A stretch of DNA of 64,000 nucleotides, from the NCBI RefSeq assembly GCF_020181655.1, contig NZ_CP084032.1, forward strand, positions 1,240,001-1,304,000. The letters run 5' to 3'. The position numbers were made by a program, and so were the translations under genes. Each line of letters opens with the position of its first letter. Within the stretch, counting starts at the first letter, position 1. The stretch is from Pectobacterium colocasium. Its GTDB lineage: Bacteria > Pseudomonadota > Gammaproteobacteria > Enterobacterales > Enterobacteriaceae. Below the pieces are notes generated by a model. That model was not told where the DNA came from. It worked only from the letters and a program-made list of their open reading frames with translations, and made no database searches. Positions 1 through 64,000 of the stretch are shown here, in pieces.

Positions 1-29
1 TTAGTAACTTGCAGGTATTGCTTAATCAT
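1..29 (-). CDS. cyoE: Protoheme IX farnesyltransferase CyoE, 5' end only
   Basis: The first nine codons read MIKQYLQVT, which matches the start of CyoE (haem O synthase) as I know it from E. coli. CyoE is a membrane prenyltransferase that converts haem B to haem O for the bo3 oxidase. The gene starts 14 bases after the cyoD stop and runs off the left edge, so only the start is visible. The call rests on this short match and on its position as the last gene of the cyo operon. Confidence 0.85.
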
Positions 30-43
30 CTTTTACGGCTCGG

Positions 44-376
44 TTACTGGATCATCATATTGTGGTGTGCGCTCATCATAATCCAGATGGAGCCCACGAC
101 GACAATGGCGATAATCAGGACGGCAAACACAAGAGCCACCACGTTCCAGCGCTCTTCTGAGGACGTATTCAGGTGCAGGAAGTACACCAGATGCACCAGA
201 ATCTGAACCACTGCAGCTCCCACCACCGTGAAAAGAATGGCGTTATGTGAGGCAGTGCCGCTCATGACCATACTGAAAGGAATGACAGTCAAAATTACTG
301 ACAGTACAAAACCTATTACGTATGACTTAACGCTACCGTGGCTAGCACCTGAATGATCGGTTGTTGAATGACTCAT
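44..376 (-). CDS. cyoD: Cytochrome bo3 ubiquinol oxidase subunit IV
   Basis: This 110-residue protein has three hydrophobic segments (about 17-38, 45-67 and 77-101), as expected for CyoD, the small assembly and stabilising subunit of the bo3 quinol oxidase in the inner membrane. The chosen ATG overlaps the cyoC stop in a TAATG junction, which suggests translational coupling. An upstream in-frame extension of 27 codons lies inside cyoC and was not used, because [10 protein letters not shown] is the family-like start. Length is close to the E. coli protein (109). Confidence 0.95.
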
Positions 377-990
377 TAGATTGCCCCCAGCAGATAAACA
401 ACGGTGAAGACGCAAATCCACACTACGTCGAGGAAGTGCCAGAACAGGCTCAGGCACATCAGACGTGTTTTGTTGGTTGCCGTCAGGCCACGTTTGGACA
501 CCTGAATCATCATGATGACCAACCAGATCAGACCGCCCGTTACGTGGAGCCCGTGAGTTCCGACCAGTGCGAAGAAGGCAGACAGGAATGCACTGCGATC
601 CGGGCCATAGCCTTCAACAATCAGGTGATGGAATTCATAGATTTCCATCCCGATAAACACCAGACCGAACAAGAACGTTACGCCCAGCCAGGCATTAACC
701 TGAGACTTGTTACCCTTGTTCATGGCGATCATCGCCATGCCGTAGGTAATACTACTGAACAACAGCGCGAACGTTTCTACCAGCACGAAGGGCAGTTGGA
801 AAATGTCCTTCCCGCTTGGGCCACCGGCAGTACCGTTAACCAGTACGGCATAGGTTGCGAACAGTGATCCGAAAATGATCAGGTCGCTCATCAGGTAGAC
901 CCAGAAGCCGAAGACTTTATTGGCTCCTGTGTCGTGGTGCCCATGCTCGGCATGGGCAGTATTGTGGTTAGTCAGAGTTTCAGTTGACAT
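376..990 (-). CDS. cyoC: Cytochrome bo3 ubiquinol oxidase subunit III
   Basis: The 204-residue protein has a His-rich N-terminal stretch (residues 9-20) and five predicted membrane helices with the subunit III motifs GTHGLHV and [13 protein letters not shown]. It belongs to the haem-copper oxidase subunit III family, a structural subunit without redox centres. The ATG lies inside the 3' end of cyoB (11-base overlap), and the stop overlaps the cyoD start, so the whole operon is tightly packed. Confidence 0.97.
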
Positions 991-2971
991 GTTTCACGCC
1001 TGCCTTACTGAGTTGATCAAAATTCTGATTCTCAATTTGCTCAATTTCTTTAACCGGCACGTAGTAATCCACGTCTTGATTAAAGCTATGCACAATCCAG
1101 GTCACAATCATGCCTGCGAAGCCAGCTATGGCCAGCCACCAGATATGCCAGATCATGGCAAAACCGAATACCAGGCTGAATGCGGAGATAATCACACCGG
1201 CGCCGGTGTTTTTCGGCATGTGAATCTCTTCATAGCTGGCAGGGCGCTTGTAAGCTTCGCCTTTCTCTTTCGCTTCCCAGAATGCATCACGCTCGTCAAC
1301 ATGCGGCACGACAGCGAAGTTGTAGAACGGTGCAGGAGAAGAGGTTGCCCACTCTAGCGTGCGTCCACCCCACGGATCGCCTGTCAGGTCACGATTTTGG
1401 TGACGATCGCGGATACTGACGTAGAACTGGATAACCTGACACAGCACACCGATACCGATCAAGACCGCACCGATGGAAGCCACGACCAGTAAGGCGTGGA
1501 ACTCAGGGTTGATTTGTTGGCTCAGACGACGCGTCATCCCCATGAAGCCGAGGATATACAGCGGCATGAAGGCAACGAAGAAGCCGATAATCCAGAACCA
1601 GAACGCACGTTTACCCCAGGTTTCGTTCAGGGTGAAGCCAAAGGCTTTCGGGAACCAGTAGGTAATACCTGCGAAGCAACCGAACACGACGCCGCCGATG
1701 ATCACGTTATGGAAGTGAGCAATCAGGAACAGGCTGTTGTGCAGGACAAAGTTCGCGCCCGGTACGGCCAGCAGAACCCCGGTCATCCCACCGATAGTGA
1801 AGGTGATGATGAAGCCTGTGGTCCACAGCATCGTAGAGTGGGACTGAATACGACCTTGATACATGGTGAACAGCCAGTTGAAGATTTTAACCCCAGTTGG
1901 AATCGAAATAATCATGGTGGCTATACCAAAGAAGGCGTTGACGTTCGCACCGGACCCCATGGTAAAGAAGTGGTGCAGCCAAACGATGAACGACAGAACC
2001 GTAATCGCAATGGTAGCCCACACCAGAGAGGTGTAACCAAACAGCCGTTTCTTACAGAAGGTTGCTACGATTTCGGAGTAAACACCAAAGATCGGTAGCA
2101 CCAGAATGTAAACCTCAGGATGACCCCATGCCCAAATCAGGTTGATGTACATCATCATGTTGCCACCCATATCATTGGTAAAGAAATGGGTACCGAGGTA
2201 ACGGTCAAGCGTCAGCAGCGCAATGGTAACGGTCAATATCGGGAATGCGGCGATGATCAGCACGTTGGTACACAGTGCCGTCCAGGTAAATACTGGCATT
2301 TTCATCAACGTCATACCAGGTGCACGCATCTTCAGAATGGTAGCGAAGAAGTTAACACCCGTCAGCGTGGTACCGATACCGGATATCTGTAGACTCCATA
2401 TCCAGTAATCGACCCCGACGCCGGGACTGTACTCCTTCCCTGACAGCGGCGGATAGGCAACCCAACCCGTCTGCGCAAACTCACCGACCCCAAGAGAGAG
2501 GTTGATCAAGATAACGCCGACAACAAACAGCCAGAAGCTGAGGGAGTTCAGGAATGGGAACGCTACGTCACGCGCACCGATCTGCAAAGGAACCGCCAGG
2601 TTCATCAGACCAACGACAAACGGTGTCGCAACGAAGAAGATCATGATCACACCGTGCGCGGTGAAAATCTGATCGTAGTGGTGAGCGTTTAGGAAGCCCT
2701 CTTGCCCGGCAGAAGCCAGCACCTGCTGGCCGCGCATCAGGATGGCATCGGCAAAACCACGAATCATCATCACCAGACCGACGATGATGTACATGATACC
2801 GATTTTCTTGTGGTCGACGGAGGTGAACCACTCGGCCCACAGCCATTTCCACTTACCTAAATAGGTTATTGCCGCCAGCAGTGCAAGGCCGCCAACGATG
2901 ATCGCCGCCACGGTGACCATAATAATGGGTTCGTGGTACGGAACCGCATCGAGTGTAAGTTTTCCGAACAT
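980..2971 (-). CDS. cyoB: Cytochrome bo3 ubiquinol oxidase subunit I
   Basis: This 663-residue protein is the catalytic subunit holding haem b, haem o3 and CuB. It oxidises ubiquinol, reduces oxygen to water and pumps protons. Visible active-site motifs are [11 protein letters not shown] (CuB His and the cross-linked Tyr), WLHHFFTMG (two CuB His) and [11 protein letters not shown] (haem ligands). [12 protein letters not shown] was chosen as the start: it gives the usual 663-residue length, and the 13-codon upstream extension lies largely in the cyoA-cyoB gap. Confidence 0.98.
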
Positions 2972-2975
2972 CGTA

Positions 2976-4013
2976 TTATCCCTCGGCTCCTTTGTGCGAG
3001 CTATGCTCACCCATGTTCATGCCGTCGCCGTGTTGCATGGCCTCACCGTGTTGCATGTTTTCATCGTGCTTCATGCCTTCACTGTGTTGCATGCTTTCGT
3101 CAGACTTCATGCTTTCACCATCATGCTTCATGCCTTCACCATGATGTTGCATGTTCATGTCGTTGCCTATGAATTTGCGAATAAGATTATTGAACAAATC
3201 CGGCTGGACACTGGAGAAATATTCGACAGGGTGGAATTCACTTGGCTTAGCCAAAGTGTTGAATTCATCCATGGTATTCAGTGTCTTGGAAGACGCACGA
3301 ACGTTCGCAACCCACTGGTCGAACTCTTGTTGAGTCGGTGTGGCAATTGCGGTGAACTTCATACCAGAGAAGCCTTTACCACTATAGCCGCCAGAGATAC
3401 CGTCATACTTGCCCGGTTCGTTAGCGATCAAGTGGAGCTTCGTCTGCATTCCGGCCATGGCGTAAATCTGTCCACCAAGACGAGGAATGAAGAAGGAGTT
3501 CATCACTGAGTCGGAAGTAATCTTGAATGCAACCGGTACGTTGGCAGGGAAAGCCAGTTCGTTAACCGTTGCAATGCCCAAATCCGGGTAAACAAACAGC
3601 CATTTCCAATCAAGCGAAATAACTTCGACATTGATAGGTTTGACGTCTGATTCCAATGGCTTGTAGGGATCAAGCGAGTGGGTCGTCTTCCAGGTAATCG
3701 TGCCAAGAATGACGATAATGATAATTGGTACAGTCCAAACTACGGCTTCTATCTTATTGGAGTGTGACCAATTCGGGGTATATTTTGCCTTTTCATTGGA
3801 AGCACGGAACTTCCAGGCAAAAGCTATCGTCATAACGATAACGGGAATCACAACGATCAACATCAGCCCGATGGCAGTCAGTATTAGCGATCTTTGCTCT
3901 AACCCGATCTCTCCTTTGGGGTTCATCAGCGCCATATCGCAACCGCTCAGCAGAGCTGTGGCTGCAAATAAAGACAGCATCCCAAAAATTTTATTGTATT
4001 TCCTGAGTCTCAT
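2976..4013 (-). CDS. cyoA: Cytochrome bo3 ubiquinol oxidase subunit II with expanded Met/His tail
   Basis: CyoA (345 residues) is the lipoprotein subunit II. The N-terminus has a lipobox ending LLSGC with Cys25, followed by two membrane helices (about 45-65 and 88-108) and a periplasmic cupredoxin domain without the CuA ligands, as in quinol oxidases. From about residue 286 to the end the protein becomes a Met/His/Glu/Gly-rich tail with repeated units of the type MKHDGES and MQHGEAM. It is about 30 residues longer than E. coli CyoA (315), which also has a shorter Met/His tail. First gene of the operon; cyoB starts 4 bases downstream. Confidence 0.97.
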
Positions 4014-4062
4014 CTAGCGACCTCAATAACAAGGGCTCTATTGTCATTTCACGCGAGCGGGC

Positions 4063-4091
4063 ATTTTACGGGAAGGTTACTGCACTGTAAA
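4063..4091 (-). promoter_or_regulatory. Candidate cyo promoter
   Basis: On the minus strand TTTACA (4091-4086) and TAAAAT (4068-4063) are 17 bases apart and about 50 bases upstream of the cyoA ATG. A GAGG ribosome-binding site lies just before that ATG. This is a pattern match only; I did not assign ArcA or FNR sites. Confidence 0.5.
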
Positions 4092-4399
4092 CATGATTAA
4101 GGTTATGTCAGCCGGTTGTTGCTGGTTTTTGCCCTTAATGTCACAAGAATGGCCAAAATAAAAATAATTTTTAAAAACAGCAAATTAAGCGGCCACTCCG
4201 ATAAAAGTATGGATGGATAATAAGAAATTACAACTTGCGCTAACGCTTATTTTCTATTTCCGGTTTGGTGAAAATTTTTGTTCAATCGGCGTTTTTGATA
4301 ACGAATGAAATTAGTTTTGCGAGATTTTACGAGGAAATAAAATTCCCGCTAGCAAGATAATTATGGGAAAAATAATTAAATAAAGGAAATAGGTAATAG

Positions 4400-4429
4400 G
4401 TTCAGGCAGCAGATGAACGCTGCCTGAAC
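4400..4429 (-). terminator. Inverted repeat after ampG
   Basis: An 11-bp perfect stem (4400-4410 with 4419-4429) and an 8-base loop sit 9 bases past the ampG stop. There is no strong T run directly after it on the minus strand, so terminator function is only plausible. The rest of 4092-4399 is A/T-rich and holds no gene that I can support. Confidence 0.45.
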
Positions 4430-4437
4430 GAAAACCA

Positions 4438-5925
4438 TCAGTGTGTTGACGGTTTTGGCGCGCGCCTAAGCGACAGGTAATCCAACAAGCTACCGAAGAA
4501 AATGCCCAGCAGAGCAAGTGTACAGCCTGCAGCGAGCAGGTATTCCGCCAGTTGGGGCAATGAAGACCATTCCAGCGCATTGCTAATGAGCAGCATGAGC
4601 CACAGCGCCAGCAATATCACCCCTGAACCCAGTACATGTAAGGCCTTCCTGTAATAATTCTGGAAGTGTGTACGCAACTGAAAGGTGTCGGTTTTCTGGG
4701 TGAATTCCAGTGTCTCACGGCAAATCATCAGGATTGCCAGGCCCGGTAAGGCGGCCAAAATCGAGAACAGATAGAACCATGCCCAGCCGTAGGATTCAAC
4801 AAACCAGCCTGCGATAGGGCCAACGTATACCCGTCCGACAGCTGCAAGGGCGGAAAGCAGGGCAAACTGTGTGGCTGAGAATGATTTATTACACAGCGTC
4901 ATCAAGAGCGCGACGAATGCCGCTGTTCCCATACCACCACAGAGGTTTTCCAGGAAAACGGCGGTAGCCATAGTGAACAGACTTTTGGCCGTGATGGCCA
5001 GCAGCCAGTATCCTGCATTGGACACCGCCTGAAGGATGCCAAACAGCATCAATGCTCTGAACAGCGAGAGCCGCTGCATCAATAATCCACCGTAAATGGC
5101 TCCCACGATGGTGGCGAACAGTCCAAGCGTCTTATTCACCAGCCCAACATCACCGGCATTGAAACCAACGCCGCGTATCAGGAATGTGGTCGTCAGGCTG
5201 ATCGCAAAGGCGTCACCGAGCTTGTATAAAACAATAAGCAGAAGGATAAGCCAGGCATTGTTGCGTTCGAAGAAATCGCGCAAGGGAGCAACAATGGCCT
5301 GCTCCATGGTGCGCGGCGCCGGCTGGCTATTTTGTGGCTCCGGTGCCAACAGGGTGGCGAACACACCGATCAGCATGAGTCCTGCCATGAGCCAATACGT
5401 TGCCTGCCAGCCGAGATAGCGATCCGCCATCCACAGCGCCAGTCCGCCAGAAACCAGCATGGCCAGACGATAGCCTAAGACTGAGGTTGCCGCGCCTGTG
5501 CCGCGTTCTTCCGGGGGGAGTAAATCCGTCTTATAAGCATCAAAAACAATATCCTGAGAAGCCGAACAGAACGCGACCATTACGGCCAACGCTGCCAGCC
5601 ACCAGAGATCGCGTGCCGGATTCATAAACCCCATGCCAATAATGGCGGCGATGAGCAGGATCTGACTGAGAATCAGCCAGCCTCGGCGTCTGCCAAGAAA
5701 TGGTGGGGTATAGCGATCCATGAGAGGGGACCACAGGAACTTGAATACGTAGGCTTGACCCACCAATGAGAAAAAACCGATGGTTTTCAGATCGACATTC
5801 TCGACGGTCATCCACGCTTGCAATGTGCCGGATGTCAACGCCAGTGGTAAACCGGAAGCAAAGCCAAGCAACAGCATAAAAAGCGAATTACGTTGGCTGA
5901 ATAAAGCAACGATGCGACTAAACAT
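4438..5925 (-). CDS. ampG: Muropeptide permease AmpG
   Basis: This 495-residue, highly hydrophobic major facilitator protein matches AmpG along its length (E. coli 491). AmpG imports GlcNAc-1,6-anhydroMurNAc peptides from the periplasm during cell-wall recycling and so feeds the AmpC induction pathway. Typical MFS loop motifs are visible, for example the loop-2 stretch ending MDRYTPPFLGRRRGW and the second-half segment around NLCGGMGTAAFVALLMTLC. It lies 59 bases downstream of yajG on the same strand, the usual enterobacterial arrangement. Confidence 0.95.
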   Translation of the reverse strand: MFSRIVALFSQRNSLFMLLLGFASGLPLALTSGTLQAWMTVENVDLKTIGFFSLVGQAYVFKFLWSPLMDRYTPPFLGRRRGWLILSQILLIAAIIGMGFMNPARDLWWLAALAVMVAFCSASQDIVFDAYKTDLLPPEERGTGAATSVLGYRLAMLVSGGLALWMADRYLGWQATYWLMAGLMLIGVFATLLAPEPQNSQPAPRTMEQAIVAPLRDFFERNNAWLILLLIVLYKLGDAFAISLTTTFLIRGVGFNAGDVGLVNKTLGLFATIVGAIYGGLLMQRLSLFRALMLFGILQAVSNAGYWLLAITAKSLFTMATAVFLENLCGGMGTAAFVALLMTLCNKSFSATQFALLSALAAVGRVYVGPIAGWFVESYGWAWFYLFSILAALPGLAILMICRETLEFTQKTDTFQLRTHFQNYYRKALHVLGSGVILLALWLMLLISNALEWSSLPQLAEYLLAAGCTLALLGIFFGSLLDYLSLRRAPKPSTH

Positions 5926-5984
5926 GAAGAATCCTTTCCCTTGCTCCGACAGCGTTCAGGAGCAAGGGAAGCGGCGTATAGAGA

Positions 5985-6563
5985 TTAACGGGCGTTTTCT
6001 TTGATAAAGCTGCTTACGCTGGTGTCTTGTGCCATGTCATTGATGACATCACCTAGCACGGTGTTAACCGCATCGGTAATTTTGTCGTTGCTGGCGGTGA
6101 AAGCACCCTGAACGTTATAGGTTGAGCGGTAGTTTTTCACCTGTTTGTTGCCGTTTGCCGCCTGAGAAATGATGGAGATATCGGCTTTGGTCGTGATGTT
6201 GTAGCGCAGGTTTCCTTCTGAAACGTCGGCATACAGGTGGTTAACGACGATCTGCAAGGCTACCGGGCCACCTGTGCCGATCATATAACCACGCGCGGTC
6301 ATTTGCTTTTCCAGCGCTTCTTGTAACAGGAAACGCAGATCGCGGGAAGGTGTTAGCGTAATCAGTTGGCCATCGCGATTCACTTTTGCCAACGCCTGGT
6401 CGGCGCGCTGATCTGCACCATTAATACTAATTGTTACGCCCATCAGGGTCGGATCCTGAGAAGGTAGGCTAATTTTAGGCGTGATGTTCAGCGTGTTACT
6501 TTTTGCTGCACATCCTGCAAGCAAGATTACGGCCAGAAGAGGGAAAAATAATTTTTTTAACAT
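5985..6563 (-). CDS. yajG: Lipoprotein YajG
   Basis: The 192-residue protein starts with a lipoprotein signal peptide, lipobox LLAGC with Cys18. The rest matches YajG, an uncharacterised conserved enterobacterial lipoprotein probably anchored in the outer membrane. It precedes ampG as in E. coli and is probably cotranscribed with it. Its molecular function is not known. Confidence 0.9.
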   Translation of the reverse strand: MLKKLFFPLLAVILLAGCAAKSNTLNITPKISLPSQDPTLMGVTISINGADQRADQALAKVNRDGQLITLTPSRDLRFLLQEALEKQMTARGYMIGTGGPVALQIVVNHLYADVSEGNLRYNITTKADISIISQAANGNKQVKNYRSTYNVQGAFTASNDKITDAVNTVLGDVINDMAQDTSVSSFIKENAR

Positions 6564-6899
6564 TCGTATTTTCTCAGTAATGATTAGTGTGGTGAGTCGA
6601 CAAATATTGTTGATATCATATCATCGCCACTGGCAGGAAAAAGAGCCGATAGCAGGTAAATTGTTCTGAAATTCATCTTTTTCGTGCCATTGGCCTGAAA
6701 AAACCGTTTTTATCACATCAAAACCGTCGATGAGATATCAAGGCGTTGCAAATATTTTTCTTCTTTGTCAGACCGTTTTTACGCATAACAGGTTGAAAAA
6801 ACGCTAAGGTTATAATAATTCGGGCATCGGTGAGTCGCCGTTGAGTGGCAGCAATGTCGTGTTGAGATCAAGTTTTCCCCAAGCCGAAAGGGTAGCCGT
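6564..6899. other. yajG-bolA divergent intergenic region
   Basis: 336 bases between two divergent genes. It must hold the promoters of both, but I could not assign a gearbox or other promoter with confidence. An AAAGGG ribosome-binding site lies 7 bases before the bolA ATG. No gene is seen. Confidence 0.5.
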
Positions 6900-7214
6900 A
6901 TGATGCGTGAAACGATAGAGGAAAAGCTGCGTGTGGGTTTTGAGCCCGTTCATTTAGAGGTGATCGATGAAAGCTATCGTCACAACGTGCCTGCGGGAGC
7001 GGAAAGCCATTTTAAAGTTGTGCTGGTCAGCGATAAATTCACGGGAGAACGCGTAATTGGGCGACATCGTGCAGTCTATGCCGTATTGGCTGAGGAACTG
7101 GCTGGTTCGGTGCATGCGTTAGCGTTACATACGTATTCGACAAAAGAGTGGGTCAGTTTGCAAAATGCCGTACCTTCTTCACCACCTTGTGGTGGTGCAG
7201 GCATCCTTTCTTAG
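6900..7214 (+). CDS. bolA: Stress-response morphogene regulator BolA
   Basis: 104 residues, close to E. coli BolA (105). The core ([20 protein letters not shown], then [12 protein letters not shown] and [14 protein letters not shown]) is the class II KH-like BolA fold. BolA is a stationary-phase regulator that affects morphology and biofilm and also binds Fe-S clusters with monothiol glutaredoxins. Two tandem ATG codons (6900 and 6903) make the exact start uncertain by one residue. It precedes tig as in E. coli. Confidence 0.95.
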
Positions 7215-7529
7215 TCATTAATATGGCCCGTTCCTGACATATCGGGGCGGGTTACTGACTAAAAGTGTGAATCTGTTGCTGTAATAGTCCACCCGCCGTT
7301 CTCGACTCATCCTCTCTATACCGCTATAATGCCGCGTCTATTTTTCCTGAATGTATTCGGGACGCTTCTGACTACAGGGAACGGGGTTGGCAATTTCCCG
7401 GTTCTGCGAGGTTTGTTTAACGCTGTGCACCTTGGTGCCAGTTTTGAGTCAGCCTTGCTGTCGTGAGATTTTTCGTCGCGAGAATAGTTTTGGGGTTGAC
7501 CGATCACTGTGATTTTTTGAGGTAACAAG
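7215..7529. other. bolA-tig intergenic region
   Basis: 315 bases between co-oriented genes. It must contain the tig promoter. I saw no convincing intrinsic terminator for bolA and no RNA gene or open reading frame I can support. Confidence 0.4.
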
Positions 7530-8834
7530 ATGCAAGTTTCAGTTGAAACCACTCAAGGCCTGGGACGTCGTTTAAACATTACGATTTCTACGCAAGATAT
7601 TGAAAATGCTGTTGATCGCGAACTCTCAGTATTTGCTAAACGAGCAAAAGTTGATGGATTTCGTCCAGGTAAGGCGCCTAAGTCATTGATTGCAAAGCGT
7701 TATGGTGCGGATGCGCTGAATAATGCTTTGGGTGATGCAATGGAACAGAACCTCGTTAAGGCGCTGCAGCAAGAGAATTTAACTCCTGCTGGAAGAGTTA
7801 AATATGTGCCTGGTAACTATGATAAAAACTCCGACTTCACTTACTCTGTTGAGTTTGAAGTGTACCCGGAAGTTGAATTGAAAGGTCTGGATGCAATCGA
7901 AGTTGAAAAACCGGTTGTTGAAGTGACTGACGCTGACGTTGATACCATGCTGGAAACGCTGCGTAAGCAACAGGCGACCTGGAAAGAAACTGACCGCGCT
8001 GCGGCAGCCGAAGATCGTGTTACTATCGATTTCACTGGCTCTATTGACGGTGAAGTTTTCGAAGGCGGCAAAGCCTCCGATTTCGTTCTGGCAATGGGCC
8101 AGAACCGCATGATCCCAGGTTTTGAAGATGGCGTTGTTGGGCACAAAGCGGGTGAAGAATTCACTATCGATGTGAACTTCCCTGAAGACTACCACGCTGA
8201 AAACCTGAAAGGAAAAGCGGCGCAGTTCGCTATCGTCCTGAAGAAAGTTGAAGAGCGTGAACTGCCTGAACTGACTGAAGAATTCATCAAGCGTTTTGGC
8301 GTGGCTGATGGTTCTCAGGAAGGTTTGCGTGCTGAAGTCCGTAAAAATATGGAACGTGAGCTGAAAGGCGCTGTGCGTAACCGTGTGAAAACTCAGGTTC
8401 TGGACGGACTGATCAACGCAAACGAAATCGATGTGCCAGCGGCATTGATCGATGGCGAAATCGATGTTCTGCGTCGTCAGGCTGCACAGCGTTTTGGTGG
8501 CAACGAGAAGCAAGCGCAGGAATTACCGCGTGAGCTGTTCGAAGAGCAAGCTAAACGTCGCGTTGTTATCGGTCTGTTGCTGGGCGAAGTCATCAGCAGC
8601 AATGAGCTGAAAGCTGACGAAGCACGCGTTAACGCACTGATCGAAGAGATGGCTTCTGCTTACGAAGATCCGCAGGAAGTTATCGAGTTCTACGGCAAGA
8701 ATAAAGAGCTGCTGAACAACATGCGTAACGTCGCGCTGGAAGAGCAAGCGGTAGAAACTGTACTTGCTAAAGCGAAAGTCGTTGAGAAATCAGTGAGCTT
8801 CAACGAGCTGATGAATCAAACCGCTACAGCATAA
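7530..8834 (+). CDS. tig: Trigger factor, ribosome-associated chaperone
   Basis: This 434-residue protein shows the three trigger-factor parts. The N-terminal ribosome-binding domain carries the signature [11 protein letters not shown] at 43-53. A FKBP-type prolyl isomerase domain lies at about 150-245 ([32 protein letters not shown]). A helical C-terminal chaperone domain follows. It binds at the ribosome exit tunnel and shields nascent chains. It is followed by a terminator and then clpPX-lon, the conserved proteostasis cluster. Confidence 0.98.
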
Positions 8835-8871
8835 ACCACGTTTATCGCGTAGTAGGGAATTTTCCCTATCA

Positions 8872-8902
8872 AAAGCCCGTGCCTTATGGCGCGGGCTTTT
8901 TG
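8872..8902 (+). terminator. tig intrinsic terminator
   Basis: A 12-bp G+C-rich stem with one G-U pair (8872-8883 with 8888-8899), a TTAT loop and a T run lie 37 bases after the tig stop. Confidence 0.85.
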
Positions 8903-9141
8903 CTTATGGGCTAGTGCGATCATGATGCTGATAGTTACCGTTCGATCGTGCTTTATCTCGGTGTTTACCTCACAACGCCTGTTGTATCGACGAGGAATGG
9001 CTGCCTGAAATTGCACTATCATTAAATCAGGCAAAGAATTTATGAGGTCAGGCAAGGAGTTAAACCACAGGTTTGCCATGCCGATAACGTGTTAATAATA
9101 AAATAATTGGCTCTTTAATAGAGAGCGATTGATAGTGTAAG
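8903..9141. other. tig-clpP spacer with an imperfect tandem repeat
   Basis: No gene is supported here. Two imperfect 21-base tandem units start at 9027 and 9048 (both begin TCAGGCAA). A minus-strand reading frame covering them (8816-9079) has no ribosome-binding site or recognisable homology and overlaps the tig 3' end, so it was not called. Confidence 0.4.
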
Positions 9142-9169
9142 CTTGAAATTCAATGCGCGTGCCCCCACT
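9142..9169 (+). promoter_or_regulatory. Sigma-32-like heat-shock promoter of clpP
   Basis: CTTGAAA (9142-9148) and CCCCCACT (9162-9169) are 13 bases apart, matching the sigma-32 pattern CTTGAAA...CCCCAT. It lies about 170 bases upstream of clpP, which is heat-inducible in enterobacteria. Confidence 0.75.
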
Positions 9170-9339
9170 CACTGAAGAGGAAAAGTAGGCACAGCAGGTA
9201 AGGATTCTCGGCCGTATAGGTTGTTCAGCCGTGGAGGGATAGGGTTCCGTAGTCATCCCCCCCTATCTCTAGTAGAATTGAATGCAATGCTTGAACAACG
9301 CAACAAGAGTGCCGGACGCATTTTATCTAGGAGACGTGA

Positions 9340-9963
9340 ATGTCATACAGTGGCGAACAAGAAAGACAAGCACCTCATATGGCGTTAGTGCCGATGGTGG
9401 TTGAACAGACCTCGCGTGGGGAACGTTCTTACGATATCTATTCCCGTCTGCTAAAAGAACGGATAATCTTCCTGACTGGTCAGGTTGAAGATCACATGGC
9501 GAATCTGGTTGTGGCACAGATGCTGTTTCTGGAAGCCGAAAACCCAGAAAAAGACATTTATCTGTACATTAACTCTCCAGGTGGCGTCATTACTGCCGGT
9601 ATGTCCATTTACGACACCATGCAGTTTATCAAGCCGGATGTCAGCACGATCTGTATGGGACAGGCTTGCTCAATGGGGGCGTTCCTGTTGACTGCGGGTG
9701 CCAAAGGCAAACGTATTTGCCTGCCTAACTCGCGCGTGATGATTCACCAGCCGTTGGGTGGTTTCCAGGGGCAGGCGACGGATATTGAAATCCATGCCAA
9801 AGAAATACTGAAAGTGAAAGCCAAGATGAATGAGCTGATGGCGAAACATACGGGCCAGCCTCTTGAAGCGATAGAGAGAGACACCGAGCGCGATCGTTTC
9901 CTCTCTGCCAGTGAGGCTGTAGAGTACGGTTTGGTAGATTCCGTATTCACTAACCGCGGGTAA
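9340..9963 (+). CDS. clpP: ATP-dependent Clp protease proteolytic subunit
   Basis: ClpP (207 residues) is the tetradecameric serine peptidase that degrades substrates unfolded by ClpX or ClpA. The catalytic triad is visible at Ser111 (GQACSMGAF), His136 (MIHQPLGG) and Asp185 (TERDRFL). The first residues form a short propeptide. GAGA-type sequence (aggaga) precedes the ATG. clpX follows 163 bases downstream. Confidence 0.98.
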
Positions 9964-10126
9964 TCATTCGCCATAGTCGTGGTCTGGTGTAGCTAAAAAT
10001 CAGTGTTCGACCGATAGTCTGTTGTGCGAGGTTATTTTACGCGTATTGGCTATAAGTATCGGCGTTCGTTGTAGCGGTATCGCTGTGGTTGGCCTGCGGG
10101 CAAAAGACGAAAAAGAGGTTTAACTC

Positions 10127-11401
10127 ATGACAGATAAGCGCAAAGACGGTTCAGGAAAGTTACTGTACTGCTCTTTTTGCGGCAAGAGCCAGCATGAAGT
10201 GCGTAAGCTGATTGCCGGGCCGTCGGTGTATATCTGCGATGAATGTGTTGATTTGTGTAACGACATTATTCGCGAAGAAATTAAGGAAGTGGCGCCCCAC
10301 CGTGAGCGCAGCGCGTTGCCGACGCCACACGAAATTCGCCGCCACCTTGACGATTACGTCATTGGTCAAGAACAGGCGAAGAAGGTATTGGCCGTTGCGG
10401 TATATAACCACTATAAACGCTTGCGTAATGGTGACAGCAGCAATGGGATCGAACTGGGTAAAAGTAACATCCTGCTGATTGGTCCTACCGGGAGCGGTAA
10501 AACGCTGCTGGCTGAAACGCTGGCGCGCTTCCTGGATGTGCCATTTACCATGGCGGATGCCACCACGCTGACTGAAGCGGGGTACGTCGGTGAAGATGTG
10601 GAAAACATCATTCAGAAGCTGCTGCAGAAGTGTGATTACGATGTGCAGAAAGCACAGCGCGGCATTGTCTACATCGATGAGATCGACAAGATTTCTCGTA
10701 AATCAGACAACCCGTCGATCACCCGTGATGTTTCAGGCGAAGGTGTGCAGCAGGCGCTGCTGAAGCTTATCGAAGGGACGATTGCTGCGGTTCCGCCACA
10801 GGGCGGTCGTAAGCATCCGCAGCAGGAGTTCTTGCAGGTTGATACCTCCAAGATCCTCTTTATCTGCGGCGGTGCGTTCGCGGGTCTGGACAAGGTGATC
10901 GAGCAGCGTACCGATACTGGTCGCGGCATTGGCTTTAATGCAACGGTTAAAGGATCGGCTGACAAGGCGACAGAAGGTGAACTGTTAAGCAATGTTGAAC
11001 CGGGTGACTTGATTAAATTCGGTTTGATTCCTGAGTTCATCGGCCGTCTGCCAGTGGTTGCTACGCTGAGAGAGCTGAGTGAAGAGGCGCTGATTCAGAT
11101 TCTGCGTGAGCCGAAGAATGCGCTGACCAAACAGTATCAGGCGCTGTTCAATCTGGAAGGCGTTGAACTGGAGTTCCGCGATGAAGCGCTGACGGCGATT
11201 GCCAAGAAAGCGATGGCGCGTAAAACCGGTGCACGTGGCCTGCGTTCTATCGTTGAGGCTGCTTTGCTGGATACCATGTATGACCTGCCATCGCTGGATA
11301 GCGTGGATAAAGTCGTCATTGATGAATCTGTTATTGCGGGCCAGTCCGAGCCATTGCTGATCTATGGCAAACCTGAGACACAGCAGGCTTCCGGCGAATA
11401 A
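10127..11401 (+). CDS. clpX: ATP-dependent Clp protease unfoldase subunit ClpX
   Basis: ClpX (424 residues) begins with a Cys4 zinc domain (Cys15, Cys18, Cys37, Cys40) and continues as a AAA+ unfoldase. Walker A GPTGSGKT lies at about 120-127, Walker B is YIDEIDK, and the GIGF loop that docks on ClpP is present. It recognises tagged substrates (ssrA, RpoS and others), unfolds them and feeds ClpP. An AAAAGAGG ribosome-binding site precedes the ATG; a terminator follows the gene. Confidence 0.98.
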
Positions 11402-11430
11402 TTAATCAATTTGGCTGTATCAAAAAATAA

Positions 11431-11461
11431 AAATGGGGGATTTATCCCCCATTTGTTTTTT
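11431..11461 (+). terminator. clpX intrinsic terminator
   Basis: A stem of AAATGGGGGA with TCCCCCATTT (11431-11454) is followed by a T-rich run, 29 bases after clpX. Confidence 0.88.
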
Positions 11462-11476
11462 ACACGCATGCTGGTC

Positions 11477-11505
11477 GTTGAATGTGAGACATTTATCCCC
11501 ATATA
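11477..11505 (+). promoter_or_regulatory. Sigma-32-like heat-shock promoter of lon
   Basis: GTTGAA (11477-11482) and CCCCATATA (11497-11505), 14 bases apart, closely resemble the known E. coli lon heat-shock promoter. They lie about 90 bases upstream of the lon ATG. Confidence 0.8.
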
Positions 11506-11592
11506 CTCAAATACCTATTTGATGAAACCCGTGAAAACCGCGTTTCATGAGATTCCCATAACCTGGCGGAAACGAAACTAAGAGAGAGCTCT

Positions 11593-13974
11593 ATGAACCC
11601 TGAGCGTTCCGAACGCATAGAAATCCCCGTATTGCCATTGCGCGATGTGGTGGTTTATCCGCACATGGTCATTCCGTTGTTTGTTGGTCGTGAGAAATCG
11701 ATTCGGTGCCTTGAAGCCGCAATGGATCATGATAAGAAGATCATGCTGGTGGCACAGAAAGAAGCCTCAACGGATGAGCCAAGTATTAACGATCTTTTCT
11801 CGGTAGGGACGGTAGCCTCAATTCTTCAAATGCTGAAACTGCCGGACGGCACGGTAAAAGTTCTGGTCGAAGGGTTACAGCGTGCACGTATTACGACGCT
11901 TTCTGACAGCGGTGAGCATTTCGCTGCGAAAGCCGAATATCTTGACTCTCCGGCGATCGATGAACGCGAGCAGGAAGTGCTCATGCGCACGGCAATCAAT
12001 CAGTTTGAGGGATATATCAAGCTGAACAAAAAGATTCCGCCGGAAGTGCTGACGTCTCTAAACAGTATTGATGATGCTGCGCGTTTAGCCGACACCATTG
12101 CTGCACACATGCCGCTGAAATTGGCTGATAAACAGTCCGTACTTGAAATGTTCGATATCACTGAGCGTTTGGAGTACCTGATGGCGATGATGGAATCCGA
12201 AATCGACCTGCTGCAGGTAGAAAAACGGATCCGTGGCCGCGTTAAGAAGCAAATGGAGAAAAGCCAGCGTGAGTACTATCTGAATGAGCAAATGAAAGCC
12301 ATTCAGAAAGAGCTGGGTGAGATGGACGACGCGCCTGATGAACACGAAGCGTTAAAGCGTAAGATTGATGCGGCAAAAATGCCGAAAGACGCGCGTGAGA
12401 AAGCCGAAGCGGAACTACAAAAGCTGAAGATGATGTCGCCGATGTCGGCAGAAGCGACGGTGGTGCGCAGCTATATCGACTGGATGGTACAGGTACCGTG
12501 GAATGCGCGCAGTAAAGTGAAGAAAGACTTACTGAAAGCTCAGGAAATGCTGGATACCGACCATTATGGTCTGGATCGTGTTAAAGAACGTATCCTCGAG
12601 TACCTCGCGGTACAGAGCCGTGTCAGTAAGATCAGAGGGCCGATTCTGTGTCTGGTAGGGCCTCCTGGCGTCGGCAAAACCTCACTGGGTCAATCCATCG
12701 CCAAAGCGACCGGACGTCAGTATGTACGTATGGCGCTGGGCGGCGTGCGTGACGAAGCGGAAATCCGTGGGCACCGCCGTACCTATATTGGTTCAATGCC
12801 GGGCAAACTGATCCAGAAAATGGCGAAAGTCGGTGTGAAAAACCCGCTGTTCCTGCTGGATGAGATCGACAAGATGTCTTCCGATATGCGTGGCGATCCG
12901 GCTTCTGCTCTGCTGGAAGTGCTCGATCCTGAGCAGAACGTGGCGTTTAACGATCACTATCTGGAAGTCGACTACGATCTGTCTGATGTGATGTTTGTGG
13001 CGACGTCTAACTCCATGAATATCCCGGCCCCGTTGCTTGACCGTATGGAAGTCATTCGTCTTTCCGGTTATACCGAAGATGAAAAACTGAACATCGCCAA
13101 ACAGCACCTGTTGCCGAAACAGATCGAACGTAATGCGCTGAAAAATGGTGAACTGTCGGTAGAAGACAGCGCGATTGTTGGCATTATCCGTTATTACACG
13201 CGTGAAGCGGGTGTGCGTAGTCTGGAGCGTGAAATCTCTAAACTGTGCCGTAAAGCAGTAAAAACGCTGTTGATGGATAAATCCACTAAGCATATTCAGG
13301 TTTCGGGCGATAACCTTAAGGATTTCCTCGGGGTACAGCGCTTTGACTATGGCCGTGCGGATGACGAAAATCGCGTAGGGCAGGTGACCGGTTTGGCCTG
13401 GACAGAAGTCGGTGGCGACCTGCTGACAATCGAAACCGCCTGTGTGCCGGGCAAGGGGAAACTGACCTATACCGGTTCGTTAGGTGAGGTGATGCAAGAG
13501 TCGATTCAGGCTGCGCTCACCGTGGTTCGCGCCCGTGCGGAAAAATTAGGCATTAATGCTGATTTTTACGAAAAGCGTGATATCCACGTTCACGTTCCTG
13601 AAGGTGCAACGCCGAAAGATGGGCCAAGTGCGGGTATCGCGATGTGTACCGCGCTGGTGTCTTGTTTGACTGGGAATCCGGTGCGTGCCGACGTGGCGAT
13701 GACGGGGGAGATTACCCTGCGTGGCTTGGTACTGCCGATTGGCGGTCTGAAAGAGAAACTGCTGGCCGCACACCGTGGTGGAATCAAGACGGTATTGATT
13801 CCCGATGACAACAAGCGCGATCTGGAGGATATCCCACAGAACGTGATTGCGGATCTGGAAATCCATCCGGTGAAACGTATCGAGGAAGTGTTGGCGTTAG
13901 CGTTGCAGAATTCGCCTTCTGGCATGCAAGTGGTCTCTGCTCCTAAAGCAAAGCCCAAAGCCAAGGCAAAATAG
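11593..13974 (+). CDS. lon: ATP-dependent protease Lon
   Basis: Lon (793 residues; E. coli 784) has the LonN substrate-binding domain (about 1-200), a coiled-coil linker, a AAA+ module with Walker [10 protein letters not shown] and Walker B FLLDEIDK, and a C-terminal protease domain. The catalytic Ser lies in [11 protein letters not shown] and the Lys in [14 protein letters not shown]. It degrades misfolded and regulatory proteins in the cytoplasm. The C-terminus ends with a short alternating Lys/Ala/Pro tail ([10 protein letters not shown]), a little longer than in E. coli. Confidence 0.98.
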
Positions 13975-14007
13975 TGACCTGTCGCAAAAACCCTTGAGAA
14001 AATCAGG

Positions 14008-14043
14008 GCTGGTGGGTGAAATCGTGCTTGCCAGCTTTTTTTT
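14008..14043 (+). terminator. Possible lon terminator
   Basis: A short GCTGG/CCAGC stem with a long loop is followed by eight T residues about 60 bases after the lon stop. The stem is weak, so confidence is moderate. Confidence 0.5.
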
Positions 14044-14171
14044 GTACCGCTAAGTTAGAGCACTGTTAGTTTTAGCCGTAACTGGCTAAGCATGACAGTA
14101 TTGATAATAAGTTACGTGTCGCGTCTTGGGACATTGAAGCGCGATAAGAGAATTCCAGAGGGGATGACAGA

Positions 14172-14444
14172 GTGAACAAGTCACAATTGATCGACAAAAT
14201 TGCCGCAGATGCTGATATTTCCAAAGCGGCAGCAGGGCGTGTGTTAGATGCAATTATTGGTTCCGTTACCGAATCCCTGAAAGAAGGGGATGATGTTGCT
14301 TTGGTTGGTTTTGGTACTTTCTCAGTGCGTGAACGTGCTGCTCGTACCGGCCGTAACCCGCAAACGGGTAAAGAAATCAGTATCCCTGCAGCGAAAGTAC
14401 CAGGATTCCGTGCTGGTAAGACGCTGAAAGACGCCGTTAACTGA
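14172..14444 (+). CDS. hupB: DNA-binding protein HU-beta
   Basis: The 90-residue protein matches HU-beta along its length: N-terminal helices, then the DNA-intercalating beta arms ([13 protein letters not shown], including the tip proline). HU is an abundant nucleoid protein that bends and compacts DNA as an alpha/beta heterodimer. The start codon is GTG, preceded by an AGAGGGGAT-type ribosome-binding site, as in E. coli. It lies between lon and ppiD, the conserved order. Confidence 0.97.
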
Positions 14445-14713
14445 TTATTACGTCACAGGTTTGGCTGATAACCACTTTGGGTGCCAAACAATACCTGACG
14501 CAATGATATTGGTAGGGTAAGATACGAGGCGCATCATTTCATGATGTGCCTTTTATTTATATAGGATTTTACATACCCGACACATGGCAGAACGTGGCGG
14601 GCAATAAGTTTAAGTGCGCCCTAGCCTTGTATGGGCTATAGCAATCGCAAGGATGCATGGCTTCGGCCAGCGCAGGGAGTTTTATCCATTCTACAGCGGA
14701 GTGTTGTCACATT

Positions 14714-16594
14714 ATGATGGACAATTTACGTACGGCCGCAAATAACGTCGTGCTCAAAATTATTCTTGCTTTGATCATCGCATCATTCGTTCTAACTGGC
14801 GTTGGTGATTATCTTATTGGTGGTTCAGGAGATTACGCGGCAAAGGTGAACGGGCAGGAAATTACCCGCGCACAGCTTGAGCAGGCGGTACAGAACGAAC
14901 GCAGTCGTCAGCAGGAAGCCTTGGGTGAGAATTTCTCTCTTCTGGCGAGCAATGACGGTTACATGCAGCAATTGCGTAGGCAGGCACTCTCCCAACTCAT
15001 TGATGAAACCTTGTTGGATCAGTATGCCAACAAGTTGGGGCTGAACATCAGTGATGAGCAAATCAAACAGGCAATCTTTGACGTTCCCGCGTTTCAGACA
15101 AACAACCGTTTTGATAATGAAAAGTATCTGGATCAAGTTCGTCGTCTTGGTGTAACACCGGATATGTATGCTCAGATGCTGCGTAAGCAACTGACATCAC
15201 AGCAGCTGATCCGCGGTTTTGGCAATACATCATTCCTGCTGCCGCAGGAGATCGATAATCTGGTGAAACTGGCTGCACAAGATCGCGTTGTCCGTTTGGC
15301 AACCATTGATATTGCTGCGAAGGCGAAAGCCCAGATGGTTGCTGACGATGAAGTTCAGAGCTATTACGATCAGAACAAAGGCAATTTCATCGCGCCGGAA
15401 GAATTCAAAGTCAGCTATATCGGGCTGGATGCGGCAAGCATCATGGATAGCGTGAAAGTAGACGATGCGGCCATCAACGATTTCTACGAACAGAATAAGA
15501 ACGACTACTCCCAACCTGAGCGCAAAAAATTCAGCGTCATTCAGGTGAAGAATGAGGCCGATGCAACGTCTGTTCTGGATGCGTTGAAGCAAGGTGGTGA
15601 TTTCGCTACGCTGGCGAAAGAAAAATCAACGGACATCATCTCGCGCCGCAATGGTGGCGATCTGGGATGGATGGACGAAAACAGCATGATTGATGAGCTG
15701 AAGCAGGCAAAACTGACGGAGAAAGGTCAGGTTTCCGGAGCCATTAAATCCTCTGTTGGCTATCTGATTGTGCGTCTGGATGATATTCAGCCGCAGCAGA
15801 TCAAACCGCTGAGCGAAGTGCGTGCTGAAATCGCTGAGAAAGTGAAGCATGAGAAAGCGCAGGATGGCTATTATGCGTTGCAACAAAAAGTCAGCGAAGC
15901 GGCCAGCAATGACAACGAATCTCTGGCTTCAGCAGAAGAAGCGGCTGGTGTGAAAGCCACACAGACCGACTGGTTTACGCGTGAGAAGGTTCCTGCCGCT
16001 CTGAACTTCCAACCGGTAACGCAGGCTATCTTTAGCGGTGCGCTGCTGGGAGAAAACGGTGCAGCGGGCAATAACTCCGATGTGATTAACGTTGACGGTG
16101 ACCGTGCTTTCGTTTTGCGCATCACTGAGCACAAGCCTGAAAGCACTCGTCCTCTTGATCAGGTTCGTCCCGAGATCGTAGAGACATTAAAACGTCAGAA
16201 GGCTGAACAGCAGGCTCGTATCGACGCTGAAAAAATTCTGGCTGAGTTGAAGCAAGGTAAAGACGACGCGCTGAAAGCAGCAGTGTTGAGCTTTAGCGAA
16301 GCAAAAACGATGTCTTCGGTCTCTCAGGGTGATGCAACGGCTGAAGCGATTTTTGCTATGCCACATCCAGAGAAGGATAAGCCGTCTTATGCGATTACTC
16401 AGGATCAAGCTGGTAACGTCGTACTGGTCGCGCTGGATAGCGTGACGCCACATCAGCTAAATGATGAGCAGAAAACACAGTTTGCCAGCCAGGTTCAGCA
16501 AGGTTCACTGGGGGCGCTGTTTGATTCTCTGCTGTCCAGCTTGCGTAGTGAAGCGAAAATCAAGATGGGCAATGCGGCGCAGGAACAACAATAA
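14714..16594 (+). CDS. ppiD: Periplasmic folding chaperone PpiD
   Basis: PpiD (626 residues; E. coli 623) is anchored by one N-terminal membrane helix (about 14-35) and has a SurA-like chaperone region plus a degenerate parvulin domain (about 265-357, DFATLAKEKSTD...GGDLGWM). It acts next to the Sec translocon on emerging envelope proteins. MMDNLRTAANN was taken as the start, because a 19-codon upstream extension has no family match. Confidence 0.95.
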   Translation: MMDNLRTAANNVVLKIILALIIASFVLTGVGDYLIGGSGDYAAKVNGQEITRAQLEQAVQNERSRQQEALGENFSLLASNDGYMQQLRRQALSQLIDETLLDQYANKLGLNISDEQIKQAIFDVPAFQTNNRFDNEKYLDQVRRLGVTPDMYAQMLRKQLTSQQLIRGFGNTSFLLPQEIDNLVKLAAQDRVVRLATIDIAAKAKAQMVADDEVQSYYDQNKGNFIAPEEFKVSYIGLDAASIMDSVKVDDAAINDFYEQNKNDYSQPERKKFSVIQVKNEADATSVLDALKQGGDFATLAKEKSTDIISRRNGGDLGWMDENSMIDELKQAKLTEKGQVSGAIKSSVGYLIVRLDDIQPQQIKPLSEVRAEIAEKVKHEKAQDGYYALQQKVSEAASNDNESLASAEEAAGVKATQTDWFTREKVPAALNFQPVTQAIFSGALLGENGAAGNNSDVINVDGDRAFVLRITEHKPESTRPLDQVRPEIVETLKRQKAEQQARIDAEKILAELKQGKDDALKAAVLSFSEAKTMSSVSQGDATAEAIFAMPHPEKDKPSYAITQDQAGNVVLVALDSVTPHQLNDEQKTQFASQVQQGSLGALFDSLLSSLRSEAKIKMGNAAQEQQ

Positions 16595-16628
16595 GCCCCG
16601 CAAAAATTTGCAAACTGTTGCAACAACT

Positions 16629-16653
16629 AAAGGCCGCTTTCGCGGCCTTTTCC
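16629..16653 (+). terminator. ppiD intrinsic terminator
   Basis: A 9-bp stem AAAGGCCGC/GCGGCCTTT with a TTTC loop and a T run lies 34 bases after ppiD. Confidence 0.88.
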
Positions 16654-16732
16654 ACATTTAAATTCTGCTGTTTGCGGTGTTGATTGCTCTACGGCAAGGT
16701 AGTCGTGCTGTCACACACATGGAGGAAACAGC

Positions 16733-17098
16733 ATGAAAAAATCAGGAATAAAAGTACTGTGCTTAATCATTGGAATGAGTTTATCTGGGTTGCCATTACT
16801 GGTTCAGGCGGCACCTAAAGCCGCCGACAGCACGTCGACGGCAGTAAAGTCTGCGCCAGCGGATCAGAAAGTGGAAAAAGCGACGCTTCCTGATGCCGAC
16901 GAGGATAAGGTAAGTATTAATGCAGCGAGTGCTGCCGAGTTGGCAGACATCATGAACGGTGTCGGTCTGAAAAAGGCGGAAGCGATAGTTAACTACCGCG
17001 AGCAAAATGGCCCTTTTACTCAAGTAGATCAGCTAACGGAGGTGCCGGGAATTGGGGCGGCGTTGGTTGAGCGCAATCTCTCTCGTTTAAAACTGTGA
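16733..17098 (+). CDS. ybaV: ComEA-like helix-hairpin-helix protein YbaV
   Basis: The 121-residue protein has a Sec signal peptide (about 1-26, VQA before the cut), a low-complexity linker, and a C-terminal pair of helix-hairpin-helix motifs (SINAASAAELADIMNGVG and LTEVPGIGAALVERNL) of the ComEA type. ComEA proteins bind double-stranded DNA at the cell surface during uptake; in enterobacteria the role of YbaV is not firmly known. A GGAGG ribosome-binding site precedes the ATG. Confidence 0.88.
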   Translation: MKKSGIKVLCLIIGMSLSGLPLLVQAAPKAADSTSTAVKSAPADQKVEKATLPDADEDKVSINAASAAELADIMNGVGLKKAEAIVNYREQNGPFTQVDQLTEVPGIGAALVERNLSRLKL

Positions 17099-17236
17099 TT
17101 TTTTAAGCCCGTGATGTCTTTAAAACTGTGATATCAGTCGCAGCTCAGTCGAGCACTTTCTCTGAGCTGCGAACCTCTGCTAGGCTAATTGTCAGGTCAT
17201 ACCAGTTGTCGGTTTTGTCACAGGAGTATTCCCGCT

Positions 17237-17635
17237 ATGCAGACGTTAATTACCGTTCGTGGCTATCACATTGATGTTTATCAGCACGTTAATAACGCGC
17301 GTTATCTGGAGTTTCTGGAAGAAGCGCGTTGGCAATGGCTGGAAACCCAGCCCGCTTTTGGCTGGATGCATCGCAACAAAATCGCTTTCGTTGTGGTGAA
17401 TATCAATATCAACTACCGCAAGCCTGCCGTGCTCGGTGATGTACTGCGCATTGATAGCGAATTACTACAGATAAATACAAAAAGCGGCGTGATCAGTCAG
17501 AAGATAACCCGGGTAGCGGATGAAAGCGACGTGACTGATGCCACGCTGACGTTTGTCTGCATCGATTTATTGACGCAAAAAGCGCTGCCGCTGGAGGGAG
17601 AACTGCTGGAACACCTAAACGGAATTCGCCGTTAA
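17237..17635 (+). CDS. fadM: Long-chain acyl-CoA thioesterase FadM (YbaW)
   Basis: The 132-residue protein is a 4-hydroxybenzoyl-CoA thioesterase-type hotdog enzyme with the motif YHIDVYQHVNNARYLEFLEE, whose Asp is the expected catalytic residue. FadM hydrolyses long-chain acyl-CoAs, notably a dienoyl-CoA by-product of oleate oxidation. The ATG at 17237 follows CAGGAG at a good distance; the 16-codon upstream extension was rejected. Convergent with queC across a shared terminator. Confidence 0.93.
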   Translation: MQTLITVRGYHIDVYQHVNNARYLEFLEEARWQWLETQPAFGWMHRNKIAFVVVNININYRKPAVLGDVLRIDSELLQINTKSGVISQKITRVADESDVTDATLTFVCIDLLTQKALPLEGELLEHLNGIRR

Positions 17636-17639
17636 CATA

Positions 17640-17680
17640 AAGCCGCAGGCTATTGCTGTTTGGCGTGGCCTACGGTTTTT
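17640..17680. terminator. Bidirectional terminator between fadM and queC
   Basis: An 8-bp stem with one mismatch (CCGCAGGC with GCCTACGG) is flanked by A residues on the left and a T run on the right, so it could serve both convergent genes. Confidence 0.6.
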
Positions 17681-17708
17681 ACGTCGCATGATGTTGTGTT
17701 GTGGCGTA

Positions 17709-18404
17709 TCAGCGTAATCCTGTTTTCTGCTTCAGTGATGCCATGACAGCCGCGGAGTCGTTTTGATATTGAGCAAGCCCGTTTGCGCGTAAATGGCAGG
17801 CGGCACATTGGCCACATCCATCACCCTTAATGCCGTTATAGCAAGTTAACGTGTGATAGCGCACCGTATCGAGTTGCTGGTAGTAATCCGCCAGCGCCCA
17901 GGTTTCTGCTTTATTGAGCCACATCAGCGGGGTTTCAAAGCGAATGTCGCGGGCAATGCCTAATACAATAGCCTGATTTAGCGCCTTCACGAATTCGTCG
18001 CGACAATCAGGGTAGCCGGAAAAGTCGGTCTCACACACGCCGGTAATGACAGTCTCGGCACCAACCTGATAGGCGTAGATTGAGGCGAGCGTCAGGAAAA
18101 GAATATTTCTTCCTGGAACGAAGGTATTGGGGATGCCTTGCGCATTGGCGTCGTAATCAGGAACCGGGATACTGTCGCGCGTCAGGCTGCTGGTGGCGAG
18201 CTCATTCAGTAAGCCTACGTCCAGAACCTTATGCGCCGTTGCACCCAGCTTCAGGCTGAGTTCTTGGGCGATATCAATTTCCGCACGGTGACGCTGTCCA
18301 TAATCGAAGGTGATGCAGTGGACGTCATCATAATGTTGCAGGGCCTGAATCAGGCAGGTTGTGGAATCTTGTCCACCGCTAAAAACGACCACAGCACGCT
18401 TCAT
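17709..18404 (-). CDS. queC: 7-cyano-7-deazaguanine synthase QueC
   Basis: The 231-residue protein has the N-terminal PP-loop SGGQDSTT and a C-terminal zinc site with four Cys ([19 protein letters not shown]). QueC is an ATP-dependent ligase that turns 7-carboxy-7-deazaguanine into preQ0 in queuosine biosynthesis. No preQ1-type riboswitch was evident upstream. Confidence 0.97.
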
Positions 18405-18580
18405 TCTTCATTCACCTTAACGCGACGCTAACCGCAGTACGTCTGTCATGCAGTGCGGTGTAACGTCGCCATGTTATCTGGAAAGCAATTCTGTTTAGAA
18501 AGCAATGTTATCTGAAAAAACATGTTACCTGAAAAATGGCTCGTATTCAGCGCCGCGGCTGCATGCTGAATATGTCAGCC

Positions 18581-19657
18581 TTACGCCAGGCTGGGTTCAG
18601 ATATGAGAGGGGATATCTCTGGGCTGTTCAGCGCATTGAGGTAAGGGAGAATGTCGCCGATGTTTTTTTCTACCCAACTGCTGTTGTAATAGGTATCCAG
18701 ATAGCGTTCACCGCTGTCGCAGAGTAGGGTCACAATCGCCCCTTTTTGACCGCGGCTCATCATTTCTTTGGCCAGTTGCAGCATCCCCCAGACGTTGGTG
18801 CCGGTAGAGGCGCCTGCCTTGCGACCTAATACGCTTTCCAGCCAGTAAAGTGTGGCGATGCTGGCGGCATCCGGCACTTTGATCATGCTATCAATGACGT
18901 CAGGAATAAAAGAAGGCTCGGCACGCGGACGGCCAATACCCTCTATCCGGCTACCGCACGGACCCGTGATGGAACGATCCCGCTGCTGGTAGCAGTCGTA
19001 AAAAACAGAATTTTCAGGATCGACGACGACCAGTTGCGTATCCAGACCCTGATAGCGAATGTAGCGCCCGAGCGTGGCTGAGGTGCCGCCAGTGCCTGCG
19101 CTCATCACGATATAGTCTGGAACAGGATACGGTTCACGTGCCATTTGGCGGTAAATGCTGTCAGCAATATTGTTGTTGCCGCGCCAGTCGGTGGCACGTT
19201 CTGCGTAAGTGAACTGATCCATATAATGGCCGTTCATCTCTTGTGCGAGCTGTTCAGATGCCGCATAGATTTGTCCTGCCTGTTCGACAAAATGGCAGCG
19301 TCCACCATAGAACGCGATTTGCTCAACTTTTCTTTTTGCAGTGCAGGAGGGCATGACGGCGATAAACGGCAGGCCAAGCAAGCGGGCAAAATACGCCTCT
19401 GACACGGCGGTACTGCCGGATGATGCTTCGATAATCGGCGTGCCTTCTTTAATCCAACCGTTGCACAGCCCATAGAGAAACAAAGAACGCGCCAGACGAT
19501 GCTTCAGGCTGCCGCTGGGATGTGTGCTTTCATCTTTGAGGTAAAAATAGATACCGGGGTAATCCGGCAGGGTCAAACGGATAAGATGCGTATCAGCCGA
19601 ACGCTGAAAATCTGCTTCGATAGCGCTGATGGCATTTTTAACCCAGGCATTGGTCAT
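18581..19657 (-). CDS. PLP-dependent cysteine desulfhydrase, Cds1-like
   Basis: This 358-residue enzyme is of the cysteine synthase/threonine synthase fold II type. The PLP lysine is Lys52 in [11 protein letters not shown], the substrate loop is [12 protein letters not shown] and the phosphate-binding loop is [12 protein letters not shown]. The motif around Lys52 and overall length resemble Cds1-type L-cysteine desulfhydrases, which release H2S, pyruvate and ammonia from cysteine, more than CysK/CysM. A DecR-type regulator is encoded divergently, which supports a role in cysteine detoxification. The exact substrate is inferred. Confidence 0.8.
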
Positions 19658-19730
19658 GATGAAAACTCGGTTAGACAGTGATGTGAATAGAGTAACGAGT
19701 TTTTAGGATAAAAAAATTACCTTTTTATCT

Positions 19731-19936
19731 CTTAATGGGGTTTTTGGGGGAATACTTTACTCCTTAATGGTTTTTTTTGGGGGTGATTTTACTATATAAG
19801 GCGTGGGTAAATTGCTACCTCCAACATCATGGCGACAGCAGGGCCTGTGCAACGAAGTCCATCGCATGCTGATGGTGCCAATAATGCTATTAGCGTGGCT
19901 TTAAACGGCAAGAACATTGCTTTTCTCTCTTAATGG
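19731..19936. promoter_or_regulatory. Repeated CTTAATGG motifs in the decR/desulfhydrase control region
   Basis: The octamer CTTAATGG occurs at 19731-19738, 19763-19770 and 19929-19936. The first two are followed by very similar T/G-rich tracts and are 32 bases apart, about three helical turns, which suits an Lrp-family octamer. They lie in the 359-base space between the divergent PLP enzyme and decR. Operator function is inferred. Confidence 0.5.
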
Positions 19937-19987
19937 CGGAAAGTAGAGAAAGTTTTCTATCGCGCAGCGCTATAGTGGTAAAGCTAT

Positions 19988-20017
19988 ATCAGGTAAAAAC
20001 TAATCAGGTAAAAACTA
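19988..20017 (+). repeat. 15-bp tandem duplication over the decR ribosome-binding site
   Basis: ATCAGGTAAAAACTA occurs twice in tandem (19988-20002 and 20003-20017), so the AGG Shine-Dalgarno element is duplicated and the second copy ends at the A of the decR ATG. Confidence 0.9.
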
Positions 20018-20478
20018 TGTTGGATAAAATTGATCGCACTCTGCTGAATATGTTGCAACAGGATTGCACGCTTTCGCTACAGACGCTGGCCGATGCGGTT
20101 AATCTGACATCCACGCCGTGCTGGAAACGCCTGAAGCGTCTGGAAGAAGAAGGGATTATCCGAGCTCGGGTGGCGCTGCTGGATAATGAGCGTCTGGGAC
20201 TAGGGCTGACGGCGTTCGTCTTATTGAAGACGCAGCAGCACAACCGCGACTGGTATCAGACCTTCACTCGTGTTGTGTCCGATATGCCTGAAGTGTTGGC
20301 TTTTTATCGCATGGCTGGCGAATACGATTACCTGATGCAGGTTCAGGTTGCTGATATGAAAAGCTATGATGATTTCTATAAGCGGCTGGTGAATGGTATT
20401 CCCGGTTTGGTCGATGTAACATCTAGCTTTGCTATGGAACGAATCAAACACACCACGGCTCTGCCTTTATCCCTGTGA
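20017..20478 (+). CDS. decR: Lrp/AsnC-family cysteine-responsive regulator DecR
   Basis: The 153-residue protein has an N-terminal winged helix-turn-helix ([24 protein letters not shown]) and a C-terminal RAM/AsnC effector domain (about 65-150). It matches DecR (YbaO), which activates cysteine catabolism in E. coli, where it lies next to cyuPA. Here the divergent neighbour is instead a Cds1-like desulfhydrase. MLDKIDRTL was taken as the start; an in-frame extension of 28 codons covers the tandem repeat and lacks family similarity. Confidence 0.9.
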
Positions 20479-20556
20479 TTCATCATCCATCCGTCTTTTG
20501 TATAATCACTTTTCTGAGTCTGTCATGACCCGTCTGGCTATTGGAATGAAAACCGC

Positions 20557-22326
20557 GTGAGACTGTTTGCTCAACTGAGTTGGTATTTTCGCCGTGAATG
20601 GCGCCGCTATCTGGGTGCCATTGCGCTATTGATTGTGATTGCCATTCTGCAATTGCTTCCTCCTAAACTGGTTGGCGTGATCGTCGATGGTGTGACGCAA
20701 CACGGCATGTCGATGACCGAAATGATGAAGTGGATTGGCGTGATGCTGCTGACCGCCGTCATGGTCTACCTGCTGCGCTACGTGTGGCGCGTGTTCCTGT
20801 TCGGTGCTTCATACCAACTGGCGGTTGAGCTACGGGAAGATTTTTACCGCCAATTGAGTCGCCAGCATCCGGCGTTTTACCAGCGTCATCGTACCGGCGA
20901 TCTGATGGCGCGAGCCACCAACGATGTCGATCGCGTGGTTTTTGCCGCCGGAGAAGGTGTACTGACGCTGGTCGATTCGATGGTGATGGGCTGTGCGGTA
21001 CTGGTTGTCATGTGTACGCAGATCAGTTGGGAACTCACTCTGCTGGCGTTGCTTCCGATGCCATTTATGGCGATTTTCATCAAGCGCTACGGCACGCAGT
21101 TGCATAACCGTTTTAAATCCGCACAGGCTGCTTTTTCTTCGCTTAACGATCAGGCGCAGGAAAGCTTGACCAGCATTCGCATGATTAAAGCCTTTGGGTT
21201 GGAAAACTATCAATCTGCGCGTTTTGCACAGGTTGCGGCAGAGGCAGGTGCCAAAAACATGCACGTCGCCCGCGTTGATGCCCGCTTCGATCCCACTATT
21301 TATATCGCTGTCGGGCTTTCGAATTTGCTGGCGATTGGTGGCGGCAGTTGGATGGTGATTAACGGTTCGCTGACGTTAGGCTTGTTGACCAGCTTTGTCA
21401 TGTATCTGGGATTGATGATATGGCCGATGTTGGCGCTGGCCTGGATGTTTAACATTGTTGAACGCGGTAGCGCGGCATATAGCCGTATTCGTCAGTTACT
21501 GGCGGAAGAACTCGTGGTGAAAGACGGTGAAGAATCATTGCCTGCGGAGCGGGGCGTGTTGGCGGTGAACATCTCCGCGTTTCGCTACCCGGATAATACC
21601 CGCGATGCCTTACAGCATATTCAGTTTACGCTGTCTCCGGGCAATATGTTGGGATTATGTGGGCCGACAGGGTCGGGGAAAAGTACGCTGCTGGCGTTGA
21701 TTTTGCGTCATTTCGATACCCAGTCGGGAGAGATTCGTTATCACGATCGCCCGCTGAATGCTATTCGGCTGGACGAGCTACGAAGCCGTTTTGCCGTTGT
21801 TGGGCAAATGCCTTTTCTGTTTTCGGACACGGTGGCGCAAAACATCGCACTGGGTCGACCTGAGGCGACGCAACAAGAGATTGAACAGGCGGCGCGTCTT
21901 GCCAGCGTTCATGACGATATTCTGCGTTTGCCTCAAGGTTACCAAACTGAGGTGGGTGAGCGCGGTGTGATGTTATCTGGCGGTCAAAAACAGCGGATCG
22001 CGATTGCCCGTGCGCTGCTGCTGGACGCTGAAATTCTGGTGCTGGACGATGCGCTGTCTGCGGTGGATGGGCGAACGGAGCACCAGATTTTGCAGAATCT
22101 GAAAACATGGGGCGAAAAACGGACGTTGATCATCAGCGCACATCGCCTGTCAGCCCTCACGGAAGCGAATGAAATCGTGGTGTTGCAGCAAGGACAAGCG
22201 GTGCAGCGCGGCACACACCGGACGCTGGCCGCAGAGCCTGGCTGGTATCGGGATATGTACCGCTATCAACAGCTTGAGGCGGCGCTGGATGAGGTACCGC
22301 AGGCGGAAGGAGCAAGAAATGAATAG
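20557..22326 (+). CDS. mdlA: Multidrug-type ABC exporter half-transporter MdlA
   Basis: MdlA (589 residues) has an N-terminal six-helix membrane domain (about 1-310) and a C-terminal ATPase domain with Walker [10 protein letters not shown] and signature LSGGQKQR. The Walker B reads [12 protein letters not shown]: the usual catalytic Glu is Asp, so this site is probably degenerate. The start codon is GTG at 20557. It pairs with MdlB, whose start overlaps the mdlA stop by 8 bases. The physiological substrate of MdlAB is not settled. Confidence 0.94.
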
Positions 22327-24094
22327 CCCTCAACAGTTTTGGCCAACGCTGAAACGCCTGTTGTCCTATGGTTCACCTTGGCGAAAACCGCTGCTGTCCG
22401 GTGTCGTGATGTTATGGGTTGCTGCGGCCGCAGAAGTTTCTGGCCCTATATTGGTGAGTTATTTTATTGATGATCTGGTGGCTAAAGGCGAATTTCCGCT
22501 GGCGATTGCGGCGGGCCTGGCGATGGCCTACATCCTGCTGCAAATGCTGGCGGCACTGCTGCACTATTTTCAGACGCTGTTGTTTAACCGCGTTGCGGTC
22601 GGCGTCGTCCAACAACTGCGCATTGATGTGATGGATGCGGCGTTGCGCCAGCCGCTGAGCACATTCGATACGCAACCCGTTGGGCAACTGATTTCACGCG
22701 TCACCAATGACACCGAGGTCGTTAAAGATCTGTACGTCATGGTGGTGTCAACGGTATTACGCAGTGCGGCGCTGGTGGGGGCGATGCTGGTGGCGATGTT
22801 CAGTCTGAACTGGCAGATGGCGCTGATTGCACTGATGATTTTCCCTGCGGTCGCGGTGGTCATGGCGCTGTACCATCGTTTCAGTACGCCGATTGTGCGC
22901 AAGGTTCGAAGCTACCTGGCCGACATTAATGATGGTTTCAACGAAGTGATTAATGGCATGGGCGTCATTCAGCAGTTCCGCCAGCAGGCTCGCTTTGGCA
23001 AGAAACTGGGAGCCTCCAGCCACGCGCATTATGACGCACGAATGAAGGCGTTGCGTCTGGAAGGGTTCCTGCTGCGGCCACTGCTGAGCCTGTTTGCTGC
23101 GATGGTGCTGTGTGGGTTGTTGATCCAATTTGGTTTCAGTTCGATGGGGTCGGTTGGCGTCGGGGTTTTGTATGCGTTTATCAACTATTTGGGGCGTCTG
23201 AATGAACCGCTGATTGAACTGACAACCCAGCAGTCTATGTTGCAGCAGGCGGTTGTTGCGGGTGAGCGTATCTTTGAGTTGATGGATGGGACAAAGCAGG
23301 GCTACGGCGACGATGAGCGTCCGCTGGCTACCGGGCGTGTCGATATTGACGATGTTTCTTTCTCGTATGGCACCGAAAAACGCGTACTACAGCATATTTC
23401 TCTGACGATACCAGAGCGCGGGTTCGTCGCGTTGGTCGGGCATACGGGCAGCGGAAAAAGCACCCTGGCCAGTTTGCTGATGGGATATTACACGCCGGAC
23501 GAAGGAGAAATTCGGCTCGATGGCCGGCCGCTTTCTACGCTCTCTCATGCGGTGTTGCGCCAAAATGTGGCAATGGTGCAGCAGGATCCGGTTGTGCTGG
23601 CGGAATCCATGTTTGTGAATGTGACGCTGGGGCGTGATATCAGCGAAGAGGCCGTCTGGCGCGTGTTGGAGGTCGTACAGCTGGCTGAGCTGGTGCGGAC
23701 TTTCCCTGAAGGATTGCATACGCGCGTTGGTGAGCAGGGGAATAATTTGTCTACCGGACAAAAGCAGCTGTTAGCGATCGCGCGGGTACTGGTGCAAACG
23801 CCTAAAATTCTGATTCTTGATGAAGCGACGGCGAATATTGACTCGGGTACGGAACAGGCTGTGCAAAAGGCGTTGCGTATCATCAGGGAACAGACAACCT
23901 TGATTATCATCGCGCATCGGCTTTCTACCATCGTTGAGGCCGACACGATCATGGTGCTTCATCATGGGCAAACCGTTGAGCGGGGAACGCATGAGCAACT
24001 GCTGCAACAGCAGGGGCGCTATTATCAGATGTATCAATTGCAACTGGCCGGAGAGGATCTTGCTGCCACCAGCACCGAACCTTGCATTGCCTGA
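22319..24094 (+). CDS. mdlB: Multidrug-type ABC exporter half-transporter MdlB
   Basis: MdlB (591 residues) is the partner half-transporter: a membrane domain followed by an ATPase with Walker [10 protein letters not shown], Walker [13 protein letters not shown] (catalytic Glu present) and an altered signature LSTGQKQ. Combined with MdlA, the MdlB signature and the MdlA Walker B would form the degenerate site, the asymmetric pattern known for heterodimeric exporters. MNSPQQFWP is the start; a 50-codon upstream frame lies within mdlA. Confidence 0.94.
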
Positions 24095-24116
24095 CTCGAT
24101 TATAGGTCATACGATG

Positions 24117-24143
24117 GTCTGCACCGCCTTGAGTGGTGCAGAC
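24117..24143 (+). terminator. Hairpin after mdlB
   Basis: A perfect 9-bp stem (GTCTGCACC with GGTGCAGAC) and a 9-base loop start 23 bases past mdlB. It lacks a T run, so termination is uncertain. It superficially resembles an NtrC site, but the half-site spacing is too wide. Confidence 0.4.
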
Positions 24144-24225
24144 TGACAGTCTGCTCATGGCTTCGCACCATCATTAAGCATCGTGATTCCGGTTTTGACC
24201 CACGCTGCACTGAAAATACTCTTTG

Positions 24226-24242
24226 CGCACCAAAATAGTGCA
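24226..24242 (+). promoter_or_regulatory. NtrC-like binding site upstream of glnK
   Basis: CGCACC-AAAAT-AGTGCA fits the NtrC dyad TGCACC-N5-GGTGCA with two deviations. It lies about 110 bases upstream of the sigma-54 promoter, a usual enhancer distance. A second, weaker half-site (TGCACT) starts at 24206. Confidence 0.7.
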
Positions 24243-24349
24243 ATTCTTGCCCAATTCTTCCAGCCTTTCTTCCTCGTTATGTTTGCTTTTTGTCCTTTCT
24301 CATCTTTAAACGCGTTCTCTTTCCTGATTTATGCCAGATAAATCATTTA

Positions 24350-24365
24350 TGGCACACCCTTTGCT
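24350..24365 (+). promoter_or_regulatory. Sigma-54 promoter of glnK-amtB
   Basis: TGGCAC-ACCCT-TTGCT is a perfect match to the sigma-54 -24/-12 consensus (TGGCAC-N5-TTGCW), about 90 bases upstream of glnK. glnKamtB is NtrC/sigma-54 controlled in E. coli. Confidence 0.93.
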
Positions 24366-24453
24366 TTAGTCATGACGTAGACCTACTTCATAGAGCGTGT
24401 AATCGAACAAGTGACGGGCGAAAGCCTGAACGTAATGGCTAGGGGGAAGACAA

Positions 24454-24792
24454 ATGAAACTGGTTACTGTGGTGATAAAACCATTCAAGCTGGAAGATGT
24501 ACGTGAAGCGTTATCTTCTGTCGGCATCCAGGGGCTCACCGTCACTGAGGTGAAAGGATTTGGTCGTCAGAAGGGGCATGCGGAACTCTACCGTGGTGCA
24601 GAATATAGCGTTAACTTTTTACCCAAAGTAAAAATTGATATCGCGATTGCAGACGACCAATTGGATGAAGTGATCGATGTTATCAGCAAAGCGGCGTACA
24701 CCGGAAAAATTGGTGATGGCAAAATTTTTGTCGCCGAGTTGCAAAGGGTTATCCGTATTCGTACGGGTGAAACTGACGAAGCCGCACTTTAA
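24454..24792 (+). CDS. glnK: Nitrogen regulatory protein GlnK (PII family)
   Basis: The 112-residue PII protein has the T-loop with Tyr51, the uridylylation site (ELYRGAEYSVNF), and the conserved ATP/2-oxoglutarate-binding core. GlnK senses nitrogen status and plugs the ammonium channel AmtB when ammonium is high. It starts the glnK-amtB operon, with amtB 33 bases downstream. Confidence 0.97.
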   Translation: MKLVTVVIKPFKLEDVREALSSVGIQGLTVTEVKGFGRQKGHAELYRGAEYSVNFLPKVKIDIAIADDQLDEVIDVISKAAYTGKIGDGKIFVAELQRVIRIRTGETDEAAL

Positions 24793-24825
24793 CAACACCT
24801 AGCGTAGATACGTAAATAGGGATGG

Positions 24826-26118
24826 ATGAAAATGAAAAAATTACTCTCTTCATTAGGTCTCGGTGTGGCGGCATTACTCCCGTCCTGGGCAATGGCTGCA
24901 ACACCGACGATTGATAAAGCGGATAACGCTTTTATTATGATTTGTACCGCGCTGGTACTTTTTATGACTATACCGGGCATCGCACTGTTTTACGGCGGCC
25001 TGATTCGTTCCAAAAACGTTCTGTCCATGATGACGCAGGTGAGCGTAACATTCGCGATGGTTTGTATCCTGTGGGTGGTTTACGGATATAGCCTGGCTTT
25101 CAGCGAAGGTAATGCCTTCTTCGGTGGCTTCAGTACGTTTATGCTGAAAGGCATCGGGATTGAATCGATTAGCGGCACCTACTATCAATTTGTACACGTG
25201 GCGTATCAGGCTTCCTTTGCCTGCATCACCGTTGCGCTGATTGTCGGGGCGATTGCTGAACGTATCCGTTTCTCTGCTGTACTGATTTTCGTTGCGCTGT
25301 GGCTGACGTTCTCCTACCTGCCGATGACGCACATGGTGTGGGGCGGTGGTTATCTGGCATTGGATGGTGCGTTGGACTTCGCGGGTGGTACGGTGGTTCA
25401 CATTAACGCCGCGGTTGCTGGGTTGGTTGGTGCTTACCTGCTGGGCAAACGCGCTGGTTTTGGCAAAGAAGCCTTCAAACCACATAACCTGCCGATGGTG
25501 TTTATCGGTACAGCGATTCTGTATATCGGCTGGTTTGGCTTTAACGCGGGTTCTGCGGGGGCCGCAAACGGCATTGCTGCTCTGGCTTTCCTGAACACGG
25601 TTGTCGCTACTGCTGCTGCGATTCTGGCGTGGGTTGGTGGTGAGTGGATGGTGCGCGGTAAGCCTTCTCTGCTGGGTGCATGTTCCGGTTGTATCGCGGG
25701 TCTGGTAGCAATCACACCAGCTGCGGGTACGGTGGGCGTCGGTGGTGCATTGATCATCGGTCTGGCTGGCGGTGTCGCAGGTCTGTGGGGCGTAACCGTA
25801 CTGAAAAGATGGCTGCGCGTGGATGACCCCTGTGATGTATTCGGTGTTCACGGCGTGTGCGGTATCGTTGGCTGTATCCTGACTGGCGTATTCACTTCAG
25901 CTTCACTGGGTGGTACTGGCTATGCAGAAGGTGTGACGATGGCGCATCAGGTTTGGGTACAGTTATTTAGCGTAATTGTTGCTCTGGTATGGTCTGGCGT
26001 GGTGGCATTCGTGGCCTTCAAAGTGGCGGATATGATTGTCGGCCTGCGTGTACCGGAAGATCAAGAGCGCGAAGGTCTGGACGTCAACAGCCATGGCGAG
26101 AGCGCTTACAACCAATAA
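24826..26118 (+). CDS. amtB: Ammonium channel AmtB
   Basis: AmtB (430 residues) has a cleavable signal peptide (about 1-24, ending AMAA) and eleven membrane helices. The pore motifs are clear: the twin-His pair lies in the DFAGGTVVHINA and GVHGVCG segments. It conducts NH4+/NH3 across the inner membrane and is gated by GlnK. The conserved C-terminal tail (DQEREGLDVNSHGE) that contacts GlnK is intact. Confidence 0.97.
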   Translation: MKMKKLLSSLGLGVAALLPSWAMAATPTIDKADNAFIMICTALVLFMTIPGIALFYGGLIRSKNVLSMMTQVSVTFAMVCILWVVYGYSLAFSEGNAFFGGFSTFMLKGIGIESISGTYYQFVHVAYQASFACITVALIVGAIAERIRFSAVLIFVALWLTFSYLPMTHMVWGGGYLALDGALDFAGGTVVHINAAVAGLVGAYLLGKRAGFGKEAFKPHNLPMVFIGTAILYIGWFGFNAGSAGAANGIAALAFLNTVVATAAAILAWVGGEWMVRGKPSLLGACSGCIAGLVAITPAAGTVGVGGALIIGLAGGVAGLWGVTVLKRWLRVDDPCDVFGVHGVCGIVGCILTGVFTSASLGGTGYAEGVTMAHQVWVQLFSVIVALVWSGVVAFVAFKVADMIVGLRVPEDQEREGLDVNSHGESAYNQ

Positions 26119-26142
26119 TTGAGCTTGTTCAAATGCAACAAG

Positions 26143-26172
26143 CGGGCGTGGAGGAAACTCCACGCCCGTTTT
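26143..26172 (+). terminator. amtB terminator
   Basis: An 11-bp stem (26143-26153 with 26158-26168) with a GAAA loop is followed by TTTT. It lies between convergent amtB and tesB and mainly suits amtB. Confidence 0.85.
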
Positions 26173-26195
26173 ACGTTATGAGGCTGCCACCATCC

Positions 26196-27059
26196 TTACG
26201 TTTGACGGCGGCGCATCACCCCTTCCTGTACGCTGGATGCAACCAGCACGCCTTCTCGGGTATAGAACTGCCCACGTACGAAGCCACGAGCACCGGATGC
26301 GGATGTACTTTCTACGGTGTAGAGCAGCCAGTCATCCAACCGGAAATCACGGTGGAACCACATTGAGTGATCAATCGTGGCGACCTGCATACCCGGCTCC
26401 AAAAAGCCAACGCCATGAGGTTGTAAAGCCGTGAGTAGGAAGTTGCAGTCAGACGTATAGCCAAGCAGGTATTGGTGAATACGCTTGTCATCCGGCAGTG
26501 GGCCGCTGGCCCGGCACCAAACGTGTCGTACTGGCTCATCCACTTCGCCTTTTAAGGGGTTATGGAATTTAACCGGGCGCATCTCAATTGGGCTGGCCTG
26601 AATAAATTTATCGCGAAAGCGGGGCGGCAAGAGGTGCTGCATATCTTGCGCGATTTCCTGCTCGGATTTCAGCGCTTCTGGCGGTGGAACCTCAGGCATC
26701 ACATTCTGGTGCTCAAACCCTTCTTCATGGCTTTGAAAAGAGGCTGTCATATAAAAGATAGGGCGACCATTCTGGATGGCACTGACGCGTCTGGCGCTGA
26801 AACTGTTGCCATCGCGCAGGTTTTCAACGTCATAAATAATCGGTTTCTGGCTGTCGCCGGGCAGCAAAAAGTAGCTGTGGAAAGAGTGAATGTTGCGCTC
26901 GACGGGAACGGTTTGTTTGGCGGCTGACATGGCCTGGCCTACGACTTGCCCGCCAAAGACCTGGCGCAGCCCCAAATCATCGCTTTGTCCGCGAAATAGC
27001 CCTTCTTCGAGCTTCTCTAAATGCAGGAGGTCGAGAAGGTGTTGTAGTGGTTGACTCAT
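26196..27059 (-). CDS. tesB: Acyl-CoA thioesterase II
   Basis: TesB (287 residues) is a double-hotdog acyl-CoA thioesterase that hydrolyses medium- and long-chain acyl-CoAs in the cytoplasm. Family features include the N-terminal [23 protein letters not shown] segment and the C-terminal [16 protein letters not shown] segment, which holds the catalytic Asp. Convergent with amtB and divergent from ybaY, the E. coli arrangement. Confidence 0.95.
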
Positions 27060-27271
27060 GGTATCGGCCCCAATGGATGAGAATGGCTAAGCATCTGTTT
27101 GTTTTATAAGGTGTAAATGTCTATTTATGGCTTTCTTTCTGCAATAAATATGCGGTTTTCATGAAAATATCAGAATTTTGCACCATCATTATTGTGTTGG
27201 GTGAATCATACTCTTTATGAGTGCCGGTTTGCGATACCGGTAGTCCGACAATAATAAAGGAGACTGACCGA

Positions 27272-27853
27272 ATGAAATTATGGCATATCTTAGGTGGTAT
27301 CACGTTATCGATGACTCTGGCTGCATGTGCACAGAGGAGTGATTATGGCGTTTCTCCTCAAACTGGTGCACCTGTCACCAGTGCTTCTTCACAGCGCCCG
27401 GCTGTTGCGATGCCAGCAGTAACCGGTACGGTGAATATTCGTCAGCGTATTGCACTTCCTCACAACGCAGTGTTAACCGTTACGGTGTCTGATGCATCGC
27501 TGGCAGATGCGCCTTCAAAAGTCATTACTCAGCGCGTGATGCGCACAGAAGGAAAGCAAGCACCTTTCCAATTCGATCTACCGTACAATCCGGCTGATAT
27601 TCAGCCCAACGCACGTATTTTACTCAGTGCAGCAATTGCAATCGATAACCGCATCGTGATGGTGACGGAGAACGTCTTGCCGGTTATTAGCAACGGCGTA
27701 AATAACGCCGATTTGGTGCTGGTGCCTGTCGCCTCGGTTCCTTTGCCGGCTCAGAATCAGGGATCAATGCTATCCAACCCGGCGAATCAGAGCCCTCATA
27801 TGCTTCAAGGGCAGCCTGCTGCGCCATCTGTGGCACCTCAGACTACTTGGTAA
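27272..27853 (+). CDS. ybaY: YbaY-family lipoprotein
   Basis: The 193-residue protein starts with a lipoprotein signal peptide (lipobox LAAC, Cys19) followed by a beta-rich domain of the YscW-like/YbaY family (about 48-155; RIALPHNAVLTVTVSDASL) and a Pro/Gln/Ser-rich tail of about 30 residues. The ATG at 27272 follows AAAGGAG; an upstream 17-codon extension was discarded. The function of YbaY is not established. Confidence 0.88.
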   Translation: MKLWHILGGITLSMTLAACAQRSDYGVSPQTGAPVTSASSQRPAVAMPAVTGTVNIRQRIALPHNAVLTVTVSDASLADAPSKVITQRVMRTEGKQAPFQFDLPYNPADIQPNARILLSAAIAIDNRIVMVTENVLPVISNGVNNADLVLVPVASVPLPAQNQGSMLSNPANQSPHMLQGQPAAPSVAPQTTW

Positions 27854-27873
27854 CATGGGCTGCATACGCGCCG

Positions 27874-28194
27874 TTATGGCGCGTATTGCCAGCGGTATTT
27901 CGCAAGATCGATCTTTCCCTGACGATTGAAAATAATCCCTTCCGCCTGCAGCGCTGATTTCTGGCGCACATAGTCGCCACCGACTAGTGATATTTCACCT
28001 TTACGATTGATTACCCGATGCCAGGGGAGTTTGCTGTCTTTCGGCAGGCGTTTTAATACTCCTCCGACTTGCCTTGATGCTCTGGGTGAATCGGCAAGCT
28101 GGGCAATGTCGCCATAGGTCGCTATTTTTCCATAAGGAATCGCCGCGACGATTTGAAAAACACGCTGGCGGAAATTATCATTTTCTTCTGACAT
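27874..28194 (-). CDS. atl: Alkyltransferase-like protein (Atl/YbaZ)
   Basis: The 106-residue protein resembles the C-terminal DNA-binding domain of O6-alkylguanine-DNA alkyltransferases, but the active-site Cys is replaced: the motif reads PWHRV instead of PCHRV. This Trp is the hallmark of alkyltransferase-like proteins, which bind O6-alkylguanine and hand it to nucleotide excision repair without removing the alkyl group. Confidence 0.95.
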   Translation of the reverse strand: MSEENDNFRQRVFQIVAAIPYGKIATYGDIAQLADSPRASRQVGGVLKRLPKDSKLPWHRVINRKGEISLVGGDYVRQKSALQAEGIIFNRQGKIDLAKYRWQYAP

Positions 28195-28332
28195 CAGCGG
28201 ATGTTCCTGCTGTTTCGAAACCGATTGACTGCCATAGTGGCATAGTAGGGTGGGTAAGAAAACAACGGTTAGTCTGTGTTAGCTTGCAATTGCCTATCCT
28301 ATCACCGATAATGCCCACCGCTTTGTGACACG

Positions 28333-28362
28333 TTGCGATTATCATGTGCTAGCGGTTATAAA
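28333..28362 (+). promoter_or_regulatory. Candidate ffs promoter
   Basis: TTGCGA (28333-28338) and TATAAA (28357-28362) with an 18-base spacer end about 10 bases before the first base of 4.5S RNA. Confidence 0.6.
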
Positions 28363-28371
28363 GTCGTCAAT

Positions 28372-28484
28372 GGAGGCCCTGTCGGTTCTCCCGCAACACT
28401 AACCTATGGATTCGGTCAGGTCCGGAAGGAAGCAGCCGCAGCAGGAGACGTGTGTGCCGGGATGTAGCTGGCAGGGCCTCCACC
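28372..28484 (+). ncRNA. ffs: 4.5S RNA of the signal recognition particle
   Basis: The conserved SRP core GGTCAGGTCCGGAAGGAAGC lies at 28414-28433, with the GGAA tetraloop and the symmetric loop that binds Ffh. The ends (GGAGGCCCT and GGGCCTCC) pair to close the long hairpin, and the GTCGGTTCTCCCGCAAC stretch matches E. coli ffs. With Ffh it forms the SRP that targets membrane proteins. Ends are estimated from the terminal stem. Confidence 0.96.
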
Positions 28485-28878
28485 ATTTCTGCCCTTATCT
28501 TGCCGTGTTATCGCCAGTTAGGTTTCATCTTCTGTTCATAACCCATGCTTTTGTCATATGCCAATTTTCGGCCATAAGTCCGCTCTCTGGAGCGCATAAG
28601 TATGGCTCCGTCACTTTCCGTTTTGCCGATCTTTGTTTCTTCTGAAGGATGCCGTGCATCTTTACCTGGTGAGTAATAATTGCGCCAATTATTACATTCT
28701 CTGTTTCCATCACTGGATATACTATTAGTGATGTTATCAATACGGTTGTTATAAATGATAAACGGTGGGTAAATAAGCGTCGTGGTATGAAGTAAAATTC
28801 ATTTTTACTTAATATTAAAAATACAATTTGTTACAAGTCTTACTCAATTAATACGTTAAAAAGATAATAAAAACAAAG
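28485..28878. other. ffs-hha spacer with a perfect hairpin
   Basis: No gene is supported. A perfect 10-bp inverted repeat with a CGC loop lies at 28673-28695 (GTAATAATTG with CAATTATTAC). It could form a hairpin on either strand; its role is unknown. Confidence 0.5.
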
Positions 28879-28896
28879 GCCGATAATATTATCGGC
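28879..28896 (-). terminator. hha terminator
   Basis: The 18-bp palindrome GCCGATAATATTATCGGC is followed on the minus strand by CTTTGTTTTT, 43 bases downstream of the hha stop. Confidence 0.75.
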
Positions 28897-28938
28897 ACAG
28901 TGTATTTAATGTCAGTTTTTGTATACGTTTCGTTGGAA

Positions 28939-29142
28939 TTAACGGACGTATCGCCATACCGCAGTCGGTACTTTGTCATAGAGTTTGTTCATCGTCAGTT
29001 CTGCCAGACGATGATCGGCTGCGGAAAAGAACATCTCCAGTTCATCATTGGAGAGTTCATACTTGTTTTTTTCAATAACGCGTTCGAGGGTGTCAATGGT
29101 TGTGCATTTACGCAAACGCATCAAATAGTCGATTTTTTTCAT
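28939..29142 (-). CDS. hha: Haemolysin expression modulator Hha (YmoA family)
   Basis: The 67-residue protein is almost identical in pattern to YmoA/Hha ([20 protein letters not shown]...[16 protein letters not shown]). Hha binds the H-NS oligomerisation domain and helps silence horizontally acquired and virulence genes. It is the second gene of the tomB-hha pair, 53 bases downstream of tomB. Confidence 0.96.
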
Positions 29143-29195
29143 AATGGCCTATGCAAACAGTACCTGGTGGTTAAAAAATATAAATAAATTATTGC

Positions 29196-29564
29196 TTAAG
29201 TTTTAGCAGGCGTACAGACGTTCTCCCCTGAGAACATTCCGAATAATTTTGCTTTGGACTTCTGCCAACGCCGCAGTTCAGCATCATTAATACCATAGTT
29301 GCTAAACAAGACGTAAGTATCATCCAAATACTTTTCAACCTGCTCTGAAAGCTCACTTTCGTTAGGGTATTTTATTTTAAATGTGAGAATAAACGTAGCG
29401 ATATGCTCAATAAGTTCATTTAATTGGAGATTGATCGCAGATGTTGGATCATTGACCCAGCCGTGACTGCTATCGCCTAACGTTGCTATGCTTTCGTCAC
29501 ACAGATTCTCACATAAGAATCTGAGTTGGGCAATATCATAATGTTTTGGTGTGTACTCATCCAT
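29196..29564 (-). CDS. tomB: Hha toxicity modulator TomB
   Basis: The 122-residue protein matches TomB (YbaJ) with the conserved segment HGWVNDPTSAINLQLNELIEHIA and YLDDTYVLFSNYGIN. TomB antagonises Hha, and the pair has been described as an oxygen-dependent toxin-antitoxin module affecting biofilm formation. It lies upstream of hha on the same strand, the conserved order. Confidence 0.94.
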   Translation of the reverse strand: MDEYTPKHYDIAQLRFLCENLCDESIATLGDSSHGWVNDPTSAINLQLNELIEHIATFILTFKIKYPNESELSEQVEKYLDDTYVLFSNYGINDAELRRWQKSKAKLFGMFSGENVCTPAKT

Positions 29565-30160
29565 ATCAATCCCTCCGTTAAGCCGTTATTCAGTGTTACT
29601 GCGGTTAACACCTGGTAAACAGGTAGACTGATGAAACTTGCAAGATAAAACGTTAACGCTGTTTCGTATTCCTGTTGTGACAAACAGAGCATTGAGCCAT
29701 TGTGATTTGTTCAGCAATGAATGAGACAACAAAGATGTTTGTACCTCCTACTCTCTACTATGTCGCGAAATAGGGTTGTCGTAAATACCAACCTATCATG
29801 ACTTAACCTTAAGTATAGCTATACCATGTTGGTTACGCTTACGTCATTCTATATATGACTATAGCAAAAGCGTTCGTAAAATTCGCGGATAATAGGTAAG
29901 GTTTTCACTGCTATTTATTTTGATTAATCCTCATATTTTTTGTTGTAACAATGAGCATAGAATAAACTTGGCTGCTGATGATTTAATTATTTCTATCTGA
30001 AAATATGAGAAATGGCAGAAGGAATGCGAAGAGACTAGTCAGTGGATAAGGTATGTTGGTGAGGGTTATCTTATTGTTTCAGAAGTTTTTTCATGCGTGC
30101 ATCCCGTACAGTTTTGTTAACGTCATAACATAGACTGTATCGGGATGGGGTCGAGAAAGA
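29565..30160. other. Long A/T-rich spacer upstream of tomB
   Basis: About 600 bases of A/T-rich DNA between tomB and ykgO. It must hold the tomB-hha promoter; A/T richness fits H-NS/Hha control. An imperfect hairpin (30100-30112 with 30134-30147) ends 13 bases past the ykgO stop and may terminate the rpmE2-ykgO transcript. A minus-strand reading frame at 29486-29692 overlaps tomB and was not called. Confidence 0.4.
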
Positions 30161-30304
30161 TTAACCTTTTTTCTTTTTTCCGCCTTGCACGGCCTTAAAG
30201 CGCGGATTGGATTTGCATATAACGTAAACTCGCCCACGACGGCGAACCACAATACAGTCTTTGTGACGATTTTTTGCTGAACGCAGCGAACTAAGCACCT
30301 GCAT
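30161..30304 (-). CDS. ykgO: Zinc-independent 50S ribosomal protein L36 type B
   Basis: This 47-residue gene reads [17 protein letters not shown]... and ends in a Lys/Gly-rich tail (GGKKKKG). It is the L36 paralogue that lacks the zinc-binding Cys set and replaces RpmJ when zinc is scarce. It is 17 bases downstream of rpmE2 and surely in the same operon. Found by reading the minus strand directly. Confidence 0.94.
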
Positions 30305-30321
30305 TTAATAACCCTCTCTGA

Positions 30322-30570
30322 TTACTTGAAGAAGTTCCCAAAGCGCTGCTGGAAGCGCGCCGTGCTGCCTTCTTTGGAATATTCTTTTTGCTTCCCGGTG
30401 TAATAGGGATGCGATGCCGAAGAAACGTCAATGGCGACGTAAGGGTAGCTGACCCCCTCCAGTTCAATGGTTCGATCGGTTTTAATTGTTGATCCCGTCC
30501 TGTAATAGACATCAGCGCTGGTATCATGAAATACCACCGTGCGATAGTCAGGATGAATTCCTGCTTTCAT
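30322..30570 (-). CDS. rpmE2: Zinc-independent 50S ribosomal protein L31 type B
   Basis: The 82-residue protein matches YkgM-type L31 ([16 protein letters not shown]...[17 protein letters not shown]...RFQQRF). It lacks the CxxC zinc site of primary L31. In zinc limitation it replaces RpmE and frees zinc. A Zur-like palindrome lies 17 bases upstream of its ATG, and ykgO follows. Confidence 0.95.
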
Positions 30571-30582
30571 ATTTACCTCATT

Positions 30583-30602
30583 TGTTATGTTATAACATAT
30601 GC
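30583..30602 (-). promoter_or_regulatory. Zur-like operator of rpmE2-ykgO
   Basis: ATGTTATAACAT (30587-30598) is a perfect 12-bp palindrome matching the centre of the enterobacterial Zur box (GTTATA-TATAAC type). Its position right before rpmE2 and the known Zur control of ykgM support the call. Confidence 0.7.
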
Positions 30603-30753
30603 GTTATGTTGCGCTTTTTTGGCATCAGGATCAACCATTATGTTGCTTTGGGGCTGTTGCATCCCTCTAAGCCACGATAAACACGGATAAAGAGCTAAAC
30701 AGCGCGGTTTGGCACGAGTTAGTCGACATGAAAAGGGAAGAGGGTTGGGGAAA

Positions 30754-30779
30754 GAAAAAAGGCCGCGAGGCGGCCTTTT
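30754..30779 (-). terminator. acrAB terminator
   Basis: A 10-bp stem AAAAGGCCGC/GCGGCCTTTT with a three-base loop is followed by a T run on the minus strand, 21 bases after the acrB stop. Confidence 0.88.
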
Positions 30780-30800
30780 AGAGTAGATATGGGGGCAGTT

Positions 30801-33800
30801 TTAGTGCGCTGCTGTGTCGTCTACTTTCTTGCCGAAGCGACGGCGGACAACCACAAAGAACACTGGAACGAAGAAGATAGCCAGCACGGTTGCGGTAATC
30901 ATCCCGCCCATTACGCCAGTACCAACGGCGTTCTGTGCACCGGACCCCGCACCGCTACTGATTACCAGCGGCATTACCCCGAGGATAAAGGCAAGGGATG
31001 TCATCAAGATTGGGCGCAAACGCATACGAACGGCATCCAGCGTTGCTTCTATCAGTCCTTTCCCTTCTTTTTCCATCAGATCTTTAGCAAATTCGACGAT
31101 CAATATGGCGTTCTTCGCGGATAGCCCTATGGTTGTCAACAGGCCCACCTTAAAGTAAACGTCGTTTTCAAGACCTGTCATATTTGCCGCAATCAATGCG
31201 CCGATGATCCCCAATGGAACAACCAGCATGACGGAGAACGGTATTGACCAGCTCTCATAAAGCGCTGCCAGACACAGGAACACGACAATCAATGAAATGG
31301 CATAGATTGCAGGTGCCTGGTTACCGGATAACCGCTCCTGATAGGACATACCCGTCCATTCGTAACCGATACCTTGTGGTAATTGGGTAACGAAATTTTC
31401 CATCAATGCCATGGCTTCGCCGGTACTCTTACCTGGAGTCGCTTCACCTTGTATCTGCATGGATGGCTGGCCATTATAACGTTCCAGACGCGGTGAACCG
31501 TATTCCCAGTGGCTCTGCGTGAATGCAGAGAATGGCACCATTTGTCCATTGCTACCGCGGATGTACCAGTTTTTAATGTCATCTGGCAGCATACGGAAAG
31601 GTGCATCGGCCTGAACGTAAACTTTCTTCACACGACCTCGATCGGTAAAGTCATTTACATAAGAACCACCCAGCGCAGTTGCCAATGTTGAACTGATATC
31701 CGACAGTGATACGCCGAGCGCCTGTGCTTTTTCCTGATCGATATCGAGACGGAACTGCGGGGTATCTTCCATCCCGTTAGGACGAACCTGCACCAGCGTA
31801 TCAGGGTGTTGTGCAGCCATGCCCAACAGTTGGTTACGCGCTTCCGTCAGTTTTGCATGGCCAAGGTTAGCCTGGTCAATCAACTGGAAGTCAAAACCAG
31901 TGGCTGTCCCCAGTTCGATAATCGCAGGAAGGTTGACTGCGAACACCATGGCTTCTTTATACTCACTAAAGGCTGCGTTCGCTCTTGCTGCAATCGCCTG
32001 AACTTTATTCTCTGTGCCGCTTCGTTCACTCCAGTCATTCAGGCTGGTGAAAGCCAGTCCGACATTCTGCCCGCGGCCAGAGAACCCGAAACCTGAGATC
32101 GTAAATACAGATTTGACGTTATTTTTCTCATTATCGAGATAGTAGTTCGTCATTCGGTCCATGATCTTCTGGGTATTTTCCTGCGTTGCTCCTGAAGGCA
32201 ATTGAACGATGTTCAGGAGAACGCCCTGGTCTTCATCTGGCAGGAACGACGTTGGCAAACGCAAGAACAGGAATGCCAGCCCGACCACAATCAGCAGATA
32301 GATGACCAGATAACGCCCGGTGCTGCGCAGAATATTGGCCACGCTATCGGTGTAATGATGCGTGCTTTTCTCAAACAGTCTGTTGAACCAGCCGAAGAAG
32401 CCTTTTTTCTCGCCGTGATCGCCTTTGGCAATCGGTTTCAACAGGGTTGCGCAAAGGGCTGGCGTCAGAACCAACGCGACCAGCACCGACAGCACCATCG
32501 CAGAAACGATTGTGATGGAGAACTGGCGGTAGATTGCCCCTGTGGAACCACCGGTAAAGGCCATTGGCACGAAGACCGCGGACAGCACCAGCGCGATACC
32601 GACTAACGCGCCCTGGATTTGCTCCATGGAACGTTTGGTGGCTTCTTTAGGCGGCAGACCTTCTTCCGCCATGACACGTTCCACGTTTTCCACCACAACG
32701 ATGGCGTCATCCACCAGAAGCCCGATGGCGAGCACCATCGCGAACATCGTCAAGGTGTTAATGGAATAACCAAACGCGGAGAGGATTGCAAACGTCCCCA
32801 GCAACACGACCGGCACCGCAATAGTTGGGATCAGCGTGGCACGGAAGTTCTGCAAGAACAGGTACATGACCAGGAATACCAGTACGATGGCTTCCACCAG
32901 CGTTTTCACTACTTCGTTGATCGAGATCTTAACGAAGGGCGTTGTATCGTACGGGTAAACGACTTTTAGGCCAGCAGGGAAGAATTCTTCGGCCTTGGTC
33001 AGTGCATTTTTGACTGCGGTTGCCGTATCCAGGGCGTTCGCTCCTGTTGCCAATTTGATACCGATACCGGCAGCAGGTTTACCGTTAAAACGAGCGATAA
33101 CGTCGTAACCTTCTGCACCCAGCTCAACGCGTGCAACGTCTTTAAGACGAACCTGAGAGCCATCTGCGTTAACTTTCAGCAGTATTTTAGAAAATTCCTC
33201 TGCTGAATTCAGACGGGTTTGCGCAATGATGGAAGCATTTAATTGCTGTCCGGGAACCGGTGGGGCGCCGCCCAATTGTCCTGCAGCGATCTGGTTGTTT
33301 TGAACCCGAATTGCCGTGGTGACATCGCCAGCCGTTAATTGATAGTTATTAAGCTTGTTCGGATCCAGCCAGATACGCATGGCGTACTGGGAGCCAAATA
33401 ACTGCGCGTCACCGACACCGGATGTCCGGCTGATAGGGTCTTTAACGTTAGCTGCTACGTAGTCAGCGATATCTTCCTGTGACATTTTGCCGTCTTCACT
33501 GATGAAGGCGGCAACCATGAGGAAACTGCTACTGGATTTCTGAACGTTAACCCCTTGCTGCTGTACTTCCTGCGGTAGCAGTGGCATAGCCAGTTGCAGC
33601 TTATTCTGCACCTGAACCTGAGCGATGTCCGGATCCGTGCCTGCCTCAAACGTCAGCGTAATCTGAACCGAACCAGAAGAGTCACTGTTTGATGACATAT
33701 ACATCAGGTTATCGATGCCGTTCATATTCTGTTCGATAACCTGCGTAACGGAATCTTGCAGCGTTGATGCATCGGCCCCTGGATAAGTTGCTATTACGTC

Positions 33801-33929
33801 AATCGCGGGGGGCGCGATCGTTGGATACTGGGCAACCGGTAATTTAACAATTGCCAGCAACCCCGTCAGCATCACCATGATGGCGAGTACCCATGCAAAA
33901 ATGGGTCGATCTATAAAAAACTTAGCCAT
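30801..33929 (-). CDS. acrB: RND multidrug efflux pump AcrB
   Basis: AcrB (1042 residues; E. coli 1049) is the inner-membrane proton-driven pump of the AcrAB-TolC complex. The proton relay is visible as the double Asp in [13 protein letters not shown] and the Lys in [11 protein letters not shown]. Two large periplasmic porter loops follow helices 1 and 7. It exports antibiotics, bile-like compounds and plant antimicrobials; in soft-rot bacteria it helps survive plant defences. It lies 28 bases downstream of acrA. Confidence 0.98.
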
Positions 33930-33957
33930 GAATTATACCGGCTCCTGTTAGAACGTC

Positions 33958-35151
33958 TTAAGACTTCGCGGGTTCTGCTGGTGCTTGTTGCGCCTGCTGA
34001 TTTTCTTGGGCGACTTCTTTAGCCTTCACCTGCGCACCAGGTATGATTTTCTGCAGACCCGTAACAATAACGCGATCGCCCGCTTTCAGGCCTTCGGTAA
34101 CCAACCATTTGTCACCAATAGCTTTACTGGTTGTAAGCGTACGGGGTTCCACTTTATCGCCTTCCCCAACTACCATAGCGGTAGCCTGACCACGTGGATC
34201 GCGGGTGATGCCTTGCTGAGGGACTAATAAGGCTGTTGGGTTAACGCCGGAATCGAGACGGGCGCGTACAAACATACCGGGAAGCAGGTTGTGCTGTGGG
34301 TTAGGGAAAATAGCACGCAGCGTGATGGAGCCAGTGGTTTCATCTACCGTGACATCAGAGAATTCCAATGTACCTGCCTCGGTATATTCCGTACCGTTTT
34401 CCAACAGCAGGCGGACATTGGCTTTGCCTGCACTTTGTTTCAGCGTACCGTTTTCCAGTTCTCTTTTCAGTTGCAGGAAATCATTGCTGGACTGCGTGAC
34501 GTCAACATAGATCGGATCAAGCTGCTGCACGGTCGTTAATGCCGTCGCTTGCCCGGTAGCCACTAATGCACCTTCTGTCACCGTGGATTTACCCACGCGC
34601 CCTTCGATAGGCGAATTGACTTTGGTGTAAGCCAGATTGATTTGTGCGGTGTCCACTGCTGCTTTGGCCGCTTGAACGGCAGCATCAGCCTGACGAGAAG
34701 TGGCGACGGCCTGGTCATAATCCTGCTTGCTGACGTAGTTGGTGCCCAGCAGTGGCTTATAACGGTTAACGGTCAGACGGGCAATTTCCGCCTGAGCCTG
34801 AGCCTGAGCGAGTGACCCTTTGGCGCTGTTGTAGTTTGCCTGATAGGTCGCAGGATCGATTTGGTACAGCGATGCGCCCGCTTTAACGTCCGACCCTTCA
34901 ACGAAGTTGCGTTTGAGGATAATCCCACCAACCTGTGGACGAACCTCAGCAATGCGGTAAGCACTTGTACGGCCCGGCAGCTCGGTCATGACATTCAGTG
35001 CTTCCGTTTTTAACGTGACAATACCCACTTCAGGCATCTGCTGCTGTGCGCCGCCTTGCTGATTATTGCCGCCATCACATCCTGCGAGCATTAAGCCGCC
35101 AGAAAGCATCAGAACTGCCGCCAGAGGCGTTAGCCCTCTGTTTTTGTTCAT
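33958..35151 (-). CDS. acrA: Periplasmic adaptor lipoprotein AcrA
   Basis: AcrA (397 residues, same as E. coli) has a lipobox (LMLAGC, Cys25), a lipoyl/barrel-sandwich domain split by a long alpha-helical hairpin (about 95-175), and a beta-barrel domain. It bridges AcrB and TolC. The C-terminal 30 residues are rich in Gln, Ala and Pro. Transcription is divergent from acrR over an AcrR operator. Confidence 0.97.
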   Translation of the reverse strand: MNKNRGLTPLAAVLMLSGGLMLAGCDGGNNQQGGAQQQMPEVGIVTLKTEALNVMTELPGRTSAYRIAEVRPQVGGIILKRNFVEGSDVKAGASLYQIDPATYQANYNSAKGSLAQAQAQAEIARLTVNRYKPLLGTNYVSKQDYDQAVATSRQADAAVQAAKAAVDTAQINLAYTKVNSPIEGRVGKSTVTEGALVATGQATALTTVQQLDPIYVDVTQSSNDFLQLKRELENGTLKQSAGKANVRLLLENGTEYTEAGTLEFSDVTVDETTGSITLRAIFPNPQHNLLPGMFVRARLDSGVNPTALLVPQQGITRDPRGQATAMVVGEGDKVEPRTLTTSKAIGDKWLVTEGLKAGDRVIVTGLQKIIPGAQVKAKEVAQENQQAQQAPAEPAKS

Positions 35152-35241
35152 AGATAAACCTCAAGTGTCCGATTTGAAATTGACCAATGGATCACAAGCC
35201 CAAAAACCCATTGCTGCTATAGTCTTATGTTCGTGCTATGT

Positions 35242-35265
35242 TACATACATACTTGAATGTATGTA
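35242..35265. promoter_or_regulatory. AcrR operator
   Basis: A 24-bp inverted repeat with arms TACATACAT and ATGTATGTA around ACTTGA, in the acrA-acrR intergenic region. It is nearly identical to the AcrR operator of E. coli. Confidence 0.93.
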
Positions 35266-35293
35266 AATCTCACTTTCCTTCAAATACAGCGAT

Positions 35294-35380
35294 ATGGCAC
35301 GAAAAACCAAACTATCATGGCACGAAAAACTAAAAAACAGGCTCAGGAAACCCGACAACAGATACTGGATACTGCGTTAA
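35294..35380 (+). other. Out-of-frame duplicate start and 28-codon overlapping frame before acrR
   Basis: ATGGCACGAAAAAC occurs at 35294 and again at the acrR start (35317), 23 bases apart and thus in different frames. The upstream copy opens a 28-codon frame beginning MARKTK that overlaps acrR and stops at 35378-35380. Whether it is translated is unknown. Confidence 0.6.
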
Positions 35381-35958
35381 GAGTGTTCTCTGAGCATGGT
35401 GTGTCTGCAACTTCATTGTCTGACATTGCGACTGCTGCCGGCGTGACCCGGGGTGCTATTTATTGGCATTTTAAAAATAAAGCTGAAATATTTGATGAGA
35501 TCTGGGCGCTGGCAGAATCGAAAATCAGTGAGTTTGAAATAGAGTATCAGACAAAATTCCCTGATAATCCACTCCGTGTGATGCGTGAATTATTGATTTA
35601 TATGCTGCGTTTAACCGTTAGCGATACGCACTGGCGTTCCATTATGGAGATTGCTTTTCACAAATGTGAGTTTGTCGGTGAAATGTTGCAATCGTATAAT
35701 GCACGCAAGGAACTCTACCTTTCCTGCTACGTCGATATTGAAGAAAATCTGATTCAGTGCATTCGTATGAGCATGTTGCCGACGGACATTCATCCCCGCC
35801 GTGCAGCGATTGCGCTGCGTGCCTACTTTTCCGGTGTGATGGAAAACTGGTTATTTATGCCGGAAAGTTTCGATCTCGATCAGGAAGCCCCTGCGCTGGT
35901 GGATGCCTTTATCGATATGCTGCATTTTAGCCCGGCGCTACGCAAACCCGCTGAATAA
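35317..35958 (+). CDS. acrR: TetR-family repressor AcrR
   Basis: AcrR (213 residues) has the TetR helix-turn-helix (SLSDIATAAGVTRGAIYWHFKNK, residues about 33-55) and a C-terminal ligand-binding domain. It represses acrAB and its own gene through the operator at 35242-35265. The start MARKTKKQAQETRQQ matches E. coli; the 20-codon upstream extension has no similarity. A near copy of the start lies just upstream in another frame. Confidence 0.95.
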   Translation: MARKTKKQAQETRQQILDTALRVFSEHGVSATSLSDIATAAGVTRGAIYWHFKNKAEIFDEIWALAESKISEFEIEYQTKFPDNPLRVMRELLIYMLRLTVSDTHWRSIMEIAFHKCEFVGEMLQSYNARKELYLSCYVDIEENLIQCIRMSMLPTDIHPRRAAIALRAYFSGVMENWLFMPESFDLDQEAPALVDAFIDMLHFSPALRKPAE

Positions 35959-35992
35959 GCCGTCGCTGGACGGCGCTAACGCCTTTTATCAT

Positions 35993-36172
35993 TCAATGTC
36001 CCTTTGATCGCGGGGCTGCGTCGCTTTCTTCTTGTGAGCGCTTTTTCTCAAAATCGTTACGGACAATATCCAGAGCAGCCAGAGCGATACGGGGCTCGAT
36101 CTGGTTTTCTTCCAGCAACATGATCAAATCGACCGCCAGTTTGATTTCGGGTGGGGCGTTTTCAAGTGACAT
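35993..36172 (-). CDS. rsmS: Pleiotropic regulatory protein RsmS (YbaM)
   Basis: A 59-residue gene read directly from the minus strand: [20 protein letters not shown] and then [20 protein letters not shown]. It matches YbaM, renamed RsmS in Pectobacterium where it affects secondary metabolism and virulence factors. It lies after priC on the same strand and is probably cotranscribed with it. The C-terminal 12 residues differ from E. coli. Confidence 0.9.
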
Positions 36173-36210
36173 GAACCAGTTCCTCTTTTTTCCTCGGTCA
36201 AGGCGCTGTG

Positions 36211-36747
36211 CTATAGCCCTTGCTCCCGACGTTCGATCTGGCGCTCCAGTCGAGACAGTGCCTGACGGCAGCGCGATAGTCGTCCTTCCAGCGCCGCCAG
36301 CTCTTTTTGTAACCGCTGTTGCTCGCTGAAAAGCGTCTGCGTGACGAGCAGGCTTTCTCTATCCTGAATCATGGCGAGCAAACGGCGTTCATAATCCTGA
36401 TGTTCTGCCAGCTTGTGATACACATCTTCCGCCGGCGGGGTCGCATACTGCTCCTGCCTGCGTAATGACTGCGTTGCCAGTTCACGCTGGAGTGCGGCTA
36501 TCTGGCTGACCAGCTTTTCTGCCAGAAATGCCACACGTTCGGTGCGTTGCTCTGCGACCAACTGTTTTATTGCCTGCAAATTTTGTTCAACTTCGGCGCG
36601 ATAATCCCGTAGTCGGGTGCCATAGCTGCTAAAAAGTTGGCGATCAAAGCGCGATTGCGGCACGGCCTTATCCGCCAGCGGTTCGAGTTCTTTCGCCAGC
36701 GTAGTAATTTGTTGTTCAAGCGCCTGCAGCAATCGGTGCGTGTTCAC
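36211..36747 (-). CDS. priC: Primosomal replication protein N'' PriC
   Basis: The 178-residue protein is Gln/Arg/Leu-rich and mostly helical ([38 protein letters not shown]), matching PriC. PriC helps reload DnaB at stalled forks, preferring forks with gaps on the leading strand. It is followed by rsmS and is divergent from ybaN, the same order as in E. coli. Confidence 0.93.
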
Positions 36748-36955
36748 GGTTTCCCTTACGGTAAGGCTGATGATTCAGTGCATCGGTGCGTGGTGTATTG
36801 ATAATTGTTAGCCAACATCGCCTTAATACACCGTATGAGGATATCTTAACTAATTCATCAGACAAGGTGGTGATAAAGTGTGATAGACACTGTCGCAGAC
36901 AAAGCATACTGCGTAGACAAAACATATTGGTAGTGAACAACGTATAAAGGTGAAT

Positions 36956-37351
36956 ATGTATCGCGCGTTGCTGATTATATTAGGGTGGGTTTCCGTTGTG
37001 CTGGCAACGTTGGGTGTTGTGTTGCCTTTATTGCCGACCACACCTTTCTTGTTACTGGCTGCCTGGTGTTTTGCCCGTTCGTCCCCGCGTTTCCACGACT
37101 GGCTACTGTACCGTTCGTGGTTTGGCAGCTATTTGCGCCATTGGCAGCAGCATCGGGCACTGCCGCCGGGAGCAAAATGGAAGGCGGTTACCATGATTCT
37201 GTTAACGTTCGCGCTTTCGCTTTGGCTGGTCAAGCTGGTTTGGGTCAGGATTTTGCTATTGGTCATTTTGGCTATTTTGTTGACCTTTATGCTTCGTTTG
37301 CCCGTGATTGATCCAGAACAAGAAACACAGGGCGCGAATCCGAAAAGATAG
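36956..37351 (+). CDS. ybaN: DUF454 inner-membrane protein YbaN
   Basis: The 131-residue protein has an N-terminal hydrophobic hairpin (about 5-38) with the family motif LPLLPTTPFLLLAAWCFARSS and a C-terminal pair of membrane helices. It belongs to the DUF454 (YbaN) family, whose function is unknown. The ATG at 36956 is favoured over the in-frame GTG at 36950, because AAAGG then lies at a proper distance. Confidence 0.88.
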   Translation: MYRALLIILGWVSVVLATLGVVLPLLPTTPFLLLAAWCFARSSPRFHDWLLYRSWFGSYLRHWQQHRALPPGAKWKAVTMILLTFALSLWLVKLVWVRILLLVILAILLTFMLRLPVIDPEQETQGANPKR

Positions 37352-37564
37352 CGTGGGCGGCGACCTCTGTGATGGAAATATAAAAAATACGCACCCAGAG
37401 TGCGGATAGTTGCATTTGTCCGTCACTTTGACTAGATTTGAGCGTTTTCGTGCGCGGGTCGCCATTTCCTCTTTGTCATAATGCCTCTTCATCACGCCAT
37501 ACGATGATGAAAGCCTTGTGGTGACCGGCATTTGTATGTTCAGAACGTTTTATCAGGCACAACT

Positions 37565-38122
37565 ATGATGACCGTAACAGTGCAGCAGCAGGCAGAATTA
37601 ATTAAAAACAGTATCAAAAGCATCCCCGATTATCCGAAGCCGGGCATACTGTTCCGTGATGTCACCAGCCTGCTGGAAGATCCTGTGGCCTACGCAGCCA
37701 GTATTGAGATGTTGGCGAACCGTTACCGCAATAGCGGTGTGACGAAGGTTGTCGGCACGGAAGCGCGTGGTTTTCTGTTTGGCGCCCCGGTTGCTTTGGC
37801 GCTGGGTGTGGGTTTTGTTCCCGTGCGTAAACCGGGCAAGCTGCCACGTCCGACCATCAGCGAAAGTTATGAACTGGAGTACGGTTCAGATACGCTGGAA
37901 ATTCATGCCGATGCGATCTCTGCTGGCGATAATGTGCTGGTGATTGACGATCTGCTGGCAACGGGCGGTACGCTCGAAGCGACGGTGAAACTGATTCGTC
38001 GTCTGGGCGGCACGGTCAACGATGCGGCATTTATCATTAATTTGTTCGATCTGGGGGGCGAGCAACGCCTGACCGAGATGGGCGTCACCTGCTATAGCCT
38101 GGTTGACTTCCCCGGACATTAA
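37565..38122 (+). CDS. apt: Adenine phosphoribosyltransferase
   Basis: Apt (185 residues) converts adenine and PRPP to AMP in purine salvage. The PRPP-binding motif [13 protein letters not shown] and the RKPGKLPR hood are clear. Two tandem ATGs (37565, 37568) follow AGG; the first has the better spacing. An upstream 11-codon extension was rejected. It precedes dnaX as in E. coli. Confidence 0.96.
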
Positions 38123-38196
38123 TCATAACAGTCTCGCCGATAGCGGCGTGGCTGTGTTAGCATGATCGCCTCAATAACTCGACTGTTGCGGTATTG

Positions 38197-40641
<2,445 letters not shown>

Positions 40642-40642
<1 letters not shown>

Positions 40643-41247
40643 TGCAGACCAGTCCGCTTCTTGAATCATTGATGGAAGCGCTGCGCTGCCTGCCGGGCGT
40701 TGGACCCAAATCGGCACAGCGCATGGCGTTTCAACTGCTGCAACGTAACCGCAGCGGCGGTATGCGCCTGGCGCAGGCGTTGACGCGGGCGATGTCCGAA
40801 ATCGGCCACTGTAGCGATTGTCGGACATTCACCGAGCAGGATGTGTGTGCGATTTGCTCGAATTCGCGTCGCCAGCAAAACGGCCAGATTTGCGTGGTGG
40901 AAAGCCCGGCTGATATTCAGGCTATCGAACAGACAGGGCAGTTTGCCGGCCGTTACTTTGTACTGATGGGACACTTGTCGCCGCTTGATGGCATTGGCCC
41001 GGACGATATCGGTTTGGGGCGGTTGGAAGAGCGCTTGCAGGTGGAGTCGATCAGCGAAGTGATTCTGGCAACCAACCCGACGGTTGAAGGCGACGCGACG
41101 GCGAACTATATCGCTGAACTGTGCGCACAACACGGTGTGATGGCCAGCCGTATTGCTCACGGTGTTCCCGTTGGCGGCGAGCTGGAAATGGTCGACGGCA
41201 CCACGCTGTCCCATTCACTCGCGGGGCGCCAGCCTTTCCGGTTTTAA
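40642..41247 (+). CDS. recR: Recombination mediator RecR
   Basis: RecR (201 residues, E. coli 201) has an N-terminal helix-hairpin-helix ([14 protein letters not shown]), a Cys4 zinc finger ([17 protein letters not shown]) and a Toprim domain ([12 protein letters not shown]). With RecF and RecO it loads RecA on gapped DNA. Translationally coupled to ybaB. Confidence 0.97.
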
Positions 41248-41253
41248 TCTGTC

Positions 41254-41280
41254 GGCTGCCAGCGCCATTATCTGGCAGCC
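41254..41280 (+). terminator. recR terminator
   Basis: A perfect 9-bp stem (GGCTGCCAG with CTGGCAGCC) with a 9-base loop is followed by a T-rich stretch (gcagttttgctttt). Confidence 0.7.
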
Positions 41281-41336
41281 GCAGTTTTGCTTTTCATTCT
41301 TATCGCACCGTTTTCTTTTTTCACTGAAATTTACCC

Positions 41337-41365
41337 CTTGAAATCAACCTGGTTTATCCCCATTT
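41337..41365 (+). promoter_or_regulatory. Sigma-32 heat-shock promoter of htpG
   Basis: CTTGAAA (41337-41343) and CCCCATTT (41358-41365), 14 bases apart, match the sigma-32 consensus. About 55 bases separate it from the htpG ATG. Confidence 0.9.
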
Positions 41366-41421
41366 GCTACTTATCGTCAGTTTAATCAGCCTGAATAATA
41401 TTAGGATTGAGGTAAGCAACA

Positions 41422-43311
41422 ATGAGTATGAAAGGCCAAGAAACTCGCGGGTTCCAGTCCGAAGTTAAGCAACTCCTGCATTTGATGATCCATTCGCTTT
41501 ATTCCAACAAAGAAATTTTTCTGCGTGAATTGATTTCCAATGCCTCCGATGCGGCAGACAAATTACGTTTCCGTGCGCTGTCTGCACCGGAACTGTATGC
41601 GGGCGATGGCGACCTGCGCGTGCGGGTGTCTACGGATAAAGAAAAACGTACGCTGACGATTTCTGACAACGGTATCGGCATGAGCCGTGACGAAGTCATT
41701 GATAATCTCGGTACGATTGCGAAATCCGGCACCAAGGCTTTTCTTGAATCGATGGGTTCCGATCAGGTTAAAGATAGTCAACTGATTGGCCAGTTCGGTG
41801 TGGGCTTCTACTCTGCCTTCATCGTGGCAGATAAGGTGACCGTGCGTACGCGTGCTGCGGGCGCGAATGCCGATCAGGGCGTGTACTGGGAATCTGCCGG
41901 GGAAGGCGATTACACCATTGCTGACATCACCAAAGACGACCGTGGAACGGAAATCACTCTGCATCTGCGTGAAGGCGAAGACGAATTTCTGGATGACTGG
42001 CGTGTGCGTTCCGTCATCAGCAAATATTCTGACCATATCGCGCTGCCGGTAGAAATTGAATCCCGGACGGAAAGCGAAGAAGAAGGCGGTGAGTCCACCG
42101 TTAGCTGGGAAAAAATTAACAAGGCGCAGGCTCTGTGGACGCGCAGTAAATCTGAAGTCAGCGATGATGAATACAACGAATTTTATAAGCACATCTCCCA
42201 TGATTTTACCGATCCGCTGAGCTGGAGCCACAACCGTGTGGAAGGTAAGCAGGAATACACTAGCCTGCTTTACATCCCTGCCCGTGCACCGTGGGATATG
42301 TGGAACCGCGATCATAAACACGGCCTGAAATTGTATGTTCAGCGCGTCTTTATTATGGATGACGCCGAACAGTTCATGCCGAACTACCTGCGTTTTGTTC
42401 GCGGCCTGATTGATTCTAACGATCTGCCATTGAACGTTTCCCGTGAGATTTTACAAGACAGTCGCGTGACGCAAAACCTGCGTAATGCGCTGACCAAACG
42501 CGTGTTGCAAATGCTGGATAAACTGGCGAAAGACGACGCGGAAAAATACCAGACGTTCTGGCAGCAGTTCGGTCTGGTACTGAAGGAAGGCCCGGCAGAA
42601 GACGGCAGCAACCGTGAAGCGATTGCGAAATTGCTGCGTTTTGCGACCACGCAATCTGACAGCTCCGCGCAGACGGTGTCGCTGGAAGATTACGTTAGTC
42701 GGATGGTGGAAGGTCAGGACAAGATCTACTACATCACGGCAGACAGCTATGCGGCGGCGAAGAGCAGCCCACATCTGGAGCTGTTCCGTAAGAAAGGTAT
42801 CGAGGTTCTGCTGTTGTCCGATCGTATTGACGAATGGATGATGAGCTACCTGACTGAGTTCGACGGTAAATCCTTCCAGTCAGTCAGCAAGGCCGATGAG
42901 GCGCTGGATAAACTGGCTGACGAAGAAAACGAGGAACAGAAAGAAGCGCAAAAAGCGCTGGAGCCGTTTGTTGAGCGTGTAAAAACCCTGCTGGGCGAGC
43001 GCGTTAAAGACGTGCGTTTCACTTACCGTTTGACCGATACGCCAGCGATTGTCGTGACGGATGCGGATGAGATGAGTACCCAGATGGCGAAACTGTTCGC
43101 CGCAGCCGGCCAGCAAGCTCCAGAAGTGAAGTACATTTTTGAACTGAATCCGGATCACGCGTTAATTAAACGCGCGGCCGACGTTTCTGATGAAGCGGAG
43201 TTTGGCGAATGGGTCGAACTGCTGCTGGATCAGGCTCTGCTGGCTGAGCGTGGTACGCTGGACGATCCGAACCTGTTCATTCGTCGTATGAATCAGTTGC
43301 TAAGTGCTTGA
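41422..43311 (+). CDS. htpG: Hsp90-family chaperone HtpG
   Basis: HtpG (629 residues) shows the GHKL ATPase motifs: [21 protein letters not shown] and [11 protein letters not shown]. Middle and C-terminal dimerisation domains follow. It is the bacterial Hsp90, which remodels client proteins with Dna[13 protein letters not shown] at 41422 is favoured because the GAGG ribosome-binding site is about 9 bases upstream; an in-frame ATG two codons later is the E. coli-like alternative. Confidence 0.98.
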
Positions 43312-43326
43312 TAGTGATACCCTTCA

Positions 43327-43352
43327 GACCCCGGTGTTAACCGGGGTCTTTC
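43327..43352 (+). terminator. htpG terminator
   Basis: A 9-bp stem GACCCCGGT/ACCGGGGTC with a four-base loop is followed by TTTCC, 15 bases past the htpG stop. Confidence 0.85.
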
Positions 43353-43446
43353 CGTTCTACGCATTTTCTTCCTGATGTCTTCCCTTTTCCGTCGCTGAAC
43401 GCTAGCAACTCTGCCTGCCGTCTTTACGCTCGTTCTTGGTTTAACA

Positions 43447-43675
43447 TCATTTCTGAGTCATTGGCAGTTCTTTGGCGCAAACTTGTTTTAGCAACGCATA
43501 TTGGTGGCTAATGACCAGCATTCCCAGTGGGCGGCTTGGGCATATTTCGAGAAGATGCGCCCAGATATTACGTTGGATCGAAGGATCGAGTTGCGCCGTT
43601 ATTTCATCTGCAATTAAAAAACGGGTACGCGGATTGAGGGCACGAAGCAGAGCATTCGCTCAACTCTCCCGATTT
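43447..43675 (-). pseudogene. Remnant of an oligopeptide/nickel-type ABC ATPase
   Basis: The minus strand encodes the end of an ABC ATPase: ALLRALNPRTRFLIADEITA, then QLDPSIQRNIW and the H-loop ISHQ, ending ELPMTQK. Walker B (FLIADE) and the switch His are visible, but Walker A and the first two thirds of the protein are missing. The signature region (SGELSE) is in a different frame from the rest. The piece is joined directly to a truncated permease, so a deletion removed the sequence between them. Confidence 0.85.
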
Positions 43676-43930
43676 ATACAAAACGCTGCATAATGCTGCA
43701 CCAATACCAATTTGCAAGCTGGTCAACGCTCCCTGAAAGCAGCGTGTCCACAAATCGCGCCCCAGATTATCCGTCCCGAACCAATACAGCGAGTCAGGTG
43801 GCAGATGTCGGGCCAGAAGATTAACCGCTAAAGGCGTATCCAGACTCGTGAAGCCATAAATCGCAATGAATAATAAGCCTAACGAAGAGATCAAGAGGCG
43901 AATGAAAGCGGGGGCTGGGTTATAGAGCAT
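43675..43930 (-). pseudogene. Truncated DppC/NikC-type permease
   Basis: The first about 85 residues of a DppC-type permease are present (MLYNPAPAFIRLL, one membrane helix, then YWFGTDNLGRDLWTRCFQGA, the typical FGTDxxGRD motif). Just after TSLQIGIGAALCSVL the sequence switches to the ATPase remnant, so the main membrane domain is gone. The start lies in the 3' end of the preceding permease, as in intact operons of this family. Confidence 0.85.
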
Positions 43931-44895
43931 GTGGACGCTCCAATGCACGATTTAACACTTTCACCAGCCAGGCTGACAGCGAGTTGCCAATAAACACCAA
44001 TAAGGTGCTAAACAAGACTATTCGCATGAGTAAGGGCAGATCACCACGCAAGCCCGCATCTATGGTTGCCTGACCTAGGCCTGGATAGGCAAATACTTTT
44101 TCTGCCAGAAAAGCGCCGCCCAACAACCCTCCAAGCGAGGCAAACTGAAGACAGAGCGCGGGTGTAATTGCATGCCGAAGGATCTGATGGCGCAACAGTG
44201 ACCATCCTTTATCGCCTTGAGAACGTGCAAAACGAATAAACTCGCTGTCCATAATAGTGGCAATTTTTTCACGCGTGTGGAGAGTGATTTGCCCTAATCC
44301 CAGTAAACTTAGTGCGCACACGGGAAGAGCCAGATGGCGCAACCGTTCTGAAAAGGTTGCTATATCAGCATTATTACCGGGTTCCCATGCACAACAAACG
44401 GGGGCAATCGGCCATTGCACGGCGAATAATGACAGCAGCAACATGCCAATCCAGAAGGTAGGGGGGAGGAAAGCAGATAGCTAAGCCGACAAATCATCTT
44501 GTCTGGCCAGCGATTGAGATAGCGCCCAGCTAAAAAGCCGAGAGCAATACCCAGCACTCCCGATATGAGCCAGGCCCCAGCAAGAAGAGCAAATGATGTT
44601 GCGAACCGCTCGTGAATAACACTGGCGACAGGGGCATTAAAGAGCATTGAATAGCCAAGATCGCCTTGTATGAGTTGTAAAAACCAACGACAAAAACGTT
44701 CCCAAAGTGGCTGGTCGAGTCCCCAGCGTGCAGCAATGCGCGCATATTGTTCGGGGGGGGGACATGCAGCAGGTCATTACCAATATAGGCGCGTATAGGA
44801 TCAATAGGCGAAAAACTGAGCAGAATGAAGGTGCTGGCAGCAACCAGCACCAACAGTATCATCAGCCTGAACATATGACTGAAAACACATTTCAT
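43920..44895 (-). pseudogene. Frameshifted DppB/NikB-type permease
   Basis: Read across two frameshifts the minus strand encodes a DppB-type permease: MKCVFSHMFRLMILLVLVAA at the start and FIGNSLSAWLVKVLNRALER near the end. The first frameshift lies in a run of nine C (44753-44761, coding strand), where ten would keep the frame. The second is in a run of six C near 44465-44470, where seven would. The start overlaps the stop of the binding-protein gene (TAATG). Confidence 0.85.
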
Positions 44896-46474
44896 TAATG
44901 GCAGGTCCAGTCATCCAGATTATTCAGAAGTGACCAACTGCCGTGAATCTCAGCGGCCCCTTTACCTAGGTCAATACACGGGTTAGCAAGGTAGGTGTGT
45001 TGAATATTAATTAACCACGCCCAGGCGGCGTCACCCTGAACGCCCGCTCCCTGTTTTCCATCCCATTCAACTTGTCGCCAGAATGGCAGTGCTTTTTGCC
45101 AGTCAGGCGCATCAATGGCCTGTTTAAGATGTTGTTCAACAACCGGATTACTGTAATAACCCGGATTATAGTATTCCAAACCGGCAGTCTGAGCACTGTA
45201 ATGATGGAAGAGTTACATTGGGTCCAGACTTCCCCAACCGAACAACGTAGGGTTGGCGTGCATATGCCGCTCTACGGTTTCCCAACTGCCCGATTGCAGA
45301 GAGATAGCGATACCTACGGGGTGCAGCATCGCCCGAACGGCTTCTGCCAGATCTTTTCTGGTGCTGTCACCACTTGCATACCATAAGGTCAAGCGCGCCT
45401 CTTTGCCCTCTTTGGTACGAATCCCATCTTTACCGACTTGCCAGCCCGCATCATCAAGGATTTTGCGTGATTTTTCTACATCGCCATCTTTGAAAACGAC
45501 GTCAGGACTCTGCCAGGAGAGTCCCTGAACAGCACTGTATGCTGGTATAGCATGACCTTCCATGACCAGTTCTGCCAATTGTTTACGATTGATGGCGTAG
45601 TTAATGGCTCGCCTGATCGCCACATCTGCCGTTACATCGTTCCCAACAGGGAAGCCATTGGCATCGTTTTTACCTGCGTGAACCATTGGGAAAACAATGC
45701 CTCTATTCTCAACACTGTCGCGAACCCAGAGTTTAAGATTATCTTGTTGGGGTACGACTGCCATTGACGGAGCAATACGTACCAGCCCCAACTGACCACT
45801 TCTTGCGGCGGAGTAAGCATTATCTTCATCAAGGAATACAAAGATGAGCCGGCTAAAATCATTCTTTTTACCGGCATACCAAGGGTTAGCTTCAACAATT
45901 AACTGTTGTCCTGGCTGAAAACTGACAAGACGGTAAGGCCTGCGCCAATAGGCTTGTGGGCGAACGTTTTCTCATCATAAAGTTTCTCGGGAACAATACC
46001 TAAAGAGCCAAGCACATTAATGAATGTGCTTTGGGGATGACTCAACGTGATTTCAATTTGACGTACACCAACCTGACGTGCGTGGCTAAAGTTGCCCATG
46101 TCGATTTTTCCGCCGCTTTTTGCCGCTTTGTTATAAGTAAAAACAACATCTTTGGCAGTCAACGGCGAACCATCAGAGAACTTGAGATCGGGTTTTAATG
46201 TCAGTGTCCAGATTCTACCCTCTGCGCTAGTTTCAACTTTTTCGGTGAGCAGGTTTCCCCAACTCATATCGACATTTTGTTTTAACAACGGCGCATGCAG
46301 AAGAAGATAACTACCATGGCTCCAGCCAAGCATTGGGTCAAAACCTTCGGAAGGTTCTGGCCCGATTGCCATTTTTAATGTCTGGCCTTTAGCAATGTGT
46401 TGTTCTGCGAAAAGTGGGGTGGCTAAAGTGAAGGATAAGGCACACATAAGCAGTGCCAGTTTGCCTATATTCAT
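44895..46474 (-). pseudogene. Inactivated family 5 extracellular solute-binding protein
   Basis: The reconstructed protein has a signal peptide (MNIGKLALLMCALSF...LFA) and the family 5 (DppA/OppA/NikA) fold: EPSEGFDPMLGW, then LKPDLKFSDGSPLTAKDVVF. A missing C near 45936 shifts the frame after PIGAG; in the next frame the family continues as PYRLVSFQPGQQLIVEANPW. A second lesion is an in-frame TAA at about 45220, where SLDPM is followed by a stop and then LFHHYSAQTAG. Likely original role: uptake of peptides, nickel or a metallophore; the substrate cannot be told. Confidence 0.87.
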
Positions 46475-47626
<1,152 letters not shown>

Positions 47627-47658
47627 TTTTTCGCTGCGAGTCCCACCTTGTCACAGAA

Positions 47659-47686
47659 ATGCCAGACGACGGTCTGGCATTTTTTC
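47659..47686 (+). terminator. adk terminator
   Basis: A 9-bp stem ATGCCAGAC/GTCTGGCAT with a GACG loop is followed by a run of T, 32 bases after adk. Confidence 0.9.
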
Positions 47687-47781
47687 GTTCTGAAATCCTC
47701 GTTTGCTTATTTTCCTCTATTGATAGCATCGGCGTTATCCCTGCTATCTACCCGTATTTGTTTAGCTTTTTTTCGCTACAA

Positions 47782-47908
47782 TATACCCGTCATACTTCAA
47801 GCTGAATGTTCGTTGGCTTCCCTTGCTCACCCCAGTCACTTACTTGTGTAAGCTCCTGGGGATTCGTGCGGTTGCCGCCTGCATGCAACTCGAATTATTT
47901 AGGGTATA
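47782..47908. repeat. ERIC element
   Basis: A 127-bp palindromic repeat with ends TATACCC and GGGTATA. The centre holds GCTCACCCCAGTCACTTACT and AGCTCCTGGGGATTC, the core sequences targeted by the classic ERIC primers. It lies in the adk-hemH spacer and would be transcribed with hemH if its promoter is upstream. Confidence 0.93.
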
Positions 47909-47973
47909 GACACTTGATATTACGCACTGGCGGGCTGAAAGAAGGCCTGCTTCTCCATAAAAGGAAGACGGCG

Positions 47974-48936
47974 ATGAAACAAGAGAAATACGGCGTGCTA
48001 ATGGTTAACTTAGGAACGCCCGATGCCCCGACGCCGCAGGCGGTGAAGCGTTATCTGGCTGAGTTTCTGAGTGACCGCCGTGTGGTGGATACGCCACGTT
48101 TGCTATGGTGGCCGTTGCTACGTGGTATCATCCTGCCAATACGCTCGCCGCGAGTGGCGAAGCTCTATCAGTCGGTCTGGATGGAAGGGGGATCGCCGCT
48201 GTTGGTGATTAGCCGTCGACAGCAGCAGGCACTGGCTGCACGAATGCCGGAAACGCCTGTTGAGCTGGGGATGAGCTATGGTTCGCCTAGCCTGCGTTCG
48301 GCGCTGGATAAATTACTGGCGCAGGGCGTGACGCAACTGGTGGTCTTGCCGATGTATCCGCAATATTCCTGCTCAACAACCGCAGCGGTGTGGGATGGGC
48401 TAGCGACACAGCTGCGTGATAATCGCCAACTGCCTGCGATTCGCTTTATCCGTGATTACGCCGAGCATCCTGCTTATATTGCAGCGCTAAAGCACCGTGT
48501 CGAGCAGTCTTTTGCTGAACACGGTGAACCAGACAGGTTAGTGATCTCTTATCACGGTATCCCCGTGCGGTATGCCAATGAAGGGGATGACTATCCGCAG
48601 CGCTGTCGGGCGACTACGGAGGCGCTGATTGCTGCGCTGGGGCTGCCGAAAGAGAAAGTGATGATGACCTTCCAGTCACGCTTTGGCCGTGAACCCTGGC
48701 TGACGCCGTACACGGATGAAACCATGCAGGGGCTTCCCGCGCAGGGCGTTAAACATATTCAGATTATGTGCCCTGGTTTTGCGGCTGACTGTCTGGAAAC
48801 GTTGGAAGAGATTCAGGAACAGAACCGCGAAATTTTCCTGCATGCAGGTGGCGAGGCTTTCCACTATATCCCAGCGCTCAATGATGACCCGCTGCATATT
48901 GATCTGCTGGAACAGTTAGTGAGTAAAGCAGAGTAG
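47974..48936 (+). CDS. hemH: Ferrochelatase
   Basis: HemH (320 residues) inserts ferrous iron into protoporphyrin IX, the last step of haem synthesis. Family motifs include [12 protein letters not shown] near the start, the active-site His in [11 protein letters not shown] and [15 protein letters not shown]. The ATG at 47974 follows AAGGAAG; the long upstream frame extension comes from the ERIC element and was rejected. Confidence 0.97.
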
Positions 48937-49004
48937 GGATGAGGTTGCCTTTGTCTGGTGGCGTTTGAAGGCGTCAGTGTTTGAAGGCATGGCGCATAAC
49001 GTAA

Positions 49005-49161
49005 AAAATGGCGGGCTTATTTGCCTAATACTGTTCACTTAAGCGTGGATTTAGGGGGAAACACGGTGATGAGGTTCCCGCAGGGATACCTCGCACCGTG
49101 GTAGCCCCCGGTATCTCGACTCTTAAACGATCGGCATTAGGGCTTATTTGCCCGCCATTTT
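49005..49161. repeat. Nested 157-bp palindromic element between hemH and ybaL
   Basis: Outer arms AAAATGGCGGGC (49005-49016) and GCCCGCCATTTT (49150-49161) are perfect complements. Inside are further nested pairs: GGGGG/CCCCC (49054-49058, 49105-49109), CACGGTG/CACCGTG (49062-49068, 49094-49100), GAGGT/ACCTC (49071-49075, 49088-49092) and TCCC/GGGA (49076-49079, 49083-49086). It lies between convergent genes and could be a long bidirectional terminator or a mobile-element remnant. Confidence 0.8.
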
Positions 49162-49181
49162 CGTATTCAGCATGTCGCCGT

Positions 49182-50867
49182 TTAAATAGGACACGCCTGA
49201 GGTGCCGGAGGGAGTTCATCCAGTTTCAGCAGTGTGATCATGCTGTTGGCGATTTCCCGCTCGCCCATGACCACCTCGTTGGCTCCGTGCTCGGTAATGT
49301 AGCTGACTTCATCGTCATAGTGCGCGCGGGCGATAATCTCCAGATCGGCGCGCTTCTCACGGGCTGCCGCGACGATTTCCCCGGCTTCATAGCCGTTCGG
49401 AATCGTCAACAGTAACCAGCGGGCACAGTCCAGACGCGCAATGTCCATGATTTCAGGTTTGGTCGCGTTACCCAACACCGCTTTAATCCCCTGTTCACGC
49501 AAGGCATCAACGCGGGTACGGGAATTCTCAATGACCACGATGGGAATCCCTGCCTGATGCAGTTTGGCACCAATCAGGCTCCCTACGCGACCATAGCCGA
49601 CCAGCAGCGCATGGTTGCACATATCGACAGGAATCTGTTTCTCTTCCTCAATCGCTTCTTCCACGATCTGCTCTTCGATGGTTTCATGCTTCGCCAGATA
49701 GCGTTCAAGCAGCGTAAACAGCAGTGGGTTTATCATGATCGAGAGAATAGCGCCGGCCAGCACCAGATTCCGCCCCTCTTCGGACAGCAGCCCCAACACA
49801 ATGCCGAGCCCGGCCAAAATAAAGGCAAACTCACCGATCTGCGCCAGACTGGCGGAAATCGTTAATGCCGTCCGTTTTGAGTGGCCAAAGAGCCGAACCA
49901 GCACGAAAGCGGCGGCTGACTTACCGAACACGATAATAGCCAGCGTGATCAGCACAGAAATGGGGTCGTTCAGCAGGATCATTGGATCAAACAGCATACC
50001 GACAGAAACGAAGAACAGGACGGCGAAAGCATCGCGCAGTGGCAGCGTATCGTGCGCCGCACGCTGGCTGAGTTCTGATTCGTTCAATACCACGCCGGCG
50101 AAGAATGCACCCAGTGCAAAGGAGACATCAAACAGTTTCACTGCGCCGAAGGCGATGCCGAGTGCCATTGCTAACACCGCTAGCGTGAAAAGCTCGCGTG
50201 AGCCGGTACTGGCACTTTTTGCCAACACCCACGGCACCAGACGGCGACCAACGACAATCATCAGGGTAATAAACGCGATAACTTTACCGATGGTCCAGGC
50301 CAAATCGGCTAGCAGTTTGCTGGTGTCAGCATGTTCAGCGCCGATCATGTCGCCGAAGGCTGGCAGCAGAACCAGCGTCAGTACCATCGCCAGATCTTCC
50401 ACAATCAACCAGCCGATGGCGATTTGACCGCGCTGGCTATCAATCAGCTGTCGCTCTTCAAGCGCGCGTAGCAGCACCACGGTACTGGCGGTGGACAGAC
50501 AGAGGCCGAAAACCAGGCCGCTCGCCAGGCTCCAACCCAGTATGGAGGATAATCCCATTCCAAGCAGCGTCGCCACGGCAATCTGGGCTATTGCGCCGGG
50601 AATGGCGATGGACTTTACCGCCATGAGGTCTTTCAGCGAGAAGTGCAGGCCGACGCCAAACATCAGCAGGATGACGCCAAGTTCAGCCAGCTCGGAGGCC
50701 AGTGACGTATCGGCGACAAAGCCAGGGGTAAAAGGACCGACAAGTACGCCTGCGGCAAGGTAACCAACAAGGGGAGAGATTCGCAGGCGGTTTGCCAGAA
50801 TGCCAAGGAGGAAGGCAAGAACCAGCCCTCCAGCGATAGTAGAAATTAGCGGTGTTGCAGCATGCAT
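49182..50867 (-). CDS. ybaL: CPA2-family cation:proton antiporter YbaL
   Basis: The 561-residue protein has an N-terminal KefB/KefC-like membrane domain with 12-13 helices (about 5-385) and a C-terminal RCK/TrkA-N domain starting at CNHALLVGYGRVGSLIG, a nucleotide-binding glycine motif. It belongs to the monovalent cation:proton antiporter-2 family; the ion and control are not established for YbaL. The ATG at 50867 follows AAGGAG, whereas the in-frame ATG 18 bases upstream has no such site. Confidence 0.92.
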   Translation of the reverse strand: MHAATPLISTIAGGLVLAFLLGILANRLRISPLVGYLAAGVLVGPFTPGFVADTSLASELAELGVILLMFGVGLHFSLKDLMAVKSIAIPGAIAQIAVATLLGMGLSSILGWSLASGLVFGLCLSTASTVVLLRALEERQLIDSQRGQIAIGWLIVEDLAMVLTLVLLPAFGDMIGAEHADTSKLLADLAWTIGKVIAFITLMIVVGRRLVPWVLAKSASTGSRELFTLAVLAMALGIAFGAVKLFDVSFALGAFFAGVVLNESELSQRAAHDTLPLRDAFAVLFFVSVGMLFDPMILLNDPISVLITLAIIVFGKSAAAFVLVRLFGHSKRTALTISASLAQIGEFAFILAGLGIVLGLLSEEGRNLVLAGAILSIMINPLLFTLLERYLAKHETIEEQIVEEAIEEEKQIPVDMCNHALLVGYGRVGSLIGAKLHQAGIPIVVIENSRTRVDALREQGIKAVLGNATKPEIMDIARLDCARWLLLTIPNGYEAGEIVAAAREKRADLEIIARAHYDDEVSYITEHGANEVVMGEREIANSMITLLKLDELPPAPQACPI

Positions 50868-51014
50868 CCCAACTCCTTGTGCCATAGGTGAAACGTAATT
50901 GAGCGGATTTACCCTTCTTGCCTTGAAGCTACAGCGTGGTTAGCGGCGCTTACGTACCCTTATCACTCTTATAGATGTACCGAAAAGCGTATTGGATCCG
51001 TTCGTTTGCTGTCT

Positions 51015-51042
51015 GGCTGCAACGCCAATTATTCTGGGTATA
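51015..51042. repeat. Possible ERIC end remnant
   Basis: This stretch (CTGCAAC...AATTATT...GGGTATA) resembles the right end of the ERIC element at 47782-47908, but with several differences and no other half. A weak call. Confidence 0.3.
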
Positions 51043-51294
51043 CACAAATTCTATTGCATATAGCGAAATGTTGCTTGGGTAAAAGTGGTATTTTATGAAA
51101 AATATCAGTTTCTCAAGCTAAAGGTAGTGTAACACAGATTTCAGGATGGTTTCTCGCGATAAGCATTGATAAACATGCGTAATTATTCTGATAGCGTGAT
51201 GTTCTTGACGCTAATGCCTTACTGCTTTTCTGTGTATTCAGCGGAATAATTTTATCCACTGGTGTAAAACGTCGGAAAACAGAGGATTAACGGT

Positions 51295-51429
51295 ATGATG
51301 CCGGGTTATTCTGGTGAAGCATCCATATTAGCAAGAGTTCGTGACGGCACGACGACAGCGTTGGGTCAGCGAGCGATCATTATAGCGACTATACCTCAGC
51401 TGATTTTGTCGGCTATCGCACATTGCTGA
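51295..51429 (+). CDS. Possible small protein upstream of ushA
   Basis: A 44-codon frame (MMPGYSGEASILARVRDG, then a hydrophobic end IIIATIPQLILSAIA) follows GAGG by about 10 bases. I recognise no family, and a frame of this size can arise by chance. The rest of 50868-51535 shows no gene and must hold the ushA and ybaL promoters. Confidence 0.15.
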   Translation: MMPGYSGEASILARVRDGTTTALGQRAIIIATIPQLILSAIAHC

Positions 51430-51535
51430 CGGACGGTGCCGATGTGCTTCGCGCATTGTTCATCTTGCTGTGGTAATTTGTGTGCTGAATTTCTCAGTGG
51501 TTCCACTGCGTCTTTAAAATAAACGGAGATTTATC

Positions 51536-53185
51536 ATGCGCTTTTCAATAAAAGCTCTGGGATGTGCGATGGCGGTATCGCTGGCGCTAACGCCTGTTAT
51601 GTCAATGGCTTGGGAGAAAGATAAAACATACGCCATCACCATTTTGCATACGAATGACCACCACGGCCACTTCTGGCATAACGACCACGGCGAATATGGG
51701 CTGGCGGCGCAAAAAACGCTGGTCGATCAGATTCGACAGGAAGTGGCGAGTAAAGGTGGCAGCGTATTGCTGCTTTCCGGCGGTGATATTAATACTGGCG
51801 TGCCTGAGTCCGATTTGCAGGATGCGGAGCCAGATTTTCGTGGTATGAACATGGTTGGCTATGATGCGATGGCGCTTGGCAACCACGAATTTGATAATCC
51901 GCTGTCTGTCCTGCGTCAGCAGGAGAAATGGGCAAAATTCCCACTGTTATCGGCCAATATCTATCAGAAAAGCACCAATCAGCGCTTATTTAAGCCTTAT
52001 GCGCTGTTCGACAAGCAAGGTGTGAAAATCGCGGTTATCGGCCTGACAACGGACGATACGGCCAAATTAGGCAATCCTGAGTATTTTACCGATATCGAAT
52101 TCCGTAATCCTTCGACGGAAGCGAAGCAGGTTGTTGAACAATTGCGTAAGAGCGAAAAGCCAGATGTGATTATTGCTGCGACGCACATGGGGCACTATGA
52201 CGACGGTAATCATGGTTCCAACGCGCCGGGCGATGTAGAAATGGCACGTAGCCTGCCAGCGGGATATTTGGACATGATCGTCGGGGGGCATTCGCAGGAT
52301 CCTGTCTGTATGGCGCAGGAAAATAAAAAGCAGGTGGATTATGTGCCAGGCACACCTTGTTCACCCGATCGTCAAAACGGTACCTGGATTGTGCAGGCGC
52401 ATGAATGGGGGAAATATGTTGGTCGGGCTGATTTTACCTTCCGCAATGGTGAATTGAAGCTTGAGCATTACCAACTGATACCCATCAACCTGAAGAAAAA
52501 GGTAGAAAAGGACGGCAAAACCGAACGTGTTTTCTATACGCATGAAATCACGCAGGATCCTGAGGTCATGAAAGTGCTGACGCCGTTCCAGGAAAAAGGG
52601 CAGGCGCAGTTGGGCATCAAGATCGGCAGTGTGAAAGGCAAACTCGAAGGCGATCGTAATCAGGTGCGTTTCCGTCAGACCAATCTGGCGCACGTGCTGC
52701 TGTCGGCACAGCTTGAGCGCGCAGGTGCGGATTTTGCCGTCATGAGCGGCGGTGGCGTGCGTGACTCGATTGAATCCGGTGAGATCACTTATAAAGATGT
52801 CCTTAAGGTTCAGCCGTTTGCCAACACGCTGGTTTATGTGGATATGAAAGGCAGCGATGTTGAGAAATATCTGGCCGTCGCAGCCAATAAAAAGGTGGAT
52901 TCCGGTGCCTATGCGCAATTCCTCAACGTCAGTTTGACGGCGGACGGGCAGGGCGTACAGAACGTGAAAATCAAAGGTGAGCCGTTGCAGGCAGATAAAG
53001 TTTACCGCATGGCAACGCTGAACTTTAATGCGATGGGCGGCGATGGCTACCCGCGTCTTGATAATCTGCCGGGCTATGTGAACACCGGTTTTGTCGACGC
53101 TGAAGTGCTGAAACAATATATCGAGAAGCACTCTCCGCTGGACGCGGAAGCCTACGCGCCGAAAGGTGAGATTGTTTATAAGTAA
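51536..53185 (+). CDS. ushA: Bifunctional UDP-sugar hydrolase/5'-nucleotidase UshA
   Basis: UshA (549 residues; E. coli 550) has a Sec signal peptide (about 1-25, VMSMA) and acts in the periplasm, hydrolysing UDP-sugars and 5'-nucleotides for nucleoside salvage. The N-terminal metallophosphatase domain has the dimetal motifs TNDHHGHFW, GGDINTGVPESD, GNHEFD and GGHSQD. The C-terminal 5'-nucleotidase domain follows (about 360-549). Confidence 0.97.
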   Translation: MRFSIKALGCAMAVSLALTPVMSMAWEKDKTYAITILHTNDHHGHFWHNDHGEYGLAAQKTLVDQIRQEVASKGGSVLLLSGGDINTGVPESDLQDAEPDFRGMNMVGYDAMALGNHEFDNPLSVLRQQEKWAKFPLLSANIYQKSTNQRLFKPYALFDKQGVKIAVIGLTTDDTAKLGNPEYFTDIEFRNPSTEAKQVVEQLRKSEKPDVIIAATHMGHYDDGNHGSNAPGDVEMARSLPAGYLDMIVGGHSQDPVCMAQENKKQVDYVPGTPCSPDRQNGTWIVQAHEWGKYVGRADFTFRNGELKLEHYQLIPINLKKKVEKDGKTERVFYTHEITQDPEVMKVLTPFQEKGQAQLGIKIGSVKGKLEGDRNQVRFRQTNLAHVLLSAQLERAGADFAVMSGGGVRDSIESGEITYKDVLKVQPFANTLVYVDMKGSDVEKYLAVAANKKVDSGAYAQFLNVSLTADGQGVQNVKIKGEPLQADKVYRMATLNFNAMGGDGYPRLDNLPGYVNTGFVDAEVLKQYIEKHSPLDAEAYAPKGEIVYK

Positions 53186-53194
53186 CAAATAGTG

Positions 53195-53240
53195 ATGGCG
53201 GTTTTTGTCTCTTTGCTGATGACTGAAACCGCCATTTTTT
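53195..53240 (+). terminator. ushA terminator
   Basis: A perfect 10-bp stem ATGGCGGTTT/AAACCGCCAT with a 21-base loop is followed by a T run. Confidence 0.8.
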
Positions 53241-53419
53241 CTGTTTGAGCCCTTAAAGGCTGTGCTGCATATAAGCTGCGCATTACAAAAATGAATTGAA
53301 TCTAATTTGCTGGTTTTATTGATTAAATAATCTTATGTTTAGTAAAGTGCTTTAAAATAACAGACCTGCCAAATACGCGATACTCCTGATGCACCCTCAC
53401 TAACGGAGTAGTCGGTACT

Positions 53420-55435
53420 ATGAAAAACGTAAATATTGAAATCAACGTCTGTGGCAGCACAGGAAAAGCAACATGTGCTGTTAATCCCCCAATTCAGATC
53501 AATCCTCACACCTGCTGCCATGTGGATACGGATGAGCAGTGCGAGTCGCAACCTGGAGTGTCCGGGGTTTCCTCTGTATTTGGGCGTACCGGTGTCGTAA
53601 CCGCTCAAGATGGTGACTATACGGCCGATCAGATTACCGAAACTGCCACCAGAACCTTTGTCACGCCGGATGAAAAGGCTGTCTGGAATGCAAAGCAGGA
53701 TGCATTACTCTCTGGAACCACTATTCGCACGCTCTTTGGTCAATCGCTGCTGGGTAGTGGTGATATTTCACCTACGCCGGCACAAATGGGCGTTGCGGCC
53801 ATTGGACATACCCATACCACAGCGGAAATCACCGACTACGCAGCAAAAACGAAGCAGCTCATCCGTTCCTCGCTGGAAGCCGGGACGGGTGTGACGTTGA
53901 GTTATAACCCGGTGAATGAGAAAACGGTAATCAGTGCTACGGGCGGTGGTTCGGGCAGTGGTGGCTCTGGCTATATCGTTGCCGATCGTCAGGGCGCAAC
54001 GGCAGGGCAAAATCACGCATTCAACATTAACCCACAAAGCACGTTTAATCTCGCGGCGTACGCGCTGAAAGAAGTCGCTGGCGCAACGAATCAGACTTAT
54101 GTTGTTGATGACTTTAATGCGTCGAGTGAGCCTAATTATAACGCGACCAATGCGGTTATTTTTGATGGAAAATTACAGCCATACATGGGTGGAATTGTAA
54201 CGCTCAGCGAATCCGGTGGAGAATATTTTTCAGATATAAAATCCGGAGCTAAATCGTTATCAATCTCTGATATGGAAATAACATCCATTATCCCTGATAT
54301 GGAATCAAACGAATCCTCGAGTGGATATACTATCTCTTCATCATCGATATACACTCCTGCATATTCAGGGTGGATGGCATTTTCGTCGACCAATCCTGGC
54401 TTTTGGAATTCAGCAGTTGGACCAACAACTGAAGCACCTCAGTGGTTGCGTGTCGATTTACCAAAACCAGAAGCTATTGGCGGCTATTCAATCCAGAATC
54501 GATTATCATCTGTTATCAGTAGCCCACGCTCATGGCGATTTGAGGGAAGCCATGATGGAGTTGCATGGGAAGTCCTTCATTCTGTTAATAATGATACGAA
54601 CAGCAATGCTGGGATTATCAGAGAGTACAGAATATCCTCATCAGTAGCGTATGCGTCATACCGAATTATTATTACTGAATCAAACCCAAATACTAACTAT
54701 GTTGTTATACAAAACATTAAGCTATTCCCTCATGCCCGTATGCTGATTAATGGCAGTGATAATGCATGGTATACCGTTAATAATGGATTGCTGGAGAACA
54801 TCGGGACAGCTGACTTTAGTCGCGGATTTTCATCATCTGGGACCATTAATGGATCTGATATTTCGGCTATTTCTCCGTTCTCAGTACACGCAGAGAATCA
54901 GCGTAATATTAAATTAACGTATCTCCCTAATTCACAAATTGTTATCAGTAAATCTCTATTATCTGCCTCTGCGGGTTCATGGTCAAAAATCAATGCCGCA
55001 ACGTTAACGGCAACGCAGACAGGCAACGGTAAAGTGCGTGTCGCCGTGACGCGGGATTTAGTGAACTGGCATGTCTTGCGGAACGGAGCGTGGGTTGATG
55101 TGGGGGCGTTATCAGCCGATACGGCGGGCGCAACGAAACTGATCGCCGACGGTATGATGCCTGCTGAGCTTGGCGCTATTACGGCGGCCCAGTGGACGCA
55201 GCTGTTTGCATCTAACAACGGTGTGCCGGACTCGCTTGCCTTTGCGTTCGCACTTGATATTACCGATCCGGCGGCAGATGTCGCGACCATTGACCGCTTG
55301 GTGCTGAACGTTAACGATGCGTCGAGTTGGAAAGTGCAGTCTCCCGCAGAAGTGGAAATCCGCTGGCGCACCGACAGCGTGACATTCCGCACCGTAACGG
55401 CAGGCAATTACAAACTGGCGTATCAGGTACCGTAA
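53420..55435 (+). CDS. Orphan phage tail-fibre-like protein with a discoidin-type domain
   Basis: The 671-residue protein has no signal peptide or membrane segment. Residues 1-45 contain five Cys (11, 19, 32, 33, 41). Residues about 46-65 (SSVFGRTGVVTAQDGDYTA) and 129-141 (GHTHTTAEITDYA) are typical of phage tail fibres. A Gly/Ser linker lies at 174-185. About 304-438 looks like an F5/8 type C (discoidin) carbohydrate-binding domain (WLRVDLPKPEAIGGYSIQ, SWRFEGSHDGVAWEVL). The last 225 residues are tail-fibre-like. Its middle is visibly richer in A/T than neighbouring genes. No phage structural or lysis gene is nearby, so it is an isolated gene between ushA and btsT with its own terminator. 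Function unknown; surface-sugar binding is an inference. Confidence 0.75.
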   Translation: MKNVNIEINVCGSTGKATCAVNPPIQINPHTCCHVDTDEQCESQPGVSGVSSVFGRTGVVTAQDGDYTADQITETATRTFVTPDEKAVWNAKQDALLSGTTIRTLFGQSLLGSGDISPTPAQMGVAAIGHTHTTAEITDYAAKTKQLIRSSLEAGTGVTLSYNPVNEKTVISATGGGSGSGGSGYIVADRQGATAGQNHAFNINPQSTFNLAAYALKEVAGATNQTYVVDDFNASSEPNYNATNAVIFDGKLQPYMGGIVTLSESGGEYFSDIKSGAKSLSISDMEITSIIPDMESNESSSGYTISSSSIYTPAYSGWMAFSSTNPGFWNSAVGPTTEAPQWLRVDLPKPEAIGGYSIQNRLSSVISSPRSWRFEGSHDGVAWEVLHSVNNDTNSNAGIIREYRISSSVAYASYRIIITESNPNTNYVVIQNIKLFPHARMLINGSDNAWYTVNNGLLENIGTADFSRGFSSSGTINGSDISAISPFSVHAENQRNIKLTYLPNSQIVISKSLLSASAGSWSKINAATLTATQTGNGKVRVAVTRDLVNWHVLRNGAWVDVGALSADTAGATKLIADGMMPAELGAITAAQWTQLFASNNGVPDSLAFAFALDITDPAADVATIDRLVLNVNDASSWKVQSPAEVEIRWRTDSVTFRTVTAGNYKLAYQVP

Positions 55436-55461
55436 TCGTTCACGATACTCAACATTTTACT

Positions 55462-55484
55462 GGCCGCGACGTTCGCGGCCTTTT
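55462..55484 (+). terminator. Terminator of the tail-fibre-like gene
   Basis: An 8-bp G+C-rich stem GGCCGCGA/TCGCGGCC with a three-base loop, followed by TTTT, lies 26 bases after the stop. Confidence 0.85.
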
Positions 55485-55724
55485 CTTTTATAGCGCCCCA
55501 TTTATCCCCTGCCACTTACCGCGTCATTCTAACCGCTTAACTTGCTATTCTGCCGCCTACCCAAATACCCGCCCCACGCGCGTACGCGATGGCGTAATGT
55601 GCCGCCACGATGTCCCTTTATCTGAAACACGCGATGACACGTTATCGCGCAACGTCTTACCAGGGTTTCTTTTTCCACAGCTAACAAAATCAAACGATCG
55701 TAATTTTTAATTGAAGGATGTCTT

Positions 55725-57878
55725 ATGAAGAGCAGTTCCATTCTTAAACACATCCCCTGGATGATTCTTGGAATCATCGGGGCTGCCTGCCTCGGCGTAG
55801 TCGCACTACGTCGCGGTGAGCATGTCAGTGCATTATGGATTATTGTTGCTTCTGTCGCCGTTTACCTCGTGGCCTATCGATACTACAGCCTGTATATCGC
55901 ACAGAAAGTCATGAAGTTGGACCCGACCAGAGCAACCCCTGCCGTTGTCAATAACGACGGTCTTAACTATGTGCCGACGAACCGTAACGTCCTGTTCGGG
56001 CACCACTTTGCCGCTATCGCTGGTGCAGGCCCGCTGGTTGGGCCGGTACTGGCCGCCCAGGTCGGTTACTTGCCCGGCACCTTGTGGCTGCTGGCCGGCG
56101 TCGTGCTGGCGGGGGCAGTACAGGACTTCATGGTGCTGTTTATTTCAACCCGTCGTAATGGCGCGTCGCTAGGCGAAATCGTTAAGAAAGAGCTGGGCCC
56201 TGTACCGGGTACGATTGCGCTATTCGGCTGCTTCCTGATCATGATCATTATTCTTGCCGTACTGGCGCTGATTGTGGTGAAAGCACTGGCAGAAAGCCCG
56301 TGGGGCGTCTTTACCGTGTGTTCTACGGTGCCGATCGCGCTGTTTATGGGCATTTACATGCGCTTTATCCGTCCGGGTAAAGTCGGTGAAGTCTCGGTGA
56401 TGGGTATCGTGCTGCTGGTCTTGGCGATCTGGTTCGGTGGCGTGGTTGCACATGACCCGTACTGGGGCCCGGCGCTGACCTTCAAAGATACGACGATTAC
56501 CTATACGCTGATTGGCTATGCTTTCGTGTCTGCACTGCTGCCGGTATGGTTGATTCTGGCTCCGCGTGACTATCTGGCAACCTTCCTGAAAATCGGTGTC
56601 ATCGTCGGTCTGGCGATTGGTATCGTGATCCTGAACCCAGATCTGAAAATGCCAGCAGTAACACAGTTTGTGGATGGCACCGGCCCGGTCTGGAAAGGTA
56701 CGCTGTTCCCGTTCCTGTTTATTACTATCGCCTGTGGTGCCGTATCTGGCTTCCATGCGCTGATTGCGTCTGGTACGACACCGAAACTGCTGGCTAATGA
56801 AACCGATGCGCGTTTCATCGGCTATGGCGCGATGCTGATGGAATCGTTCGTGGCGGTGATGGCGCTGGTTGCGGCATCTATTATCGAACCTGGCCTGTAC
56901 TTCGCGATGAACACCCCGCCAGCGGCGCTGGGCATTACGATGCCGGATCTGCACCGACTGGGCACGGCGGATGCGCCGATGATTCTGGCACAGTTGCAGG
57001 ATGTCTCCGCTCATGCCGCGGCGACAGTCAGCTCCTGGGGCTTCGTGATTTCTCCTGAACAGATTCTGCAAACGGCGAAAGATATCGGTGAACCTTCTGT
57101 TCTGAACCGTGCTGGTGGCGCACCAACGCTGGCTGTGGGGATCGCACACGTGTTCCACCAGATCATTCCTGGTGCCGACATGGGCTTCTGGTATCACTTC
57201 GGTATTCTGTTTGAAGCGCTGTTCATTCTGACTGCGCTGGATGCGGGCACACGTGCTGGCCGCTTCATGTTGCAGGATCTGTTGGGTAACTTCGTTCCGT
57301 TCCTGAAGAAAACCGACTCTCTGATTGCCGGTATGATCGGTACGGCGGGCTGCGTTGGTCTGTGGGGTTACCTGCTGTATCAAGGCGTGGTCGATCCGCT
57401 GGGCGGCGTGAAGAGCCTGTGGCCGTTGTTCGGTATCTCTAACCAGATGCTGGCTGCCGTCGCGCTGATTCTGGGTACGGTGATTCTGATTAAGATGAAA
57501 CGGACACAGTACATCTGGGTCACGCTGCTTCCGGCGATTTGGCTACTGATCTGTACGACCTGGGCTCTTGGTCTGAAATTGTTCAGTGACAACCCGCAGT
57601 TGGAAGGTTTCTTCTATATGGCGAACATGTTCAAAGGCAAAATTGCGCAAGGCGGTGCTGACCTGAGCGCGCAGCAGATTGCGAACATGAACCATATCGT
57701 GACCAACAACTATACCAACGCCGGTCTGAGCATTCTGTTCCTGATCGTGGTGTACAGCATTATTGCGTATGGTATCAAAGAGGCTCTGGCCGCACGTAAA
57801 GTAGCTGAACGTACCGATCAGGAAACGCCGTATGTGCCGGTTCCTGAAGGCGGCGTGAAAGTCTCTTCCGGCCACTAA
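55725..57878 (+). CDS. btsT: Pyruvate:proton symporter BtsT (CstA family)
   Basis: The 717-residue membrane protein matches BtsT (YjiY, 716 in E. coli) almost throughout, including LDPTRATPAVVNNDGLNYVP, the GHHFAAIAGAGPLVGPVLAA motif of CstA carriers and the C-terminal DQETPYVPVPEGGVK. It imports pyruvate; in E. coli it is induced by the BtsSR two-component system. The downstream yjiX-yjiA pair is the usual btsT context and separates it from cstA. Confidence 0.93.
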   Translation: MKSSSILKHIPWMILGIIGAACLGVVALRRGEHVSALWIIVASVAVYLVAYRYYSLYIAQKVMKLDPTRATPAVVNNDGLNYVPTNRNVLFGHHFAAIAGAGPLVGPVLAAQVGYLPGTLWLLAGVVLAGAVQDFMVLFISTRRNGASLGEIVKKELGPVPGTIALFGCFLIMIIILAVLALIVVKALAESPWGVFTVCSTVPIALFMGIYMRFIRPGKVGEVSVMGIVLLVLAIWFGGVVAHDPYWGPALTFKDTTITYTLIGYAFVSALLPVWLILAPRDYLATFLKIGVIVGLAIGIVILNPDLKMPAVTQFVDGTGPVWKGTLFPFLFITIACGAVSGFHALIASGTTPKLLANETDARFIGYGAMLMESFVAVMALVAASIIEPGLYFAMNTPPAALGITMPDLHRLGTADAPMILAQLQDVSAHAAATVSSWGFVISPEQILQTAKDIGEPSVLNRAGGAPTLAVGIAHVFHQIIPGADMGFWYHFGILFEALFILTALDAGTRAGRFMLQDLLGNFVPFLKKTDSLIAGMIGTAGCVGLWGYLLYQGVVDPLGGVKSLWPLFGISNQMLAAVALILGTVILIKMKRTQYIWVTLLPAIWLLICTTWALGLKLFSDNPQLEGFFYMANMFKGKIAQGGADLSAQQIANMNHIVTNNYTNAGLSILFLIVVYSIIAYGIKEALAARKVAERTDQETPYVPVPEGGVKVSSGH

Positions 57879-57944
57879 GTCACTCGCCCCGTCAGATTTT
57901 GCGAGACAGCTAGCAAGGCTGAATGTGAAAGATGACGGGTACAG

Positions 57945-57984
57945 ATACCCTGTATAATGTATAACGTTATACAGGGTATTTTTT
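57945..57984 (+). terminator. Strong hairpin between btsT and yjiX
   Basis: A perfect 13-bp stem (57945-57957 with 57967-57979) with a 9-base loop is followed by TTTTT. It lies 66 bases after btsT and about 40 bases before the yjiX start, so it may terminate or attenuate transcription into yjiX-yjiA. Confidence 0.85.
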
Positions 57985-58022
57985 ATCTAGCCGCTATCGC
58001 AGGCGATGGTCTGGAGGTAATG

Positions 58023-58226
58023 ATGTTTGGCAATCTGGGAAAAGCAGGAAAATATTTGGGCCAGGCGGCGCGTATGCTGGTCGGTATGCCAGACTATGAC
58101 ACCTACGTGCAGCATATGCAGACCAACCACCCGGATAAACCTGTGATGACGTATGAAGAATTTTTCCGCGAACGCCAGCAGGCGCGTTACGGCGGAGATG
58201 GCAAAGGCGGGATGCGCTGCTGTTAA
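58023..58226 (+). CDS. yjiX: YbdD/YjiX family protein
   Basis: The 67-residue protein ([20 protein letters not shown]...[22 protein letters not shown]) matches YjiX/YbdD. These small proteins follow CstA-type carriers and have been implicated in pyruvate uptake by CstA. The start at 58023 follows GGAGG; an upstream extension would run through the terminator hairpin. Confidence 0.92.
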
Positions 58227-58242
58227 CGATTTGGAACCTGTT

Positions 58243-59244
58243 ATGACTCAACCTTTATCCTCTGATGTGGCTACCCCTGTGTATGTCACCATCCTGACCG
58301 GGTTTCTCGGCGCGGGAAAAACCACCTTATTACGACATATTCTGAATGCAGACCACGGCTATAAAATCGCCGTGATTGAAAACGAATTCGGCGAAGTACC
58401 GATTGATAATACGTTAATCGGTGAACGCGCGAGCCAAATTACGACCCTGAGCAACGGTTGCATCTGCTGCACACAGTCCAATGAACTGGCCGATGCGCTG
58501 CTCGATCTGATCGACGGCGTTGATAACGGTACGCTGGATTTCGATCACGTCATCATTGAATGCACGGGTATGGCTGATCCTGGGCCGGTAGCACAGACCT
58601 TCTTCTCGCATGACGTTATCTGCGAACGCTTTGTGCTGGATGGCATCATCACGCTGGTGGATGCGGTACATGCGCAACAGCAGCTCGATCAGTTCACTAT
58701 CGCGCAGTCGCAGATTGGCTATGCCGACCGCATACTGCTAACTAAAACCGACGTAGCAACTGAGGACGACACGCTGCTACCGCGTCTTCAGCGCATTAAT
58801 GCGCGTGCACCGATCTATCCCGTAGTACACGGCGATATCGATCTGAGCGTGCTGTTTAACATCGACGGCTTTGTTCTCGGCGATAATGTGCTCAGTGACA
58901 AACTGGACGTGAAAACGCCCGTATTCCGCTTTGTTGCCCCCGCGCAGAATAACGTGCACTCCATTGTTGTGTATCTCGATAAGGCGGTTGAGCTTCAGTC
59001 TGTTTCCGATGTGATGGAAAACCTGCTACTGCAATTCTCCGATAACCTGCTGCGTTATAAAGGCATTCTGGCGATTAACGGTGACGATCGCCGTTTGCTG
59101 TTTCAGGGCGTTCAGCGCTTGTACAGCGCCGATTGGGACAGAGAATGGCAGCCTGGTGAAGAAAGAAAGAGCGTGCTGGTGTTTATTGGTGTGGATTTAC
59201 CTGAACAGGACATTCGTGACGCTTTCGCTCGCCTGACGGCATAA
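58243..59244 (+). CDS. yjiA: COG0523 (G3E) GTPase YjiA
   Basis: The 333-residue protein has the P-loop GFLGAGKTT, the metal-binding motif GCICC, and the C-terminal CobW domain (about 230-330). It belongs to the G3E metallochaperone GTPases; YjiA binds zinc, but its client is unknown. It is 16 bases downstream of yjiX. MTQPLSSDVATPVYV was taken as the start; the longer frame runs through yjiX. Confidence 0.92.
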   Translation: MTQPLSSDVATPVYVTILTGFLGAGKTTLLRHILNADHGYKIAVIENEFGEVPIDNTLIGERASQITTLSNGCICCTQSNELADALLDLIDGVDNGTLDFDHVIIECTGMADPGPVAQTFFSHDVICERFVLDGIITLVDAVHAQQQLDQFTIAQSQIGYADRILLTKTDVATEDDTLLPRLQRINARAPIYPVVHGDIDLSVLFNIDGFVLGDNVLSDKLDVKTPVFRFVAPAQNNVHSIVVYLDKAVELQSVSDVMENLLLQFSDNLLRYKGILAINGDDRRLLFQGVQRLYSADWDREWQPGEERKSVLVFIGVDLPEQDIRDAFARLTA

Positions 59245-59461
59245 GATCATTCATCTTATCTGTGCTGGTCGCTCTGGCCAGCACCATTCCTTATTCCGCT
59301 TACGTTGCTCACTACCCGACAGAACGGTATTCAGGCTATGCCCATCGGCAAAATGTGAATAGGGCAATTGCACAGAAAAATTCATACCTTATTGTAATTA
59401 TTACGAATACATCTAAAACGTGATCGCTCCTCGCTTTTTTATGGAATGAGAGTGTTATTTT

Positions 59462-59480
59462 ATTAAAACTATATTTCATT
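59462..59480 (+). promoter_or_regulatory. KdgR-like box upstream of the polygalacturonase
   Basis: ATTAAAACTATATTTCATT resembles the KdgR operator (TGAAAC-N3-GTTTCA core) with two deviations, and lies 18 bases upstream of the ATG. KdgR represses pectinase genes in soft-rot bacteria. Confidence 0.55.
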
Positions 59481-59497
59481 TTTTAGTGAGGTTAAGT

Positions 59498-60880
59498 ATG
59501 CGTAGTGGTCTTGCCCTGTCGTTAATGGCTTCCTGCATCACATTGGGTATTCAAGCAGGCTCTGCACAAGCGGCCAGCTCAGTGAAATTCCCCGATAAAA
59601 TCTGTGACGTAACGCAATACGGCGCCGAAGGCCACCGCTTACAGATCGCACTGAATACCGAGGCTTTCCAGAAAGCGATTGATGACTGTGCTGCGGCCGG
59701 CGGGGGAACGGTACACGTACCTCGCGGTAACTATCTGGTCGATCCGCTGTTCCTGAAAAGTAATATCAGGCTGGATTTAGCGAAAGATGCGACCATTGTT
59801 GCGTCGACCGAAGAAGCGGCGTATCGCGCCACGGAAAAAACCAAGTACGCTGAAGCGGAAAATGGCTGGCTTCCCTTCATCAGTATTGCGGATGCGCAAA
59901 ACGTGGCTATCACCGGCCAGGGCACCATTGATGGGCAGGGCGCCGTCTGGTGGGAACGCTGGCGTGCCAATATTCGCGCAACGGGCAAGAAAGGTGGTAC
60001 CGATCGTCCACGCCTGATTTATATCAAAAATTCCAGTAACGTGTTGGTGGACGGCGTCACGCTCACGCACTCCCCAAGTTTCCACGTTGTGATGCGTTAC
60101 TCGCATGATGTGGATGTGAACGGTACGCGGATTCTGTCGCCGTGGCATGCGCCAAACACGGATGCTATCGACCCGATCGACAGCCAGAACATCCGTATTA
60201 CCAACAATTATATCGACTGTAATGACGACCATATCGCGATAAAAGCCGAGAAGCCGGATAGTCGCTTCCCGAACGGCGTCGTCGATAATATTTATATCGC
60301 CAATAACATCCTGAAGCAGGGGCGCGGTATCTCCATCGGCAGTGAAACCTCCGGCGGTGTGAATAACGTGCTGGTCGAAAATAACCAGTTCGAAGGTTCT
60401 ATGTACGGAATCCGTATTAAAACCCTGCGTGGTAAAGGCGGTGAAGTGAAAAACATCACCTACCGTAATACTAAAATGGTGGATGTCGAAATCCCGCTGG
60501 TCTTTGCGGGTTACTATAAAGCCGCGCCGATTGTGCAGGCTGAAGTAGACAAGATGCTGGCCGAAGGCGGCTTCACTATGGGCGAGCAGATTTACCCACC
60601 GGATACCGATCCAGAGCAGCCGTTTGATCAATACAAAACGCCGCATTTCAGTAATGTGACGATTGAGAATCTGGAGTCGACCGGTAAGACCAAGGCGGCG
60701 GCATACATTATCGGCGTGCCGGAAGCCCCGCTCAGTGGTTTCCACTTTGATAACGTGCGCATTGATGCAGATAAAGGGATTCGCATAAGGAACGCGGAAC
60801 TGCAAACCAAAGGCCTGACGGTGAATGTGAAAGAAGGCCCAGTGATGCAGCTGGATAAAGGGGCGAAAGTCGATCAGTAA
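59498..60880 (+). CDS. pehN: Secreted GH28 polygalacturonase
   Basis: The 460-residue protein has a Sec signal peptide (about 1-25, cut after SAQA) and a right-handed beta-helix of glycoside hydrolase family 28. Catalytic motifs are visible: NTDAIDP, then DCNDDHIAIKA (Asp-Asp pair), GRGISIGSET (the usual GHG His is replaced by Arg here) and RIKT. It degrades homogalacturonan of plant cell walls. The sequence differs from the classical PehA and, by position and length, fits PehN of Pectobacterium; that symbol rests on memory of the locus. ATG at 59498 follows GAGG; the upstream GTG was rejected. Confidence 0.82.
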   Translation: MRSGLALSLMASCITLGIQAGSAQAASSVKFPDKICDVTQYGAEGHRLQIALNTEAFQKAIDDCAAAGGGTVHVPRGNYLVDPLFLKSNIRLDLAKDATIVASTEEAAYRATEKTKYAEAENGWLPFISIADAQNVAITGQGTIDGQGAVWWERWRANIRATGKKGGTDRPRLIYIKNSSNVLVDGVTLTHSPSFHVVMRYSHDVDVNGTRILSPWHAPNTDAIDPIDSQNIRITNNYIDCNDDHIAIKAEKPDSRFPNGVVDNIYIANNILKQGRGISIGSETSGGVNNVLVENNQFEGSMYGIRIKTLRGKGGEVKNITYRNTKMVDVEIPLVFAGYYKAAPIVQAEVDKMLAEGGFTMGEQIYPPDTDPEQPFDQYKTPHFSNVTIENLESTGKTKAAAYIIGVPEAPLSGFHFDNVRIDADKGIRIRNAELQTKGLTVNVKEGPVMQLDKGAKVDQ

Positions 60881-60987
60881 TCGATTATGAAGCGGTAGCG
60901 GGGGGCACACTGGCCGTGGAGTCCTCTGCTACCTGCTTCACTTTGCTACACGTCACCCGGCAGGTGATGGCCGTTCAGCGACGGATA

Positions 60988-61467
60988 TTAATCATGTCTG
61001 GCGATATCGGCAAAGGTCGCACGCAGTAGCCGCGCCAGATCGTCTGCCGATAGCTCAATATCCAACCCGCGTTTACCGCCGGAAATGAAAATGGTATCGA
61101 ACTGGCGTGCCGGTTCATCAATGACCGTCGGCAGGAGTTTCTTTTGCCCAAGCGGGCTGATTCCCCCAACCAGATAACCGGTTACACGCTGAGCGATGAC
61201 CGGATCGGCCATATCGGCTTTTTTGGCCGACAGCGCGCGAGCGACTTTCTTGAGATCCAGCATTCCGGCGACGGGCGTGACGGCTACGGCGAGGTTTTTC
61301 GCATCGCCATTCAGAGCAACGAGCAGCGTTTTATAAACCTGTTCTTTATTCAGTCCCAGCTTTCTGGCCGCTTCCTCGCCAAAATTGGTTTCGTCACTGT
61401 CGTGGTGGTAGCTGTGCAGCGTAAAGGCGATCTTATTCTTTTCGAGCAGATTGACTGCGGGTGTCAT
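60988..61467 (-). CDS. ybaK: Cys-tRNA(Pro)/Cys-tRNA(Cys) deacylase YbaK
   Basis: The 159-residue protein has the YbaK/INS editing domain ([36 protein letters not shown]). It hydrolyses cysteine mischarged on tRNA-Pro, acting in trans with ProRS. The start [12 protein letters not shown] gives the usual length; the longer frame overlaps ybaP. Confidence 0.94.
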
Positions 61468-61537
61468 GATTTCACTGTCCTTAACCCTTTCGCGGGTTTT
61501 ATCTTGCAGACGCGGTTGCGCGTCATAATGTGTTCTT

Positions 61538-62356
61538 TTATGGCGTGGTGGAATGACCATTTCTGAGCAATGTGGGTAAATTCTCATCGCCATACAGATG
61601 CAGGGCACCGACGGCCACAACGTAGTTTCCGGGCGGCAGCGCCTGAAGTTGCCGTTGCCAGAGGCGGTTACGCTGGCCCATCAGCAGGTCGGTCATTTCA
61701 TTGCTAAATGTTGCGGGGATATCCGGCTTATATTGGCCTGGCTTGCTGTCTAGCCACCAGCCGACCATCGTTTGCAGCAGACGCGCGTTGGTGTGCCAGT
61801 GTTGAATTGTATCTTCCAGCAGCAGCAAACCGCCCTGTGGCAGCTGCTGTAACAACTCAACCTGCGTCTGTTGCCCTTCTAGTTCGATGACCGGAATACC
61901 GTGAGATTTCGCCGCGTTAATCAACTGATAATCGATGCCATAGTCGGGGCGTAAGCCCAGCAGCTGTGCCTGCCTTGCTTGCAGCATCAGCGCGGCCTGC
62001 CAGGCCGGAAGCGTATTGATATTGCTTTCATCGAAAGCGAGCGATTCGCAGATTTTTTGCAACTGGCGGTAGCTGTCTGGGCTGAGGCGTTGCACCAGCG
62101 GTGGCTCGTTATCACTGTGGCCGAAGGGGGAGTGTGCATCGGAGATATCGGCTTCGACGATGAGTGCGGTCGCCTGGCGGAGCTGTCGTAACAGCGTATC
62201 GGGCAGCGGTGCCATATCCTGACTCCCCATATGAATACTGCCGACCAGATGTAGCTGTCGTTCGTTGGCAAGCTGAACGTCTATCGCCGGATAGGCATAA
62301 GCCAGCGGTGAAATAAAACCAAGAAAAGTTGCGATTCTGCGCAGCAGTTGCCCCAT
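61538..62356 (-). CDS. ybaP: TraB/GumN-family protein YbaP
   Basis: The 272-residue protein has an N-terminal signal peptide (about 1-21, LAYA) and TraB-family motifs: [12 protein letters not shown] near the start, [10 protein letters not shown], and [15 protein letters not shown] near the end. These His/Glu residues suit a metal-dependent hydrolase (Tiki-like), but the activity of YbaP is not known. Upstream of ybaK on the same strand, as in E. coli. Confidence 0.9.
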
Positions 62357-62493
62357 TGATTCCGCCTCCTGATGTGGGAATAACTATGCTAAACGCTAGA
62401 TGCGGAACAATACAAGGTGTACCAATCCTAAGGGCACTGAAGCCTCAGAGTTTGGCTGCTCATCCGTTATCGATTTTCCCTGCGCGTAAAATA

Positions 62494-62521
62494 TTGATGG
62501 GTGTGTATTAGTGTGTATAAT
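62494..62521 (+). promoter_or_regulatory. hicAB promoter with a repeated operator-like motif
   Basis: TTGATG (62494-62499) and TATAAT (62516-62521) have a 16-base spacer. Two tandem decamers GTGTGTATTA and GTGTGTATAA (62501-62520) cover the spacer and -10 box, a good place for HicB autorepression. Confidence 0.6.
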
Positions 62522-62543
62522 GAAAATCAGGTTAGGAGGATAT

Positions 62544-62747
62544 ATGAAATCAACTGACCTGATAAAGGAGCTGGCAGCGGCAGGTTGTGAGTGCAAACGG
62601 CATAACGGCGGAAGCCATCAAATATGGTGGTCACCCATTACCGGAAAAACGTTTCCGGTGCCGCATCCCAAAAAGGATTTACCACTTGGAACTGTCAAAT
62701 CCATCAAAAAATGGCGGGGATCTAATCCCCGCCTTTTCGGAGGCAAT
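62544..62747 (+). pseudogene. hicA: HicA toxin, stop codon lost by frameshift and read into hicB
   Basis: MKSTDLIKELAAAGCECKRH then NGGSHQIWW is a HicA mRNA interferase: a small dsRBD-like fold with its catalytic His in GGSH. HicA proteins of this type end KKWAGI after 60 residues. Here one G seems to be missing in TGGCGGGGATCTAA: with TGGGCGGGGATCTAA the frame would read W-A-G-I-stop. As it stands, translation continues W-R-G-S-N-P-R-L-F-G-G-N directly into HicB in frame. Strong AGGAGG precedes the ATG at 62544. Whether the fused toxin works is unknown. Confidence 0.8.
62713..62737 (+). terminator. Hairpin at the hicA-hicB junction
   Basis: A perfect 9-bp stem GGCGGGGAT/ATCCCCGCC with a CTA loop is flanked by A residues before and TTTT after, exactly like an intrinsic terminator, and lies 14 bases before the hicB ATG. 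Confidence 0.6.
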
Positions 62748-63179
62748 ATGTTTTTCTCAGTCGGTGTGGAAACGCCAAAAGATGACGCTACGGCATATGG
62801 GCTGATCGTTCCGGCATTGTGTACTGATGATTACGGCTGTTTCTCCGCGGCTGACAGCCAGCAAGATATCGCACGCATGGCGCGGGAAGCGATTTTAGCC
62901 CTTATTGATGAAGCGGTGAGTCGCGGAAGTCTGGACATTAAGCGACTTAATGATGCTGGATATCTGATCTATGCGGCGATGCCTGATTTCGCGGACTACG
63001 ATAGTTGGTTTGTGCTGGATGTCGATCTATCGGCTTTTGAAGGAAAGCCGCAGAGATTGAATATTTCACTTCCTGATACGTTGATACAGCGTATTGATAA
63101 TCGCGTGCGGGAGCAGCCGGGAACTTATCGCGATCGTAGCCATTTTTTGGCAGAAGCGGCACGTCATGAACTGGAGTGA
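62748..63179 (+). CDS. hicB: HicB antitoxin
   Basis: HicB (143 residues) has the partially degraded RNase H-like N-terminal domain (MFFSVGVETPKDDATAYGLI) and a C-terminal ribbon-helix-helix DNA-binding domain (RLNISLPDTLIQRIDNRV). It neutralises HicA and represses the operon. It has its own GGAGG (62739-62743) and ATG, so free HicB should be made even though the upstream hicA frame now runs into it; both frames share the same stop. Confidence 0.92.
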   Translation: MFFSVGVETPKDDATAYGLIVPALCTDDYGCFSAADSQQDIARMAREAILALIDEAVSRGSLDIKRLNDAGYLIYAAMPDFADYDSWFVLDVDLSAFEGKPQRLNISLPDTLIQRIDNRVREQPGTYRDRSHFLAEAARHELE

Positions 63180-63273
63180 GTCTGGTTAAATAGGTCTGAC
63201 GACAGTCGATAAAAACCATGACAATTTCCGAAAGAGGAAACGCGGCGCGTTGTTGAGACGCGCCGCATTTGTA

Positions 63274-64000
63274 TTACTCACTTTTAGGTGTAAAACGCAG
63301 CAGGCGGTTAGCGTTGCTGACAACCGTGATGGAGGAGAGCGCCATGGCGGCACCAGCGACCACCGGGCTGAGTAGCGCACCGGTCAGCGGGTAAAGTACG
63401 CCCGCGGCAATCGGGATTCCCAGCGAGTTATAGATAAATGCGCCCAGCAGGTTCTGCTTCATGTTGCGCAGCGTGGCATTGGAGAGCGCCAGCGCATCGG
63501 CGACGCCGTGCAGACTGTGGCGCATCAGCGTGATGGCGGCGGTTTCAATCGCAATATCGCTGCCGCCGCCCATCGCAATGCCGACATCGGCCTGCGCCAG
63601 CGCGGGCGCATCGTTGATGCCATCACCAATCATCGCCACGCGTTTGCCTTGAGCCTGTAGCTTTTTGATGGCTTCGGCTTTTCCGTCTGGCAGCACCCCA
63701 GCAATCACCTGGTCGATACCCGCTTCTTTCGCGATGCGCTTCGCCGTAAGCGGGTTGTCCCCTGTTAGCATGACGAGCTGATAGCCCTGCCGATGCAGAC
63801 GCTGCAAGGCGCTCACGCTATCTGCTCGCAGCGGATCGTGAATAGATAACACCGCGATGATGCGACCATTCGCCGCAAGCAATACTGGCGTGATCCCGCG
63901 CTGAGCCTGTTCGTTGATCAGTGTTTCACCTTCGGTGATATCGACCTGATGCTGTTTGAGTAGTGCCGGATTCCCCAACAGCAGAGTGGTATCGCCGATC
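63274..64000 (-). CDS. copA: Copper-exporting P-type ATPase CopA, 3' part
   Basis: The minus-strand frame is open to the right edge of the window, so the N-terminal part with the metal-binding domains and DKTGT motif is missing. Visible are the ATP-binding/hinge motifs [14 protein letters not shown] and [20 protein letters not shown], and the copper-site residues in the last helices (YN in FIYNSLG; MALSS near the end). CopA pumps Cu(I) out of the cytoplasm. The order ybaP-hicAB-copA follows E. coli except for the inserted hicAB. Confidence 0.95.

What the first reader, a model, noticed from the sequence alone, without database searches (positions are those of the whole stretch)
62544..63179. 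HicA toxin fused in frame to HicB antitoxin by an apparent one-base deletion
The hicA frame has no stop before hicB. Adding one G at 62713-62714 restores the expected HicA end (K-K-W-A-G-I-stop), so a single-base loss has created one 211-codon frame from the hicA ATG to the hicB stop, while hicB keeps its own GGAGG and ATG. This would tether toxin and antitoxin in one chain. It may be a natural inactivation that keeps the antitoxin.
Basis: partly seen in the sequence, partly recalled or inferred. Interest (0 to 1): 0.75.

Follow-up and report, generated by a model that had tools for sequence, protein, structure and literature searches.

The report
Toxin–antitoxin genes fused by homopolymer slip
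In this soft-rot bacterium a toxin gene and its antidote gene have become one reading frame because a run of A's is one letter shorter than in most close relatives, a change that probably disarms the toxin while the antidote is kept.

Summary
In detail: 62544-63179 is one 211-codon frame, HicA domain then HicB domain, and hicB keeps its own GGAGG and ATG. The G's at 62713-62714 are the same in all 11 complete loci of the genus; the A-run at 62706-62711 is 6 long here and in G011, 7 long in nine others, where hicA has its own stop. The two short-run genomes do not group (p-AU 2e-5), so the change is parallel or reversible. Around the locus the assemblies are nearly free of frameshifts, so an error is unlikely. 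Winslowiella has another in-frame fusion at this run. Fused HicAB is a published class (Gerdes 2024, Class 11). Most likely this is natural loss of free toxin with HicB kept; nothing was measured. Not found in my literature searches: in relatives the hicA stop sits in the loop of a covarying hairpin (stem of 7 or more pairs in 32 of 47 junctions, against 2-7 of 154-158 ordinary genes per genome), which the fusion keeps but reads through. The slippery run is not conserved, so programmed frameshifting is not supported.

The parts
62494..62521 (+). sigma-70-like promoter, TTGATG-16-TATAAT
   Evidence: consensus scan, 10 of 12; the boxes are kept in the genus loci, with extra repeat copies between them in L004
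62533..62538 (+). hicA ribosome-binding site AGGAGG
   Evidence: read in sequence; invariant in the 11 genus loci
62544..63179 (+). single frame HicA-HicB, 211 codons plus stop
62544..62711 (+). HicA domain codons (residues 1-56)
   Evidence: PF07927 at residues 5-56; helix-strand-strand-strand-helix in both models
62706..62711 (+). run of 6 A; 7 A in 9 of 11 genus loci, 6 A here and in L004
   Evidence: trees
62713..62733 (+). hairpin, 9-pair stem 62713-62721 / 62725-62733, loop CTA; in relatives the hicA stop lies at this tip
62739..62743 (+). hicB ribosome-binding site GGAGG; four of its bases pair in the predicted outer helix of the short fragment
   Evidence: mostly absent from the centroid of the longer fragment
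62748..63179 (+). hicB from its own ATG, 143 codons plus stop
   Evidence: PF15919 E 2.8e-24; 96-99% identical to the 10 other complete genus copies

Best explanation
A chromosomal hicAB toxin-antitoxin operon in which natural contraction of an A-run near the 3' end of hicA has removed the separate hicA stop and joined hicA in frame to hicB. Shown: the frame, the domains, the run-length difference, its occurrence in two genomes that do not group, and that hicB's own start signals are intact. Inferred: ribosomes starting at hicA make one chain in which the last HicA residues are replaced by 12 other residues (57-68) leading into HicB, while ribosomes starting at hicB still make free HicB. The HicA fold should be nearly complete (the last predicted helix ends at residue 56-57), so the toxin is more likely silenced by the attached and the free HicB, and by loss of a free toxin product, than by unfolding. 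Net result: the operon stops being a releasable toxin-antitoxin pair and becomes an antitoxin or repressor locus. The run looks like a recurrent mutational target: two Pectobacterium lineages and Winslowiella are fused in frame, and two Photorhabdus copies look shortened out of frame.
For: Frame and domains. Run length 6 in 2 of 11 and 7 in 9 of 11 genus loci. Flank tree needs 2 changes; gene tree without the run also needs 2, and holding the two together is rejected, p-AU 2.1e-5. Third in-frame fusion L031, 214 aa; L027 and L041 open but out of frame with hicB. Few other frameshifts around: one frame-broken ortholog in G000 (129-132 genes compared per relative, seen against G011 only) and one in G011 (126-131 compared, seen against G019 only), hicAB aside. 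Private A/T-run lengths are no commoner in G000 (3 of 97) than in G019 (3 of 119) and little commoner than in G021 (2 of 120) or G011 (1 of 114). HicB is conserved, 96-99%. Models: HicA part, HicB part.
Against: No expression or toxicity data. HicA codons 1-55 show 0 nonsynonymous changes between either short-run genome and the near genomes compared; this fits a recent change but also a kept function. L031 also has no stop at the usual place in the other frame, has no unfused sister here, so that its shortened run is inferred from codon structure, and keeps a clean HicA (17-25 synonymous and 3-5 nonsynonymous differences from the four nearest of seven copies compared), which fits a kept fusion. 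G000 has one run inside an ORF and one outside that are a base shorter than in all three relatives, so a little undercalling cannot be excluded for this assembly. The models do not fix the relative position of the two halves (pTM 0.57 and 0.40).
Confidence: 0.72

Rival explanations
1. Assembly or base-calling error in the homopolymer: the real gene has the longer run and an intact hicA.
For: Runs of 6-7 A are common indel sites (recalled); 9 of 11 genus loci have the longer run; G000 has two other runs one shorter than in all three relatives.
Against: The same short run stands in a second species' genome, G011, and an in-frame fusion at the same run in Winslowiella. Coding sequence around it is nearly free of frameshifts in both Pectobacterium genomes.
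Confidence: 0.08
2. A kept, working fusion (Class 11 type): the tethered HicB holds HicA off and releases it on a trigger such as phage infection, as proposed for fused HicAB by analogy with CapRel.
For: [quoted passage not shown] both domains stay intact in the three in-frame fusions found, with few nonsynonymous changes.
Against: In Pectobacterium each has a near relative that is not fused; no such fusion among the 120 listed of 156 hits in about 5.8 billion proteins or in the 3 hits; hicB's own start is kept, so the chain need not be the main product.
Confidence: 0.12
3. Programmed slippage: RNA polymerase or ribosomes slip on the A-run ahead of the hairpin, so that both separate HicA and fused chain are made from either run length.
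For: A-run directly followed by a strong hairpin (z -3.34); longest A-run in the last 30 bases of hicA is 6 or 7 in 17 of 47 relatives.
Against: It is 5 or less in 30 of 47 relatives and hicB is in the hicA frame in 21 of 47; the one-base spacing from run to stem is shorter than in classical frameshift sites (recalled). No paper in the held library holds both hicA and transcriptional slippage.
Confidence: 0.06

Closest known systems
Fused HicAB, Class 11 of Gerdes 2024 (PMC10865869; sections 3 and 11 read, other passages by term)
   Same: HicA domain, then HicB with C-terminal DNA-binding part, one frame
   Different: Here the fusion is a single run-length change against close relatives, and hicB keeps its own ribosome-binding site and start
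Slr1999 of Synechocystis 6803 (PMC4963859, passages read)
   Same: HicA and HicB domains in one protein, thought to stem from a two-gene operon
   Different: The passage reports no fused homolog elsewhere and names no cause; here unfused relatives and the change are visible
hicAB toxin-antitoxin operons of Enterobacterales chromosomes and plasmids (for example L087-L089)
   Same: Same gene order, domains and hairpin, similar spacing (24 against 22 bases)
   Different: There hicA has its own stop at the hairpin tip
HicAB complex 6g26 and HicA3-HicB3 complex 4p78 (PDB)
   Same: Among the nearest solved structures by sequence and by fold
   Different: Two separate chains

Membership tests
Fused HicAB Class 11 | HicA domain at the N-terminus | tested here: met
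   PF07927 residues 5-56, E 1.2e-14
Fused HicAB Class 11 | HicB partial RNase H domain after it in the same frame | tested here: met
   PF15919 residues 75-206; fold hits to HicB chains of 6g26 and 6g1c
[quoted passage not shown]
   QRLNISLP then helices 178-190 and 199-210 look like RHH (recalled pattern); no separate RHH family hit
Fused HicAB Class 11 | one fused protein is the gene product | not testable with these tools
   needs proteomics; hicB also has its own start
Two-gene hicAB toxin-antitoxin operon | separate hicA frame with its own stop | tested here: not met
   no stop between hicA ATG and hicB stop; met in 9 of 11 genus loci
Programmed frameshift or slippage gene | conserved slippery site | tested here: not met
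   run of 6 or more A in 17 of 47 relatives only
Programmed frameshift or slippage gene | two products from one template | not testable with these tools
   needs RNA and protein data

The most novel reading that the evidence does not exclude
The hicA 3' end is a two-part switch. A hairpin that holds the hicA stop in its loop and partly pairs the hicB ribosome-binding site couples hicB translation to hicA termination, and an A-run just upstream lets lineages flip, by single run-length changes, between a releasable toxin-antitoxin pair and a tethered HicA-HicB chain.
Probability: 0.12. Interest if true: 0.72.

Novelty: new variant of a known kind. Interest (0 to 1): 0.42.

Why it matters
It catches the birth of a fused toxin-antitoxin gene at single-base resolution, more than once, with unfused relatives at hand. 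This gives a direct way to ask whether fused HicAB genes are working devices or disarmed remnants. The covarying hairpin around the hicA stop, found on the way, is a candidate for the question of how a toxin-first operon makes enough antitoxin.

Tried and rejected

Assembly error: tested with relatives, trees, a frameshift audit and run-length audits; judged unlikely, not excluded. The exact-flank version showed 0 private changes in G000 (33 coding and 28 other runs of 6 or more) but missed diverged sites; the alignment-based version showed 3 of 97 and is the one I rely on. One search was a looser list.

Programmed slippage: not supported, run not conserved.

Known RNA family: none; the only three matches at E up to 10 lie far below their gathering scores.

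Other fused proteins of this family: 156 hits, 120 listed, none of those covering more than 83% of the query; the 184-residue one reads hicA in another frame; 3 hits: an N-terminally extended HicA, a 129-residue piece with broken frames, a more distant extended HicA.

HP1 phage match in one piece was not a fusion: hicA there has its own stop.

Intrinsic terminator reading of the hairpin: on the + strand the T tract is short; the terminator-like hit is on the - strand; not pursued.

Pattern scans: 392 family genomes, 6 with the strict motif; only the window has 6 A there (G011 was not among the 392 listed). 5 viral contigs, all with the hicA stop in place. NCBIfam gave 0 families.

Full report
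What is there. The window ends in a hicAB locus on the + strand. A sigma-70-like promoter (62494-62521) precedes hicA (ATG 62544). The frame runs without a stop to 63179, 211 codons. Pfam finds HicA_toxin at residues 5-56 and HicB_lk_antitox at residues 75-206 in the same chain. hicB has its own GGAGG (62739-62743) and ATG (62748). The locus lies between a minus-strand frame of 272 codons (61538-62356) and the 3' part of a minus-strand frame ending at 63274 that reads like a copper-type P-type ATPase (name recalled, not searched).

What changed. A DNA search of 25 genomes of the genus found 11 with the whole locus, one with only its two ends (G017), two with short partial matches (G006, G014) and 11 without a match. 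The run of A just upstream is 6 in L001 (this genome) and L004 (G011), 7 in the nine others. In the seven of those nine that were translated, hicA ends naturally at ...KSIKKMAGI; L003 and L005, stored in the other orientation, show the same 7 A and stop.

One event or more. In a tree of 3.8-kb loci L001 pairs with L002 (7 A) at 100/100, and L004 branches outside L001-L003, also at 100/100. In a tree of hicAB itself without the run, L001 again pairs with L002 (99/96), with L003 (7 A) and L004 unresolved beside them; a tree that holds L001 and L004 together is rejected, p-AU 2.1e-5. So the short run arose twice, or arose once and reverted. hicB of L003 and L004 differs by one synonymous base only although the flank tree puts L004 outside, which hints at recombination.

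Error or nature. Across 200 kb around the locus in four genomes, 126-144 genes could be compared for each ordered pair. Apart from hicAB, one frame-broken ortholog was seen in G000 (against G011), one in G011 (against G019), one in G019 (against G011) and none in G021. Of comparable A/T runs of 6 or more, G000 had 3 of 97 with a length unlike the relatives compared (1 in an ORF), G019 3 of 119, G011 1 of 114, G021 2 of 120. The assemblies look alike, and two separate genomes carry the short run. I put error at about 8%.

How wide is the fusion. A scan of GTDB species genomes with a HicB alignment gave 68 loci. Reading the junctions showed one more in-frame fusion, L031 Winslowiella arboricola (214 codons). 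Its run is one shorter than the codon structure of relatives calls for, and it has no stop at the usual place in the other frame either; no unfused sister was compared. Two Photorhabdus copies (L027, L041) have a run two shorter than other Photorhabdus copies such as L028 and L029, which leaves hicB out of frame. L021 (Brenneria salicis) breaks at another site; L047, L066, L070 and L078 have other lesions or internal losses. In whole-genome searches with the fused protein, G000 was the only row spanning both domains with no stop: 23 such rows (198 genomes, 52 with any match) and 17 (394 genomes, 31 with a match at 1e-20), counted by me from the printed rows; four rows are in both. In a library of about 5.8 billion proteins no such fusion appeared among 120 listed of 156 hits, nor in a search with the HicA part alone, in which only proteins of about 116-369 residues are candidates (3 hits, read). 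Plasmid copies of the family are common (555 plasmid records); in the 40 rows listed of 469 the hicA-hicB junction has no net length change against the query, and 38 of the 40 are annotated as both HicA and HicB.

The hairpin. Directly after the A-run and one T lies a 9-pair stem, 62713-62721 with 62725-62733, loop CTA. Folding 62700-62752 gives -21.5 kcal/mol, z -3.34 against dinucleotide shuffles, with an outer helix that pairs four bases of the hicB GGAGG. In a longer fragment (62680-62790) the z-score is -1.95, and most of that outer pairing is missing from the centroid, so the pairing of the ribosome-binding site is uncertain; its conservation was not tested. In relatives the hicA stop sits at the tip. 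I took 75 loci (L016-L090), kept 52 with a HicA-like end, skipped 7 for their ends and dropped 16 with no hicA match over the score limit (L031 among them), leaving 47 distinct junctions. Of these 32 have a stem of 7 or more pairs (G-U allowed) around the stop, against 7 of 156, 4 of 158, 3 of 154 and 2 of 156 ordinary genes in four genomes. Seven of 47 lack even 5 pairs (L026, L038, L043, L049, L058, L061, L062). On alignment A3, 82.0% of cells pair (shuffled mean 75.5%, 0 of 500 as high), 5 of 9 pairs have changes on both sides (11 of 500 shuffles as high), and sliding the partner by 1-3 columns drops pairing to 42-58%. RNAalifold on the same alignment is weak (4 pairs, -0.07 kcal/mol). Related rows inflate such counts. 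No Rfam family matches. Phage copies L084 and L090 show similar stems by eye but were not in the 47. The element is well supported by comparison; its function is inference. I favour translational coupling: ribosomes ending hicA open the stem beside the hicB start. In the fused genomes ribosomes would not stop there but run on into hicB.

Why not a programmed switch. The longest A-run in the last 30 bases of hicA is 6 or 7 in 17 of 47 relatives and 5 or less in 30, and hicB is in the hicA frame in 21 of 47. A conserved slippery site would look different.

Selection. HicA codons 1-55 differ only at synonymous sites between the short-run genomes and their near relatives: 3 for L001-L002, 2 for L004-L003. 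Over all pairs of the 11 the summed counts are 264 synonymous and 10 nonsynonymous in hicA, 1191 and 203 in hicB (pairs are not independent). The time since fusion is too short to tell decay from keeping.

Structure. Two AlphaFold2 runs of the native fused frame: the first is confident for most of HicB (block means about 90 at residues 71-90) and poor for HicA (46-54), the second better for HicA (59-83 in the first six blocks) and poor for HicB. Both show HicA as helix-strand-strand-strand-helix with the last helix ending at 56-57, just before the sequence that the fusion changes. Relative placement is not determined. The nearest solved structures include the HicAB complexes 6g26 and 4p78. The genome also holds two other HicA-family genes over the Pfam cut-off.

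Compared with the literature. Gerdes 2024 (PMC10865869; sections 3 and 11 read, other passages by term) defines Class 11, fused HicAB with a C-terminal RHH or HTH domain, and suggests a CapRel-like role; the words frameshift, hairpin and stem-loop do not occur in its held text. PMC4963859 (passages) reports the fused Slr1999. PMC11980606 (passages) discusses fused toxin-antitoxin genes of the RelE/ParE superfamily. PMC5535158 (passages) counts E. coli hicAB as using translational regulation. PMC4848639 (passages) shows a stem-loop downstream of hicB, not between the genes. PMC6963963 (passages) mentions HicA and HicB beside cas genes in Pectobacterium, not this junction. Library searches for hicA and hicB with frameshift and fusion, toxin-antitoxin fusion, stem-loop, hairpin, transcriptional slippage and translational coupling, and for hicAB with Pectobacterium, turned up no report of this junction in the titles, abstract starts and passages that I saw; only open-licence papers are held. 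That E. coli has another antitoxin-like gene between ybaP and copA is recalled.

Verdict. A natural in-frame fusion of hicA to hicB by A-run contraction, seen more than once; a new variant of a known kind; most likely a disarmed toxin with the antitoxin kept. The stop-codon hairpin is the part most worth following.

Noticed in passing
62713-62733 and 47 relatives (alignment A3): Covarying hairpin with the hicA stop in its loop, next to the hicB ribosome-binding site; no Rfam family. Function untested.
   Followed up: partly
L004 upstream of hicA (columns 120-172): The unit GTGTGTAT, spaced by 10 bases, stands in 5 copies in G011 and in 2 (one altered in L002) in the other genus loci, pushing the -35-like and -10-like boxes apart; may be a HicB operator.
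   Followed up: no
   Followed up: partly
G000:C1:3415720 and 151245 (L185, L186): Two other HicA-family genes over the Pfam cut-off in this genome; L185 looks like an intact E. coli-type hicAB.
   Followed up: partly
L027, L041, L021: hicA frame breaks in Photorhabdus (same A-run, out of frame with hicB) and Brenneria salicis (another site).
   Followed up: partly
59486-60880: 464-codon frame that reads like a secreted polygalacturonase (not searched).
   Followed up: no
63242-63266: Terminator-like hairpin between hicB and the convergent minus-strand frame.
   Followed up: no
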